A DNA stretch of 64,000 nucleotides from assembly GCF_000328475.2 (NCBI RefSeq), contig NC_026480.1, positions 310,001-374,000 of the forward strand, written 5' to 3'. The notes beneath the pieces are model-generated. The model was not told where the DNA came from and made no database searches. It saw only the letters and a list, made by a program, of their open reading frames with translations. Position 1 is the first letter of the stretch, and every line of letters begins with the position of its first letter. Source of the stretch: Mycosarcoma maydis (lineage: Eukaryota > Basidiomycota > Ustilaginomycetes > Ustilaginales). Shown here piece by piece: positions 1 to 64,000 of the stretch. The position numbers and the translations under genes are program-made.

Positions 1-2617
1 AAGGGATGGGGCTGAAACGACGAGCCTCGAGCCACTGTACGGTCGCAGTGAAGGCAGCGACGCCCACCTCCGAAGTAATGTAAGGGCCACTCTTGAGGTA
101 ATCGGCCTGACGCTCTTGCTCGGCACGCAGGAAGAGTCGAGTAAGACGACCCTGGTTCTTGCGTACGGCCGTCTTATCGACGGTAGCGCCGCGCGCGATT
201 CGAGCGCGCTGCTGATGCGCAACCGATGTCCACCAGTCAAACTTCTGCTTGACGTAACGCAAGATGAGATTCTCGATGGGTGGCGGCAAATTGGGACTCC
301 AGGGTGTGTTGCTGCGGCAAGCGCGCCATGCCTCCTGAAGATGACTCATGATGGTTTTGGTCTTGTTCTGCCGCATTCCTTCGGGCATGGCATCGAGAAT
401 ATCATGCATGACGCTAGCACGCAGTTCAAGGTCCATCGCCGATTCGACTCGCTGCTTGGTGATCGACTGCCCACCTGAGCGACCACCTCGGCCTTCGAAC
501 TGACGTGCTAGCAAATTTCCAAGCCATCGTTCGAGTAGCGGCACGATGCCACGCAGGAAGAAGATCCACACACGCCACGAAGGCGCCCAGAAGCCGACAC
601 CGGGACCCTTGCCGACGCCGGCAGCATTGAAACGGTAGTAGATGACGTGCTTGAGGTCCTTGCATGCACGAATCTGGCGCATCGAGCGGTACTTGTATCG
701 ATAGATGCCTGAGAGCGTGGCGACATGGTTGAAGAGATACTGCAGACCGTCAGCCAGCTGGAAGGCATCAATGGACCCAAGACGAAACTGGACGTGTGCG
801 TCCACAACAAGTTTCATGACACGGCTCAACTCTCGCACCAGGTGGAAAGCATTACCGAAGCGACTCTTCTTTCGTTCCTTGGTCGTAAGCGTCTTTGTTG
901 GCTTGAGGTTCATGTTGTAGTCGAGATGGAGGTATGAGGCGCCTTTGCGGTGGATGAGAAGGTTCATCATGTTGAAAGACTGTTTTGCTACCTGCAAACC
1001 CGCTTCGAGCCAATCGATCGAGGTGTTTTGGAAAAATTTGGTATTGTTGAGTTCGCGCAAGAGGTTGGTGCGTTTGTGTACCTTTTGCTTGGTGGTGTGG
1101 AGGCTGTTGTAGACGTAGGTCTTGAGCAGCTTCTGGTAGCTGACGCGCACCTTGACTGGTTGGTTTGGTGGGCAGTGCTCGAGATACCACGGCTGGATCA
1201 AGGGTACATCAACTGCGCGACGTGTGCGCCCACTGCGTAGGGAATATGGCTTAGGCGCCCACCAGAGGGCGATGGCATCGGCAGTGAGCTCATTTTCAAG
1301 AGGCTGCTGCTCGAGGAAGGGCTCGATCTGTTGGGGCAGGGAAAAGGCAAGCTCATCTGGCAACTCGTCATCGGACTCGACGCCATGCCCAAAGACTTGG
1401 TCCTCGTGACTGAGAACTGGAGTGCCATCGTTGTATTCTGAGCGGAATGCGTTGGAGCTGGCCAATGTGCGACCCGAGATGGGATTGATTGCCGGGTCAA
1501 AGTAAAAAGCCTGATCGATCTCGTCGGATCGGATGTAGACGTTCTTGGGCTCATGATAGGTGCCAATGTGGACTGCTCGTGGTCTGCTGTTGTAGAGATG
1601 CGGGAAAGCGACGCGGTACTCGGTGCGAATCTGCTGGCGGATGATGACTTTGCGGAAGTCGGTAAAGTCGGTGAAGTCGTCGTCGAAGCCGTCCGTGTCT
1701 TTGAAGAGAGGCTCAAACTTGGGGCCACCGGGGATAGCCATGTTGAGCGCCTTTGCAGTGAAAAAGGCCTTTTTGTCGAAGAGATAGAGCGAGTTTTGAT
1801 CGCCCGATGAGGATGCATCGCTTAGGAGTGTGCGGCCGAGACGATGAAGTGTCGCCATCTGTGGTAGGTCGAGGTTCCAGAAGCGGTAGGAGGAGCCGTT
1901 GACGTGCTTAGGATTGTTGATGAGCGGCTTGTGATCGTAGAACCAGTCGATGACAGCACCGTCTTCTTCGTCGTCCAGCTCGAGTTGGATAGCTTCAAGC
2001 GGTTCGACGTCGAGCAAGTTGTCCGAGTAGTCGACGACAGGCTCCTCGTCGTCAAAGGGTGGGAAGCGCATGCGCTTGAAATGGCGTCGATCGCGCTTCT
2101 CCCTTCGCATGGCAATCCACATGGTGGCCCATTGGGCGTGAAAAACGGGCTCAATGACCTTTGGCACCTCGTTGACAAACGTGATGGCACCGGTGATGTG
2201 GTAGAGAACGGGCACTTCTCGGATCTGTTCCCACGGCATGGGAATGTTTTCGAGAACCTTCATCATGGCGTGTGGCAGGTATTTGAGCGCGCCGAGGTGA
2301 ACACGCTTGTCCTGACGATATTTGCGGTTGGTCATGTCGCCGTGCTCTTTGATGATCTTTCGCAGCACCTCGGGAGGCATCTCCTGTTTGCCTGTGTCGA
2401 CAAAGCCAGTTTTTCCTCTCCGGTCGCCAAAGCGGCGACTCTGCGTCTGCTGCCATTTGCGTGCTTTTGCTTGAAGCTGTTCTGGGGTGAGGGCGACAGG
2501 CTCACGGTAAGAAGAAGAGGCGGCGGTCATGGCAGAAGCTGGCATGCCAGGAGGTGGACCCCTCATTGCGGAAGGGCCTGAGGGAGGCGGCCCTCTATAT
2601 CCGGGCGGACCCGACAT
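1..2617 (-). CDS. PRP8: Pre-mRNA-splicing factor Prp8, N-terminal part (cut by window edge)
   Basis: Prp8 is the central scaffold of the U5 snRNP and of the spliceosome active site. The frame runs open from the ATG at 2617 to the window start, about 872 codons, so only the N-terminal third of a protein of usually about 2,300-2,400 residues is present. Conserved Prp8 stretches read directly from the minus strand include [95 protein letters not shown] and, at the edge, [10 protein letters not shown]. These span the N-terminal (PRO8NT) and PROCN regions. The start gives a short Pro/Gly-rich head ([14 protein letters not shown]) as in other Prp8 proteins. No intron is needed anywhere. The promoter probably lies in the 736-bp gap shared with the divergent gene at 3354. 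Confidence 0.96.
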
Positions 2618-3353
2618 AGGTGAAATGCGGCAAGATGCCCGCTATGTACTGATAAATGCGATCAGTGTTGGTTGCAGCACCACGCAGAAGCAGTGGTGTT
2701 GACAGTACGAACGGGTATGGATTCTTGCCGGTGTCGCGGAGCAGGCAGAAACCAAAAAGAGATGGAGGCGAAAATGTGTTGTTTGACCTCTCACCCGTTG
2801 CCGATACAGAAAACCTGATGGGGCCAAGGGCTATACACAAGTAGTAAAGAGGGCAAGATGTGGATGAAGGTCGATGACAAAGGTGCGAACAACTAGCTTC
2901 TCTACTGTGCAATCAAGGAAGCAGTCACGGGTGGTTGAGCAGTCGCGCGCCACCAAAAACCTCGATTTCCATCTTCCGAGATCGCTTTTTTCACTCGCGC
3001 GATTCACGAATCGTGAATTTTTAAGCGTCGGAAGCTCAAGGTCGACATAGCGGCGTAACATCTCTTTGGCAAGACACGTGACACCTCGTATCTTGCACGC
3101 TGCTGCTGCGCGGGCCACCAAAAAAGATGCAGGCTGCTGTGTGGAGTTAACCTTTCCTCAGGGCTTATGTGTTGCGTGTTGCTTGTCATCCCTAAACCAA
3201 GCTCCTCAAACTTGTTCTCGTACTCGTGACACCCGAGGCGCTGACTAGATAGAACCCTGCACATCTAGGGCAAGCTTACAGGTTCTCGTTGCAGGCCGTC
3301 GTCAGATCTCTCAACGTGACTTCTGCTACGCGGTAGCTGTGTCAGACATAGCA
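2618..3353. other. Divergent intergenic region (PRP8 / gene at 3354)
   Basis: No supported gene. It separates two divergently transcribed genes and so probably holds both promoters. It carries one copy of the dispersed dyad (gattcacgaatcgtgaatt near 3001-3018) and a TCACG/CGTGA half site near 3072-3082. Short open frames here have no recognisable homology and overlap in several frames. Confidence 0.6.
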
Positions 3354-5082
3354 ATGGCTTCAACAAGCCACTCGTCAGCGGCTGGTGCAAGCGCCGTTAC
3401 CAACGTCGAGGAAGAGTTTCGATCCGGACCCGGTGCTGCACCTGAGGCACTCGACGAGGAAATGGCTGCGAACCCCACACCAACTGCCGAGCGCACACAC
3501 ACGCCACTCAGCATTAACACAGCAGAAGCGCAAGACGAGTCGGATCTCGCACCAACGTTCTTCCAAAATAGTAGCAGCAACAACAAGAAACGTCAGAGCG
3601 GAACAAAGCCGGCAGATACCAGCGCTATCGCAGTCCAAGATAGTGACCGTGATGATGACGACGACCTCATGGAGCCGGACCTGCCAGGTCGAGAAGAGAG
3701 TGTGAGTAGAGCAATCAGATGGCCAGCTGTTGGGTGTGAGGGTTTTTTTCTCAAGGCTTGCACTCTTGAGCATATTTCTCTTCTCGCACGTTCGTGATTG
3801 AGTTTTGAATCACTGGTGACCTGATCTGACCATGATTTGACTACTGATGCTTGAAACCTACTATCCTTACATCGACTCTGTGGTTTGGCATCAGCTCTTG
3901 GACGAGAAGATCCGAGCTCGCTATATTCAAGGTGAGTTTGCCCTAGCGTCAAGTGATGGTTTCCTGCATGGTCACAGCAACGACAAGATTGACAAACACG
4001 TTTGTGCGGTTTCGATCGTGACTCTTTGAATCTCGTCCTTGTGCTTGCAGAGATCGGTGACATATTTTGACGAGCTGCGGTGCCGAGTCGAAGCTTTCGT
4101 TTGATGTGCATCTTGCTTTGGTATTCTTTCGAGTAACGTATTTTGCTTTTCGAAATCGCGGCGTTTCGACAGAGAAGATGTCAGAGAGATGCTGACTCCC
4201 CCAAAGCATACCTCTGTTGCGTCATGTGTTGTTCGGTCCGTTCCGAGCTTGGTTGGGGTTGTGGTTCTCTTGCTGGGACAGACCAGGTTGGGTTCCGGGG
4301 TCCTCATGCTCGTCAGATGCTTCTCGAGCGAGATGCTGGTAATGATGCGACTCGTGCACTGAGCCAGACTCGTCTGGTCGAATCGAGGAAAAGGATGAGG
4401 CGGTGAGGTTGGGATTGTGCTGCATCATCTTGGCTCGACGGTGTGCCTTGAGCGTCTCGACGTCCGATTCCTGTACAGACAGGCTCGTGGGTGAGCGGCG
4501 TATCATGCTTGTGAGTGCGGGCGATGCACGGATTTGGCAAGATGGCGACCGCGTGAGGGTGACGGTGACGGTGGAAGTCACGAGTCACGAGTGTTGAAGA
4601 GGCGCGATCGCCTTGAGTGTTGTTCTGGCACATGCATTCGTGATTCACGATTCGTAATTTCTTGTCGAGTTTCACATCCAACATTCTGTCAACGTATTCA
4701 GGATTGTAATTTATCAATCAGAGCAAACTCGTGATTCACTCACGACTCGGGATTATTGACAAATCGTGAGGGTGCGTGTTGCAGTCAGTCGTGAGTAGCT
4801 TATGTGGAGAAGAAAGGCAAAAGGTGCTTGTTGAGCCTCATTCGTGATTGCTTTGTTCATCTCGGAACTTGCCATGTCGATTCTCTTCTCAACCACCACT
4901 AGGACGCACAGTGAATCATCGAAGTGTACACCTCGACCCAAGCCATCCTAGACAAGTTGATACTTCTGCAGGAGCAACATACTATCGCCTATCACGAGCT
5001 CCACCATGTCAGACGTGTCAAACAGCTAAAGCCTCTTTGCTCGCTTGATCACCACCATTGCCGCGTTTCGCGCCTTGTGTAG
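3354..5082 (+). CDS. Hypothetical acidic protein, spliced; 3' end unresolved
   Basis: Exon 1 (3354-3701) starts at an ATG and encodes 116 residues rich in Ala, Ser, Asp and Glu, ending in an acidic run (DRDDDDDLMEPDLPGREES) followed by a consensus donor gtgagt. A phase-0 acceptor cag at 3892-3894 gives exon 2 (3895-3931, LLDEKIRARYIQ), which ends in another gtgagt donor. The third exon is uncertain. An acceptor at 4950-4951 (atcctag) gives 4952-5082, encoding a probable helix (LILLQEQHTIAYHELHHVRR) and a stop eight bases before the next start, for a total of 171 residues; the intron would then be about 1 kb and repeat-filled. An alternative acceptor at 4049-4050 ends the protein after six residues, at about 4071. 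I do not recognise the family. Confidence 0.35.
4072..4950. repeat. Repeat-bearing non-coding interval (possible long intron or intergenic)
   Basis: Contains several CGTGA/TCACG elements: agtcacgagtcacgagtg near 4577-4594, a long dyad near 4636-4658 (attcgtgattcacgattcg) and cgtgattcactcacgactcg near 4731-4750. This density is typical of intergenic rather than intronic DNA elsewhere in the window. An open frame on the minus strand (4222-4581) shows no recognisable domain. Confidence 0.5.
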
Positions 5083-5090
5083 AGTACAGC

Positions 5091-6665
5091 ATGTCGGAAT
5101 CAAACAGGAGACAACAGCAGCCTCACCATCAGCCGCACCAAAATTACCATTACCTTGAGCAACATGCTTCACAGCAGTACGCTCAGGATTCGAGCTATGC
5201 TCACTACACTGATGCATCCTACGAGCAACAGCAGCAGCTCTACCACGCGCACGCGCAGCTATACCCCTCTACAAACACCTATACCCATACATCTGCCTCA
5301 TCCAGTCCGTATGTACAGGGTGTTCAGTCCGAGCGCATGTGGCCGTACATGCACCACGCATCTGCACCTGGCGCTGTTGGCTATAGTGCAGCCCAAACTG
5401 CGTACCCTCCAGGCGGCGGTGGATACCTGACTGCTGCTGACTATGCAGCTGCATCGGCTCACCTTTCTCCCAGTCACCTGCTGTCTAGCTCGATGTTGTC
5501 CGGTCACAGTCCTAGGCAAAGCGCAGGTCGCTCACGTCTCAACAACTTTATCTTTCCCTCTCAAGGTGCAAGTCCAAGTCTCGAATCGCAGGTTGCGCAC
5601 CTGGATCTCAACGCAGGAGGAGGACGCTTTTTGCCCAATCAGCCAGTTCTCCCTTACGCCGATGATACGGCGCTGGGGACCAATTCCGGCCCGACTCATC
5701 TTTTGAATCAGAAGAATGTGCTTTTTGGTCAGGGCGAACCTCGATCCGATATCTCGCTTCGGTACCCACCACTGCCGAGCGTACCTGAACGATGTGCCAC
5801 GCCATCTGTTCTGCGGTCAGACACTGGCAAAGCTTCCCTAGCCTCGGAAACTAATGGTGCTGCAGTCGATCCATCCATTCTGGAATACGTCTCATACCTA
5901 CGACGCATGCTTTCCGTCTACGAAAAGCGCGACGAGCTCCTACGTCTACGCACCGAAGCGGTAGGGTTTCAGCCGAAACACGCCTGGTCTGCATGGCAAG
6001 CACAACAGACGTGCGCCAGTTTCTCGGATCAAGACTCATCGTCTCCGCATCCCATTCTCGGCGTACGCCTTCTGCAACGTCTGGACAAGCTTCAACGGGA
6101 GAACGACGAGCTTGGCCAACTCGTTTTGCAACGTGTTGAATCGAGTGGCTCAGGCGCCGATGATGAAGTGGAAAGGCTTCGCGCTGAAGTTTCCGACTGT
6201 CATCGATTGATCGAAGCGATGGACACAGCGTTGTCGAGCGCAGAGGCAAAAGCGGCGGCGTCGGAACGCGCTTTGCAGGTGGCTTGTATGACCAATTCCA
6301 CCGCCATCTTGCCGGCGGACACGAGCGAGGTGGACGCTGGACAGTTGCGAAATGGTGCTGCATCGAAGGAGACAGCATCAGCAGCGACGGTCAACAGCAC
6401 TCAAGTGGGCGCCGGGAGATCTTGCTCCAGAAATGCAGCTACAACAAGAAGAGCATCGAAAAGTGCCAACTCCTCCACCTCAAACCCGAATGCAGGTATC
6501 AAGGTTAGCTCGCAGCAGCAACAGCGCAACACGAACAAAGCCGCCAACCCATCCACCGCCAAATCAGGCACTGGCACAAAGACTACGCGCACCGACAAAT
6601 CTTCCGCCGCCACGTCTTTGAATGCAAAATCTGCCAAGATCGCTTCCTCGACCAAGACCAAATGA
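5091..6665 (+). CDS. Coiled-coil protein, WTAP/Mum2-like candidate
   Basis: This is a 524-residue protein from the ATG at 5091; the open frame extends upstream only to a TTG. The first ~250 residues are Gln/His/Tyr/Ser-rich and look disordered. The middle (~260-410) holds the only conserved-looking part: EYVSYLRRMLSVYEKRDELL, KHAWSAWQAQQT, LLQRLDKLQRENDELGQLVL and EVERLRAEVSDCHRLIEAMD, a strongly heptad-like coiled coil. The tail is Ser/Thr/Lys-rich and basic. The pattern of a short Leu/Glu coiled coil with LQ-ENDELG followed by an acidic EAMD helix resembles the WTAP/Mum2 family, the regulatory subunit of the mRNA N6-adenosine methyltransferase complex. That assignment is pattern memory and has not been checked by a search; any nuclear coiled-coil protein is the alternative. 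Confidence 0.55.
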   Translation: MSESNRRQQQPHHQPHQNYHYLEQHASQQYAQDSSYAHYTDASYEQQQQLYHAHAQLYPSTNTYTHTSASSSPYVQGVQSERMWPYMHHASAPGAVGYSAAQTAYPPGGGGYLTAADYAAASAHLSPSHLLSSSMLSGHSPRQSAGRSRLNNFIFPSQGASPSLESQVAHLDLNAGGGRFLPNQPVLPYADDTALGTNSGPTHLLNQKNVLFGQGEPRSDISLRYPPLPSVPERCATPSVLRSDTGKASLASETNGAAVDPSILEYVSYLRRMLSVYEKRDELLRLRTEAVGFQPKHAWSAWQAQQTCASFSDQDSSSPHPILGVRLLQRLDKLQRENDELGQLVLQRVESSGSGADDEVERLRAEVSDCHRLIEAMDTALSSAEAKAAASERALQVACMTNSTAILPADTSEVDAGQLRNGAASKETASAATVNSTQVGAGRSCSRNAATTRRASKSANSSTSNPNAGIKVSSQQQQRNTNKAANPSTAKSGTGTKTTRTDKSSAATSLNAKSAKIASSTKTK

Positions 6666-6979
6666 CCCTCTCACAAGTCTGCTCTCGCAGCGTGTAGCAA
6701 CGATGCTTGTTTTATGTCGAAACCTGATGCGTGACTCATCGCTCATCTAGCCGTGTTCAGTCTGTGCGACGTGCTGCTAGTGTGCATTATTTGCAGCGGT
6801 CAACACTTGTATCGGAGCGTGTAAATTACCGTAGACGTAGTCTATGGCACGTGGATGCCAACTACGCCAAGAAGGGCCAAGAGTGTATACAAGATGGGAA
6901 GTAGTCGAGAGAGGTGGATGGAACAGCGGATAGTTGGTGTTGATCTCAGCTGGAGCACGTAGCGGTGTAGAAGTGGTGA
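6666..6979. other. Convergent 3' intergenic region
   Basis: 314 bp between two convergent stop codons (5091 gene and the flavin monooxygenase). I see nothing beyond expected 3' UTR sequence. Confidence 0.6.
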
Positions 6980-8719
6980 CTATAGATTTGCTCTGCGCGT
7001 CAGCTCGGCAGTGTGAGTGTTAGCGCGATTTCGCCAATGTGGATGCACTAACTGGTCGACCAAATGTCCATACCGGTGAGCATTGGTACCCAACAGGTCG
7101 AACGGATCGTGCTTGATGCGATCACTGTTGTCCTCCAACCACTGTTTCTTGCGTCTGTACATTGATGTTTGCTTCTGCTCTCTTTCTTCATCCCACTTGT
7201 ACGTGAATTTGGCTACCCTCTCCTTATCTGCTTGCGCCAATTCGTTGTACAATTCAGCGGCAAAGTGCATCTCGCTTGGCGGACCGTCTTTGAGACTTCC
7301 ACCTAACAGATGGTAGCCGGCGTAGGTGGTAGGGTCATCTGGATCGGTGTTTTTCTTGGCTTCCTCGGTGGTAGCGGATGAAAGTCGCTGTGTGTACAGG
7401 TAGTGCAGACGATCCGTTTCGAACTTGAGTCGGTCCGTGATGGATTGCGGGACCGAGGTGATTTTGCCTGACCAAACAGCAATGATCCACGCACTGAGTA
7501 GATCGTTGAACGAAAACGGCATGTAGGAAACCACCAGTCCGACAAACGCCAGCGTGAGACGCGGAGACTTGCTGAAAAACGCATGGTTGTACAGGAAGGG
7601 TACGCGAGTAGCTTTCAGGTAATCCGGTGTCAGCACTTGGGTTTCGGAAGAGTTGGTGAGACGAGCCGAATCAGTGAGGACGTGCAACCATGGGTACTTT
7701 TGTCCATAGCCAGTACCTAAAATGACATAGTCGACATCTCGGATCACACTCCCGTCGAGTAATGTCAAGTCGAGCTTTGTACCTTTGCTTGCTTTCTCGG
7801 CGGTAGAGTGGACGACGGTGTATCGTGTGATCATACCGACATCCTTGATCCTTTCGTCTGGAAGAGCGGGGCACTTTTCGATAGCAGCACTCTTACTCGA
7901 CCTATACACTGGATGGGCGGCTGAATTCAAAGCGGCCAGATGCGCAGCTACTTCGTTGGACGAATTGTTGTTGCCCACCACTACCACTTTTTTGGCGATG
8001 TAGGGCGTCGAATCGCGATAGTGCTTGCAGTGATGGATATGACCGTATTCTTTTGCGAGAGAGATGCCTTGGACGTCTGGATAGTACGGAGTATCGTACC
8101 AGCCTGCAGCGACAATCACTCGATCGAATCGTTTCGTTTCGAGCTTCGGTGTAAAACTGACGGCTTGCGCAGCATCGAGCTCGGACGACGTCCAATGTTT
8201 CAACGTCACCTGCCAGCCTTGATCATTTGGCAGCTCGTGTACACGCAGCACTTCGACGCCTGTCTTGATGTATTGCCGATACGGTTCGGCGAACGATTTC
8301 AAATACAGATGCGTCTCTTCCAAGCTCGGAAACACCTCGTTGTTCTTTGGCGGCTCGAAGCGTTTGCCTGAAAACTCGAGAAACTCGGGCAGTACATTGC
8401 CTCTCAAGTTGAGATACGCCGGAGACGGCCAGTGTGGTTGACCCCTGTGATCGAAAAGCGGAGACTGACCCTGTACCTTATCGGCGCCGATGTTACGTTC
8501 GAGCGAGTAGGTGTCATCGGACCAATACCAGACACCTCCGACATCGCTGCGACGTTCGACGAGCAAGGGCTCAAACAGTGCGTACGAGCCGGAAGAGTCG
8601 TGGCCGTACTCTTGCACAAGGTTGCGCAGCGTTACCAGACCGGTCGCACCTCCACCGATGATGAGCACTGATTCGGGTCCGGTCGAGCGTGAAGGTGGTG
8701 TGATGCTTGTGCCGGTCAT
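6980..8719 (-). CDS. Flavin-dependent monooxygenase (class B, FMO-like)
   Basis: A 579-residue, intronless protein. The FAD Rossmann motif is at the N-terminus (VLIIGGGATGL, residues ~18-28), followed by the GG-W typical of FMO and Baeyer-Villiger enzymes (VGGVWYW). The NADPH-side Rossmann motif reads VVVGNNNSSNEVA near residue 265, and the region just before it (YGHIHHCKHYRDSTPY) fits the FxGxxxHxxxY/F identifying motif with Tyr in place of Phe. A late DYVILGTGYGQKYPW matches the conserved ATG/TGY segment. The family uses NADPH and O2 to oxygenate nitrogen, sulfur or carbonyl carbon; the substrate here cannot be told. There is no obvious signal peptide and no strong hydrophobic C-terminal anchor, so it is probably cytosolic. 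No biosynthetic cluster surrounds it. Confidence 0.88.
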   Translation of the reverse strand: MTGTSITPPSRSTGPESVLIIGGGATGLVTLRNLVQEYGHDSSGSYALFEPLLVERRSDVGGVWYWSDDTYSLERNIGADKVQGQSPLFDHRGQPHWPSPAYLNLRGNVLPEFLEFSGKRFEPPKNNEVFPSLEETHLYLKSFAEPYRQYIKTGVEVLRVHELPNDQGWQVTLKHWTSSELDAAQAVSFTPKLETKRFDRVIVAAGWYDTPYYPDVQGISLAKEYGHIHHCKHYRDSTPYIAKKVVVVGNNNSSNEVAAHLAALNSAAHPVYRSSKSAAIEKCPALPDERIKDVGMITRYTVVHSTAEKASKGTKLDLTLLDGSVIRDVDYVILGTGYGQKYPWLHVLTDSARLTNSSETQVLTPDYLKATRVPFLYNHAFFSKSPRLTLAFVGLVVSYMPFSFNDLLSAWIIAVWSGKITSVPQSITDRLKFETDRLHYLYTQRLSSATTEEAKKNTDPDDPTTYAGYHLLGGSLKDGPPSEMHFAAELYNELAQADKERVAKFTYKWDEEREQKQTSMYRRKKQWLEDNSDRIKHDPFDLLGTNAHRYGHLVDQLVHPHWRNRANTHTAELTRRANL

Positions 8720-9447
8720 GATTGCATATCTTGGCGTGTGCTACCTTGAAGCGCTGATTCTCGCGAGGTGATCGCAAGATGGTAGGACACCGTAGTGGTA
8801 GGAGAGTGAGTTGCTCGCGCGTCCTTGCCAGCCACGTGTAGACTTGTGTGCGAGGTCAATGCGGCAGCTTCAGTGGTGAGTCGTGTGTGTTTCGTGATTG
8901 CCGTCCAACAACCACAAACGCTTCAAAGGGCACCCAAGAAGAAAGCGCTGATTTCCAACAGCCTCGGTTAAACAAGAACAGAGCTGTGAAGGTGCAATCC
9001 ATACACACAGCCCAAAGCACGTTGTGCGTTTTTTTGATGTTCCTCCAGGCACCAGGGTTCACCCACAAGTCGCCGCAATCACGAATCTTGAATCACGAAT
9101 CTGCATGCTGGACTCTCACGACTCTGAGCACGCAAAAATGACAGTCTGCCACATCATCGTGATTCAAGATTCAGGATTCAGGAATCCGGATTCTGCGACA
9201 AGTGGTTCGTAGGCCATCTCGGATTTGACGCTCTTGAGTAAATAATCACAAGTGATAAGATCTTGACTCATCAACGTGATCGGGCAAGCCACTTTCCTGA
9301 TCTGATGCTGATTGCTCAGTAGCCACCACTTTGTTGCGCCTCTGCTCTATGCTCATCCACTCAAGCGGTCAAGAAGAAAGTGCGATGAATTGCGAATGCG
9401 AAATCATGGGTACAGTCTGGGACTGCAAAGCGCTATCTGGGCGACTC
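8720..9447. other. Intergenic region with dispersed dyads
   Basis: 728 bp between the monooxygenase start and the RPN11 stop. It carries dyad copies near 9077-9100 (caatcacgaatcttgaatcacg) and CGTGA-type elements near 9158-9190. No gene is supported. Confidence 0.6.
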
Positions 9448-10383
9448 TCAGAGCTCTGCCAAGAGCATAGTGCCCAAGCTCTGTACGATCTGATCACCCA
9501 TGGTCTGTTCCACCGCGTCTTCGAGGTGACGTTTGGGATCCTGCTTACCTACATGCCTGGTCTTGAGCTGCTCTGGTGTCAAGGTGCTTTCTTCCTGTAC
9601 CGACTTGTTGTACGCCTCGGACAGCGAAAGCATCTTCTCGATGGCTTTGCGGTTGTTCTCCTTGTGCTCGCTGAAATCTCTCAAACGCAATCCCTCGGTC
9701 CAGTTGCGCTTGTGCAGGTTGTTGAGCATGCTCTGTTCCAGCTCAGTTTTTCGGTAGCCGATGGCGATCGAGTAGTAGTGTCGATTCAAGCCGTGAATGA
9801 GCGATTGGATCGAGGGTTTATTGAGGTGGCCGATGTTCGACGTTGTTTGACGCGGTTCTTGGCCGAGCATGACGGTCGAAGGGTTGATCAGGCGGAATGC
9901 ATCGATCACGACTTTTCCCTTGACCGATTGGATGGGGTCGACGACAACGGCAACCGCACGTGGGTTGAGCTGCTCAAACGACTGCTGCGTGTTGATATCC
10001 ACGTTACTCAACCAACAACCAAATCCGGGATGCGAATGGTACCAGCCCACCACCATCTCGGGACGTCCGGTCTGCTTGAGCATGTCGAGCATTTTTGTTT
10101 GGAAAACAGGGTCGACGGCTTCTACCGACACACCGGTTCCGGACTGAGGCATGGCGAAAACGTCAATCACCGAGACAGTGTAGTCGTCGATGAACGAGCC
10201 GAGCATGAGTCCCATCACCTCCATCGGTACACCTGCTCGACCGTGCTTGAGCATCTTGATGAGCGCGAGCGATGAGATGTAGACCATCTCGGCATTGTCG
10301 TTCTGCGGTGCATCGCCAGGTGCTGCCCCTGCACCGGGACCGCCGCCCATGCGCGCCTGCTGCAACATGGATTGGAAGTCCAT
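9448..10383 (-). CDS. RPN11: 26S proteasome regulatory subunit Rpn11 (metallo-deubiquitinase)
   Basis: Rpn11 (PSMD14) is the JAMM zinc protease of the proteasome lid that removes ubiquitin chains from substrates as they are translocated. The 311-residue length matches the family (about 306-310). The JAMM signature is complete: Glu55 in MEVMGLMLG, and His116, His118 and Asp129 in [14 protein letters not shown]. The Rpn11-specific FGCWLS segment separates it from its inactive partner Rpn8 and from Csn5. The C-terminal half ([24 protein letters not shown]-like end) is also typical. The start ATG at 10383 gives the expected MDFQ-type head with a Gly/Ala-rich spacer. No intron. The antisense frame of 314 codons on the opposite strand is a coding shadow. 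Confidence 0.98.
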
Positions 10384-10962
10384 CTCGCGCTATTCTTTCC
10401 GAGCCAAACAAAGTATGGCGTTGCGATTGCAAGGTAGAGACTACACAAAGAGCTGAGGATACTGCGTAAATTGTGAGAGCGACGATTCCGGAGATGCTGT
10501 AGGTAGCCAAGATGCAATCGGGTAAGTAGGTCGGTTGAATGAAAAAGAATTGGCCTCGAAACGAGAGGGTAGTGGAGGTGATGCTCTAGCGCCGCAGTAA
10601 GGCTCGAGTGTTGCGTGGTATGTTTGTGTGTGGGATGAGGGATAGCGGTCGAAAATGCAGCGTTGAGATGGTTGACGATGATGATCTTTTGACACCTTGT
10701 TGCCTGTGCACAAGTGGAGCAAGCGTCTCGAGTGAAAATGCAGGCAGCAGGCGGGCACCAATCCAACCGACCTGGGTCCCAAATAGCAGACAACGCGTCC
10801 AACCACAAAGCCGTGATCGCTTGTCCGCTTATGTAATTATTATGATTCTGTGATTGCTTCAAGTCCTCCACACGCCATTCAGTCGTGAGTGATTCACGAT
10901 GGACTTGCTTGGCAGGTAATTCACGATTGTCGCACCTTTTCGTAATCTGTGAATATTGTGAT

Positions 10963-10993
<31 letters not shown>

Positions 10994-11429
10994 AGAGTGT
11001 GGGCGCAGGCACAATTGGCTCAGCCCACAGCTGCTCACACAATCATGAATCGTGAATCACGAATGATATCACAGCCAAATCGTCAACATGCACTGCACGC
11101 TGTGATTCACGATTGACTCAGATACAGCCCAAGCAGAACCAAGTGAGTTGCGAACCTGTAACCTTAACCACATCCCAACCTCGACTCGAACCCTGAGCGA
11201 CGATCCACGTTTCTGCTACCCTTGTTTCACCACCATCGCGATCTTGAACTCGTGACTGCACCTGGCGCACCTGGCGCACCATCCCTAGATTGCTAGATCG
11301 CTGGCCCTTTCTCTCCGGCCACTACCAGCTCGTCCACCTCCTGTGAACTCATCTTTCTTCGACTTGAAACGCACTGGGCCCCGCCCCAGCTGGGTCTGCC
11401 AAACAAGATAATCACCGCCTCGTGCATAC
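10384..11429. other. Divergent intergenic region (RPN11 / ARL8)
   Basis: About 1 kb between divergent genes, so it should contain both promoters. It holds a TGC trinucleotide run (10963-10992) and clustered dyads at 10883-10930, 11041-11064 (aatcatgaatcgtgaatcac) and 11100-11120. The last 300 bp before the ARL8 start are C-rich and free of dyads, as expected for a core promoter and leader. No reliable gene. Confidence 0.6.
10963..10992. repeat. TGC trinucleotide microsatellite
   Basis: About nine to ten perfect TGC units in the RPN11/ARL8 intergenic region. It lies in a non-coding interval, so it is not a polyglutamine tract of a supported gene. Confidence 0.9.
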
Positions 11430-12188
11430 ATGGCCATGTCATCAGGGATCGGGTCGCTGTTTTCTTCGCTCTTCTTCTACCTGCGTTCGCTCCTCTTCTC
11501 CAAGCATCTCGAGATATGCGTGGTCGGTTTGCAAGCCGCTGGAAAGACGTCGCTCGTCAACCTGCTCTCGTCAGGACAATTTGCCGATGAAATGGTACCC
11601 ACCGTTGGCTTCAACATGCGCAAGGTACGGTCCGGCAATACTACGATCAAGGTGTGGGACATTGGCGGCCAACCGAGGTTCCGCAGCATGTGGGAGAGGT
11701 ATTGCCGTGGCGTCTCGGCAATTGTCTTTGTCGTCGACTCGTCCGTCCCACTTCCAAGCGCAAAGAGCGAATCAGGCGGCACGTCTACAAGCTCAGCCGT
11801 CGCGCCAATCACTTGCTCTGCTGCTGCTGCGGCCTCGGCGACGTCAACAACAATAGCATCAAAACCTGAGGCTTCTTCCGCGTCTGCATCGCCTTCGGCT
11901 TTGGTGGCAGGACAAAGCACCCAAAACTCAGCGGCCTGGAGCGTGGCTTCCGAAGAGCTGCATGCCTTGATTGAACGGCCGCATCTTTCAGGTGTACCGC
12001 TGCTCGTGCTGGCCACCAAGAACGATATCAAGGGCGCAGCGAGGGTCGACGACGTCATCCGCGTAATGAAGCTCGATACGATTGCAAATCGCGAAGTGAG
12101 CTGCTATAGCATCAGTAGCAAGAATCAGGTCAACATTGACGTTACGCTCAAATGGCTAGTTGCAAGGAGTCCGGTGGGGCAGCGATGA
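11430..12188 (+). CDS. ARL8: Arl8-type small GTPase with low-complexity insert
   Basis: Arl8 GTPases sit on lysosomes/vacuoles and recruit transport and tethering effectors. Family hallmarks are clear: P-loop GLQAAGKT (33-40), MVPTVGFNMRKV (switch I), WDIGGQPRFRSMWERYCRGV (76-95, nearly identical across Arl8 proteins), TKND (196-199) and CYSISSKNQVNID near the end. The N-terminus is an amphipathic helix (SGIGSLFSSLFFYLRSLLF) without the Gly2 myristoylation site of Arf, as in Arl8. The protein is 252 residues against about 186 normally. The excess is a Ser/Ala/Thr-rich insert, roughly residues 105-170, between strand beta4 and the helix SEELHALIERPHL. It has no good intron borders and stays in frame, so it is probably translated. 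ATG codons at 11430 and 11436 are both possible starts. Confidence 0.93.
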   Translation: MAMSSGIGSLFSSLFFYLRSLLFSKHLEICVVGLQAAGKTSLVNLLSSGQFADEMVPTVGFNMRKVRSGNTTIKVWDIGGQPRFRSMWERYCRGVSAIVFVVDSSVPLPSAKSESGGTSTSSAVAPITCSAAAAASATSTTIASKPEASSASASPSALVAGQSTQNSAAWSVASEELHALIERPHLSGVPLLVLATKNDIKGAARVDDVIRVMKLDTIANREVSCYSISSKNQVNIDVTLKWLVARSPVGQR

Positions 12189-12820
12189 TGTCAGATGCAC
12201 CGCTGCATCGCTGCACCGCTGCAACCATTGCAAATTCATGTCGGTAGTTCAGTTGTCTTGTGACTTCGCCTCGGTATTGTATCTATCACATTCTCACCCT
12301 GGCGTTTCCTTGCGCATTACAATACCCAATCTCTTTGTACATTTGGTGCTCAAGTGTGATGACCTTTTGCGTTGCCACCTGGAAAAGCGTTGATGACAGC
12401 ATGACTATCAATGCTTGGTTGTACCTGAACAAATCACGAATGCTGGCTCTGACAGATGAGGTTTGAGAAGCTCATGACTGCAATCACGAATAACTTAACT
12501 TACTGCATTTCCCGATTTGCGATTCGTGATTCGTGATTGCCGAGATAATTGACTGATGACTGTGATACTGAGAGCTCCCTTGAGACACGCTTGGACCACG
12601 CCTGTCTGCTGTTTCATGATGTTGCAACTCGTGACTGCGAAATGCTGAAACAAGCAACACTCACAGACTCACGACTCGCGGCGTGGTGACTTGGAAATTC
12701 GTAATTCGTACTTGCACGTGTTGTCAACCACTCCACGCTCCTGCTCCTGCTCCTGCTCCTGCTCCACACTCCGTGCTCCCGCTGTTCTCTGCCTGAATCT
12801 CTGATCACCATTCTTGCGAG
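12189..12820. other. Intergenic region with dyads and CTCCTG hexamer run
   Basis: 632 bp between ARL8 and VPS52, both on the plus strand. It contains dyads near 12481-12490 and 12518-12540 (gcgattcgtgattcgtgatt), a further element at 12690-12715, and a short tandem run of gctcct/ctgctc units at about 12737-12765 just upstream of VPS52. No gene. Confidence 0.6.
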
Positions 12821-15016
12821 ATGTCGGTGGACGACGCACATGCGGAGCGGCTCGTCTCGAAAGCCGCGTCCGCCGCACACCTTACTGCCACCTCATCCGC
12901 CTCGATTCAAACGCTGCATGCCGCCTCGCTTTTTCAACGAGCTCGACTCGAATCAAAGCAGGACGACACGTACCTCTCGCTAGCACCCACGTTTGTCTCG
13001 CTACATCAGCAGGCATCTTTGTCGAAACAGCTGCTTTCGTCGCTCGAATCGTTTCTCTCCTCGTTCCAGTCGGATTTGTCCACGCTGTCCACGCAGATCT
13101 CTGCGTTGCAGACAACGTCGCATCACATCGATTCGAGATTGGATGCGACCAGGGATGTCGAGATGCAGTTGGCGCAGTTCTTGGCGCACATCGCATTGAG
13201 TCCAAGAATCGTCGATCTCTTCTTTGATAGCGAGCCAGACGCTAGACCGGAACTCTGGTTCAAGGCGGTCAAACAGCTCGAGAGGGTTTTGGAAGCTACG
13301 CGGCCTAACGCACAGCTTCCGCTGCTTTCTCCCCACAACGGCTCGGCTAACGACGTTGCAGCAGTGGCGCAAGTGAGAGCAGTTGCAGAAGCGTGCAAGA
13401 ACATCGTGGCGTCCAAGCTGCGTTCCTACCTTGTCTTACCGCATGCAACGATCAGGTCTTCGGTGACAACCAATCTGCAGGTGCTCCAAACGAGCGTCTT
13501 GCTCCGACATCACAAACCCATGTATGCTTTTCTCGCCAGGCAGATGCCGAGGGTAGCCATCGATGTTCAGAGGAGCTATGTCGGTGCAGCAAGATTATAC
13601 TTTGAAACCGCGTTCCGCAGATATACGCGCAGCTTGGGCGTCGTTCGAAAGCGATGGGTCGAGTCGACTGGTTCAGCCGAGTTGATAACCGATCCACCAT
13701 CTACGAAACCCATCGACATCGCAACCACCATTTCCAGCTTGCACACTGGAATGGCCGCTCTCGCCACAGCCACAAGCACCACGTCCTCCTTGTACCCGCC
13801 ACCTCGACCTGCCGGCAGCACGCCTTGGCCGAACGCACAAGATCCGACGGATACCGACGCCATGAGCACAGACGGCTGGCTCTTCCCCACGGCGCGTCTG
13901 CAGTACGCCCATCTTTCAAGCTCCTCTTCCACTGTGCTGGGCTACCTAGCCGACGATTCGCAATACCGCGCGTGTCCCGAGAACCTGTTCCGAAGCTTGT
14001 CGTTGGTGTTGATGGACAACGCGTGTTCGGAGTACACGTTTCTTGTACGCTTTTTCGAAGGTGTCGGAGCGCAAGAAGAGGATGCATCTGTTGAGAGTCG
14101 GCAGCAGAAGGGCAGTGTTGCATCGGCGTCAGCAGGCATGGATGGCGAGGAAAGCGCTAGTGTCAACGCCGAAGCGGTCGATGGCGACGAGCGCGGACCA
14201 GAGGCAAGTGTAGTTCAATTGAGCGGCGTCGAGCAGAAGCAGATGCAGGGTCGTGGTGCGAGCGATGAGATCTTCAAGCAGATCTTTGAACCTTGCGTAT
14301 CGACCTGGACTCGGTTTGCGAAAACTCTGGTTTCTCCCGCCGCTTCGACAGGCTCCGTGTTGGCTGCATCGGCAAGCTCAGTGGTCTCTGGCTCGTCGGG
14401 CGCAAGCGCTTCAACGAGCATCGCCACGAGCGCGAGCGGCTACTTTTCCCTGCTCACCATGATCCAACTCAACGAGCGCATCCTCTCGACTCTGCATTCA
14501 AGAGGCTGTTGCTCGGCGCTACTAGATTCGGCATTGATGCGCTTCAAAATCGATTGCTACCCACAAGTCAAACGCTTTTTGGACGACCAGATCAACGCTC
14601 TATCTCATCTCTCGTCGCCCTCCTCTGCCGTGTCTACCGGGCGAATGTGGTCGGTGCTTTCCAACCTATCCTCGTCGTCGCCACCCACCCAACTCACTTC
14701 TTCGTTCGCCTCCACCTTGGTCATTCGTTACGCCTCGCTGATCACGAAAACTCTTTGGGTACTCCACGACTCTGCTGACCAACCCATCCTCTCGAGCCTC
14801 ATCCGGCTACGCTCCGAACTAGCCACGCTCATCACCACGCACAAGCTTTCTGAATCCTGGTCCAAGCACGATCGGCTCACAGCGGTACAGACACTGATCC
14901 ATGCTGTCGAGGCGATTACAAGTGCAGCTTCTACCGCGTCTTGCTTCTCGAGCCACGCCAAGATTCAAAATGAATTTTCCTTCTGGAACGACGTCCTCGT
15001 GTCTCTACGAGCGTAA
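12821..15016 (+). CDS. VPS52: Vps52, GARP tethering complex subunit
   Basis: Vps52 (yeast Sac2) is a subunit of the GARP complex, which tethers endosome-derived vesicles at the trans-Golgi. The 731-residue intronless frame shows the family's N-terminal coiled-coil pattern (SLHQQASLSKQLLSSLESFL, FQSDLSTLSTQISALQTTS, IDSRLDATRDVEMQLAQFL), the middle segment with KLRSYLVLPHATIR and KPMYAFLARQMP, and the highly characteristic LFRSLSLVLMDNACSEYTFL. The C-terminus (FSFWNDVLVSLRA) fits too. A Ser/Ala/Glu-rich insert of about 100 residues follows the conserved DNACSEYTFLVRFF block. The gene converges on the MAPKKK gene with only 132 bp between stop codons. Assignment is by pattern recognition of conserved blocks. 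Confidence 0.88.
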   Translation: MSVDDAHAERLVSKAASAAHLTATSSASIQTLHAASLFQRARLESKQDDTYLSLAPTFVSLHQQASLSKQLLSSLESFLSSFQSDLSTLSTQISALQTTSHHIDSRLDATRDVEMQLAQFLAHIALSPRIVDLFFDSEPDARPELWFKAVKQLERVLEATRPNAQLPLLSPHNGSANDVAAVAQVRAVAEACKNIVASKLRSYLVLPHATIRSSVTTNLQVLQTSVLLRHHKPMYAFLARQMPRVAIDVQRSYVGAARLYFETAFRRYTRSLGVVRKRWVESTGSAELITDPPSTKPIDIATTISSLHTGMAALATATSTTSSLYPPPRPAGSTPWPNAQDPTDTDAMSTDGWLFPTARLQYAHLSSSSSTVLGYLADDSQYRACPENLFRSLSLVLMDNACSEYTFLVRFFEGVGAQEEDASVESRQQKGSVASASAGMDGEESASVNAEAVDGDERGPEASVVQLSGVEQKQMQGRGASDEIFKQIFEPCVSTWTRFAKTLVSPAASTGSVLAASASSVVSGSSGASASTSIATSASGYFSLLTMIQLNERILSTLHSRGCCSALLDSALMRFKIDCYPQVKRFLDDQINALSHLSSPSSAVSTGRMWSVLSNLSSSSPPTQLTSSFASTLVIRYASLITKTLWVLHDSADQPILSSLIRLRSELATLITTHKLSESWSKHDRLTAVQTLIHAVEAITSAASTASCFSSHAKIQNEFSFWNDVLVSLRA

Positions 15017-15148
15017 TCACGAATTGCGCACGTTCGGACCAGTCACGAGTAGCCATGTCACTTTGTGGTTTGCAAACCAGTTAGGCGGGCGAGGTACGAG
15101 CTGGTATGCGTGAAGCTGAGAGCCAAGAGAAATCGAGGAGATGCGAAA

Positions 15149-18100
15149 TTACGACTCGTCAGGAAGAGTGCTTAGACTGGAATCGTGTCGGAGCATTGCC
15201 TGGCGTTGGACGTTTTCCTTGTGGTACTGCAGGTCGGCGACGATGGCGGAGGAGCCGGGATGCGAGTGGTTCGGATGACCTGGGACGTGCAGTGGTCTAT
15301 GGTCGGCGTCCGAGTTCTGATCCACGTGCATAGGCTGCTCTGGGCGCGTCTCGCACTCGTCGCGCTCACCAAGCTCTTGGTGCGACTTTGGCGGTTGCTG
15401 CAGCTGTTGTTCGCGCATCTGTTGCTGCTGACGAAACCCAAGGCTAGCTTTTAGGCTCATGCTGGGATTGTAAAGTGTCGTCATACTCGTTCCGCTCGAG
15501 CTCGTCCGAGCACCCGCTTCGCTACTCCACCTGCTCCTTGCACTGTTCAAGCTCGACACATTCCGGTCCAGACTCTTGAACAGCGCCTGGTCTCCACCCG
15601 CCACGCCATGGACGCCATCTAGAGAGTTGGTCACACTCGACCCGCTCGAACTGCTATCTAGGCCATCATACACATCACCCGCTGGTGAGACACCCGCCAA
15701 CTCGGCCGCAGCCTCGGCCTCGTTGGCTGCATCCAGCTCCTCGATCAGACTGCGCATCCAAGGGTCCTCCTTCAACTGTGCCGCCGTAGGCCTTTGTCGC
15801 GCATTGATGGTCAAACACTGTCGAATAAACTCGATACCCATCGGCGAGAGTTGGTTTGCATCTGGCAGAGCCGGATGCTGCTCTGCCATTCCAATGTGGA
15901 ACATAATTGCCCATTCATTGTCAAAGTTGCTCCACGGTCGTTTGCCTGTTGCGAATTCCAGAACGACGCAGCCGAGAGACCAAATGTCGGCAGCCGCGTG
16001 TGGCACATCCGGTGTCCCCTTGATCACCTCGGGCGACATGTACATGGGCGTTCCTTGCAAGCTCGCCATGGCTCCTGCAGGGCCACCTTGCTTGCCGCCT
16101 TCCATGCCTTGCGCCACCATCCCAATGTTGCCCAGTCCACCCGTCTTGCGAGAGCGCTGGATCGTGCGGCTGTTCTTGGCCAAGATCTTGGCCGCGCCGA
16201 AATCCACATATTTGAGTACACCCATGTGATCCAACAGGATGTTGTCCGGCTTGATGTCGCGGTGAATGATTCCCTGCGAATGCAGATAGATGAGCCCTTC
16301 CAGCATTTGTAGCGTATACACCTGAATCACTGTCTCGTCTTCGATCCTGCCGTGTTCAAGCAGCGCTGCTAGCGATCCTCCCTGACAGTACTCTTCGAAG
16401 ATGTAGACTCGATCGCGATGCACCTCGATGCCGTAGTACTCGACAATATTCGGATGGCTCAGCATCGACATGACCTCCATCTCATCCTTGATCTGCTGGT
16501 AAAGGCTGGGCGTGGACGAAATGTCTTGGAAGCGGATCTCTTTGACGGCCATGAGACCACCACTGTCGAGGTTGACGGCCAAGTACACAGTACCAAACGT
16601 ACCTCCGCCAATGAACTGACCCTGCTGCCAGCGGATGGTGATCTTGGACGCCGATTGAGCGAGAAACTGCAAGTTGCGGTCCTCGAGCCGCGTGTCATCG
16701 AGCACACGTCCGATCAGGCGCTGCTCGAGATCCAGTTCGTGTCTAGCAGCATCCCATTCGAGCACCTTGGAAATCCAGCGCTCCTCAGTAGACTGCATAG
16801 CTGTGTCGAGCTTGTTGAACAAGTTCTGAGCGCCGATGCCTGGACCAACCAATGCCGGCTTTGTCCTTTCCAGCAGTGAAGCAGAATCACCGTTGCTTTG
16901 CACTCGCAAGTGCTGGAAGTCCTCCGAGACGTTCTGCACGGCGTCGGTACCTCCGATCGTGATGCGGTTGCGTTCGGCCTTCTCGCGTTCAAGTCGCTCC
17001 TGTTCTTCCTGCGCCTTGGCGACACTGCTTCTAGCTCCGAGAATATCAAAGTGCGAGATCAAGAGCGCCATACACGACGCGACCTTGGCGCGAAGCAGGG
17101 CAAAGTCTTGCTCGTTAAGCCGGAAGATGTTTTCATTCGACGTGATGTGGTTCGCGTTGCCGAGCGCAGTGACGGCCCACTTGAACGTTTTTCGCTCGCT
17201 CGGCACGCAATCGTCGCAGATAAAGGCAATCCAGTCGATCGCAAGTCGACCGAGCGCCAGCGTCATCTGATCTCGAAGACGAGCCGACTCGATGAAGGGC
17301 AGTGCACGACGACCGTGTTCAGCCGCCATCGAGTAGCAATTCTGAATCAGCTCGTCACAGCTCACGCCGAAAGCTCCCGCTGCCGTATCGGTCGTGGTCG
17401 ATCGAGGAGTGCCGCTTTGTCCACGTGCGCGCACGCCCAGACCACGAAGACGGCGACGGATCTCGGGTACCTTGCGGATAATGGTGTCAGAAAGCATGTA
17501 GACGCCCTTGTTGATCTCTTCAAGGCCGGACTGGACGCGACTCATGTGCGCCATCTGGTCGTTGAGCGTCTCGAGTGGGAAGCCGGCTTGTCCATCTTCG
17601 CTTCCATCGTCAACGTCTTCGCCGTTGCCAGTGTTGTCAAAAATACGTTGAAAATGTCGTTTGGCCAGCTCGAGACGTCCTTTGGCGCCATCAGCGATGA
17701 GTCGGACGCGGCGGTCGGCAAGTGCAATGTCGACACGAGGCATGATATGATGCATCACCTTGCCAGTCCACATGAATGGATCACGTGGACTGAGAAGCAG
17801 GATGTACCGAGGACGATCGTCATCAGCGTCGTCACCAGTCCCCGGTGCATTGGCGCCGACGGTGCTGGCATTTGCTCCTGGCTGCTTTTCGATTTGCTCT
17901 CGGAGCGTGTTGGCGTTGCCGACGCCAGCTATGCCGGTCGCGTCGTCGCCGTCGTCGCCCTCGGCATTGAGTGCGGTGGTTGTCGCTTCTGCAGCCATGG
18001 CCGAGCCTTCTTCGCCTGGTCGTACGCGATGTAGACACTTGCACACGAGCTCCTGAATCAGATCTGGTTTGTCCTGCAGGCTAGGCTCTGCGACAAGGTA

Positions 18101-20956
18101 GATGCCGTTCTCCTCGAGCGCCTCAGTGTAGACGAGAAAATAGTCGTGATCGATGAGCGTTTGCATGAAGGAGCTGAGAGACATGCCTCCATTGTTGGCT
18201 ACATCGCTATATTCAGCGACGGATCGGTCGTCCGCGTCGAGATAGTCGGACGAGGGTCGAAGGTTGCCAAGGTCGTACTCGGCTGCGTTGTCGAGCCGAT
18301 TTCGAATGTCTCTTGCGAAGCCGAGCAGCTTACGAGAACGAATTCGCACATTGTCAAAGACGCTGTGGATCCATTTGGCACGGTCCTCGAGCGTAATGAA
18401 ATTCTTTTCCTGACCAGCGCGGCCAGCGGTAGGTGGCGGATCGGACTTTGCGAGGCCCACAGGACCAGATGCCGGGTTGGGTAGCCGTCTTGCGTGCGGG
18501 TCTTGATGGGCTATGGTTGCTGTCAGTTCGCGGTTGAAGTAGCGGGCGATACGATCAAAGAGTTTGTTAACGAAACGCGTAATGTTGATGGCGACGATGA
18601 TGTCACCACCCTCGATCGACTCTACGGCTGTGCTGAGAAAGCGCCATTCGGGTTCCAGAATCTCGGTTTCCTTAAAGTAGACACTAGCCTTGAGCTTGAG
18701 GCGCAACAGCTTGAAGAAAAACTTGAGCGCGCTACGCAGCACGTCGTCGTAGCCCTCAGCGATGCACGGGCTTAGATCCCAGCCACGCTCGGGGTCAGCG
18801 ACGATGATGCTGGTATAGTGGAGCTTGACTCTGCACGCCATGGCAAGTGCGGTTCTGAGGTCGTCGGTAAGCGAATCTACGATCAGAACGCTTGGCTCGG
18901 CGAGTTTGCCGGCGTAATCGAGACGCAATCGGAGGGCACCCTGCATGAGGCGCGTGGGGAAGCTTATGAGCGTGATAAGCTCTGGCTCGAAAGGGGGCAG
19001 CGCCATACGCTTGAACTCCTTGTGGTACTTCAAGATGGTCTCTTTGGCTTTTGTGATGAGCTGATAGAGACTGGCAAGAGTGCGCTTCTCGAAGGTCGAC
19101 TGGAGCGAGCCCTCCTTTTGGATCCTCTCGACAAAGGTACTATCGTCATCGGCAGCGGCTCGAGCGGTGCTTTGCTGGTCTCGATGATTGTGGCTTTGCG
19201 ACTCGCCTTTTTTGAGCTGGGTGTCATAGTCTCTAGCGTTATGTGAAGTAAGTTCAAGGGACTCGGAACCCGTCCATTTGCGGAGAATGCTGATTTGGAG
19301 GCGCAGCGAAGTGGTGGTGTTGTACCAGCTGTAAATTGCGGCGAGCTTGGCTTGTACGTCTGCATCACCCCATTCGGGAACGATCTCGATCGCGCGCTTC
19401 GTGGACGGAAATTGCTCCTCTGCACTGTCGATTCGTTCAAGAAGCTGGCCGATCTCAGCGAGTACCTTGTTCTTTTCGGCTAGAACTGCCGCTTCTGCAT
19501 CTGAGTCAGCTTTCTCGGGCTCGAAACCTCTGGAGGCGTCTTGCGCTGAAGGGTCTCGTTCCGGGCTTGCTACTTGCGCCGATTCGGAAGGGGTAGTGAC
19601 GGGGGAAGCAGAGGAAGCGTGGAGACTGGAGCCATCTGCGAGTGCGATGTGGTGGGAACGACAATCTCGGATTTCTTGGACAAGGTCCTTGAGCATCTTG
19701 CCAAAGCCTTCCTTGAGACGTTTTTCTTCTTCGTCGGTGGCGTCTCGGTGCATGCCACGACCTCGGAGGGTTGCTTTGATGTCGAGCCAGCGCTGATAGC
19801 TGAGCTCCTGACGCGAAAGATCGGGTGTGTCGACGGAATTGATTCGTTTTGTTTCTGACTTGAGAACTTCGGAATTGAGGACGGAACCAAGCATGCTCTG
19901 CCACTCCATGCGGTGTTGAGGATTAAGGATGGGTGTTTCGTGCTCGTTGGGATCGGCCGGGGTGTGAAGATCGAGGGGGAAGCTGGGGCCAGGGGTTGCA
20001 GTGATACCAGCGCCGGAATCGACCGGGAGAGCGGTTGGGTCGAGAGGTGGACCTAGCGCACGTTCCACAAGGGAGCTAGCTGTAGCGAGCTGTAAGCACG
20101 GCTCACCGTCCCAATCGTCGCTATCTTCGCTTGCGCTCGCGCTGGACCAATTGAGCGTTGCTCGATTGGAAGGAGGAGGTATGGATGCCTTTGCTTTTGC
20201 CTGGTCGTACGAGCTACCGCTGCGCGAAAAGTAGTCGTACTCATCTGTTGACGCAGCGGCTTGTGCGTTGCGTCTCCTTCGCGCTTCCACTGCCTCGTCT
20301 GCGCTGCTGTTGCTAGCATAAAGGTCGTCGTCATCGTCTTGGTCGTCATCGGAATCGGCAAGAAGGGCAGCATCTTGTCGGCGCTGACGCTCAGCTCTGC
20401 GCTTCTCGACGTTGACTTGACGGGCGACGAGGCTGGTGGTGGGATGGTCAAAATAGTTGGGGTCGTTGGAGAGATCACGATCTTCTGGTAAAGGCTGGGA
20501 AAGGCTGGTGGTGCGTGTGCGTGTGGTGGTGACATGGCGAAGAGAGGAGCTGGAGCGAGGTGCGCGCCGCGGCTGTGTGCGGGTGCCCAAGCCTGCGGCG
20601 GGGATACGCTGTTGAGTTGGACTGTCTTCGACCGTCGGTGCGGTATCAGTGTCAGTTTGATGCGGCTCTTCAACTATGCTGTCATGAGGTTCGTGCAAAG
20701 AGAAGCTGACGCCTCGTCTCTTGGATGGGGAAGAGAGAGAGGATTCGGGATGCGAGTTGATGATTGACGGTTGTTGGTGCTCTACTTGCTCGTGCTCCTG
20801 TTCCTGTTCCTGTTCCTGTACCTGTTCCTGTTCCTGCTCCTGTTCCTGCTCCTGCTGCTCGTCTTGTTCTAGGATGGTTGCTTGGACGTGAGGGCTGGGT
20901 GCAGCTATGCTACTGCTCGGGCCTGCATCCCTGTCTTCCTGGCTCGGTTCCGACAT
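15149..20956 (-). CDS. SSK2: Ssk2/Ssk22-type MAP kinase kinase kinase (HOG pathway)
   Basis: A 1,935-residue kinase. The catalytic domain lies at about 1443-1737: glycine loop GQFIGGGTFGTVYLA, lysine in LMAVKEIRF, HRDIKPDNILLD near 1565, VDFGAAK near 1585 and GTPMYMSPEVIKG. VDFGAAKI, PNIVEYYGIEVHRD and FEEYCQGGSLAALLEHG are typical of the MEKK4/Ssk2 group, the MAPKKKs that receive the two-component osmosensor signal through Ssk1 and activate Pbs2-Hog1. The long central region (about 500-1400) contains the conserved Ssk2 regulatory part. The N-terminus (~30-65) is a Glu/Gln run encoded by a ctgttc-type hexamer repeat at 20790-20868. About 195 disordered residues follow the kinase. No intron is needed. 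It shares a 970-bp divergent promoter with RIC1. Confidence 0.92.
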   Translation of the reverse strand: MSEPSQEDRDAGPSSSIAAPSPHVQATILEQDEQQEQEQEQEQEQVQEQEQEQEHEQVEHQQPSIINSHPESSLSSPSKRRGVSFSLHEPHDSIVEEPHQTDTDTAPTVEDSPTQQRIPAAGLGTRTQPRRAPRSSSSLRHVTTTRTRTTSLSQPLPEDRDLSNDPNYFDHPTTSLVARQVNVEKRRAERQRRQDAALLADSDDDQDDDDDLYASNSSADEAVEARRRRNAQAAASTDEYDYFSRSGSSYDQAKAKASIPPPSNRATLNWSSASASEDSDDWDGEPCLQLATASSLVERALGPPLDPTALPVDSGAGITATPGPSFPLDLHTPADPNEHETPILNPQHRMEWQSMLGSVLNSEVLKSETKRINSVDTPDLSRQELSYQRWLDIKATLRGRGMHRDATDEEEKRLKEGFGKMLKDLVQEIRDCRSHHIALADGSSLHASSASPVTTPSESAQVASPERDPSAQDASRGFEPEKADSDAEAAVLAEKNKVLAEIGQLLERIDSAEEQFPSTKRAIEIVPEWGDADVQAKLAAIYSWYNTTTSLRLQISILRKWTGSESLELTSHNARDYDTQLKKGESQSHNHRDQQSTARAAADDDSTFVERIQKEGSLQSTFEKRTLASLYQLITKAKETILKYHKEFKRMALPPFEPELITLISFPTRLMQGALRLRLDYAGKLAEPSVLIVDSLTDDLRTALAMACRVKLHYTSIIVADPERGWDLSPCIAEGYDDVLRSALKFFFKLLRLKLKASVYFKETEILEPEWRFLSTAVESIEGGDIIVAINITRFVNKLFDRIARYFNRELTATIAHQDPHARRLPNPASGPVGLAKSDPPPTAGRAGQEKNFITLEDRAKWIHSVFDNVRIRSRKLLGFARDIRNRLDNAAEYDLGNLRPSSDYLDADDRSVAEYSDVANNGGMSLSSFMQTLIDHDYFLVYTEALEENGIYLVAEPSLQDKPDLIQELVCKCLHRVRPGEEGSAMAAEATTTALNAEGDDGDDATGIAGVGNANTLREQIEKQPGANASTVGANAPGTGDDADDDRPRYILLLSPRDPFMWTGKVMHHIMPRVDIALADRRVRLIADGAKGRLELAKRHFQRIFDNTGNGEDVDDGSEDGQAGFPLETLNDQMAHMSRVQSGLEEINKGVYMLSDTIIRKVPEIRRRLRGLGVRARGQSGTPRSTTTDTAAGAFGVSCDELIQNCYSMAAEHGRRALPFIESARLRDQMTLALGRLAIDWIAFICDDCVPSERKTFKWAVTALGNANHITSNENIFRLNEQDFALLRAKVASCMALLISHFDILGARSSVAKAQEEQERLEREKAERNRITIGGTDAVQNVSEDFQHLRVQSNGDSASLLERTKPALVGPGIGAQNLFNKLDTAMQSTEERWISKVLEWDAARHELDLEQRLIGRVLDDTRLEDRNLQFLAQSASKITIRWQQGQFIGGGTFGTVYLAVNLDSGGLMAVKEIRFQDISSTPSLYQQIKDEMEVMSMLSHPNIVEYYGIEVHRDRVYIFEEYCQGGSLAALLEHGRIEDETVIQVYTLQMLEGLIYLHSQGIIHRDIKPDNILLDHMGVLKYVDFGAAKILAKNSRTIQRSRKTGGLGNIGMVAQGMEGGKQGGPAGAMASLQGTPMYMSPEVIKGTPDVPHAAADIWSLGCVVLEFATGKRPWSNFDNEWAIMFHIGMAEQHPALPDANQLSPMGIEFIRQCLTINARQRPTAAQLKEDPWMRSLIEELDAANEAEAAAELAGVSPAGDVYDGLDSSSSGSSVTNSLDGVHGVAGGDQALFKSLDRNVSSLNSARSRWSSEAGARTSSSGTSMTTLYNPSMSLKASLGFRQQQQMREQQLQQPPKSHQELGERDECETRPEQPMHVDQNSDADHRPLHVPGHPNHSHPGSSAIVADLQYHKENVQRQAMLRHDSSLSTLPDES
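20790..20868. repeat. Hexanucleotide repeat coding for an Glu-Gln tract
   Basis: Imperfect tandem ctgttc/ctgctc units inside the N-terminal coding region of the Ssk2-type kinase. They translate on the minus strand to an EQEQEQ run and are a likely site of length polymorphism. Confidence 0.85.
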
Positions 20957-21926
20957 GTCGGCGACGGCCGCAATGATTGAGGGCTCTCTGTCGGGCGCTG
21001 ACTACTACCGCTGTGGAGAGACGAGTATGGGTGAGTCGCAATTGTGATGCAAAGCTTGCCCGTTGGTTGCACGAGTGGTAAGAGCAGCTGCCAAAGATCT
21101 ACACAGCGCCTTGATGCACGATTCGTGATTCTGCGTTTGAAGTAGTACATACGCACAAGTCGATCTGTGCGATGGCGCCGACACACCACCGACTTGCTCA
21201 TGATTTGGCCCATTCGTGATTGATTAACGGTTCGTGATTCACGATTCACGATTCACGATTCACGATTCACGATTGTGGAGTCGGCGAAATACGAAAGTGC
21301 GACACGCGCACGGCGACACGCGCGTGGCGAGAAACAGCAGAGTGTTACGTCGTCGTTGTGTTTGATCTGAAAAGTTTTACAGTCTTGAGTCACGTGATCT
21401 TCAGTAGAGTCGACTTAACATCTCATACCCTATGTCCATGGCCCACGCAGCTGTGGCCCCGAGCCAATCGTTAATCGTAATAATCGTAATAATCGTGAAG
21501 CGAATCACGAGTAATCGTGAATCTCGGTAGCTCCAGCACATTCACGATTCGTGGTTCAGAGAAGCCGACTTCCGACAGGGTCCCAAGCTCTAGCATATGT
21601 GTTTGCTCTACATGGCCAAGCCATCAGTTGACAGCACATCATCACCTGCTTTTGATCACAAACAAAAGTCGACGTTTCGATCCAGTGGTGGCAACCTCGA
21701 ACCGCCATTGCTTCCATTGATCGAATCCCATCGCATGCTTATCAATTTCACGCTCCCAATCGCAATCAGAATGCCGTCGCACGGTCCAACCGCCATTCTC
21801 GAGTAAAGCAAAAGGCCTGCCTCTCTCGTTGCCTTGCCTCTGCGCCGTTGTATCAACACATCTAGTCTCATCGGCTCCCTTATCATTTCACCAGCGCGAC
21901 AATCAGTGCAGGCCCGGACGACTGCA
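20957..21926. other. Divergent intergenic region (SSK2 / RIC1) rich in dyads
   Basis: 970 bp, probably with both promoters. It contains the cleanest tandem array of the dispersed element, six head-to-tail attcacg units (21237-21278), plus a cluster near 21468-21553 (taatcgtaataatcgtaataatcgtg and tcacgattcgtgg). The interval 21560-21926 is free of dyads and probably carries the RIC1 core promoter and leader. Confidence 0.65.
21237..21278. repeat. Tandem array of the 7-bp unit ATTCACG
   Basis: Six perfect head-to-tail copies of attcacg, preceded by ttcgtg that makes a dyad with the first unit. It belongs to the CGTGA/TCACG element family seen in most intergenic gaps of the window. Confidence 0.95.
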
Positions 21927-24900
21927 ATGTACTGGCCCACCTCTTGCGCCGAGAGGATCCACCTCTCACCTTCAGGACTGCACCGTCCTGCCACCTTTCT
22001 TCATTTCGATAAGGATGCAGGCCAACAGCTTCCTAGTCCAGTATCCGACCGAATGGATGGTGCTGATGAACAAGTTATTCAGCTCGCTCGCTCTCGCAAC
22101 GGCATACTGTGGGCTGCGCTCAGCACGACCACCATCTCGGTATGGTCCTCACGTCCTGCCCAGGTAGTTGCTGCTCTCGTTCGTACACCTCATAGCATTG
22201 CCGAATACGGCAACAACGCGCGTGTAGAATGGCGTCCAGATGGAAAGGCTCTCCTCGTTCAGACCGACCTCAACTTCCTTCTGCTCTACAACATTGTCTA
22301 TCGCCATCAAGCCTCCTCGATCTACAGCTACATTCCTCCTTCCGGTTCCGGCACACGCTCTCAGTCTGGCGATTTGCTTGCGCCTAATCCCAATGCGCTG
22401 CGCAACTCCTTCTCCCCTGGTGCCGGCGAAAGCGCGGCTGCCGGCGACTTGGGTCTTGGCGGTCTAGCAGGCGAGGCCTGCGAGCTCCGCTTCCGTCTCG
22501 TGCTTCGCATAGACGCAGGCCTGCGCTTCGCCGCATCAACAGAGACCCACATGCTCGTCAGCACCACTTCACCTCCTGCAATCCAATGCATCCGATGGCC
22601 GAGCGATGATCCTGATGCTCCGCCCCCTGACTTTCATGATCCCTTGGTTCGCACTCGTACCACTTTGACCACTCAGCTCGACTGGTTTACACCCGAGACG
22701 CGTCCGCTTCCAGAATCCAGTGCAGGGCCAGCTCAGGTACACATCGTCCATATCACCTACTCACGACCCATGGACGTCTTTGTATGGCTCACCTCAGACG
22801 GACGCGCTTACGTCGCCAATCTCGATCTGCTCGCAACTACCGGCTCTTCACCTTGGACTGGTCGGTGTTTCCATGGCGCGCCCCGAAACCGTAGACGGCA
22901 GTCTTCTACTGTTGCGCAAACAGCAGAACCAGATGCTTCAACTGAAATTAGCCACACAGGCAAAGCAGACGCAGGTGTCACGACTCAGGACGCACGAGTG
23001 TTACCAGTCGCTCCAGCTGTCAACGGCTCCAAGTTGAATGGCGTGCACGAGCAGGCTAATCGAGACTCGGCCACGGCTATCATCCCCAATGCTGAGCCGA
23101 ATACGAAGCAAGAGCCATCGTCCGTGGTGATGGACCTTGCGCCGGAGCAGCATGCAATCAGCGTATCCGTCAACGCCAAATTTAGCCTCATCGCTCTTGG
23201 CCTGGCTGATGGAACGGTGGCGGTTTACACGTATCGTGCTCCAGGTCGAACACCTTTGCATTCACATACCTTGTCCGTCAGACACGCACTCAAATCCACA
23301 GCAAGCTACCTGACCACAGGTCCTGTCCGCTCCCTTTCCTGGACCAGTGATGGCTACTCTCTCGCCGTCGGGTGGCAAAACGGCTTATCCACCTGGTCGA
23401 CCTACGGCAAGCTCATGGCCTGTACACTTCGTGAAGACTGGGAGCTCGCTTCGAAAAACTTTTCCGACGCCTTCATGTTTGGAGCTCGCGATCTGTTCTG
23501 GGGACCAGGCAACACAGAGCTTTTCATCCTGGCGCTTTCCAAGCAAAATGGCTCACCGTTGCAGCCCAATAACCAGCTTTTCATCCTTCCGTTCTCTAAA
23601 TCGGCGGTAGCGGGCCAGCATTCACCCGACAATACTCGGTTTGCCTTCTATCAGACCGACGACAGCTTACATGTCTATCGAGGTGCTGACCAGACCGATC
23701 TTACTGCCATCACTCCGGAAAGCGACGTGTGGCAGCATATCAAAATTCCGCAGCCCTATCTAGCCGCCAACTGGCCGGTCCGCTATGCAGCTATCAGCGC
23801 TGACGGCAGTTTGATTGCGGTTGCTGGGCGTCGCGGACTTGCACACTACTCTAGCAATTCGGGGCGTTGGAAGCTGCACAAGAGTGTTGCACAGGAGCAA
23901 TCATTTGTGGTACGCGGAGGTATGCAATGGTTCCAACACGTTCTCATCGCTGCCTGCGACTCGGGTGGAGAGTATCAGCTTCGTCTATACTCGCGCGACA
24001 CCGACCTCGACTCGTCGCATCTGCTCGATCTGCAGGTGCTCCCTAGCCCTGTGATTCTGACGTCTCTTTTTGACAACAGCTTGCTGGTCTACACGGCGGA
24101 CAATACCTTCTACCATTTCCTGATCGACCTTTCTCAGGACCGCATCCGTCTTCGACTTTGCGGCTCTATCACTTTCGAAGGTATCGTTGGCGAGCCAGCC
24201 AGAGTACGAGGCATGAGTTGGATGATCCCCGAGAGTCAACAGCGTTTTGGCGATCCGATGGATGACCTGTCGGTCGCCACGATCATCTTTCTGATTGATG
24301 GCAAGCTCGTCTTGTTGAGACCACGCAAGGTGAGCGGCGGCAGCAGGCTCGATGCATCGCACCATACGCTTCAAGATTATGACGAACAAGACGTATCGTA
24401 CGCTGATGACGATGATGGTGACAGTGACGAGGTTGCCTACGACATGCAGATCCTCGCGGACAAGATCGAGTACTACTGGACGCATCTGCAGGGCATTGGC
24501 ACGCTCGAAAATTCACTCTGGGCGTACGACGGCAGTGGGATCAAGCTTTGGCTCGATGCGCTTCGCATTGCGTCGTCTGACCCGGACGAATCGTCGCGGT
24601 CGGATGCAGATGACGATGAGCAAGATCTGGCGCCAGAATACAAGACGATCGAATCGTCCGTCTCAATGCCGCTCGACTTCTATCCGCTCTGTGTGCTGTT
24701 GGAGAAGGGGATTGTGCTCGGTGTCGAATCCGAGGCATCGCTGCGTCGCTCTTTGGACTTTGCACTCTGGCGAACAGGAACCAACACGCATTTGTTCTTG
24801 CACCAAGTGCTTCGAAACTATCTGGAAAAAGGACTGATCGAAGAGGCTGTATACTTTGCGGCTTCGTATCAGGATTTGGTGTACTTTGCACATGCTTTGG

Positions 24901-26021
24901 AGATTCTGCTGCATGCAGTGCTAGAGGACGAAGCTGATGCTGGGTTGGGAGATGCGCTGTATGCTCGCAAGGGGTCGGGCAGCGTGTTGCAAAAGGAGCG
25001 GAGTGCTAGCTCGCTGCTTGCCGATGTAGCCGAAGAGGCGGACGAAGATGCTAACGGTCAGCAAGGTGGTGCTGTTGCAGACACAAGCAAGGATCTCAGC
25101 AGGTCGTCGCACTCTTCGCACCTGGGGCTGCCAAGAGATGCGCGCTGCTCTCGATCACCTTCGCCCCCGCAGCCGCAGCCGCAGCCGCGCGCGATCCTGC
25201 CGCTTGTTGTCGAGTTTCTGGACCATTTCCCTGAAGCGCTCGAGGTGGTGGTCGGGTGTGCACGCAAGACCGAAGTGGCGCGCTGGGCATACCTGTTCGA
25301 TGTGGTCGGCGCACCTCGCGTGCTTTTCCAGAAATGCATTCAAGCGGACCAGCTGCGGACAGCCGGCATGTATCTGCTAGTGCTGCACAATTTGGAGCCG
25401 TTGGAGGTGTCGATCGCGCACACGATCCAGTTGGTCAAACTGGCTGTGCACAAGCACGACTGGATGACGTGTCATGATTTATTACGCTTTGTAGCGAGTA
25501 TTGATCCGAGCGGTGGCGCGTTAAGCATCGCCGTTGACGAGGCGCGCATTTTGGCTGATGACGAGCGCGCCGACTGTGGCTTGCAGACACCGCCGAAACT
25601 GGTGCGTGCTGCAAGTGCACCGGCATCCACCAAGTCTCCTCTGGACCCTATGATGGAAGAAGACGAAGATCCCGAGACGCTTTCGGGTCCGGGTCCGGGT
25701 CCGGGTTCGGTTTCGCTCTCGCGCGCGCCTGTGCGACCCACACTGTCTCCCACACGCCCCAAGTCGGCGACACTCAATCTGCCCACACGCAACATCCCCG
25801 ATGTGGTCATCAACGCCGACTCGCTCACCCCGACGCTGGCCGCCATGCGAATCGCGACCAAGCGCCAATACGCCCACGGCATCGGTATCAGCCTCACCCG
25901 CGTCGGCCTGCGCAGCTCCGATCGCGTCTGGGACAAATCCCCCACGCACGCCAATCGCTCCGCAAGCGCCTCACCACCGCTCCCTGACGCACCCTCTCAA
26001 CACACCGAGTCACCGCAATGA
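21927..26021 (+). CDS. RIC1: Ric1, Ypt6/Rab6 exchange-factor subunit
   Basis: Ric1 with Rgp1 forms the guanine-nucleotide exchange factor for Ypt6/Rab6 at the Golgi. The ATG at 21927 gives 1,364 residues beginning MYWPTSCAERIHL, which matches the family's MYW/F-P start; the upstream in-frame extension is therefore rejected. The N-terminal half reads as WD-like propeller blades (NNARVEWRPDGKALLVQTD, GPVRSLSWTSDGYSLAVGW, LSTWSTYGKLMACTL, PYLAANWPVRYAAISADGSL, AGRRGLAHYS). The C-terminal RIC1 domain is nearly diagnostic: PLCVLLEKGIVLGVES, LFLHQVLRNYLEKGLIEEA, VVGCARKTEVARWAYLFDVV and LFQKCIQADQLRTAGMYLLV. Acidic and Ser-rich inserts separate the blocks, and the last ~150 residues are disordered. 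No intron is needed. It probably works with Vps52 (12821), which acts at the same Golgi membrane. Confidence 0.95.
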   Translation: MYWPTSCAERIHLSPSGLHRPATFLHFDKDAGQQLPSPVSDRMDGADEQVIQLARSRNGILWAALSTTTISVWSSRPAQVVAALVRTPHSIAEYGNNARVEWRPDGKALLVQTDLNFLLLYNIVYRHQASSIYSYIPPSGSGTRSQSGDLLAPNPNALRNSFSPGAGESAAAGDLGLGGLAGEACELRFRLVLRIDAGLRFAASTETHMLVSTTSPPAIQCIRWPSDDPDAPPPDFHDPLVRTRTTLTTQLDWFTPETRPLPESSAGPAQVHIVHITYSRPMDVFVWLTSDGRAYVANLDLLATTGSSPWTGRCFHGAPRNRRRQSSTVAQTAEPDASTEISHTGKADAGVTTQDARVLPVAPAVNGSKLNGVHEQANRDSATAIIPNAEPNTKQEPSSVVMDLAPEQHAISVSVNAKFSLIALGLADGTVAVYTYRAPGRTPLHSHTLSVRHALKSTASYLTTGPVRSLSWTSDGYSLAVGWQNGLSTWSTYGKLMACTLREDWELASKNFSDAFMFGARDLFWGPGNTELFILALSKQNGSPLQPNNQLFILPFSKSAVAGQHSPDNTRFAFYQTDDSLHVYRGADQTDLTAITPESDVWQHIKIPQPYLAANWPVRYAAISADGSLIAVAGRRGLAHYSSNSGRWKLHKSVAQEQSFVVRGGMQWFQHVLIAACDSGGEYQLRLYSRDTDLDSSHLLDLQVLPSPVILTSLFDNSLLVYTADNTFYHFLIDLSQDRIRLRLCGSITFEGIVGEPARVRGMSWMIPESQQRFGDPMDDLSVATIIFLIDGKLVLLRPRKVSGGSRLDASHHTLQDYDEQDVSYADDDDGDSDEVAYDMQILADKIEYYWTHLQGIGTLENSLWAYDGSGIKLWLDALRIASSDPDESSRSDADDDEQDLAPEYKTIESSVSMPLDFYPLCVLLEKGIVLGVESEASLRRSLDFALWRTGTNTHLFLHQVLRNYLEKGLIEEAVYFAASYQDLVYFAHALEILLHAVLEDEADAGLGDALYARKGSGSVLQKERSASSLLADVAEEADEDANGQQGGAVADTSKDLSRSSHSSHLGLPRDARCSRSPSPPQPQPQPRAILPLVVEFLDHFPEALEVVVGCARKTEVARWAYLFDVVGAPRVLFQKCIQADQLRTAGMYLLVLHNLEPLEVSIAHTIQLVKLAVHKHDWMTCHDLLRFVASIDPSGGALSIAVDEARILADDERADCGLQTPPKLVRAASAPASTKSPLDPMMEEDEDPETLSGPGPGPGSVSLSRAPVRPTLSPTRPKSATLNLPTRNIPDVVINADSLTPTLAAMRIATKRQYAHGIGISLTRVGLRSSDRVWDKSPTHANRSASASPPLPDAPSQHTESPQ

Positions 26022-26085
26022 AACCTGTTGGCACTCGCATGCTCGCTCCTGACATGTACGAAATACGATTCGTGATTAGGCGCGA

Positions 26086-28401
26086 CTACACTTTGTTCCT
26101 CCACGCCGCCCACTGAGCTACGATCATGAGGTCGAAAACCAACGTGCCTCCACTGCCGAGCAAAAACGGGAGGCTTTCCTGTAGATACGTTCTGGCCGCG
26201 TCGCCGTTTGCCGAGGGGTTAGTGAGCACGCTGATGGTGTACAGCAAGTTGCCCGAGAATGCAGCGATGAAGAGCAGGATCGAGATGCCAGCGACTGAGC
26301 GGCGGATATGGTTTTCCCATATCTGCGGGATACGCGAAGTGATATAGAGCAGAGCACAGAGCCATGCGCTGATACGCCCCACGAGCCGACGCCACGATGC
26401 GCCGTCGGCGTCGAACAGCGACGAGCGCTTGACGTCGCCAGTGACTGCAACGCCGGACACGACAGCAGACATGCTCGTAGACGGGAAAGAGCTGACCATG
26501 ATGATGCCCAGCAACACCATTCCAATACTCCTCCGCATCGACGCCGGAGATTTGGTCCCACTCCGCTTGTTCCCGCTCGCACTCGCACTCGCCCCCGCCG
26601 ACGCTCTTCCGGCGCCTCCTCCCGTCGCTGCGCGCTTGGAATGAGATCGAGACGACATGCTACGGACTATGGCCCTCTTGCCGCTTGCGTCACGCTTTGC
26701 GAGTGTGTCTACCGAGCGATACATGGATGCTGCAGGCGACGAGTCTCGCGTCGAGTTGTGACTCGGCGTATTTCGAGCCCCGGATGCGTCTTGGAGCGCG
26801 TTGGTATCTTCTACTTGGTTGCTGCATGTGGCTGCTTGGACAAATCGATCGTGTCGCTCCAGCACACCGTGCGACTGGGACATAGTGTTGCTAGCCTCTC
26901 TCGAGACAGGATGCGGCGACGCATGTCGCGCTGTGCCGTCCGACGAAGAGTGCGCTGAGAAAGGCGACAATGTGCGGTCGCGGCGGACGCCATCGGCTAC
27001 CGCCGGCGTCGCTGCGCCTGAAGCGGGAGCCGTATCGATGCGCGTTGCCGTGCGTACCATGTCACGTCCTCGAGGCTCTGCAGATGCACGGCTCGACTTT
27101 GTGCTGATGCTAGCTAAGCTGTCGACGCTATCTGTCAGATTGGCTGCCGAGCCAGTCTCGTCGGTCTCGTCTCGCGAGCCAGATTCGGCTTCAGACACTG
27201 ACTCGGCCTCGCTCTCTTGATGCTCTGCTCGTGACGTGGATCTGAGCGCTGAAGTTGCTTCATCAACATCCTTGCTCTCTCTTGTTGGACTCAGCGCCGA
27301 CGGAACAAAGTCGACGTTGGTCACCATCGGATTTCTTCGAGAGCTCATCGACCGGGCGATGCGCGATTTGCGCGAAGCCGAAGCTGACGAGGGTGCATCT
27401 CGCACGACTTTGGCCGAATGTGTGCCTGATGCCAAATCAGTGCTCAACTCATCTGGCCGAGCCACCTCGTTGCTGTTGACACGCGATCGCGTGCGTGATG
27501 GTGGTTGCGAGTGATTGGGAGAACAAGATGTGCGCGACTTGCTGCGATGCGAGTAGGTTCTGCCATGTGAAAAGTAGTCTTGGTCTGCAGTGTGCACTGG
27601 ATGCAGCATAGCTTCACGACGTCTTGCTGCTTCCTGAGCCAATTGCGCGACCGAAAGAGCAGCATCGGAGAGCGCACGGTAGTTGGCGACCGAACCAGCT
27701 GCCACCCCAGAGACGTTGTCCGTCGAGCTGTTCCTACTGAGAGAGGGGGGATGACGCGATCTTGATCTTGACGACTCATAGCGAGCGTGTGCGGGGCGGC
27801 GGTCGCTGTGGGGTGCATGTGCGGGAGTATTAGTGTCTGAATGCGATATCAAGGGTGCGTGTGGATCGTTGTGTGGTTGAGAGTACTGTGTCGCGTGACG
27901 GTGCGGATGAACAAGGTGCTGCGAATGAGAGAGGTTGACGCGTCGTTTGCTGGAGCTGCGCAGGAATGAGTTGTGTCGACTTGTTCTGCCTGCGAGCAGC
28001 TCGCTAGCCTCGGACAAGACTGAGTACGGATTGGGCGGGTATGGCGAGGAGAGGCTGCCGGAATGTTGGCGTGATCTGTTTATGGAGCGTTGCGCTCGTT
28101 CTTTACTTGCTTTGCGCCAGTAGTAGACGAACTGCACCATGATGCAGACATCGACACAGCAAAAGTAAGTGGCGACGGCGATCTGGAAAGGCAACTGCTG
28201 TGTAAGAAGAGAGCCGATCAGATTCGTGGCGTCTCCAAGCATCCATTGGGTGAGAAAGACAGGAGAGAGCCCTTCGACCGAGCCGCGTCGGTAGTTTTCA
28301 TAGAGCTGCGGCGATTGTGCGAAGAGCCAGATGACAAAGGAAAAGGAGCCTGACAGGTCCGAAATGGCCTGTCGGTCCAAGGTGTCGAACCAGCTGAACA
28401 T
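26086..28401 (-). CDS. PQ-loop vacuolar transporter with a very long internal loop
   Basis: A 771-residue protein from the ATG at 28401 (MFSWFDTLDRQAISDL); the 26 codons upstream in frame do not look conserved. The N-terminal ~110 residues contain transmembrane helices and the first PQ motif (FAQSPQLYENYRRGSVEGLSP). The last ~150 contain the rest, including the second PQ motif (SRIPQIWENHIRRSVAGIS, near residue 694). This layout and both motifs fit the Ypq1/Rtc2/LAAT-1 family, which exports cationic amino acids from the vacuole or lysosome. Family members are usually about 300 residues; the extra ~500 residues here are a Ser/Arg/His-rich, presumably cytosolic loop between the two halves, with many RS-type segments. 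Fungal relatives often have a longer loop, but this is extreme. It converges on RIC1 (64 bp between stops). Confidence 0.87.
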   Translation of the reverse strand: MFSWFDTLDRQAISDLSGSFSFVIWLFAQSPQLYENYRRGSVEGLSPVFLTQWMLGDATNLIGSLLTQQLPFQIAVATYFCCVDVCIMVQFVYYWRKASKERAQRSINRSRQHSGSLSSPYPPNPYSVLSEASELLAGRTSRHNSFLRSSSKRRVNLSHSQHLVHPHRHATQYSQPHNDPHAPLISHSDTNTPAHAPHSDRRPAHARYESSRSRSRHPPSLSRNSSTDNVSGVAAGSVANYRALSDAALSVAQLAQEAARRREAMLHPVHTADQDYFSHGRTYSHRSKSRTSCSPNHSQPPSRTRSRVNSNEVARPDELSTDLASGTHSAKVVRDAPSSASASRKSRIARSMSSRRNPMVTNVDFVPSALSPTRESKDVDEATSALRSTSRAEHQESEAESVSEAESGSRDETDETGSAANLTDSVDSLASISTKSSRASAEPRGRDMVRTATRIDTAPASGAATPAVADGVRRDRTLSPFSAHSSSDGTARHASPHPVSREASNTMSQSHGVLERHDRFVQAATCSNQVEDTNALQDASGARNTPSHNSTRDSSPAASMYRSVDTLAKRDASGKRAIVRSMSSRSHSKRAATGGGAGRASAGASASASGNKRSGTKSPASMRRSIGMVLLGIIMVSSFPSTSMSAVVSGVAVTGDVKRSSLFDADGASWRRLVGRISAWLCALLYITSRIPQIWENHIRRSVAGISILLFIAAFSGNLLYTISVLTNPSANGDAARTYLQESLPFLLGSGGTLVFDLMIVAQWAAWRNKV

Positions 28402-28954
28402 GATTCTACTATGTGAGGGCGGAGCAGCCGAGAGCCACGAAACGGATGCCTGCAGAGTCAATGTCGACAACGAACGCAAAGTCTAGAAGGCCTGAGTACA
28501 GAGCGACATACGTTGGTCGTTGCGAGTCTCGTGTCTATCGTGATCATTTGGACATGTCTAATGGGTCCGAAGAGCAACGATTCAAGGATGCAGCCGGGTG
28601 GGTTGAGCGAAAAGGATTGGTAAGGGCGCTTCGACCGACAGTATCGAGAAAGGACGCAAGCCGGAGGCGAAACACACCAGCAAGTTCTTGCCAGAGATAC
28701 AAAAAGGTCAAGGTTGTTGCCTAAGCCGACAAAGTCGAGCACCGTCGTGAAATGAATCGTTGCGACCGATAAGATGACGGTGAGAGCCGCGACTTTGCAA
28801 GGCGCTGCCAAGGAGCGAGCGTTCCTTGTCTATGAACTGTATTGCGATGCGGGTTTGCGAGTGGTGACAAGGATGCGAGATGTGTGTTGGAGTGTGCAAG
28901 GGGATTTGGCGAGATAGAGACCTTGGGTGTTGCTCGGCGTTGGCTGCCAACGGT

Positions 28955-29003
28955 GCAAGCAAGCAGGCAAACAGGCAAACAGGCAATCAAGCAATCAAGC
29001 AGG
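28955..29003. repeat. Short tandem repeat GCAAGCA/GGCAAACA
   Basis: Imperfect tandem 4-8 bp units (gcaagcaagcaggcaaacag, then gcaatcaagcaatcaagcag) in non-coding DNA upstream of the PQ-loop gene. Confidence 0.8.
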
Positions 29004-31258
29004 GTTCGGCAATCGGCTCAACGCATTGGACTGTGACGTGTGATTCGTGATTGGCGAGGGTCCAGTCAAGTCGTGTGCAAAGCTGCGCGCACCCAACACA
29101 AAAACCAGCTCGGTTCGTGGTTGTTGAGTGAGCGCTTTTCGCGGCGCAAACCAGAATCGTGAATCACACTCCAGAATCGTGAATCAGGTTCGGTCGACTT
29201 TTCTTTTCAGCTCGTGGCCGTGAGCAGTCACAAATTATATTCAAGCTTCAAATCTGTGAACTAATCGTGAATTATGCTTGCTCCTGCTTGTCTTTTGACT
29301 TAACGAGGCGCAACGCGTCGCCGGTCATATAAGTTACAGGCGAAAATCTCGCATCTTCGATATACCCGATTTATTCGTGATTTTCACGATTTGTGACGAT
29401 ACTCTGTAGGCTGAATCACCGATCTGCTTTCTGACCTCTGATCAACCGTGAACCACGCGAACTTGGGCGTTTGGACCAGTTGCGACGCCGTCGAAAAGAT
29501 CGCTTGTTACACTGGAGGAGGCTCGAGTGGATCGTCCGCCTTTCGCGTTGACGGATGTACAGAAGATGACAAAGATTTGCAGGAGCCGAGTATCCAACCG
29601 CTTACCCCGTAGCATTCCCCACAGAAGCAGAAGTTGCTACCCCATCTCGACTGGTCGCACGCAACACAACTTTGAGAACGAAAGAACCAGTCACGAGTCG
29701 TGAGGGACAGGGCGGTCCTGTGGATAATCGTGAATGGTCTGTCCTCGAGCCCGTGTCGGAGCTGCTGTACTTTCCAACTCTAGGAAGAGGAGTAACGCGA
29801 CCAACATGCAGACGTAACAGGGAATGAGTGTTTGCACGTTGCTGATGTTGACCCTTTCGTGATTCACGATTCATGATTCATAATTATTGCTCGCTGTCAA
29901 CAAGCGTGAAGGTCGGAGCAGAATGGCAGATTTGACCTCCGCTCACGGCTTCTACCTTGACCCTTGACGCTTGGGAAGAGCGGGTAATTTCATCATCAAC
30001 TTGAAACCTAGATCTGATCGACGCCGTACGCCAGTCACGAGTGTTACTTTTTTTCTTTCTTTCTTTCTTTTTTTTAAATACCCACTTGGGCGCCCTCGTT
30101 TCCCACGATCATAGACTTGTTGTCATCCATAGCGTCAAGCCTCAGCTTGCTTCTCCGCTGCTTGTCGCCTGTTCGACATTCACGATTGGCTCAACTTCCA
30201 GTAGACAACGTCGGTTCTGTTGATTCATCCGGTGTCAGCCATGTCGGACAAGTCACGGTGGCAGTCCGGGCGAGACTCGGCACGTAAACCGAGACACGAC
30301 GTGCGAAATGGCGACAGGTGTTAGATCGACGTTGTTCGTTCTAAGGGGGAACGCCGAGGTTGTCAAAAAAAAACATCCAACGGCTACGAGCTTATACATG
30401 TCGGAATCGTGAATGGCCATGTATCGAGCTTTGACTCGTTGTATCTGGTCTCAACGGCGCACGTCGCCATGACTCACAGCTCGAAGCAACAAGCCGAAAC
30501 ATGTGTAACTGTGCAAGATCTTACCTTTCTGTCTTAGTCATGACTGTAACGCGTAATTCACGATTTGCTACCTTGTCTCGCCTCTGAGTTTGAAGCTGCA
30601 CTCAGACTCCTCACGCCTGTTACTTTGTGCAGGCGCAAAATGGGGTTTCAAGCAACTCACGAATGCAGAACAGAGTGTGAGTCGTTAGGGACGTGAGTGG
30701 CTGCCACTCTACGCGTACGAAACCAGCTTTGGAAAAAGATTTGTCTCACCCTGTGCATTTCTGCAAGGTCTCGCTTGGCGGAGTTCCGGTGGGACCAACG
30801 AAAAGAATGAAAGCAAGTTTCTCATCCATCTCAAACAAAGCCATACACGATCAAAGTTATCGCGACACCTAGTTTTATTGCTTGACGGCACCCTGCTTGC
30901 TGAAGAACATACCTGTGGTTGCATGTGTGAGGGTCCAGCTTGATGTTTGTTATACTGTAGAGGAGCGTTTGTGTGTATTTTGTCACGTGGAATTTCCCTC
31001 TCTCTCTCGCTGGTTGGTACCTACTGTGCAGTACTGCAGAGTTAGAGAAATAGTCGACGTCGACTGCGGGTGGCTTTACTATCAAGGTCGTTGGAGGCGT
31101 CATGACTCGACATCGTTCTTCTGCTCTTGCATGCAAGAAGGCCTCGTTCTGCGAAACGACAGCTTGACCGCGCAGAAAGTCGTTCAAGCTGGAAGGGGAG
31201 TGTTGATGGTGTGCCCCATGCTCTTGATGATACATAGAACTATGCGCCTTGCAAAATG

Positions 31259-31306
31259 TCGATTCGCGATTCGCGATTCGCGATTCGTGATTCGTGGTTC
31301 GTGATT
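31259..31306. repeat. Tandem array of GATTCGC/GATTCGTG units
   Basis: Four gattcgc units run into gattcgtg units. It is a variant array of the dispersed CGTGA element and marks the right-hand limit of the dyad-rich half of the large gene-free interval. Confidence 0.9.
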
Positions 31307-32188
31307 CCCCCAGCCAAACGCACCTCTCTGTTGCTTGGCCTGTTGCTCCTTTCTACTTTCTAGATGTCTCTACCACCGATGCCTCGACCATCCTCTCTCT
31401 AAAGCGTACAGTTACTATATTTGATGCAATCGGCATTGCCATCATCACCTCGCCGAAAAGCTGCACGGTTGTCTTGACAACAGCTCATTTGTTCTGCATT
31501 GTCGACATCACAACCGCCCACAACCTACACGCTCCGCGGTCTCATATTCACTTGAAGATTATCGCCTGCGATTTCATTTTATTTCATTTCGTTTTATTTT
31601 TATCTCTTTTTTTGCCTCTGACCACCCCCAAAATTTTTAATACCAATTTTTACCCGTGCTTTTCCGAAAAGGAAGGGCTTTTTTTTAAAAAACAAAAACA
31701 AAAAACTACCCGAGTTAGCGCGTCGAGAAGCACAGTTGGACTCCTTGCAGTTTGGGACCCAACAGGCACAAAGTGCAGCAGCGTACTTTGTAAAAGACCA
31801 AGCACGAGCGCCCTTAACTTAGTTTGCCTGTTTTACTGTAAAGTGCTCGTGATCGTACTTGGAGCGCCCTTTACGCCAGCGCGCCCCCACCCTCGCTATG
31901 CTCTGATCGCCTGCCTTTCTTCGCATAAAAGCGACGACGCCCGTTTGGTTCACGTAAAGTCGGCAAGACACGCTAACTTACTGTGGAGCACAAAGCAACA
32001 GTGTTCCTTGCAGCCGATTCCAACCACAACGCCCGCGTAACTTGACGCTCCGCCGCTTTCGCCCTCGCTCGCCAGCCCGTTGGTTGCTTAGGGTCCACTC
32101 ACGACTCGCCCTCTTCAAACAAGACTGACTCACTCGACCTGTCCTCGCACTTGCTCTGGCCCCTTGCTTCCTGCAATTCTCTATAGAG

Positions 32189-32212
32189 TTTTTTTTTTTT
32201 TTTTTTTTTTTT
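32189..32212. repeat. Poly-T tract (24 bp)
   Basis: An uninterrupted run of 24 T in the pyrimidine-rich region upstream of the HypX-like gene, about 45 bp before a consensus splice donor. It could act as a nucleosome-excluding promoter element. Confidence 0.9.
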
Positions 32213-33258
32213 CCCAAGTCGGCAGTCATTTCGTTTCGTGATTCTCCCAAAGCAGGTAAGTTGGGCCTGTTTGCTTTCCACAGCCGCCGTCATCTTGAAT
32301 GGCAGAAGCAGTGGCAGACCTAGTAGATTGGTAGGATTGGATCGCGTTTGTGTTCTGTCTGCATCCTCTTGTCGATCGTCACCACGCCTTGTCTGCATTG
32401 CCGAGTTGGCTCTTCCAGTGAGGGGCGAGACGGCATCCGCTTTGTCTCGACTACCTTCCCACGCCAGGGCGAGCTTAATTTATTCTTCGATTTGGCAGCC
32501 AACGCTAGCCCGCCCTCTGTGGAATCATGTACACTTTCGGTTAAGCGGCCTGAGTGCGACTAACTTGGAGCGAGCTGGCTACTTTATCAACCCACCGGTA
32601 GGCACTGCACCCAAGTCTAGGCTCATGTACTCTATTCTGTTTGCTTCATGTCAGACGCCAAGCCACATTCAACTGGTACGATGCTGGTTTCAATTCTACC
32701 AGCCAGCCGGCACGACATGCTTCGTGCCCCTTACTCTCGGCACCATTGCCTACCGGCGCTGTACGTCCAACCAATCATCTCGAACCACACGCTCTTGTAC
32801 CACAGCGCCTGCCGACAGTGTTCTGCGCGTTGAATGTCCACGTCTCTTGATGCAAGGCTACATATACTGATATCCGTATTCGACCTTCCTGTTGCTTCCC
32901 GTCCGCTCCTCTTGTTGCCATCTTGGTCGTCGTCAACACTTCCCGGCGCTGTTCACCATTTCTCCTAGTCAACCACTTTCGTGCTCGATCTTGGCTCGAC
33001 TCGATCACCACCCCATCGTCCATCTCTGCTCGTTCTCTACCCACTGTTCAAGTGGTCGGCACCTTCTTTGCTTTACTCATCGCCGTCATTTCGGGTCAGC
33101 CCTTTCCAACCCTGTCCGAATCGCTTTGATCGATTTTATCTTGTGTTTTTGGCTAAAGGCCAGCAACCCTCACATCGTGTTCCTCTTGCTCGCTTTGTCC
33201 AACCGGGCCACTCTCTTGATTATTGCTCTTAGCACCGCACCTTCCTTCCCGCTTCATA

Positions 33259-36200
33259 ATGAAGATCTTGTTCATCTGCACCGCTTTCAATTCGCTCGCA
33301 CAGGTATGTCTTTTCATTCCGATCTGTTTCGTCCCACTTGGAACAATCAAAGTCGCTCTATCGGCTCCAAGTCGCTTGCTCGTTTTTCGCCTAAACAATG
33401 CCAGCTTTTCATCGGCGCTCGATTCGCATCGCCTCATCGATACTCACCCATTGTTTGCTTCTTCATACGCTTTTGTACCATTCTCTCTTCTCGCAGAGAA
33501 CCGCTCTGGTGCTCAGACAGAATGGCCATGCCGTCACGGTCGAGTACGCACTCTCGCCAGAACTCATGATCGAGGCTGCCCAGCTGGCACAGCCCGACCT
33601 CATCATTTGCCCATTTCTCACTAAACACGTCCCACCCAAAGTCTACACCACATGGATGACGCTCATCGTTCACCCAGGCCCACCTGGCGACGCTGGTCCG
33701 TCAGCCATCGACTGGTGCCTGATCGGTGACATGGGAGAGCTTCCGGACGCTGATCAGCAGCTCGCGATTATCGATGCTAAGCACAGTGCAAAAAACGCAA
33801 AGTCCACAATGCGCACCCACTGGGGTGTCACTGTTCTGCAGGCCATCGAGGCTTTTGATGCTGGTCCCATCTGGGCGTTTGACCAATTCGAGCTTACAAA
33901 TTCCAACGCTACCATGACCAAAAGCGACCTTTACCGTGGTCCCATCACCCGCGCCGCTCTCAATGCCGTGCTGGCTGCGGTGGAGCGAATCCACCTCTGC
34001 GCAAAGCAACATGCTCAACAGGCCGGTGCCGTCGCATCTTATTTGCCCATCAGCGCATCGCTCGCCGCACCTTCCCACTTTGCCACGCAGTGCGTCTCTC
34101 ACAGTGTCCCTTTCCTCGGTGGTCGAACACACAACCGCCCCTTGCTGCGGGCTTCTCAGCGCGATTTCTACGCGCTCTTGCCACAGGCCACCACTAGCAC
34201 TCTAAAGCCACGTCTGTCCGCCGATGCGATCCTTCAGCGTGTCCGAAGTGCCGACTCTCAGCCCGGTCTGCTGTCAAGCTTGTTCGGAACGCCTCTGTTC
34301 CTTTACAACGCACATGTTCAGCGCGATCCTCTTCCGCCTGCTGTGGCTGCGAGACAAGCGGCACTCAACCAGGCCGGAACCGTGCTGGCGACGCGCGAGG
34401 GGGCTGTACTCATCGACGTGGGGGCCGATTTTCCTCTCTGGATCGGCCATCTCCGAAGGCCCAAAGCCAAGGCGGACAAGTATATGCATCCCAAGCTACC
34501 GGCCGTCATGGCACTTCTCTCAATGCCCGAGACGGCGGCCAAGCTCAGCTTGTTGGACGCCAGCAAAGTTCCTGAATGGAGTGCTACCACGGGATATGGC
34601 TCTGACCTCGCGCAGCCATGGAAACGACGTCCCGGCACGTATCAGCAAGTGTGGGTTGAAATCGAGTCGAGCGCCAAGACCGGCTCGTTGATTGCCTATG
34701 TACACGCCGACTTTTACAACGGAGCATTCTCCACTACCCAGTGCGAAATCTTGCTCGAGGCGATCCAATGGGCGCTCAAGGTCCCTGGCCTAAAGGCGCT
34801 CGTCATGCTCGGTGGTCCAGGCTACTTTTCCAACGGCATCGCGCTCAACGTTATCGAAGGTTCACAGGATCCATCCGCCGAAGGTTGGGCCAACATCAAT
34901 GCCATCGATGACTGCGTCCAGGCGCTACTGGCACCCAAAGGTATCGTCACTTTTGCGGCAATGCGAGGCAACGCTGCTGCTGGTGGACTGGCGATGGCCA
35001 CGGCAGCCGACTTTGTCATCTGTGCCGAGTCGGCGGTGCTCAATCCTCACTACCGCGGACTTGGCCTATTTGGTTCCGAGTGGCACACCTATTCGTGGTA
35101 CGAACGCTGCGGTTCGCGCGTCGCCGCGAAATTTGCTCGCGAGATGCTGCCTATGAGCTCACACGAGGCCAAGAAGTTTGGCCTGGTGGACCACGTGATG
35201 GACAATGAGCGAATGGACGCGCAAGAGATGCTTACGTCTATCAAGCAGCTCGTCAGCCAAGTCATGGATGCCGACGTTCTCGAAGCAGCCACCGCTGGCT
35301 CGGGCATCGTCGCGTCGGGCGCACCCTGGACACGATCGCTGCGAACTGCATCTGCTGATGCAGCCAAGTCGACTCTGCTCTCGGAACAGGTGCTTGTTAA
35401 CAAGAGTCGCTACCTCGCCTACCTGTTTGCCGAAGATGCTCGCAGCAGTACCGACGATAGAAGGCTGCTGACCCTGGACGAGCATTTCCAGCGTTACCGA
35501 ACGCACGAGCTCGATCAGATGACACTCGACTTTTTTCATCCTCATCGCAACCAGAGATTTGCGAGCCGCTGCACGGGATTCGTACGAAAGCTCGTGCCCA
35601 CCTCGACACCCATGCGATTTGCTCTCCATCGTAGATTCGCAGGTGGCGACTGGTGGTCTGCAGCAGAGGCTCCTATCTCGTCCGACTACCTCGACGAAGA
35701 GGAGAAGGATGAGTTTGACGGTCTCGCCGACTTGCCCGCTTCTTCTGCCGTCGCTCGCTTGGCTTTGACGCGTCCCGAATTCGTCGTGCACAAGTCTGCA
35801 CCATCGAGGATCACCCGCGCCTACAGTGTGGGTCAAGATACGCTCGCTTCTGGTGTCAGCGCAGATGGAGAGGCTCAAGCACCTCTCGGGCTGGATAGCC
35901 AACGCACTTCAACATCGACTGCGCCCACGACTCCACGCGAAGATAGCCCCAAACCGGTGCTCTCGCTGGGCGACGAGGAAGCGCAGCGTGTTGAGATCGA
36001 GGCGGAACAGCTGCAGGTAGAACGTGTTGCATCCAACGCTGGTCTTCTCGGCAACAACGCGGCTGTCAAGCGTGGTCCGACGGTGATCTCGTTCGTTTCA
36101 GCCAACAAGGAGGAAGGTGCTGGCGCTAAAGCCGGTACTGTTGTCAAGGGTCGTGATGACAGTGTTTGTCCTACAGCTGTCAAGTTCTCGCCTACGGCGG

Positions 36201-36838
36201 TGCCTATCAAAGAGGTTGGCGATCCGAACAAGAGATCTCAGAACAAGATCCAGCGCTTCTTTCTCTCTCTAAGTCGCAAAAGCCGCAGCAACTTGCATGC
36301 CGAATCTCAGAAGTCGGCGACTCCCTCGGTAGCAGCTTTCAGCCCCGCAGAGGCACCCGTCACGCCCACGTCATCCACTGCAACTTCATCCCGTAACAAC
36401 GGATCGACTCGTCAACGACGTCGATCTTCGATTTCCGACGTGTTTTCCATCCTCCAAAACTCGAATCGTCCCGTGAATTTGTCCAGCCAGTCTAACAGTC
36501 ACGATTCCAACGCTTCAGGCGCTACTCCTGCTTCGCCCAAAGCAGAACGACGTCGATCTTGGAGACCTTCGTCTTCTTCTGGTCAATCCTTGTCGGATTC
36601 GAACAAATCGTTGCCACCTACACCGGTTGTCAAGCCCAACGGTGGATTCCAACCCAACATCACGGCTACACCCAAGATTGTCGAAGAGACGTTTGTCAAG
36701 GCGATCCCAGCAGACAAGGTGGCTGTGACGCCAGAGGCAAACGCGGACACCAACTGTCTGTGGAGCTGCTACTACTCGGAAGACGGAGTGCAACACCAGC
36801 GTGCTCGCCCCATCTATCCTGAAGTCTCGGCCGTATAA
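33259..36838 (+). CDS. HypX/HoxX-type protein: formyltransferase + enoyl-CoA hydratase fusion with long tail
   Basis: Two exons: 33259-33303 (MKILFICTAFNSLAQ) and 33497-36838, joined by a gtatgt...cgcag intron in phase 0; 1,128 residues. The join restores the HypX N-terminus (FNSLAQRTALVLRQNGHAV), so the splice is well supported. In bacteria HypX transfers formyl from 10-formyl-tetrahydrofolate to CoA and decarbonylates formyl-CoA to CO for the [NiFe]-hydrogenase active site. Seen here: a formyltransferase-like domain (~1-250; LIICPFLTKHVP, VHPGPPGDAGPSAIDW, WGVTVLQAIEAFDAGPIW); the HypX-typical FYNGAFSTTQC; a crotonase domain (~400-600; GGPGYFSNGIALNVIE, NINAIDDC, RGNAAAGGLAMATAADF, LNPHYRGLGLFGSEWHTY); and the HypX C-terminal block (HELDQMTLDFFHP, RCTGFVRKL). 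Residues ~740-1128 are a disordered Ser-rich extension. Function in a fungus without a visible hydrogenase is unknown. Confidence 0.9.
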
Positions 36839-38692
36839 CACTCACGACTTTCGGCATACGCTTTCTACCGCTCTACCGCTCTACCGCTCTACCGCTCTGC
36901 CTCTTTTGCTATCTCTTTGCTATGTTTATTGTAGTTTGGTTTTGCTGGGTCCTTTGGTTTCTGCGTGCTCGGTGCACTATCTTGTCTTACATCTGATTTT
37001 GTTATGGCTTACCTCGTCTGCTACTGGTTTCCGATGTCATTGCAATGGTCAAATAAGTGACCTTGATCATCTATGTTGGGTCTAGCAGGCATGTGTAAAG
37101 CGAAAAGTTGGGGAGTCCAGCCAGGGCCACACTGATGACTGAACTAGGACGCAAGAAGATCGGCGCATGCGAGACGTCAATTAACCGACGACGCTTGGAC
37201 AACTGCGATGCAAGTTAAGCCGTGACCTCCCGAGAGCCAGTCGGAAGTTGACGAGGTCATACAGATCACGTACCGAGCAGCCGACGTGCGAACCGTTTTC
37301 GGCTAATCCAGAATCAGGAATCGTGAATCATTCGGAAACAAGTCACGAGTTGGACGTGGGCAAGAAACGAAACGGCGTGGAGCGGAGAGGCAGCCGACAG
37401 CAAATCGTGAATCACGGATCGTGAATCGCGTCGACAAACCAAACGTGGAACAATCGTGAATTACGCCGAAATCGAATCCTTTGCAGCTGTCATTCATGAT
37501 TCACAAGTGCCAAGTTGGAGTTCGTCTGGTATAACATAACCCTAAAAAAAATCAAAAAGAAAAATCGTCTGGTATAATACCGTGACCCTACGTCAGTCCT
37601 TCTTTGGCTTATGTCTAGTTCACCCCGACTCTTCTCGCCACATCTGGTGACCCTATTGGTGACCGGAAGGGAACAAGGCAAAGCAGCTCTTGTGCTTCTT
37701 GGAACGCTTCAGTCAGCACTCGTGAATCGTGCGTGACTCGTGCGTGACTCGTGACTGTGACTCGGAGTGGCGCGTAAATTTGATGGGTGATTTGTTCGGA
37801 GGAATTCCTGATTCTGTGCTTCTGGTTCCCCCACGTCCAATCTGAGTTCGTGATTGGGTTCTGCCTACTCACCATCCGTTGCTGAAGCCCATCTACCGAC
37901 CTGGAGGTATATTCCGCTCTGATTCGCCCCATTCCATTCAAATTGCCATGTGCTCGATGCACATCGAAGAGCTTGGCAACCCCAACCTTCCCCCACATCC
38001 TTCTGCTTGTTGCTTCGGTGACAGCTGTGTCGAGAGCACAGATTTGGTTTTTTATTCGCCATGCTAATATAGAATATAGAAGCGAGATTCGTGATTCAAG
38101 ATTGGTTTCTTTTCGTGACTCACAACTGCAACCCGACCAAATTTGCCCAAAATATATTAACTTAATACTAAATCTTCATGATTATATTACTAATGATAAT
38201 CGTGATTGGTCACAAGTGGCGAGCACTCACACTCACGACGGGCGTGTGGTGTGGTCGTACGCCACTCTACGCTGCGGTAGACACGGGGGTTACGCCGAAG
38301 TTGCTGCACGTTGTGGGAGAAAAGGTGTTGCCGGTCACTTCTGGTTGCATGATCCAGAGACATACGAGACGATAGGCTTGTACACCAGCAGCATGATGCT
38401 TGTGGCATCTGCACCCCGCCAAACCCGTTTTGCGGATCCCCGCGCTGTAACCTCTCGTTCCCCCCTCGTGACTGTTTGTGTGGTGCCCCTCATCGGTGCC
38501 CCGTACACTCGCTCGTCGATATAAGACCTCTTCTCTTCCAGTGGTACGACATCTTTGCGTCTGTCCTTCACCGCCTGTTGTTACGCGCAACTTCTCTGTT
38601 TCTCCTTAGTCCAGGCACAACTTCCTCAACAACATCCATCCTACCGTCGACTCCCCTTCTCTCAGCCCCACAACTCCATACCTGCTTCAAAC
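36839..38692. other. Intergenic region with dyads and short repeats
   Basis: 1.85 kb between the HypX-like gene and the MFS transporter. It contains a tandem ctctaccg octamer (36864-36897), dyads at 37317-37330 and 37402-37430, a pair of identical 13-mers tcgtctggtataa at 37522 and 37565, a run of gtgcgtgactc units near 37727-37765, and more dyads near 38085-38125. A tcgatataag element at 38516-38525 is a possible TATA region for the transporter. No gene is supported. Confidence 0.6.
36864..36897. repeat. Octamer tandem repeat CTCTACCG
   Basis: About four head-to-tail copies of ctaccgct in the 3' flank of the HypX-like gene. Confidence 0.9.
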
Positions 38693-40602
38693 ATGGGCGA
38701 GAAGCTCTCCAAGGATCCCAGCCAGCACGCTTACACTTCTTCCGATGCACAGCAAGATACACAGGATGCTCAGTCGATCGAACATGTGCAGGAAATCTCG
38801 GGCGTCGTCACACCCGCGGCCGCACTCGACCCTGACTCGGAGGAATACAAGCAATTCGAAAAGCGACTCGTTCGCAAGATCGACCTCCGTCTGATGCCCA
38901 TGCTCATCCTCCTCTACATCCTTAACTACATTGCAAGTATAATCCTTACCCTTTCATCGCTGTACAGAGCTTGATATGGCTGAATCACAATGGCAGTAGA
39001 GCACAGTGGAGCGCCAAAACAACCAAGCCAAAGACAGTCGTAATGAATCGCAGGTCAGGTTCGCTAATGTATCATTCCATTTCCCGTCTTGTTCCACAGG
39101 ACCGCAACTCGATCTCGACAGCCAGAGACAATGGACTGGTTCGTGACCTCAACTTGACCGACCAGCAATATCAGACTGCGCTCAGCATCCTGTTTGTCGG
39201 CTACATCACCTTCCAGATCCCTTCGAATCTTCTCATGACGCGAATCGGCCGCCCTTCGCTTTACATTCCCACTTTTGTAGCGCTCTGGGGTATCGTCTCG
39301 GGTTGCACCGCCGCCACCAGGGGCTACCACTCGCTGCTTGCCGTCCGCATCTGCTTGGGTGTCGTCGAAGCGCCTTTCTTCCCAGGTGCTCTGGCGCTGC
39401 TCGGCTACTTTTACAAAAAGGAAGAGATGGCTACGAGGACCGCCCTGCTCTTCTCCGGTAGCATCATCAGCAATGCATTCTCTGGTTTGATCTCGGCTGG
39501 CATCTTGAAGGGCATGCAAGGCAAGGCTGGTTTGACATCGTGGCACTGGCTGTTCATCTTGGAGGTAAGTTCTTTGGCACTATCTAAGAAACCTAGAATG
39601 CATAGGTTGGCTGATCTTTGCGAGAATACTTGCGAGAATACTTACAAACCATCTTACTATTGCCATTCTTGTTGAATGCAGGGTTCCATCACGGTTGTGA
39701 TTGCAGCCTTAGCCGTGTTTGTTCTGCCCGACATGCCAGGTAACTCCAAGTTCCTGACGCCCGAGGAGCGCGAATTTGCGGTCAACAGGCTTTCCGTCAA
39801 CGCTGGCTCAACTCTGTCATCCGACGACGAAGAGGGAACGCCTATGCAGGGTTTCTTGATGGCTGTCAAGGACATCAAGGTCTGGGTTCTGGCTTTCATG
39901 CTCACTGCCGTCACAGTCGGCGTAGGTTTCAACCAGTTCTTCCCCACCATCGTCGGCTCTCTTGGCTATTCTAAGACGGTCACGCTCCTTCTCACTGCTC
40001 CCATCTGGTTCTTTTCCTTCCTCGCTTGTCTCGCCAATGGTCTTCACTCGGATCGCGTGCAAGAACGAACGCTGCACATCATCGGACCGCTCGTCCTCGG
40101 CATAGTCGGATTCATCATCGCTTCCACCACCACCGGTCTTGGACCGCGCTTCTTCGCGCTCTTCATCCAAGCTTCTTCGTACGCCGGCTACACCTGCGTC
40201 CTCGGCTGGATCGCCCCCTCCATCCCCACGCCCAAGTACAAGAAAGTCGTCGCCTTGGCGCTCATCAACGCGTTTTCGCAGCTCGGCAACATCTCGGCTA
40301 GCTACGTCTGGCCCAAAAAGTGGGGCCCTAATTACTGGCAGAGCAACACGATCAGCGCCGCCATGTTCGTCGCCTGCATCATGCTCGTGCTGCTTCACAG
40401 AACTATGCTCAAGATCGAGAATAACAAGCTCGACCTTATCAAGAACCAGCAGCTCACCAAAGCATTCGCCCACGACGACCTCTATGACGCCAAGTCGCAG
40501 CTGAAAACGGATCCAGAGTCGATCGTGCCAACCGATGCCGCTTCTAAGAAGCAGATGTCCAGGATCGCTATGGCCAAGAGCTCGTTCCGCTACATGTTGT
40601 AA
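38693..40602 (+). CDS. MFS transporter, anion:cation symporter (Dal5/Tna1-like) family
   Basis: Three exons: 38693-38932, 39100-39564 and 39682-40602, all joined in phase 0; 541 residues. Exon 1 ends ILLYILNYI and exon 2 begins DRNSISTARDNGLV, which restores the family's conserved LNYIDRxN motif. This requires a GC donor (gcaagt) for intron 1, paired with a normal ttccacag acceptor. Intron 2 is a standard gtaagt...tgcag. Other hallmarks: LSILFVGYITFQIPSNLLMTR, RICLGVVEAPFFPGALALLG, SWHWLFILEGSITVV and LPDMPGNSKFLTPEER. Twelve transmembrane helices are expected, with a hydrophilic ~70-residue N-terminus. The family imports organic anions such as allantoate, nicotinate, pantothenate or biotin precursors; the substrate cannot be told from the sequence. 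Plasma-membrane location is inferred. Confidence 0.93.
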
Positions 40603-41020
40603 TCAATAGTGTACTGCATTCACGCTCGTTTTCCTCAATGATATGCGTGATGATAGGGCTTTTCGATAATTCACAGCAGCACTCACGACGACACGCTAGC
40701 GTTTGACTAACTGTATGTTACTGTACAACTAAACCACAATCGTGAACATGATTAATGTTGGTTCAAGTCACGTCTGGTTATGCAATCGGGAGAAGATCAC
40801 CCGATCCACGCGTTGCAGAAAGATCAACCCTGCCGACTTTGACATGCACTCGAGAACGTATCAGCACCCTGCTTCTAACCACCGCCATCGACGGCACACT
40901 GGACCTGCCTTCGTCTCGCTACCTTGGCAATGTCTGCGTCAACCGGACCTCACTCTCAGACATAGCGACCAGACGCTTGAAATCTGTCGGTGGCTTTGCC
41001 TGCACAGAGCAGCAGCGACC
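40603..41020. other. Intergenic region upstream of MDM12
   Basis: 418 bp between two plus-strand genes. An open frame in register with MDM12 begins at 40742 but its extra residues show no conservation, so this is treated as promoter and 5' leader. One dyad-type half site lies near 40738. Confidence 0.55.
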
Positions 41021-42406
41021 ATGTCGCTCGACCTGGACTGGAATCTGTTGGACGACCAACTATCCGACCGGTTCTTGGAGACCATCAACCGCGCTCTCGA
41101 GGCATCGGCCTCGAAACGACCTTCTTTCATTGGCGATATTCAGTTTGAGAAGCTTGACTTTGGCTCTGACTCGCCAGATGTAGCCATCCGCTCGATCACA
41201 GATATCTGGCCTGATTTCGTCTCGATCGACGAGCCACCCCTACGTCGACGCGGAGCGAGACAAACAACACCAGCAAGCAATGCTACTACGCTGGTGGAGT
41301 CCCCCACAGACTCGTTTGGCGTGCACCATGGCGGAGTTGGCGAAATACCACTGAGGACATATACGCAGTTTGACGATGCCGCCCCACCTAATAGAATTCA
41401 CGGCCCACCGAGTGTTGTGTCAGCAAGCGTGGCGGGCAGCGGACCCATGACACCGGCAGCAGCAGCTGGTGTTGCAAATGTGTTCTCCCAGCAATGGTCG
41501 ACCGCTTTGGCGTCACGAGGGATTCGTGCAGCTGGTATGGGTAGTGCCACATCCTTGCCACAGACGCAAGTGACCAGCCCGGTAGATTCTGTACCGCCAT
41601 CTCCCGGCTACTTTCAGCATTGGCAGCAGCACCAACAACTTGCAACAACTGGTTTCGTACCATACTCGGTAATCAACTCGAGACAGACGAGCCTGGACGC
41701 ATCCTCTTTGCGAGGCGGTGGATCCGGTCCGCAAAGTAGCGTCAGTCAGATCGGAGTCAAGCGCGACAGTAACAGCCTACATCCACCTCTTGGCGGCACG
41801 TACGCCAACGGCCTTGGACCTCGAGCTTCAATGCGAGCGACATCTGCACCATCATTCCGTTCGATCTCTGGTCAAAATTCACCTGGTGAGGAGCGCGAAG
41901 CTGTCGCATCTCCATCGTCCGCCTCACAGTTGCCATCGTTGCAGATGCGACTCTCGCTCGTCTGGCCTACCACCACTTTCCGTCTGACTATCACCACGAG
42001 TCTTCTGATCAACTATCCCAGCGCGGCGTTTATGTCGCTGCCACTAACGCTGTCTGTGACAGGCTTCATGATGCGATGCGGCGTCATTGTCGCGCTGGAA
42101 GGCGAGCATCAGCGCGCGCACGTCTGTCTCGTGCAGGAACAAGACGACGAGCGAGATCCTGCGTTTGTCTCGGCTGGGCAAGCAGCAGCAGGCTCTGAAA
42201 AGAAACTCAATAGCGCCGGCATCAACATCTTGCCCCAGCTAACGTTCGAGAGCGAAGTAGGCCAACATGAAAAGCATGTCCTGAAGAATGTGGGTAAAGT
42301 GGAAAAATTCATCGCCGAGGTGATACGCAAGGGACTAGAGGATGAATTGGTGTATCCGAACTACTACACCATTGATCTGCCCGCTTCAAAGCGTCACTCT
42401 TTATGA
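41021..42406 (+). CDS. MDM12: Mdm12, ERMES complex subunit
   Basis: Mdm12 is the cytosolic SMP-domain subunit of ERMES, which tethers the ER to mitochondria and carries phospholipids between them. The ATG at 41021 gives 461 residues starting MSLDLDWNLLDDQLSDRFLE, which matches the family N-terminus; the longer frame upstream is rejected. The SMP domain is split. Its first part is the N-terminal ~75 residues (PSFIGDIQFEKLDFGSDSPD, IRSITDIWPDF). Its second part is the C-terminal ~180 (MRLSLVWPTTTFRLTITTSL, NYPSAAFMSLPLTLSVTGF, LTFESEVGQ, NVGKVEKFIAEVIRKGLEDE and LVYPNYYTIDLP). A Ser/Gly-rich disordered insert separates them, as in other basidiomycete and ascomycete Mdm12 proteins. No intron. 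Confidence 0.95.
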   Translation: MSLDLDWNLLDDQLSDRFLETINRALEASASKRPSFIGDIQFEKLDFGSDSPDVAIRSITDIWPDFVSIDEPPLRRRGARQTTPASNATTLVESPTDSFGVHHGGVGEIPLRTYTQFDDAAPPNRIHGPPSVVSASVAGSGPMTPAAAAGVANVFSQQWSTALASRGIRAAGMGSATSLPQTQVTSPVDSVPPSPGYFQHWQQHQQLATTGFVPYSVINSRQTSLDASSLRGGGSGPQSSVSQIGVKRDSNSLHPPLGGTYANGLGPRASMRATSAPSFRSISGQNSPGEEREAVASPSSASQLPSLQMRLSLVWPTTTFRLTITTSLLINYPSAAFMSLPLTLSVTGFMMRCGVIVALEGEHQRAHVCLVQEQDDERDPAFVSAGQAAAGSEKKLNSAGINILPQLTFESEVGQHEKHVLKNVGKVEKFIAEVIRKGLEDELVYPNYYTIDLPASKRHSL

Positions 42407-43531
42407 TGTGCACAGCAATCACGATGAGCAAAGTCGATCTGCAAGCCAGTGTGTGAGCCTCGTGCTGCGTTAGGTGTGCAAGAGCAGCTGTGTGCCAATT
42501 GGCTGGCGGCGTTTGAGCAGGTGGAAATCACGAATAGTAAGGACGAAGCGGAAAGATGTATTCGGCCGAAAAAATTTGCGAGCTGAGAAGGCGTATCAGA
42601 TAAGGAAGAAAATACACTCGCGTCCGGCTGATGCATGGCACGGGATTTTTGTCCAACCACAGTCGAGCAATTTGGCTCTGGTTCTGGACGAGTCAGAGGT
42701 ACAAACTGCGGTCTTGCTTTCTTTCTCAGCGGCTCGTGTGTTTCGAATTGGTTCATTGTGATTAGCAGGCAGCGACACAGGCCACACACGCAGGATAACT
42801 TAGTCGACATATCCACGAATGGCGTGCAACCGTTGTGTACCGCATGACTGCCATCGCGCCAGCCGGAGATTAGAAGCGGGATGATGGCAGTGCAGAATAT
42901 CAACAAAATGAAAAACTCACCACTCGTGACTGTTCGGTCGTTTGGTGTGGTGCAGCTGAGAACAGCGGGGAACATCTCTTCAAAATTTGCGCCGAACTGA
43001 TAATCACAAATACAGTAATCGTGAATCACGAATCCGCCTCGAGTGATTTGCCACATTCGTCACGATTCACGATTCAGCAAGAAAATTTGTGCAAAGCCGT
43101 GTGACTCTTGCACATTCACGATTCACAATTCACGATTGGGTGCCTTAAATCCACGCACAACTGTGACTGTTGTGACTGCTATTCACGATTTACAGTGACA
43201 TCTAGACTGCGCCTTTGTCGCAGGTGTCAAACCTTGAACCCAATCCGTGAATCTGTGCGGTCATCATCCTCTTGACTTGACGCACAAAGCCAATCCATTC
43301 CTGCTCTCTGTCTATCACCTCTACGCCTTGCTCCGCTTCCTTCGTCTCCATCACCTTCATCCCCGATCACCTTGACTCGTTGCCACTCACCTGATCCGCT
43401 GCTCAGCACAACGCACAGTTGCTCATCTCGCAGCCCCCGTCTCATCCACGCTCGACTCTGCGTCTCTGCCTCTTTGCGCTCCAACAGCTACTCTCTCCAC
43501 ATATAGTCCGACCAACGCCACAAAACCAATC
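42407..43531. other. Intergenic region with three dyads
   Basis: 1.1 kb between MDM12 and DRE2, both on the plus strand. Dyads lie at 43016-43036 (aatcgtgaatcacgaatcc), 43056-43075 and 43113-43138. The last ~250 bp before DRE2 are C/T-rich and dyad-free. A minus-strand frame of 220 codons (42394-43056) has no recognisable domain. Confidence 0.6.
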
Positions 43532-44569
43532 ATGACGCCCCCCGTAGCCACCGACGCTGCTTTCTCGCACAGCTCAAACGGCGTAGTCTTGTCTACGTCC
43601 GTGGATCCCTCCGGCACGGTGCTCGTCATTGGCTCCATGACCTCTGCTCAGAGCGGCGCATACCAAAAGGCTGTCGAAGCGTACTCGGGTCGTCAGGTCG
43701 AAATGCACATGGTCGACCGTCTCACGGACGGCGCTACGTCGCTCAGTGCGAACACATACCCTCTCGCTCATCTCGCCGTGAACTACGCAGAAGCCGCGTC
43801 GCCTGTTCTACTCTCCAGCCTTCACTCGGCACTTCAGCCCAAGGCGAAACTGATTGTCGAAGCTGCAGAGCTTGTCGACGCTTCAACAGCACAGAAGGTC
43901 AAGGCTGAACTCATCATTGCCGGCTTCACCGACATTCAGGTCGACGTAGCTACCGGCAGCGTGTCTGCATCCAAGCCCGCAACTGCTTCTAGCTCCTTCT
44001 CGATCGGCTCGTCTTCCGGCTCGTCTTCGGCACTTCCTTTGCGAAGGAAGCTTGGCAGTGGCGCATCGGCCAATGCGAAAAAGTCGCTCTGGGCCACGCA
44101 ACCTGCGTCCGCCAACGACTTGATCGACGAAGCGTCGCTGCTGCGCGATGCGGATTTCGTCGCAACCACGGCGGTCAAGCGTCCCGACTGCGACGTTGGC
44201 GCTGGCCAAGGTAAAAAGAAAAAGGCATGCAAGGGCTGCACCTGTGGCCTGCGCGAGCTACAGGAAGAAGAGAAACGCACTGCCAACACCAACATCGTCC
44301 AACTCGACACTGACGACATGGACATGCCCAACGCCGACACACCCGCCACTACAAAGAGAACCGAAGTCATCGAAACCATCATCGGCAAGGACGGCAAGCC
44401 AAAGACAATCAAGCGCATTCAGGTGGATACAAAGGGCGCCACCAGCTCCTGTGGAAGCTGCTTCCTCGGCGATGCGTTCAGATGCTCCAGCTGCCCCTAC
44501 CTCGGACTGCCTGCTTTTGAGCCTGGTCAAAAGGTCGAGATCCCTGTGGGGATGGATGATGACATTTGA
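43532..44569 (+). CDS. DRE2: Dre2 / anamorsin, cytosolic iron-sulfur assembly electron carrier
   Basis: Dre2 with the reductase Tah18 passes electrons from NADPH to the early cytosolic Fe-S assembly machinery. The protein is 345 residues and intronless. The C-terminal CIAPIN1 region contains both Fe-S motifs: the [2Fe-2S] site with CDVGAGQGKKKKACKGCTCG (Cys spacing ending CxxCxC) and the second site CGSCFLGDAFRCSSC (Cx2C-x7-Cx2C), followed by PYLGLPAFEPGQKV. The N-terminal ~150 residues form the degenerate methyltransferase-like domain (VLVIGSMTSAQSGAYQKAVE, LLSSLHSALQPKAKLIVE). A Ser-rich linker joins the two. All eight cysteines are present, so the protein should be functional. Confidence 0.97.
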   Translation: MTPPVATDAAFSHSSNGVVLSTSVDPSGTVLVIGSMTSAQSGAYQKAVEAYSGRQVEMHMVDRLTDGATSLSANTYPLAHLAVNYAEAASPVLLSSLHSALQPKAKLIVEAAELVDASTAQKVKAELIIAGFTDIQVDVATGSVSASKPATASSSFSIGSSSGSSSALPLRRKLGSGASANAKKSLWATQPASANDLIDEASLLRDADFVATTAVKRPDCDVGAGQGKKKKACKGCTCGLRELQEEEKRTANTNIVQLDTDDMDMPNADTPATTKRTEVIETIIGKDGKPKTIKRIQVDTKGATSSCGSCFLGDAFRCSSCPYLGLPAFEPGQKVEIPVGMDDDI

Positions 44570-44870
44570 ACATATGATGCGCTCCATGTGTAGAGATATT
44601 TTTGCAAAGTATCCCGTTTGGTTAGAATCGGTGAGAGTGTGCTCACGTACAATGCAAGCTTTCAGAGATGAGTGAGGATGCGAAAAGTGGCAAGACCGAG
44701 GTCAGCATGGTCGGCACGGCACAAGTGTAAAGCGAAAATCACAAGTGTGTGCGCAGTGGCCCAAATCGGTTCAAGGGGGCTCAAAGGCAATGCAAGACTG
44801 ATTACGATTGAGCGGGTATATGTGGGAGAACGTGTACAGACAGTGATATGCGTTATGAACCGAGTTGGGA

Positions 44871-45767
44871 TCAGAAACCGCCCTTTCTGCGTCTTCCGGT
44901 ATACCTGCTATCGAGGGGGACGTCTTCCTTGCCCCTCTTCCTGTTGAGTTCTTTTTTCCTGACGATGTACTCCTTTGCGGTCTCTGCGCTTCGCTTCTTT
45001 TTTCTGGATCCACGCTTTGAATTGTCTTTGTCGAGTCGTCGTTTTTCGTACTTGACGCTGTGGCTTGTGGTGGTAGTGTCTTGGTGGTCGTGAGTGAGAC
45101 CTTGTGGGAGCTCCTGTTTGGTGGATTGACCGTTGGGGCCGATCATCATTTCGCCGCCGACCCAGAGGACGAGGTAGAACTTCTTGGCCTTTCTCGAGTT
45201 CGGATAGTCGACGACGAGGCCACCGCCGAAGCCGGCACGCGTAGCGAATTGCATGATGAACTTGACCTGGTCGTCGGATTCCGGATAGAACTGGAATACC
45301 GCGCGCGATCCGCGTGAGAGCGAAGAGTAGAGCGTGGTAAAGAACGAAGCGAGACGTTGAGCCGGATTGTGCGACGAAGCATCCGCGTTGCACAGCCACT
45401 GCAGAACAGAGATAGAGATAGCACCGTCGAAAGAGCCCGCTCGAAAGCCGCAGCCTTGACCAGCATCGGCAAGAACAAGATCTCCATCCGTCTCCTTTTC
45501 CAAAGCCACTTCGAGCATCGAAGGCGATATGTCGAAACCGATCCACTCATGTCCATGTTCAGTGATGATCTCGCCAGACAGCCCCGAGCCGCATCCGATA
45601 TCGAGTAGAAGCGCAGGCTTGCGATGCTCCGGTAGCATCAGCAGCTCGATCGCGCGCTCCGTCATCTCGGCTTGAATCGTCTGCACTCGTGTGTTTGCCG
45701 TATACTTTTGCGCCTCAGTGTCATTGTAAAAGATCTCTGGCGGTGCCAGATGTTCCGGTCGTGACAT
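44871..45767 (-). CDS. BUD23: Bud23, 18S rRNA (guanine-N7) methyltransferase
   Basis: Bud23 (human BUD23/WBSCR22) methylates a guanine in the P-site region of 18S rRNA and works with Trm112 during 40S biogenesis. The 298-residue protein opens SRPEHLAPPEIFYNDTEAQK, a signature start of the family. The SAM-binding motif I is LLLDIGCGSGLSGE, followed by EWIGFDISPSMLEVAL, FDGAISISVLQWLCNAD and GGLVVDYPNSRKAKKFYLVL. The C-terminus is a basic nucleolar-type tail (RGSRKKKRSAETAKEYIVRK and RKRGKEDVPLDSRYTGRRRK). No intron. It shares a 617-bp divergent promoter with the Afg1-J-domain gene and converges on DRE2 (301 bp between stops). Confidence 0.96.
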   Translation of the reverse strand: MSRPEHLAPPEIFYNDTEAQKYTANTRVQTIQAEMTERAIELLMLPEHRKPALLLDIGCGSGLSGEIITEHGHEWIGFDISPSMLEVALEKETDGDLVLADAGQGCGFRAGSFDGAISISVLQWLCNADASSHNPAQRLASFFTTLYSSLSRGSRAVFQFYPESDDQVKFIMQFATRAGFGGGLVVDYPNSRKAKKFYLVLWVGGEMMIGPNGQSTKQELPQGLTHDHQDTTTTSHSVKYEKRRLDKDNSKRGSRKKKRSAETAKEYIVRKKELNRKRGKEDVPLDSRYTGRRRKGGF

Positions 45768-46384
45768 TGTGAGGTTTCACAAAGCTTCGCCACACGCGAT
45801 TCGGCGTGCAAACTTGAACGCCGTGGTGAGGATGTCGAGGATGAGATCTTACCACTGACACATCCACTAAAGCTCTTTTTGTATTCTTGATTCGTGATTC
45901 GCGTGATTCTTGTTCTTCTTCAAAAAAATCCCTTTTCTTGCACTGACTCGCACCGAAATCCGAATTCACGCTTTTGCGCCGCGGCGTCAACCGGCCGACA
46001 GTAACGAGCGCGAGGCGGCGTTCGTGTGGAGGCATGACGTGCCGATTTTGGCAAATACTCGTGACTGAAACCAGACGCTCACGGCTCGTATCTCACGCTT
46101 ACATATCAGATAGGATAATACGGAAGTTAACGCCAGGACGAGTCACAGTCGCAATCATGCCAGTCGATCACCGAGAGAAACAAAGAGCAGATTAGGTTAC
46201 TTGAACAAGTGACTCGTACCCGCTCATCCACCTTGTCCTTCTCACATTCACATCCAGTGTCAAAGGTTTTGGAATCGCTACCTGATCGTCTGGCTCGAGC
46301 TGTGTTCAGCTGAACCGTTCAATCCATCACGAGTGGGCGGTAAACTTGTCAATGTCCTTGTAGACAAGCGCAAAAGCAGAGATC
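45768..46384. other. Divergent intergenic region (BUD23 / AFG1-J)
   Basis: 617 bp with a single dyad-type element (gattcgtgattcgcgtgattc, 45889-45909) and CGTGA half sites near 46059 and 46329. It presumably holds both promoters. Confidence 0.6.
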
Positions 46385-49300
46385 ATGTTGGTCTCTGCAA
46401 CTCCGGCTTTCGGCGCCTCGACGCGATCAAGACGGCTACTGACTGCTTTGGCGCTTCCAGCAACCACGCATTGCTACACGACGTTACCATCAAGATGTAT
46501 CTATCCCTACAACGACTCGCGGCCAATAACGTTTTGCGCTCAGCGTTGCTCTGATTCATCTGCACGTCGCCTGGCTTCGTACGCTAGACCTACCCCACCT
46601 CCTCTCACGCTGGAGACAAATGCGTTGCAGGTCACGGATCCTCTCCTTATCTATCGCGCCAAAGTCGCACGTGGTGAGCTCGAAGAAGACGAAGAACAGC
46701 TTCGTGCACTTGTCGAGCTGCGCCGTATCAACCGCACACTTCGCGACTACGTGCCACCAGCGCATCTTCTTGGCATCCTCAACCATGACTCGCAAAGTGC
46801 TTCCTCTGCAGCGCTCGCCTCAGCCATCGACTCGCGCCTACGTCCCGGAGCGAAAGAGATGCAAGACGAGCGTACCTCGCAAGCCTCTTACTCGTCCCAG
46901 TCCAAGCGCGAAAACATCGGCGATCTCGTCCGCTGGCTCAGCGAGAGCGAAGGCTTAGCACAACTCGGCACTCCGAAAGGTCTCCTGATCACCGGCACAC
47001 CCGGTACTGGCAAAAGCATGGTCATGGACATCTTCTATGACTCACTCCCCACCAGGTACAAGTTTCGTCGACACTACCATCACCTCTTGCTTGATCTTTA
47101 CAAGATCATCTGGCAGGAGGCGGAACGTCGACGTCGAGCTGTGCAACAGGGTACACCGCGTCCAACAGCAACTCCTCAGATCGGCACAGGCGCCGTTTGG
47201 ACGCGCAGCCACAAGTCTTCCGCTTGGAGACGCGCTCTTCGTGGCATGCCGTTTTTCCGTCCAGATTCGCTGGCCGACGATGCAAGTCAACAGTTGCAGT
47301 ACATTCCCGGCCCCGATGGCGATGTGGTCAAGACGACACTGCCTCTGCATGCCGCTGCCCACCTTTTCTTGAACCATGGCCATATTTTGTTGTTCGATGA
47401 AATCCAGTTGGTCGATGTAGCCAGTGCCGGCTTGTTGCGGCGTACGCTCGAGGCGTACTGGAGGTTGGGCGGTGTGGTAATTGGCACGAGCAACCGGATT
47501 CCCAAGGATCTGTACGCAAGCAACGTGCAGAGGGGCCAGTTGACGCAATTCCTCGAGATTCTACAGGAGAGATGTCCCAACCACGAGATGAGGAGGAACC
47601 GTGATTTCAGGAGAGAGCCTTTCTACCGCCAAGAATGGCTCGATCGCGATCGCCATCAGAATGACGATGATAGCCAAGAGCAGCCACAGCCAAACAGCAC
47701 CAAGGCCAACCTTGACGCCGCTGCCGATGTTGAGAGCGCGGCGCAGACATCGTACTTTCTTCGCAGCGAAGCGGACAAGTATGATCGCATGGTAGCGCAA
47801 GTGCTGGGAGGACGCACTACTGTTCCTGCTACACTCAACGTGTATGGGCGCAAGCTGCATGTGCCACGTTCCATCTCTGCGACCGACGAGCTGCCCAGCA
47901 TATGTCAATTCACGTTTTCCGAGCTGTGCGATACGCCTCTTGGACCGGCCGACTATCTGACGCTGGCGTCCACGTACCACACCCTGATCCTCGAAGGTGT
48001 ACCGCAAATGACGCTCATGCAGAAGAACCAGGCAAGGCGAATGATCACGTTGCTCGATGCGGTGTACGAAGCGGGTTGTCGCCTAGTCGTTCTCGCCGAC
48101 GCGGGACCTGATGAGCTCTTTTTTCCGGACGCCGAGCGTGCAGCTCGTCATGCAGCTAACGGACCCGCTGCTGGACCCGGCGATGTCCGCCCCGAATTGC
48201 AGTACAGTGCCACCAATACGATGGAAGACATAGTCGACATGTCGACCAAAGGCGGCCGCTCCCCGTTCCTCACTCCTCCACCCGGTGTATCCTATCCGGA
48301 GGAAGAAGAACTTGCTCGTCGCAGGACAAACCAACGCATCGATATGAATCAAGACGAGTTCATGACTGAATCGCTCATCATGGCGGAAACGCTTTCAGAA
48401 GCCATGCAGGATACCGAGGAAGGCTTCCGGCCCAACATCTCGGCCTACTCTTCCGATCGTCCCTCGCGCTCATCCACGTCGCAAGCTCAAGCTGTTGTCA
48501 ACAAGGATGACAAGGTCGGATTCAAGCACCTGGCCATCTTTAGCGGCGAGGACGAACGGTTTTCGTACCAACGAGCGGTATCGAGGTTGTTCGAAATGAG
48601 TCATCCGGATTGGATGCGTCGCAAAGGGTGGCGTCCGTTCCTGTCGGATGAGATGGACGCATGGGCGGGGACGTCGGCTGTTGCGCACTCGGTCGGTAAG
48701 GCGGTAGCTAACGAGATGCATCAAGCACATCGCCCTTTGGATAGTGCGCCAAACGCTGCGGGTGTCACTTCGGCTGTGTCGGCGGATTCGCCTGCAAGCT
48801 ATGTAGATACGGATGGAGATTTTGCGCAAGAGGCCTCGTACGAAACCGCATGTTTCCCCGGTCGCTCGCGTGTGCAGACCGAGCTTGAGCTGGAGCACGA
48901 GACGGACGAGTTGAAGCGCGAAACGCTGCAAGCTCAACCCAAGTCTGAAGCGCCGGATTTCACGCCCGGACCGATCGGTAAGAAGCGCAGTCGAGACCAA
49001 GGACCACCTGTGCTGTCTGAAGATCATGTTTGGGGAGTTCGCGAGGACTGGGGTAAACGAGCGGGTGCTTGGGGTAAAGGCTCGGCTATCTTTGCTGATA
49101 GCACCACGGATGGGGGCTGTCAGTCTACGCGAGCTGTGGGACGGCGTGGTAGTTCTCGTACGACATTGTCGCGTGGCAGCAATGGTGGTGGTGGTGGGAA
49201 CAAGCGAAGCTTTTCTTGGACCGCTTTCACAGGCGCACGCACCATTGACTTTTACCAAACGCTCCAGGTGGAGCGAGGTGCAACACAGGCACAGATCAAG

Positions 49301-49906
49301 TCGCAGTTCTACAAGCTCTCTAAAGAGCTGCATCCGGATGTGAACCCGTCAGATGATGCAAAGAAGCGGTTCCAAGAAGTGTCCGAGGCGTATGCCACGC
49401 TAGGTCAACCGACGAATCGTCGATCGTACGACCGACAGTCGTCGGCTTCGCCAGCTGCGTATGGCGATAATGTGGGTTCGCGTTCGCGCGGCGCGTATTT
49501 CTACGATGCGCAAGACAATGTGAATCGTCGCGCCAGGGCTACGTATGCTTGGGACTATCAGCGACGACGAAAAGCGGCCGACTCGCAGAATGCAGCAAGG
49601 CAAAGTGCCAGCTTTAACGAGTCGGCCACACGCGCGCGCGCCGACGCGATGCGCACTGGTAGCGATACTGCGTTCGAGACCTTGGCAGCACAGCAGAGGG
49701 AGAGAGAAGCCCGAAATCGTGCCAGAAACTCAAGTAGCACGGCCAGCGCCATGCAGCAAAGAGCATACCAGGCAGATGTAGCAAACCCACTCGTCAGGTT
49801 CGGCCAGGTCGTCGTCATGCTCTACTTGGTATACAAGGCTGGCACGTTCTTCGTAGCTAACGCAGATACCACCTCCCCCAGGTCCAGAGATGCTAGGAAG
49901 TCATAG
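46385..49906 (+). CDS. AFG1: Afg1-type mitochondrial AAA ATPase fused to a J-domain membrane protein
   Basis: One uninterrupted frame of 1,173 residues. The N-terminus (MLVSATPAFGASTRSRRLLT) is Arg/Ser/Ala-rich with no acid residue, as in mitochondrial presequences. Residues ~85-640 are Afg1/LACE1: Walker A GTPGTGKS (~203-210), YKFRRHYHHLLLDLYK, Walker B HILLFDEIQLVD (~337), GVVIGTSNRIPKDLYASN, QRGQLTQFLEILQERC, FTFSELCDTPLGPADYLTLA and ITLLDAVYEAGCRLVV. A second conserved patch (FKHLAIFSGEDERFSYQRAV, SRLFEMSHPDWMRR) ends the ATPase. After ~180 disordered residues comes a J domain (~954-1020; DFYQTLQVERGATQAQIKS, KELHPDVNPSD with intact HPD), a basic region and a C-terminal transmembrane segment (~1137-1157), the layout of Jid1-like proteins. 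Afg1 normally has no J domain. The ORF alone cannot prove a single polypeptide. Confidence 0.9.
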   Translation: MLVSATPAFGASTRSRRLLTALALPATTHCYTTLPSRCIYPYNDSRPITFCAQRCSDSSARRLASYARPTPPPLTLETNALQVTDPLLIYRAKVARGELEEDEEQLRALVELRRINRTLRDYVPPAHLLGILNHDSQSASSAALASAIDSRLRPGAKEMQDERTSQASYSSQSKRENIGDLVRWLSESEGLAQLGTPKGLLITGTPGTGKSMVMDIFYDSLPTRYKFRRHYHHLLLDLYKIIWQEAERRRRAVQQGTPRPTATPQIGTGAVWTRSHKSSAWRRALRGMPFFRPDSLADDASQQLQYIPGPDGDVVKTTLPLHAAAHLFLNHGHILLFDEIQLVDVASAGLLRRTLEAYWRLGGVVIGTSNRIPKDLYASNVQRGQLTQFLEILQERCPNHEMRRNRDFRREPFYRQEWLDRDRHQNDDDSQEQPQPNSTKANLDAAADVESAAQTSYFLRSEADKYDRMVAQVLGGRTTVPATLNVYGRKLHVPRSISATDELPSICQFTFSELCDTPLGPADYLTLASTYHTLILEGVPQMTLMQKNQARRMITLLDAVYEAGCRLVVLADAGPDELFFPDAERAARHAANGPAAGPGDVRPELQYSATNTMEDIVDMSTKGGRSPFLTPPPGVSYPEEEELARRRTNQRIDMNQDEFMTESLIMAETLSEAMQDTEEGFRPNISAYSSDRPSRSSTSQAQAVVNKDDKVGFKHLAIFSGEDERFSYQRAVSRLFEMSHPDWMRRKGWRPFLSDEMDAWAGTSAVAHSVGKAVANEMHQAHRPLDSAPNAAGVTSAVSADSPASYVDTDGDFAQEASYETACFPGRSRVQTELELEHETDELKRETLQAQPKSEAPDFTPGPIGKKRSRDQGPPVLSEDHVWGVREDWGKRAGAWGKGSAIFADSTTDGGCQSTRAVGRRGSSRTTLSRGSNGGGGGNKRSFSWTAFTGARTIDFYQTLQVERGATQAQIKSQFYKLSKELHPDVNPSDDAKKRFQEVSEAYATLGQPTNRRSYDRQSSASPAAYGDNVGSRSRGAYFYDAQDNVNRRARATYAWDYQRRRKAADSQNAARQSASFNESATRARADAMRTGSDTAFETLAAQQREREARNRARNSSSTASAMQQRAYQADVANPLVRFGQVVVMLYLVYKAGTFFVANADTTSPRSRDARKS

Positions 49907-50316
49907 TCGCATTCTACATGCAATCCATACAGTTCTGAGTCGATGACTTTTGCGTGCATCCGCATACTTGCTCCGGCGAATGTGTTGTTTGTATGCGAAA
50001 ACATCACGTCGTCCCAACACCACAGGCTGTGCAGCGCCATGCCACTGTGCTGGCCTGCATCTACGTGCCAGACAGGTGCTTGGACGCGTTTGGACAGACG
50101 TGGTGTCTTGCATGCTCGACGCTCGCGCCTCGCGCGCGTGTCTGTGAGCCTGGTAGCCTAGCTCATCCGCCACACGCCTTGACTTACACACCTACTAAAC
50201 TCGTGCACATTCGCTTACACATCACAATCACTGCGTGCTACGCGGCATGCAACTAAATTTGCCTCGCACGCTGATCAACGGACAAAGTGAAACGTCGCTT
50301 ATCAATGCAAGATGAT
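49907..50316. other. Convergent 3' intergenic region
   Basis: 410 bp between the stop codons of the Afg1-J gene and EMC10. I see only ordinary 3' flanking sequence; small open frames overlap in three frames and look random. Confidence 0.55.
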
Positions 50317-51186
50317 CTAACTGAGCCTCTTAGCACCCTTGCCGGAGCCTGGGTGTTCCGAGCTCGGATGCGCCTCAGCGCCGGTATCGCGGTCGTCGTG
50401 GCCATCGGGCATAATCAAGAGCAGCACGAGCGGGATAGCGTACATCCAGTATTTCTGGACAAACGTTTTCTCGGGAGGCGGCACGCTGACCGTTCCATCA
50501 GCGTTGGTTGGTGCGGCTTGTTTCAGCATGAGCTTTCGCGGTGTTTGCCGTGTCACGCTTCGAACGACTGTGTTCAACTTGAACTCTTGCTCGATCGTAG
50601 CAGAAGCTGCCGATGGAGAAGACGCGGATTTTCGTCGTCGAGAAAGCTGTCGTTGGCGCTGTTTGCGTCTTTCCTCCTTCACTTTATCCAGCTTGACGTT
50701 GCTCAGGATAGGACAATGGTCGGAGCCCAGCGTGATGTCTTTGACCCGGTATCCCAACCCGACTACATCCGCACCACGAGAACTGAGCAGCAATTCGTCG
50801 TCGATGCTGCGCAGTTCGCGATGACTCTGGCGCAAATGACACAGTCGAACAGAGGTATACAGCGCGGTTTGGTCGTCACCGTGCGGTCGCAGGCCAATCT
50901 GGTAGAGAAGATCCAACGACGCCGAGTCCCATGCTTGAGAGTAAAGCATTTTCACCTCGTCGTTTGAAAGCACATTCGTCAATGTATGGTTGGTCGAGGA
51001 TACCGAGAGAGTCGCACGGCGTGTCCATGCAGTCGTCGAGCTCGACGACGTCGAAGACGTATCGCCCACAGTGGTGATCCGATGCAGTACATCGTATGTG
51101 GTACCGCCGCCGGTCTGCACATGCGCGATCGTCGTGGATGCAGCCACAGACAAAGCTACCACCGCCGAGAGCGTTCCAAGTTTCAT
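50317..51186 (-). CDS. EMC10: Emc10, ER membrane protein complex subunit 10
   Basis: Emc10 is a lumenal subunit of the EMC, which inserts transmembrane helices at the ER. The 289-residue protein starts with a signal peptide (MKLGTLSAVVALSVAASTTIA). The lumenal part has N-glycosylation sequons (NHT) and blocks such as ALYTSVRLCHLRQSHREL, DELLLSSRGADVVGLGYRV and LNTVVRSVTRQTPRKLML. The PPPEKTFVQKYWMYAIPLVL segment followed by LLIMPDG is the family's C-terminal hallmark: a proline-rich approach and one transmembrane helix. The short basic tail would face the cytosol. No intron. Only 130 residues or so are strongly conserved in the family, and they are present here. Confidence 0.92.
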   Translation of the reverse strand: MKLGTLSAVVALSVAASTTIAHVQTGGGTTYDVLHRITTVGDTSSTSSSSTTAWTRRATLSVSSTNHTLTNVLSNDEVKMLYSQAWDSASLDLLYQIGLRPHGDDQTALYTSVRLCHLRQSHRELRSIDDELLLSSRGADVVGLGYRVKDITLGSDHCPILSNVKLDKVKEERRKQRQRQLSRRRKSASSPSAASATIEQEFKLNTVVRSVTRQTPRKLMLKQAAPTNADGTVSVPPPEKTFVQKYWMYAIPLVLLLIMPDGHDDRDTGAEAHPSSEHPGSGKGAKRLS

Positions 51187-51837
51187 TGTCGACCAGGCTG
51201 ATCCGTTGAGCGTCGTCTATTTTCGCTCAAAGCTTCCTTGTAAGCCGAGCAGCGATGACAGATGATGGAGGATCCGAGTCCAACACGACAAAGCGGGACG
51301 CAAACATAAGTGATTCCCGCGACAACAAGCTCCCGCGTGCACCAGACGTTAGAGGTACGTGCACAACCGCTCAATTTTGTTCCCATACCCACTTGTTGGA
51401 TGAAAAGAATCGCACACTGTACCAAATAATCCACAATCCACGTCATACACGATCACGGATACACGATAGGAACGAGTTACAAAAAAAAACAAAAAAAAAT
51501 GGTTGCAGCTTCAGTCAAGTCACGAGTCAAGTCACGAGTCACACCCTCCTGTGTTGCAACAATCGTGAATAGGAAACAAATTTGAGCTAGCTAGCTTCTG
51601 ACACTGATCCTGATTGCGAATGAAACTGTCCAGTAAAGCATGCTTGCAGAAAGGATCAACAATGATACGAAACGAAAGATGCTTTTGACGAAATGTGTTG
51701 TGAGCAAGGAAGGAAGGAAGGAAGGAAAGAAAGTGTATGTGTGTCTTGAGCTAGTCACGAGTGTGTGGGTAATAAGAGTGAGTGTGAGTGTCATAGACGC
51801 GAAACGGAGTGCAAATCAAGACGATTAGAGCTCGATG
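51187..51837. other. Intergenic region upstream of EMC10
   Basis: 651 bp between EMC10 and the CaaX-protein gene, both on the minus strand. It contains short A-rich tracts near 51480-51500, paired agtcacgagt elements at 51518-51541, and a ggaa tetramer run near 51709-51727. No gene. Confidence 0.6.
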
Positions 51838-53664
51838 CTACATGACCACGCAACAGCAGCCGCCCTTTTCCACTTTGTCGCCATATACAACATCGTTGGT
51901 TTGAGGAGGTGATGCTTTCATCGTCGATGCCGACGTTGGATAAGTTTGCGGTGGAGGCTGCAGCACAGTGTGCGGTTCAAATGTCTGCATCGGGATGTTC
52001 TGCACTTGCGGCTGCTGTTTGTCCTGATGGTGCGGCTGCTCTGCTTGCTCTTGCTGGTGTGAGAGCGCAGAGCGCTGACTGCGTCGACTGCGTCGACTGC
52101 TAGCTCTCGAGCCGGATCTTTCGCTGAAACCCGCCTCGACAGGACTGAGATTGCTGCTCCTGTGATGCAAAGCAGGTGCTGGTCCTGGTGTCAGCATCTG
52201 CTCATCATAGTCAGTCTCGCCTTCCTGTTGTTGCTGTTGTTGTTGTTGTTGTTGTTGTTGCTGCTGCTTCCTTCCCTCGAGCTCTTGCTCCTGCTCCAAC
52301 CTTTGTGCTTTCTGCATTGCAATGACATCACTTCTGCTGAGCGGTAGCCCGTTCTTGTCCCACGTATCAATCAAGCCCTCGTATCGACTAAGCCTTCCCT
52401 CTTTTCCGGCTCGGAGGAATTGTTCTTGCTGCAGCTTCCTCGCCACTGTCGGGATGATTTGGTCTTCCCAGCTGTTGACGCTTTTACTGGCGGGAGAGGC
52501 ACCAAATTCATTCACTGAGCCGTCATCGTCTTGGCCGAAGGCAGGCGGAGCCGAGGATTCGCGATAGCGAAGCTGATCTGGTCTGCAAAGTGAACGGAAA
52601 GCGTCCGGCTGAACGTTTCGAGTGCGATGGTTGGAGGGAGATGGCGTCGCAGGCGATGCAAAATCGAGTTCTTGATGTGCACGGAGAAGGGTCGCTGTGG
52701 GTGAGGGCGTGGCACCCAGGGGACCAAACTCTTCCATGAGTTTCGGATCGATAGCTGCTTTGCGTCGCGACAACGAAGTAGTTCGCTGATGTCCATTCGG
52801 CTGTTTCGTACCGTGTTTGATTGACGGGTTGGCCTCTTGTGCATCAGGAGAGGAAAAATTTTGAGTACGTCTAGAGGCCGTAGCCTGATCTGAATCAATC
52901 TCGTCTATACTAGGCCGCATGGGAGTCGACTGTGTGCGCATTCTCTTCCTTTCAAACGCCGAGAAACTTTGCCCTACATTGTTTGCAACAGCCTTGCCCT
53001 CCGGAATAGCATCAACGCTGCTTCCCAGAGTCTGGCCTGGTGCGTAACCGTATGCGTTGGTGGAAGCAGCGTTCGAGTTTCTCGGTCCACCATTTTGTTG
53101 CTGGTTGACCTTGATTTGTCGTGACGCAGCGATTTGTCTCGCCTTTTGTCTCGCCCTTTCCGTTGCATCGTGTGACAACAAGGACCCCGTTTCGGCATTG
53201 CTATCGTGCGATGCAGCCAAGTCCAAAGGAAAGCCGGTGTCGACGGCGTCTCCCGAGCGTTGCCTGGAAGGAGTTCGAATTGATGCAAATCGGTTGTGAT
53301 ACTGTTCTATGGATGACTCACGATGATGCTGGACGACTTCACGGGACATTCTGCGGTCCGTTACATCACGTACATGGGTGGTGGCGCGAGGATCGCGTAG
53401 ATCGATAGACTCGCGAGAGCGTGCCCAGCCATTGTTGCTCTCCTCGATACGGCTGATGCGCTTGCCAAGATCTTTGGATTCGGCTTCAAGCTTCTTACGC
53501 AAGGCGGGAACAACTTGCTCGTCCCACGGGATGTTGGATTGGATAGTGGGAGGTACGGAAGAGGGGCCCCATTCATCTGGGAATCGATTGGACTCATTGG
53601 CGTTTTGACGGTTGGCAAGCGGGACACGCATGCTGCGTGAGAGCGGTAGATTAGCTGCTGCCAT
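51838..53664 (-). CDS. Prenylated (CaaX-box) protein with a duplicated module, unknown function
   Basis: A 608-residue intronless protein that I do not recognise. It ends GGCCCVVM: CVVM is a CaaX box and Met at the last position favours farnesylation; the two cysteines before it are likely palmitoylation sites, as in Ras proteins. So it is probably a peripheral membrane protein. Two related segments occur: IPWDEQVVPALRKKLEAESK (from ~45) and SWEDQIIPTVARKLQQEQFL (from ~397), each followed by a short basic/acidic helix containing RISRIEES or RLSRYEGL. LPLSRS also occurs twice (residues ~6 and ~436). The rest is Gln/Ser/Pro-rich and disordered, with a pure Gln run near ~465-480. It has no GTPase motif. 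The pattern suggests a membrane-bound scaffold with two short binding helices. Confidence 0.75.
   Translation of the reverse strand: MAAANLPLSRSMRVPLANRQNANESNRFPDEWGPSSVPPTIQSNIPWDEQVVPALRKKLEAESKDLGKRISRIEESNNGWARSRESIDLRDPRATTHVRDVTDRRMSREVVQHHRESSIEQYHNRFASIRTPSRQRSGDAVDTGFPLDLAASHDSNAETGSLLSHDATERARQKARQIAASRQIKVNQQQNGGPRNSNAASTNAYGYAPGQTLGSSVDAIPEGKAVANNVGQSFSAFERKRMRTQSTPMRPSIDEIDSDQATASRRTQNFSSPDAQEANPSIKHGTKQPNGHQRTTSLSRRKAAIDPKLMEEFGPLGATPSPTATLLRAHQELDFASPATPSPSNHRTRNVQPDAFRSLCRPDQLRYRESSAPPAFGQDDDGSVNEFGASPASKSVNSWEDQIIPTVARKLQQEQFLRAGKEGRLSRYEGLIDTWDKNGLPLSRSDVIAMQKAQRLEQEQELEGRKQQQQQQQQQQQQQQEGETDYDEQMLTPGPAPALHHRSSNLSPVEAGFSERSGSRASSRRSRRSQRSALSHQQEQAEQPHHQDKQQPQVQNIPMQTFEPHTVLQPPPQTYPTSASTMKASPPQTNDVVYGDKVEKGGCCCVVM
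52225..52268. repeat. CAA/CAG polyglutamine tract
   Basis: A ttg/ctg run on the plus strand, encoding about 14 consecutive Gln on the minus strand inside the CaaX protein. It is a likely length-polymorphic site. Confidence 0.9.
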
Positions 53665-54863
53665 TGTGGCAGCGACTGACCGGATGACACTTTCTTTGTA
53701 CGAATGTGGTCAAGAAGAATGATCTGTCGACTACGAGCAGGAGCTATCGAGTTTCAAGACACTGCGATAAGAGGGCAGTCGCATTTTGTGCCCGTCGCCA
53801 AGGCTTTGTGTGTGCTCTAATGAACGATGCTGATCAGCTCGAACGAGCAGTAGGTCTCTGGCCTATCGTTGTGGGATACAGGTGATAAACCGAACGGCCG
53901 ATCTGATATGCTGCGTCGATGCACTGTCACACCAGAGAGCCGCCGAGCTTGCGTGTGGTGGATGGAAGCGGGGGCGTAGTCGATACTTGCACTGCCACTG
54001 TGCTGTATGTTGAGTCGAGCAGTTTCAGGAGCTCGGCACTTTTTGTGTGGCTGTTGAGGTCAAATTGCGGTTTGCAAGTGCAGCTCAAAAGCGTTGCTCT
54101 GACACGGCGGCTGTTCGTCACGATTTTCAGTTTGGTACTGCGCCTTCCAAGCACCGTTGAGTAGGCGGATGTGATACGATGTGTATGGTGACGGACAAGA
54201 ATGACGCTGCATTTGCAAAACCGCTCATTTTACCGAAAGTGACGGTCAATGCGCGGGATTCACGATTGATTTTGGAAAGGGGTCGCCAACATACACGAGA
54301 CGTGCGTACGGCGGGATATGAAACATATCACGGACAGCAACAGCGCTGCGACGCGCCCACAACTTTTCTGTGAAATCAATCACAAATCACGAATATTCGT
54401 GAAAAGCAAGTCGTGATTCACGAGTAAGTCGCGAGTGAGTGAGTGAGTGAGTGAGTGAGTGAGTGAGTGAGTGAGTGAGTGAAGCAAGCAAACACACAAC
54501 GGTTGTGCGTCGCTTGGTGCAACAGTCAGTCGTGAGTGCTGTTCTCCTCGCTCGACGTCTACACAACTCGTGACTGAATCTGAAACATGCACCTAACCAG
54601 AGCGTGAAACACGAAAAATACGCCAAGACCAAACTACACGTTCATCTCAGCTTTACATCCACACTTTTCGGTAGAACTCTCAGCAACAACCGCGTTGTAG
54701 CTTGAGAAAAGCACATTTGTGGTGCAGCTATGGGAAACAGTGTGGCTAGAAACGAGAGTGGGTCGAGACGTTTTCAACGGTGGGAAAGTGGGTAACAAGA
54801 TACATACACGAAAGCGAACGGGCCAAGATCATAGCAAGGAAACCTGGTCTGTTCCAGCGTCTC
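53665..54863. other. Intergenic region with a GAGT microsatellite
   Basis: 1.2 kb between two minus-strand genes. It holds dyads near 54378-54425 (caatcacaaatcacgaatat and cgtgattcacgag) and the 50-bp tetranucleotide array. No gene is supported; short frames here are repeat-driven. Confidence 0.6.
54433..54482. repeat. (GAGT)n tetranucleotide microsatellite
   Basis: Twelve and a half perfect gagt units. Overlapping minus-strand frames translate it as LTHS repeats, which is an artefact of the repeat. Confidence 0.97.
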
Positions 54864-55800
54864 TCAGACAAGCAGACCAGCGCCAAGGCCTAGCACAGCC
54901 GAGACCAAGCTTCCCACGACAGCCACAGTGCTACCTTGGATCATACTCGAACCGCTGTTGCTGCTGCCATTCGATGGCCTAGCGCTGGTGCTGGAGCCCG
55001 TGGCGCTCGAGAGCGTCGCAGTGGCCGATCCGGTGGCAGCGGTGGTCGCCGAGCTGTTCGGGTCAGCGTTGGTGTTGGCCGTCACTTCAGCAGGCTGCGT
55101 GCCGTTGGGCTTGACTTCAAATGAGCTCGAAGTGTAGTATACCTGCGGGCGGTCAAGTTCGTAGTTGCTGCTGTTAACGAACAGCAGACTGTATGTACCG
55201 CTGGGGATGCGATCGATGAAGATTTGAGCCGTGCCGTTAGCAGTCAAGAGCGCGTTTCCGATCTGGAAGTTCCCGTTAAGCTGGCTGCTATTGGCGTTCA
55301 GAAGCTGCACCGAGAAGAAGCTGGGATCGGATGAGTTGGCTGTCAAGGCAAAAAGTGGTGATGCGAAACAGCCAGCACAGCAAGTGTCAGCATGTACGCC
55401 GGCAATGATCAGATGCAACGTCGAACCTCGTCCGCAGACGCACCTTTCCAGTTCTGATAACACCATTATCGTAAATTGGCCGCATCCAGGACCAAATGTA
55501 CAAGTTACGTCAGCTGTATGCTACCGTATGGATGCGAAAGCGCAGGTGAAGACGGTGACGTACCAAGGTGTTGGTGTAGTTGGTCTGCGAGTCACAATGA
55601 GACGATCAAAGGCAATCCCAAAGCAGTCTATCAGCATTCACTCGATTAATTGTTCTGGCTTCATTCAGCGGCGTGTTGGGTTGATGATGCCGTCAACGTA
55701 CCACCCAATAACCGCCATTGCTGTTGGGAAAGGTGATCTCGAAAGCTTGCGAGAGACCGACGACGGAAGCGAGCGCGGTGATTGCGGCAGCGATCTGCAT
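54864..55800 (-). CDS. Secreted GPI-anchored Ser/Thr-rich protein (Kre9/Knh1-like N-domain), with micro-exons
   Basis: Four exons on the minus strand: 55702-55800, 55564-55584 (21 nt), 55444-55453 (10 nt) and 54864-55339; 201 residues. All introns are GT-AG (gtacgt/tcgcag, gtacgt/tatcag, gtgcgt/gacag) and 104-117 nt long. The joined reading gives a signal peptide (MQIAAAITALASVVGLSQA), then FEITFPNSNGGYWV, TNYTNTL and NWKANSSDPSFFSVQL. This fits the Kre9/Knh1-like pattern of fungal Ser-Thr-rich GPI proteins, where a P-x-G-G-x-W turn is followed by an NTLxW strand. A Ser/Thr/Ala/Asn stalk and a C-terminal GPI signal (small residues, then VAVVGSLVSAVLGLGAGLLV) follow. Several NxS/T sequons are present. 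It probably resides in the plasma membrane or cell wall. The micro-exons are inferred, not proven. Confidence 0.8.
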
Positions 55801-56693
55801 TTTAAATACCAAAGCAAAGATCGATTGATAGCACGATTGGTGACTGTAGGTGATGGGTGTCGGGTGATGGATGAAGGCAACAAGGGAAGAACAAGAGCGG
55901 AGGGTTGCGTAGGTGGAGGGTGACGCTGTCGAGGGGAGAAGCGAAGGATTGATCAACACACAACACTCGTTGCTTTTAGCGAGGTGAGATCAACAGGGTC
56001 CCTCTCAGCAGTCTTGTGTCAACAAAATTTCCGAACATGGTGAGACGGGCGAGGAAGCAACAGCTTCTTCGATCTAGGGGGCAAGCCCGTCTTGGCGCAG
56101 AATTCGTGCAGCAGCTGTTGCTGTTGCATCGATCGTGAATCACGAATCGTGAATTCATGATTTTCCTGCACACGCCTCTGCCTCTCGACGCCGTTTGAGT
56201 TTTAATCGCAGTGCAGAGACTCGTGCGTTCAAGCATCATGTCAACCACCCACTTTCTCGAATATTCGGCTGCTTCGGTACATCGCCAGGCTTGGGCCGAT
56301 CCGAGCGGCACTTCATAGACCTGTGTTGCAAGTTGCTTTGCAGCTTATGCGGGATCCACCGCCGACAAGAGGTTACTGAACACTGACATTGAACAACGAA
56401 TCACGAATGTTATCACTAAGTTAGTTTGCACAACATGAACCACTCGTGACTCTACGCCACGCCACGCGCGAAGGGCGCGCCATATCATCTCACCTTTCGC
56501 ACATTTTGTTGTTTTCCCTTTTCCCATATAGCCGAGAGACACATGACGTTCAGCCCCATATAATTCCGTTCAACACGGATAAGCACCGACAAATTATTCT
56601 CTTCCCACAGCATCAGAGCGATCCCGACGTTCTATCACGCAGGAGCCCACAAATACAGTAACTTGGATCCGAGATACTTTCAGGCGAGTGCTG
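55801..56693. other. Intergenic region with a dyad
   Basis: 893 bp between the GPI-protein start and the stop of the zinc-cluster gene. It includes a strong dyad (gatcgtgaatcacgaatcgt, about 56134-56155) and half sites near 56397. A minus-strand frame overlapping 55693-55959 is explained by the first exon of the GPI gene plus its leader. Confidence 0.6.
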
Positions 56694-59600
56694 TCAAAGT
56701 GCACGGTGCGGCGACTGCGTTAGATCCTGTGCGTAATTAGCCGGAGAGGCTGATGAAGCTATGGCAAACGGCAACTCGACGTAGGCGTTCGAAGCAACAG
56801 TTTCCGCGTCGTTGATATCCAGAAACCTAGCCATTTGCGCCTGCTGCTGCTGCTGCTGCTGCTGGGTGCCGTGAGGGGGTGCAGCGACACTGCCTGTGCT
56901 GCTCGCGGATGCCATGGAGGCGCTCCCACCGCCAATGTCATCCAAAAACCTAGAAAAGTAGTCGGTCCACGACAGATCCTCCAATTGATGCTGCACTGAG
57001 CCTGGATCGTCCGTGTACAGCGGCATGATGCCACGTGCATCACCGAACGATGCAGGGTGGATATCCGACCTTCTGTCGATCGTGCCATCGCTCGCGGCAG
57101 CCAGCTGTGAACGAGGCGAAGCGGCAGCGTCAAAGGCACGCAGACCTGCTATGTGAGAGCTGCCACTGCTGGCGACGCTCGCATGGCCATTGTTGCCAGC
57201 ATGGACGTTTCCAGCCGCGTTGCCTCCTGCGTTGCTCATCATGAATTGGCCAAAAGCGGCCGACGTGATCTGGTTCTCACCAACATGACTGCCCTCACTG
57301 ACCGAGTTACGACTAGGCGACATGGGCGCGCTTGGGATCGGTGACCAGCTGTGAATGTAGGAAGCCGCCGAGATGGGATCATGCGGGAAGAGACCACCGC
57401 CGGCTGCCTCTCCCAGTTGTCCACTGGATCGCCTCTCAAGCCTTTCGTTCTTCGCTGCCAGCCTTGCTGAAGGAGGCAAGCTGGCATCGGCACGGGGCTG
57501 CATCATGCCTGGCACTGGACCCATGCCGAGCATGGTGGAAGGAACGATGCCAGGCATGCCTCGATCTCCACGAACCAGCAAGCGACTCACCCTCTCGCGC
57601 TGATCTGACGTCATGGTGTGCATCGATCGCAGCGCAATGTCGCGCAAGATGCGATGCGCACGACGAAAGAGACGGGAGAAATAGCGATCGTCAAACGCTG
57701 CAAAGATGCGGAGCGTCGATTCTACCAGGTCGTTGTCTTCGGCCAGCCGATCCACCTCGCGGCATTCGTGCCACACGGTGATCATGAATGTAGCAGTGCT
57801 CATGAAAGCTTGCTGAAATATGAAGACTAGATCGCTCATGTGGTCGCCTTCGTGCAGCGCAATGACGATGCGGAGGCATTCGCGCGCATGAAAGACGCAC
57901 TGCGGGTGAAGCATTTTGCGCAGTGCGCTGTGCTCCAAAAAGGGCTTCAGGATGTAAAGACGGATATCATGGGTACCACATTGTACCAATCCAGCTTGCA
58001 GACGAAAGGGACTGTCGATCGAGCGTAGATGCATCGGCGTCTCAGCCACCCATTCTTCGAGTCGTTTCGATAAGATGACCATGTCCTTGTACTCAGGCAT
58101 GGCTCTCTGCTTGGAATCTGCCGGTAGCTTTCCTCGTCCTGCACCGTCCTGACGCCAACGTGGCGAGTAGAGGACGTGAACGACATCCTGAACAATAACA
58201 TTGAGCTTGATCATATGGATGAAACCGCTCATGACGATGGCCTTGTCCGAGGCGGTTCGTGCCGGCACTGGCGGAATGGACCCGCCAGTCTCGTACTGAA
58301 ACAGGACCTCGTCATCGATCTCGAGCGGCAATTTGACGTCGCAGTCGGACAGCTTGAGCGCCAGCGGGCGACCCATATTGATTGAAAAGATGCAATCCAG
58401 AATGAAGGCACCCCAGAACACTCGCCTTCGCAGCTCTTGCTCAAAGGCGGAAAAGCCGCGATAGGCTTTTTCCTGATGTAGACCGATATCTTGCAGCGCT
58501 CGAATCGCCACACCGAGTACAGTCCAGCTTGCTCCAGGACCGATGGCTCCATGCATGAACGTGGCTGTGAGGACCATAACTTGAACGTTGATCAGACTCG
58601 CGGCGTAGACTTGGTGATAAAGACGACTTGCAGCGGCAAAGTGGTCACCTGCGGTGTCTGGGTCGCCCGAGTCGGCCAGCACGCGTGGATCGTGGGAGAA
58701 GCGCGAGGCGATGGCGAGAATGGTAAAGACAAAGCCTCGAAACGCAGAATCCTTGTCAGCACGGCCCGTAGCCAGATCGCGTTCGAGCGACGGTCGATGG
58801 ACGATAGGCATGATAGGATGCAACTGTTGGAAAAAGACATCGAACAGGTCCTGGATGAGATCACGGTCCGGAAGTGTATAGCGCTCGAACCATTCTTCTG
58901 TCACAGCGTCGTCTCGACCGACTGCGACAGTGTTCTTGCGGCGAAGCAGCTGAATCCACTCTTTCGAGTTGGTCGGATAGAGTGGACGTGGCACCGAGGC
59001 TGAGGAAGCCCTGTTACCAGTGTTTAGAGCTGCTGATGAGGTGGCCGAGTTCGAGGATGTGGGCATAGTGACATTGTGCTTTTCGTGCCGAAGGCTCTGG
59101 TGGCGATGCGTTTCGTAGCTGATGCCAGCGTGATTGGTGTGATTATCCGAAAGTCGATGAGAGCCAGCGTTTGGGCTCGTCGGACGACTCTCGTCTGCAA
59201 TACTGTGAAAGAGTGACATGGCGGACGAGCGGCCAAAGTAACGGGGTCTACCATCCTCAACATCGGGCAAGAGGGCGTCTCTGTCTTGTGGTTTGACGGC
59301 TTCTGCCGAGATACCACTGTTGCCGGCGCCACTGGTTGTAGCATTATTGTCGTCGGGTTCGCTTCCATCGCCAGAAAATCGGCCGGTGGAGCGTGACGGA
59401 AGATCATGGTCGTCGCGCAAAGGAAGCGAATCCTCCTTGGATCCTAATGCCGCTCGATGGTCGCCATCTTCGCTATCATCGTCTGCATCTTGGTCATCGC
59501 CGTTGCTTTGATGAGGTTTGTTGTGTGACTCCAGTGGATGCCACGAGTGTGCATTCTGAGGTGGTGCGCTCGATCCGCTGGGCCCAGTGACGTTGAGCTC

Positions 59601-60146
59601 GCCGCGTTCGAATTGCTGGGCTACATGCGGCGCTACAGAGCGGAGCGCGCTGAGGAGCGTCTCTACTTTGCTCTCCAATATTTCGTATTTGCCTCTGGAC
59701 CTGTCGGCATCGCTGCTGAAAGTGCATCGATAGTTGTAGGCAGTGCAATTGTTGCAAGTATTGTTGGGATTGGGCAGTCCTTCGCATTTGATTTTCTTGC
59801 GACGGCATGTGTCACAAGCCACTACGACTCGTCGGCGCTTTTTCGCCTTGGGTTCCGAGGGGCTGGGCGCCTCGTCAGGCTTAACTTTGGTCGACTTGGA
59901 AGCTGCAGACGTTGTCGAGCCGGATCTAGCTTTTTTGCCTTTCTTCTGTGGTGCGACAGTGGCAGCTGCCCTCGGGGGTGAGCATGCTGAGTTGAACGAG
60001 GTGGATGCCAAGGCAAAGGCGTTGCTGCTGTGACCGACGCTGGAAGCGGCAACCGGCGAGTTCTCAAACGACGTGCTCGTTCGGCCGTTCCGCAACGAGA
60101 CGAGCTCAAAAGCGGCGTGCGTTTCGTCCTCGGTTTTGTAGGACAT
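56694..60146 (-). CDS. Zn(II)2Cys6 transcription factor with fungal-specific regulatory domain
   Basis: A 1,150-residue, intronless regulator. The zinc cluster is complete: Cys111, 114, 121, 131, 134 and 141 (CDTCRRKKIKC, then a CNNC pair and a final C), with a basic run KAKKRRR just before it that can serve as a nuclear signal. A short coiled coil (KYEILESKVETLLSALRSV) follows, as expected for dimerisation. The fungal_trans domain (~430-700) shows DLFDVFFQQLHPIMPIVHRP, FVFTILAIASRFSHDPRV, ALQDIGLHQEKAYRGFSAFE and LRRRVFWGAFILDCIFSINM, then GRPLALKLSDCDVKLP. The tail is Gly/Asn/Ser-rich with a short Gln run (about 56840-56862). Target genes cannot be inferred. The divergent neighbour is a short-chain dehydrogenase, which may be a target but need not be. 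Confidence 0.93.
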   Translation of the reverse strand: MSYKTEDETHAAFELVSLRNGRTSTSFENSPVAASSVGHSSNAFALASTSFNSACSPPRAAATVAPQKKGKKARSGSTTSAASKSTKVKPDEAPSPSEPKAKKRRRVVVACDTCRRKKIKCEGLPNPNNTCNNCTAYNYRCTFSSDADRSRGKYEILESKVETLLSALRSVAPHVAQQFERGELNVTGPSGSSAPPQNAHSWHPLESHNKPHQSNGDDQDADDDSEDGDHRAALGSKEDSLPLRDDHDLPSRSTGRFSGDGSEPDDNNATTSGAGNSGISAEAVKPQDRDALLPDVEDGRPRYFGRSSAMSLFHSIADESRPTSPNAGSHRLSDNHTNHAGISYETHRHQSLRHEKHNVTMPTSSNSATSSAALNTGNRASSASVPRPLYPTNSKEWIQLLRRKNTVAVGRDDAVTEEWFERYTLPDRDLIQDLFDVFFQQLHPIMPIVHRPSLERDLATGRADKDSAFRGFVFTILAIASRFSHDPRVLADSGDPDTAGDHFAAASRLYHQVYAASLINVQVMVLTATFMHGAIGPGASWTVLGVAIRALQDIGLHQEKAYRGFSAFEQELRRRVFWGAFILDCIFSINMGRPLALKLSDCDVKLPLEIDDEVLFQYETGGSIPPVPARTASDKAIVMSGFIHMIKLNVIVQDVVHVLYSPRWRQDGAGRGKLPADSKQRAMPEYKDMVILSKRLEEWVAETPMHLRSIDSPFRLQAGLVQCGTHDIRLYILKPFLEHSALRKMLHPQCVFHARECLRIVIALHEGDHMSDLVFIFQQAFMSTATFMITVWHECREVDRLAEDNDLVESTLRIFAAFDDRYFSRLFRRAHRILRDIALRSMHTMTSDQRERVSRLLVRGDRGMPGIVPSTMLGMGPVPGMMQPRADASLPPSARLAAKNERLERRSSGQLGEAAGGGLFPHDPISAASYIHSWSPIPSAPMSPSRNSVSEGSHVGENQITSAAFGQFMMSNAGGNAAGNVHAGNNGHASVASSGSSHIAGLRAFDAAASPRSQLAAASDGTIDRRSDIHPASFGDARGIMPLYTDDPGSVQHQLEDLSWTDYFSRFLDDIGGGSASMASASSTGSVAAPPHGTQQQQQQQQAQMARFLDINDAETVASNAYVELPFAIASSASPANYAQDLTQSPHRAL

Positions 60147-61237
60147 GTCAATCCGAGCAGAGGCGAGTCAACAATCGTATTTCGGATATGACCTATGACT
60201 GGCTGACACACAGGACGACGCAATGCCGAGTGATTATTTGAGGTGACGGGAGCGCCGAAAGGAAGGCATTGGGCAAATGAGCTCTAGCACGGCCTGTTAT
60301 GGCCGGTCGGAGCAGCCGATGTGACAGATGACTGGTCCAGTCGAGTATCACAGCGTCGAATCACTGTGGGAATGTCGTGGTGCTTGCGCGTGCGAGACCA
60401 AGCTTGACGGCTGTAATCGTGAATGGAACAGTCAAACGTGTTGTTAGATGGCCAAATGGTGCGAACTGAAAAAGGAAGATTTTGATCGGGCCATCAAAGT
60501 GGGTGGGAGCCAAGAGTACAACAATCGAGCGATCAAGCAGAAGGCGATCCGCAACTTGGCGTTTTGTGGGGTAACTAAGTGACCACCTCTTTGCACATGC
60601 TGCTCGGGCGGCTTTCGGGCTTTCGTTCTTCGTTGGCATCAAGTTAAGCAATTCACAATTCTCAATTTGTCAGTCAAGAGTCGTGAGTTGAGAAGCCTCC
60701 TCACGTGTCCGTAGTCAGCTTGATTTTTCAATTATCTCTTCAACCAGCTTTCTGTGCCCAAGTTTTCGATGGGGATATAGCCCATCTCTGCGAGTCAGCT
60801 AACTTTCTAGCAGCCATGAGGAAAGGTTCACTTCGCAGCATGACAATTGCGAGATGAAAGATCAGCTTCATAGCCGAGCTAGACCTTGAGCATTGACTTC
60901 TTCGTCATCGGAAAGGCCCCGTCCAACTAGACGGGGCAATTGAGAACGCGTGCAGTCTTAAGCGCAGCACCTTCTTATTCATGATTAAGTCGTGAGTTGA
61001 ACAAATAAATAGATACGTAGTAAGACGCACTTTCCGGGATTTCCGGACGTAGGTTTGTTTGTGTTTGCTCCTGTGCTTCGTATCGCAACATCGCAACTCT
61101 TCCGTCAGCCGCGATGCAGGGTCCAAGGGCACAGTCACGAGTTGTAACTTAAGTCACGTTGACCTATTTCTATAGGGTTAAAGTCTCTCCTCATCACCAG
61201 CGCTCTCGCTTTCACCACAGGCCACTAGCTATCGAGC
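60147..61237. other. Divergent intergenic region (zinc-cluster regulator / SDR)
   Basis: 1.09 kb. It contains scattered half sites (cgtgaatgg near 60418, cacaattctcaatttg near 60653, gtcgtgagttg near 60989 and agtcacgagttg near 61133) but no full dyad array. It should hold two promoters. No gene. Confidence 0.55.
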
Positions 61238-62326
61238 ATGTCTGTCCGCATCTTTGCCACAGGCGGTCATTCCGGTCTTGGATTTGAAGCGCTCAAGACG
61301 CTTCTCGCCTCGCCTGCTCTCGCTTCTGGTGGCAACCTTACGTTGATGGTTCGAGACGAAAATTCTGCTGCCGTCGCAAAGTCTCGCCACACGCTCTCCG
61401 AACAGCACAAAGCTGCCACATCTTCTTCATCCTCCCGCTTGTCTATAGGGACCCAAATCATGGAGCTTGCCTCTCCGTCATCTGTTCGAGGCGCTGCTGC
61501 AGCGATCAAGCCTGAATTGCAAGCCGATTCTGTGCCAGCTGTGGGCCAAGACATCTTTCTGCTCAATGCCGCTGTCGCCAAACCAGCAAGACAATGTGTC
61601 GTCGACAGCGATCGGGCATCAGGCAGGCTCAGTTATCCCTCGGATCATCTCTTCAGTGACGATGGCTTGATTGAGACTACTGCGTGCGTCAATCACGTTG
61701 CACATCTCTTGTTCATCACATTGCTTATTCCTTCGATCACACAAAACGCAAAGAGGGGCCGGAAGACGCGCATTGTGTTCACTGGCAGCGCACTACATCG
61801 CTCGATCAAAGACCTCTCCGTCCTTGATCGCTTCTTCTCCTCTTCCTCGCATGCAAGCGCCTCATCGTGGACTCTGCGCGAGACATATGCAGCATCCAAA
61901 TTCCTACAGATGCTTGGCGTGCGTGCTATTCGCCGCCGTATCCAAGACGCGCTGGAAGCAGCTGCTGCTCCAGCGGGTAGCGTTGAGGTAGTTGTAGTCC
62001 AGCCCGGATTCGTGCCACAGACCGGACTCTGCCGCGATTCGAACCTAGTGACGCGATTTGCCATGTCGTACGTGCTTCCTTGGGCGCCATTTGCGACTAG
62101 CCCAAACGCAGCCGGAAAATTCATTGCGGATGCTTGTACGATGGACCTGTCTGCTTCCCCACTGCAGGCTGAAGATGAGGACGGTTTCCATGCCAAAGAC
62201 GGCCTTGTGCCTTCAGCGTTGCTCGAAGTCCGCGCCAAAAATCAATGTTTCGGTACGCTCGACCCATGCACCGCGGATATTCAGTTGCAAGAGCAATGGT
62301 GGCCTGCTGCATGCGATCATTCTTGA
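61238..62326 (+). CDS. Short-chain dehydrogenase/reductase
   Basis: A 362-residue, intronless SDR. The NAD(P) motif TGGHSGLG (residues 8-15) is of the TGxxxGxG type. The active-site pair YAASK is near residue 217, with the conserved Ser in IVFTGSALHR upstream; the strand-4 motif NAG appears as LLNAAV. The helix CVNHVAHLLFITLLIPSI matches the vNhlgHflLt pattern of this branch, which includes Erg27-like 3-keto reductases and many retinol-dehydrogenase-like enzymes. After the active site, VVQPGFVPQTGL and a C-terminal extension give the substrate side. The substrate is not predictable. There is no transmembrane anchor. It is divergent from the zinc-cluster gene and converges on the next gene (62 bp between stops). 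Confidence 0.9.
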   Translation: MSVRIFATGGHSGLGFEALKTLLASPALASGGNLTLMVRDENSAAVAKSRHTLSEQHKAATSSSSSRLSIGTQIMELASPSSVRGAAAAIKPELQADSVPAVGQDIFLLNAAVAKPARQCVVDSDRASGRLSYPSDHLFSDDGLIETTACVNHVAHLLFITLLIPSITQNAKRGRKTRIVFTGSALHRSIKDLSVLDRFFSSSSHASASSWTLRETYAASKFLQMLGVRAIRRRIQDALEAAAAPAGSVEVVVVQPGFVPQTGLCRDSNLVTRFAMSYVLPWAPFATSPNAAGKFIADACTMDLSASPLQAEDEDGFHAKDGLVPSALLEVRAKNQCFGTLDPCTADIQLQEQWWPAACDHS

Positions 62327-62388
62327 ATGCATTCACGACGTGGATGACAGCTCAACGACAGCGAGAAAGATCATCTTGCATTCCCTGA

Positions 62389-63890
62389 TCAATCCTCATC
62401 GTCGAGATCATTACCACCCATCGTCTGCCCTTCTCTCTCGAGCATCTGCGTTGCCATCTCAATGCCCTCCAGCTCACCGATCGTTGGTCCATCGTTCTCT
62501 GCCTCACCCTTCTGTCCTTCCACCATACCTATCGCATCGTTATCGAGCGCACTGGAACCGCGTGACGCTGGCGTTGCAGAGTCTCGAATTGGGCCAGGTG
62601 TGCCTCCCGCTTCGCTCTCAGCAGGTGTCGCACCTCGGAACAGCGGAGTGGTGCCTCGGCCCACACTCGCATTTCGGCTTGATCGCCCCGCTGGCTCAAG
62701 TGAAGTGAATCGGCCCTGCACCGACCCCGATCGATTGTTGGCTAGACCAGGAGTCATGGACCGCGGCGCCACTGAGAGCTGGCGAATCTCGGTCGTCCTC
62801 TTTTCTCCAAAGAGCTCAGGGTGAGCAGCAAGTGCGCGCTTCGACGGCTCCACCACAAGCACTAGAAGCTTGCCGAAACTGGAGAAGGCATCGGCCAGAT
62901 AAAGGATAAAAAAGGGGTAGAAGTCTGTCAGTGACACACAAGTTACAGCCCTTAGCTGAAAGGGGAAGGTAGCGCTCACATTCTGAAACCAGCATATTTG
63001 ACGTGCAGCTTTGGCTTCATCTTTTCCTCGTCCTCTTCCGTAATGATGATGGCTTCGTCACCGCCACTCATTTCGTAATCAGTTTCTCCTTGCTGGATCG
63101 AGGAGCCCGTTTCTTGTATTGAGTCATCCGCTCCTGATGCGGCAGAAGCTTCTGATTTGACATTGACAGGGTCTTTAGAGCGAAATCGTTTTGATCGCCG
63201 ACTTGGTTCATTCTCTACATTGATGTTAGCTCTTGTTCGCCTTGTGCTAGTGGTCGCTGGTGGCGGCATTGTCAATGCTTCTTGATCTTCCTCCTCAGCC
63301 ACCCCTCTGAAAAGCGTACTGTCATCAGCACCGGAAAGAACAGCCGTTCTTGAATCCAACGAAGATCCAATCGCTCCCTGAGCCTCTGGAGAGTCTTTGA
63401 TTCGCATTGGTTGCACACTGCTCTCGCCATCTTGGTGACCTACAACAGTTGTTCTCTTCGAAGCTGGGGCCGCGGCCGCTCTTGGGATCGGTGCGTGAAG
63501 ATTCGCATTTCCCTCCTCTTCAACTTTAACTTCACCTAAACTAGGATCGTTTGGAAACACCAGACTCTTCTCCTTGAGAAGCACTGAGTGCCGATCATCC
63601 ATCCTTCTGAAAAAGTATGCTACCTGAAAATCGCGATCCGAGTAGACATCGACTCGCTCCTTTTTGCTCATTGCCGAAAGCTTTCCTGACGAGTCGGACT
63701 CTTTGCGCAGCTTGGGCATGATTCTTGTCCGCAATATGGAGAGTACCTGGTTGAGGATATCGGGATTTAGGTTCATCCATTCCACATGGCGGTAGTCGAG
63801 GTAGAGGATGCTTTGCAGCACGACGTACGGTGAAGCGCGGAGATAGAAGACGTTACGCTGGGTAAACTTTTTGCGCTGGACTGCGCTCAT
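62389..63890 (-). CDS. Conserved hypothetical protein, two exons
   Basis: Exon 1 is 62980-63890 and exon 2 is 62389-62878, with a gtgagc...ctccag intron of 101 nt in phase 2; 466 residues. The splice joins HVKYAGFR to IFGKLLVLVVEPSKRAL, a continuous strand-rich stretch, which supports the model. The N-terminal ~75 residues are well ordered (FTQRNVFYLRASPYVVLQSI, LYLDYRHVEWMNLNPDILNQ, VLSILRTRIMPKLRKES). The middle ~200 are disordered and acidic with basic patches such as SRRSKRFRSKDP, so a nuclear role is plausible. The tail is acidic and ends LDDED. I do not recognise the family. The ATG at 63890 is used; the frame continues upstream to 63995 with residues that may be leader or an earlier exon. 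Confidence 0.7.
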
Positions 63891-64000
63891 CTCGATGCTG
63901 CCGTATTGCCTCAAGCTGCAGGAACACCTCCGTGAAAAGCAACAAACTTGTGTTGGTGTAATTGAGAGACGAGGAACAGAGAAGCATGGTAACAATCACG
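63891..64000. other. Right window edge, 5' flank of the last gene
   Basis: 110 bp. It may contain the leader or a first exon of the minus-strand gene at 62389-63890: the minus strand reads an acceptor-like ctgcag followed by codons for LRQYGSIEM in frame with the chosen start. Too short to decide. Confidence 0.4.

Follow-up and report, generated by a model that had tools for sequence, protein, structure and literature searches.

HypX of Aquifex aeolicus (6J0P) and Cupriavidus necator are the closest described systems to the protein reported here. A review describes that, under oxic conditions, the CO ligand is supplied through HypX (PMC12134894). According to the structure paper (PMC6802093), H74, D80 and D109 form the formyl-transfer triad of HypX, Y416 and E426 form the decarbonylation pair, and Ralstonia mutants in either residue of this pair are HypX-minus. 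The same paper lists R9, Q15, R131, S194, Q195, N306 and R542 as contacts to CoA, and it places the C-terminal tail of bacterial HypX and the proposed CO exit at the domain interface. Direct proof of the reaction was then lacking (PMC6802093); the formation of formyl-CoA and CO was later shown by Schulz et al., as stated in a 2025 review (PMC12134894).

In the available portion of its legend, a HypX tree in PMC2974642 lists bacteria only. Among the matches listed in the open-licence literature, no paper on a fungal HypX was found, and we do not claim that such a paper is absent from print. The term hoxX occurs among the references of PMC5491491, and no explaining passage was found in the accessible part of the article. 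Four further matches were rejected on the portions of text available: 'hypX' in PMC4374905 is a locus name in the tyrosine cluster of Penicillium marneffei and is used once, the match in PMC9659194 is a misspelt Hypoxylon, that in PMC2216082 is a reference title, and that in PMC10100864 concerns HypA/HypB.

Here, we describe a HypX-type gene of Mycosarcoma maydis located in a stretch of 64,000 nucleotides (hereafter, the window; positions 310001-374000 of contig 3 in a genome of 19.66 Mb and 27 contigs).

Results

Gene structure and domain architecture

The gene lies on the forward strand at positions 33259-36838 of the window, where it is organized as follows.

33259..33303 (+): exon 1, residues 1-15, coding for MKILFICTAFNSLAQ; start of the formyltransferase domain, without a preceding targeting peptide
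33304..33496 (+): intron of 193 bases, GT...AG (GTATGT...CGCAG), phase 0
33497..36838 (+): exon 2, residues 16-1128 and the stop codon

The spliced product comprises 1128 amino acids. The deposited Sporisorium reilianum protein P0002 begins with MKILFICTAFNSLAQRTALALRQ, which matches the exon 1 start of the window protein and thus supports the splice model. The span and intron proposed in a preliminary description of this DNA were correct. A cytosolic location is likely, because the domain begins right at Met1. Short tandem copies of CTACCGCT were seen by eye at positions 36865-36899, directly past the stop codon.

Including the HypX gene, the window holds 15 frames of at least 330 residues, and 10 of the other 14 were scanned for domains. 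Eight of them were Vps52, RIC1, a PQ-loop protein, an MMM1-domain protein, Dre2, an AFG1/DnaJ frame, an FMO-like protein and a protein kinase; the other two gave weak WTAP-like and short-chain dehydrogenase matches below the cut-offs. No hydrogenase or hyp gene was present among the 10 scanned frames, in agreement with the earlier remark that the window lacks a hyp/hox partner.

The protein consists of two recognizable domains.

33259..34477 (+): N-terminal 10-formyl-THF formyltransferase-like domain, approximately residues 1-342, spanning the intron (PF02911 stretch, phmmer, fold match)
34592..35635 (+): crotonase-like CoA domain with its C-terminal helices, approximately residues 381-728 (domain scan, phmmer, fold match)

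A phmmer comparison with A. aeolicus HypX (6j0p) gave an E-value of 5.7e-80, far above chance, over five aligned stretches, of which the last two (query residues 278-361 and 696-748) are short and weak when taken singly. The predicted folds were compared using VIA-align. Both sequence and predicted fold revealed a formyltransferase-like domain followed by a crotonase-like domain in a single chain, which is a feature of the HypX family. The formyltransferase-like part contains HPGPPGDAG and WGVTVLQA...FDAG, and the blocks FYNGAFSTTQC, NPHYRGLGLFGSEWHTY, HELDQMTLDFF and FVRK were all found in the spliced protein, as the preliminary description had stated in claiming that every bacterial HypX block occurs in order. 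The claim that the gene encodes a HypX/HoxX homologue was borne out by the phmmer match, the fold match and the residues of both active sites.

The NCBIfam matches listed (25 of 35 families) were crotonase-type models, all below their cut-offs. The C-terminal domain shares its fold with the crotonase family (enoyl-CoA hydratase/isomerase, PF00378), and the N-terminal domain shares its fold and His/Asp residues with FMT, the FDH hydrolase domain and ArnA, as PMC6802093 describes for HypX. However, HypX and the fungal protein carry Asp80 where 10-formyl-THF formyltransferases usually have Ser, and both are also fused to a CoA domain. An ordinary crotonase or formyltransferase was ruled out by the full two-domain match in sequence and fold. 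The preliminary description had named a place among such ordinary enzymes in a tree as its refutation; the two-domain match contradicts that placement, and the trees presented below contained HypX-type rows only.

Overall, the fungal protein shares with A. aeolicus and C. necator HypX the two-domain architecture, the predicted fold, all five catalytic residues and most CoA anchors, and also a C-terminal segment with E-L..M..F and F-x-x-K. Features that set it apart from bacterial HypX are fungus-specific insertions, an acidic stretch after the HRR motif, the linker and a tail motif centred on Cys.

Distribution in fungi and phylogeny

The nearest named proteins among the matches listed were from Sporisorium and Ustilago, with 72-73% identity. 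Carriers listed in the Ustilaginomycotina were Sporisorium, Ustilago and Tilletia; those in the Pucciniomycotina were Puccinia, Melampsora and Cronartium; Rhizoctonia was listed for the Cantharellales; and Kwoniella, Cryptococcus amylolentus and Cutaneotrichosporon were listed for the Tremellomycetes. Many Pezizomycotina were also listed, including Fusarium, Colletotrichum, Claviceps, Cladosporium, Zymoseptoria and Orbilia. Each homologue listing comprised the best 120 matches, so that taxa missing from it carry no meaning. Many rows are metagenome proteins assigned to fungi by similarity, and P0032 comes from a eukaryote transcriptome collection. Several database names of the fungal relatives already read 'hydrogenase maturation factor HoxX'. 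The fungal HypX is a family spread across Dikarya, often labelled HoxX in databases, and not an isolated oddity.

Two unrooted trees were calculated, without an outgroup, Tremellomycetes or other named eukaryotes. For the bacterial sample, 80 of at least 567 confirmed relatives were chosen by their likeness to the fungal query, and five plasmid loci were added, so that it leans to fungus-like sequences. The first tree (95 rows) combined 33/33 bacterial loci without nearby hydrogenase genes, 28/52 loci with such genes and 34/120 rows of the first homologue search, and all fungi fell on one side of a single branch (SH-aLRT 100). The second, more careful tree of 49 rows (16 fungi, 8 Nonomuraea-type and 25 other bacteria) gave support of 100/100 for the fungal split and of 98/97 for the fungi together with Nonomuraea-type actinobacteria against the rest. 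Among the sampled bacteria, the Nonomuraea-type HypX is the nearest branch to the fungi. Twelve of its 13 rows in the 95-row tree do not adjoin hyp genes, some of the genomes are without HypD, and, unlike the fungal proteins, it has neither the linker nor the Cys tail. The simplest reading would be a single early acquisition from bacteria, a direction that we infer because the trees are unrooted and without an outgroup. Three stretches of viral contigs fitted a pattern, and none of them codes for a relative.

The closest non-fungal relatives found were bacterial, which is the one point in favor of contamination by bacterial DNA or of a recent, sporadic gene transfer. This origin was ruled out by the intron, the fungal neighbours (RIC1, Vps52 and Dre2), the occurrence of relatives in many named Dikarya and the trees, in which the sampled relatives formed one clade; we regard its chance as negligible. 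The gene is a resident of the fungal genome, as previously proposed.

Active sites and CoA contacts

Residue numbers of A. aeolicus HypX were transferred by hand from the printed phmmer alignment (chain number minus 20). The catalytic positions in the window are as follows.

33671..33673 (+): codon of H74, corresponding to A. aeolicus H74
33689..33691 (+): codon of D80, corresponding to A. aeolicus D80
33857..33859 (+): codon of D136, corresponding to A. aeolicus D109
35048-35050: His of NPHY, before the catalytic Tyr
35051..35053 (+): codon of Y534, corresponding to A. aeolicus Y416
35078..35080 (+): codon of E543, corresponding to A. aeolicus E426

Columns were counted in an alignment of 237 fungal-type and 85 bacterial proteins. 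The fungal-type rows are the window protein and 236 proteins listed by three homologue searches (best 120 each); P0001, an unspliced reading of the window gene, was left out. The triad was kept in 235/237 fungal-type rows, the remaining two having gaps, and the Y416/E426 pair was kept in all 237; all five residues were kept in 85/85 bacterial rows. Only 33 of 728 core positions were invariant in both sets, with all five catalytic residues among them, and the core identity over 2000 random fungal pairs had a median of 50% and fell to 37%.

The CoA contacts were more variable. Q15 was kept in 225/237 fungal rows (12 gaps) and 85/85 bacterial rows, and N306 in 237/237 and 73/85, respectively. S194 and Q195 were each found in 235/237 fungal rows (two gaps), versus only 26/85 and 23/85 bacterial rows. 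These three residues, S194, Q195 and N306, which tether CoA at its 3'-phosphate, are kept in the window protein as judged by residue identity alone. The R542 column was Lys in all 237 fungal rows and in 74/85 bacterial rows, and R131 was replaced with Gln in 24/237 fungal rows. The R9 column was Ala in the window protein, and Arg occurred there in only 1/85 bacterial rows. The loss of formyl-THF and CoA residues, which the preliminary description had set as a refutation, was looked for in the 237 + 85 rows and was not seen. On these residues, the chemistry of HypX is probably kept in the fungal protein.

The residue before Y416 was His in 85/85 bacterial rows; of the 237 fungal rows, 56 have His at this place, 169 have Ala and 12 have Ser. 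By protein id, His-type rows were of smut, rust and Rhizoctonia types with a few unnamed, and Ser-type rows belonged to Kwoniella and Cryptococcus. Because this His is mostly Ala or Ser, the surroundings of the second site have drifted in much of the fungal family, but not in the window protein, where the NPHY His is retained. Alternatively to CO formation, the N-terminal domain could form formyl-CoA that the crotonase site hydrolyses or passes on, serving THF recycling or formyl handling with no CO product. The kept triad and CoA anchors, the Ala or Ser in 181/237 fungal rows and the lack of a hydrogenase client found in the genome would all suit a maker of formyl-CoA or formate. However, the pair whose loss makes Ralstonia HypX-minus (PMC6802093) is kept in every fungal row, and the window protein has the His itself, so that we consider this reading rather unlikely.

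The C-terminal linker and Cys tail

Beyond the HypX part, which ends at about residue 728, we found 400 more residues that were absent from the preliminary description; they are mostly predicted to be disordered and carry the motif LWSCYY near the end.

35636..36742 (+): fungus-specific region, residues 729-1097, model pLDDT mostly below 50
36758..36775 (+): conserved tail motif LWSCYY, residues 1103-1108 with Cys1106 (motif counts and a modest rise in pLDDT)

The last HypX segment reads RFALHRR in the window protein, and an acidic-stretch pattern follows it in 188/237 fungal rows. C[YHF]Y occurred after residue 600 in 118 of the 120 first-search rows and past residue 540 in none of the 85 bacterial rows. 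A broader motif pattern was found within the last 100 residues of 228/237 rows, and three more (P0017, P0129 and P0224) were recognized by eye; it was not found in six of the 237 (P0015, P0071, P0125, P0127, P0133 and P0149). The source names of P0127 and P0149 label these two as partial. Both anchors were present in 199 rows, where the tail columns were mostly [LIV][FYWM][SAP]C[YH]Y, and the distance from HRR to Cys ranged from 47 to 459 residues with a median of 80. Most Tremellomycetes rows read WPCLV or SPCLF at this place. Since the motif is held despite a highly variable linker length, it is very probably under selection.

In addition, Mariannaea sp. PMI_226 has several HypX-like proteins (P0208, P0217, P0224 and P0229), and Xylariales sp. 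PMI_506 likewise has more than one (P0155 and P0209). A few of these multi-copy ascomycete proteins belong to the family with a 47-residue linker and tails such as FPCHY.

In the model of the window protein, residues 1083-1094 reached a pLDDT of at least 50 between two stretches below 50, and the Cys was accompanied by a short helix and a bridge residue. The model of a relative, P0046, similarly had a mean pLDDT of 72 over residues 711-720 after a stretch below 50, and its Cys also lay at a short helix. Both models placed a lone bridge residue four positions before the Cys and another just past the conserved Lys of the R542 column. These bridge residues, at modest model confidence, give hints that the tail may fold back at the domain interface.

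A linker found only in fungi, variable in length and with a strongly kept end motif, speaks for a regulator or scaffold, in which the HypX body would bind and sense CoA and folate, the disordered linker with its Cys tail would signal, and catalysis would be secondary or lost. We think this improbable, as all five catalytic residues are kept across rows with a core identity of 50% in the median and down to 37%; a pure sensor is disfavored because it would not need the Tyr/Glu pair.

Search for hydrogenase and other CO-related genes in the M. maydis genome

A six-frame search, in which intron-split genes can be missed, gave no genome match for the NiFe-hydrogenase large subunit (PF00374). HypD (PF01924), the one member of HypC to HypF that the search covered, also had no match in this one fungal genome. 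The search did find PF02911 (in the HypX gene only), heme oxygenase (PF01126) and FTHFS (PF01268). The check for hydrogenase subunits and Hyp partners that had been suggested earlier thus gave no match with either model, so that, within six-frame limits, no HypD or [NiFe]-hydrogenase that HypX could serve was found in this fungus. We therefore class the window protein as a HypX enzyme and not as a hydrogenase maturation factor. Maturation as in bacteria would call for an unrecognized NiFe enzyme that needs CO in fungi; name and homology are the only points for it, and against the missing matches, in a six-frame search of this one genome that found the other three families, it is highly improbable. 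Because the genome also encodes a heme oxygenase match, the fungal HypX is not the sole candidate source of CO.

HypX without hydrogenase genes in bacteria

Bacterial flanks of up to 9-10 kb on each side, much shorter on several contigs, were searched using the hyp and hydrogenase proteins of C. necator and Embleya. No match was found at 33/85 HypX loci. Thirty of these 33 came from genome contigs, and 29 genomes were searched whole: HypD was elsewhere in 20 and was not found in nine, and three added control genomes all had it. Eight of the nine were also without a PF00374 match, and the ninth, a MAG, has two; the three controls all matched. The eight, of unstated genome completeness, are Nonomuraea thailandensis, Nonomuraea sp. 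SBT364, Nocardia macrotermitis, Nocardiopsis halophila, Peribacillus huizhouensis and three MAGs.

L009, L015, L026, L035, L047, L052, L067, L081: HypX loci of the eight genomes without HypD and NiFe large subunit

Among 120 genomes of the N. thailandensis family, HypX was found in five (E-value of 1e-60 or better) and HypD in 70. Two of the five HypX genomes have HypD (G035 and G101) and three do not (G003, G040 and G132), compared with 68/115 of the others that do. In this family, HypX does not follow HypD, five genomes being few. Because bacterial HypX occurs without HypD and hydrogenase, its use outside hydrogenase maturation may predate fungi, provided that the bacterial orphans have real functions rather than being relics.

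The plasmid HypX genes of Acaryochloris marina and Mycetohabitans rhizoxinica had no hydrogenase neighbours at their loci, and A. marina has a listed hydrogenase (PMC2974642). Close relatives of M. rhizoxinica are listed from Rhizopus. In M. rhizoxinica, which is related to fungal endosymbionts, the plasmid HypX (L006, 9926-11680) stands alone, and its surroundings include an acyltransferase, an acyl carrier protein, an acyl-CoA dehydrogenase and an amino acid:ACP ligase.

When the 437 ORFs picked at the 33 orphan loci, all bacterial, were clustered, no family was common to many groups except HypX; this comparison is weak, as the crude ORF picking recovered HypX itself in only 21/33 loci. A membrane-type protein family of about 1058 residues is common to two Shewanella orphan loci and the Peribacillus one (L025, L052 and L086). 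We also observed that a Chloroflexi MAG HypX (L046, 580-3246) runs to 888 residues, about 300 above the usual length, and that HypX adjoins hyp genes in the clostridia Clostridium polyendosporum and Oceanirhabdus (L010 and L016), although the review cited above ties HypX to oxic conditions.

Discussion

The best explanation, to which we assign a probability of about 0.6, is that the protein is a cytosolic HypX enzyme that makes CO for a use other than hydrogenase. Unlike HypX of hydrogenase maturation, it belongs to a genome without a hydrogenase or HypD match, and the fungal proteins grouped as one eukaryotic clade in both trees. In the proposed mechanism, the N-terminal domain would move the formyl group from 10-formyl-THF to a tightly held CoA, as suggested by H74, D80, D136 and the fold. 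The CoA arm would then swing into the crotonase domain, where Y534 and E543 point to the conversion of formyl-CoA to CO and CoA. The CO would serve a non-hydrogenase client as a ligand or signal. With less support, the fungus-only Cys tail may fold back on the enzyme or dock from it, where it could gate release or hold a partner.

Several observations weigh against this explanation. Most orphan-looking bacterial loci (20/29 genomes) have HypD elsewhere, the NPHY His has drifted and R131 has changed to Gln among the fungal rows, heme oxygenase offers another source of CO, and no conserved neighbour pointed to a client in the crude comparison of bacterial loci.

Fungi may thus make CO from one-carbon metabolism for a purpose other than hydrogenase. 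A further and more tentative idea, which we hold to be possible though doubtful, is that Dikarya possess a CO synthase of their own that is dedicated to this reaction, independent of hydrogenase and supplied with one-carbon units from folate, in which the Cys tail would replace HypC/HypD by gating the cavity mouth or by holding a metal or metal-protein client that receives CO. In eukaryotes, heme oxygenase is regarded as the main enzymatic source of CO, joined by quercetinase in some fungi. If true, the present reading would provide a heme oxygenase-independent route to CO in a eukaryote. A HypX conserved across Dikarya would link folate metabolism to a gas ligand, and such a route would be in line with the retention of HypX by bacteria without hydrogenase. 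The fungal HypX is a defined and testable enzyme, with one protein, two substrates and one gaseous product, and its Cys tail would offer a concrete handle toward finding the client.
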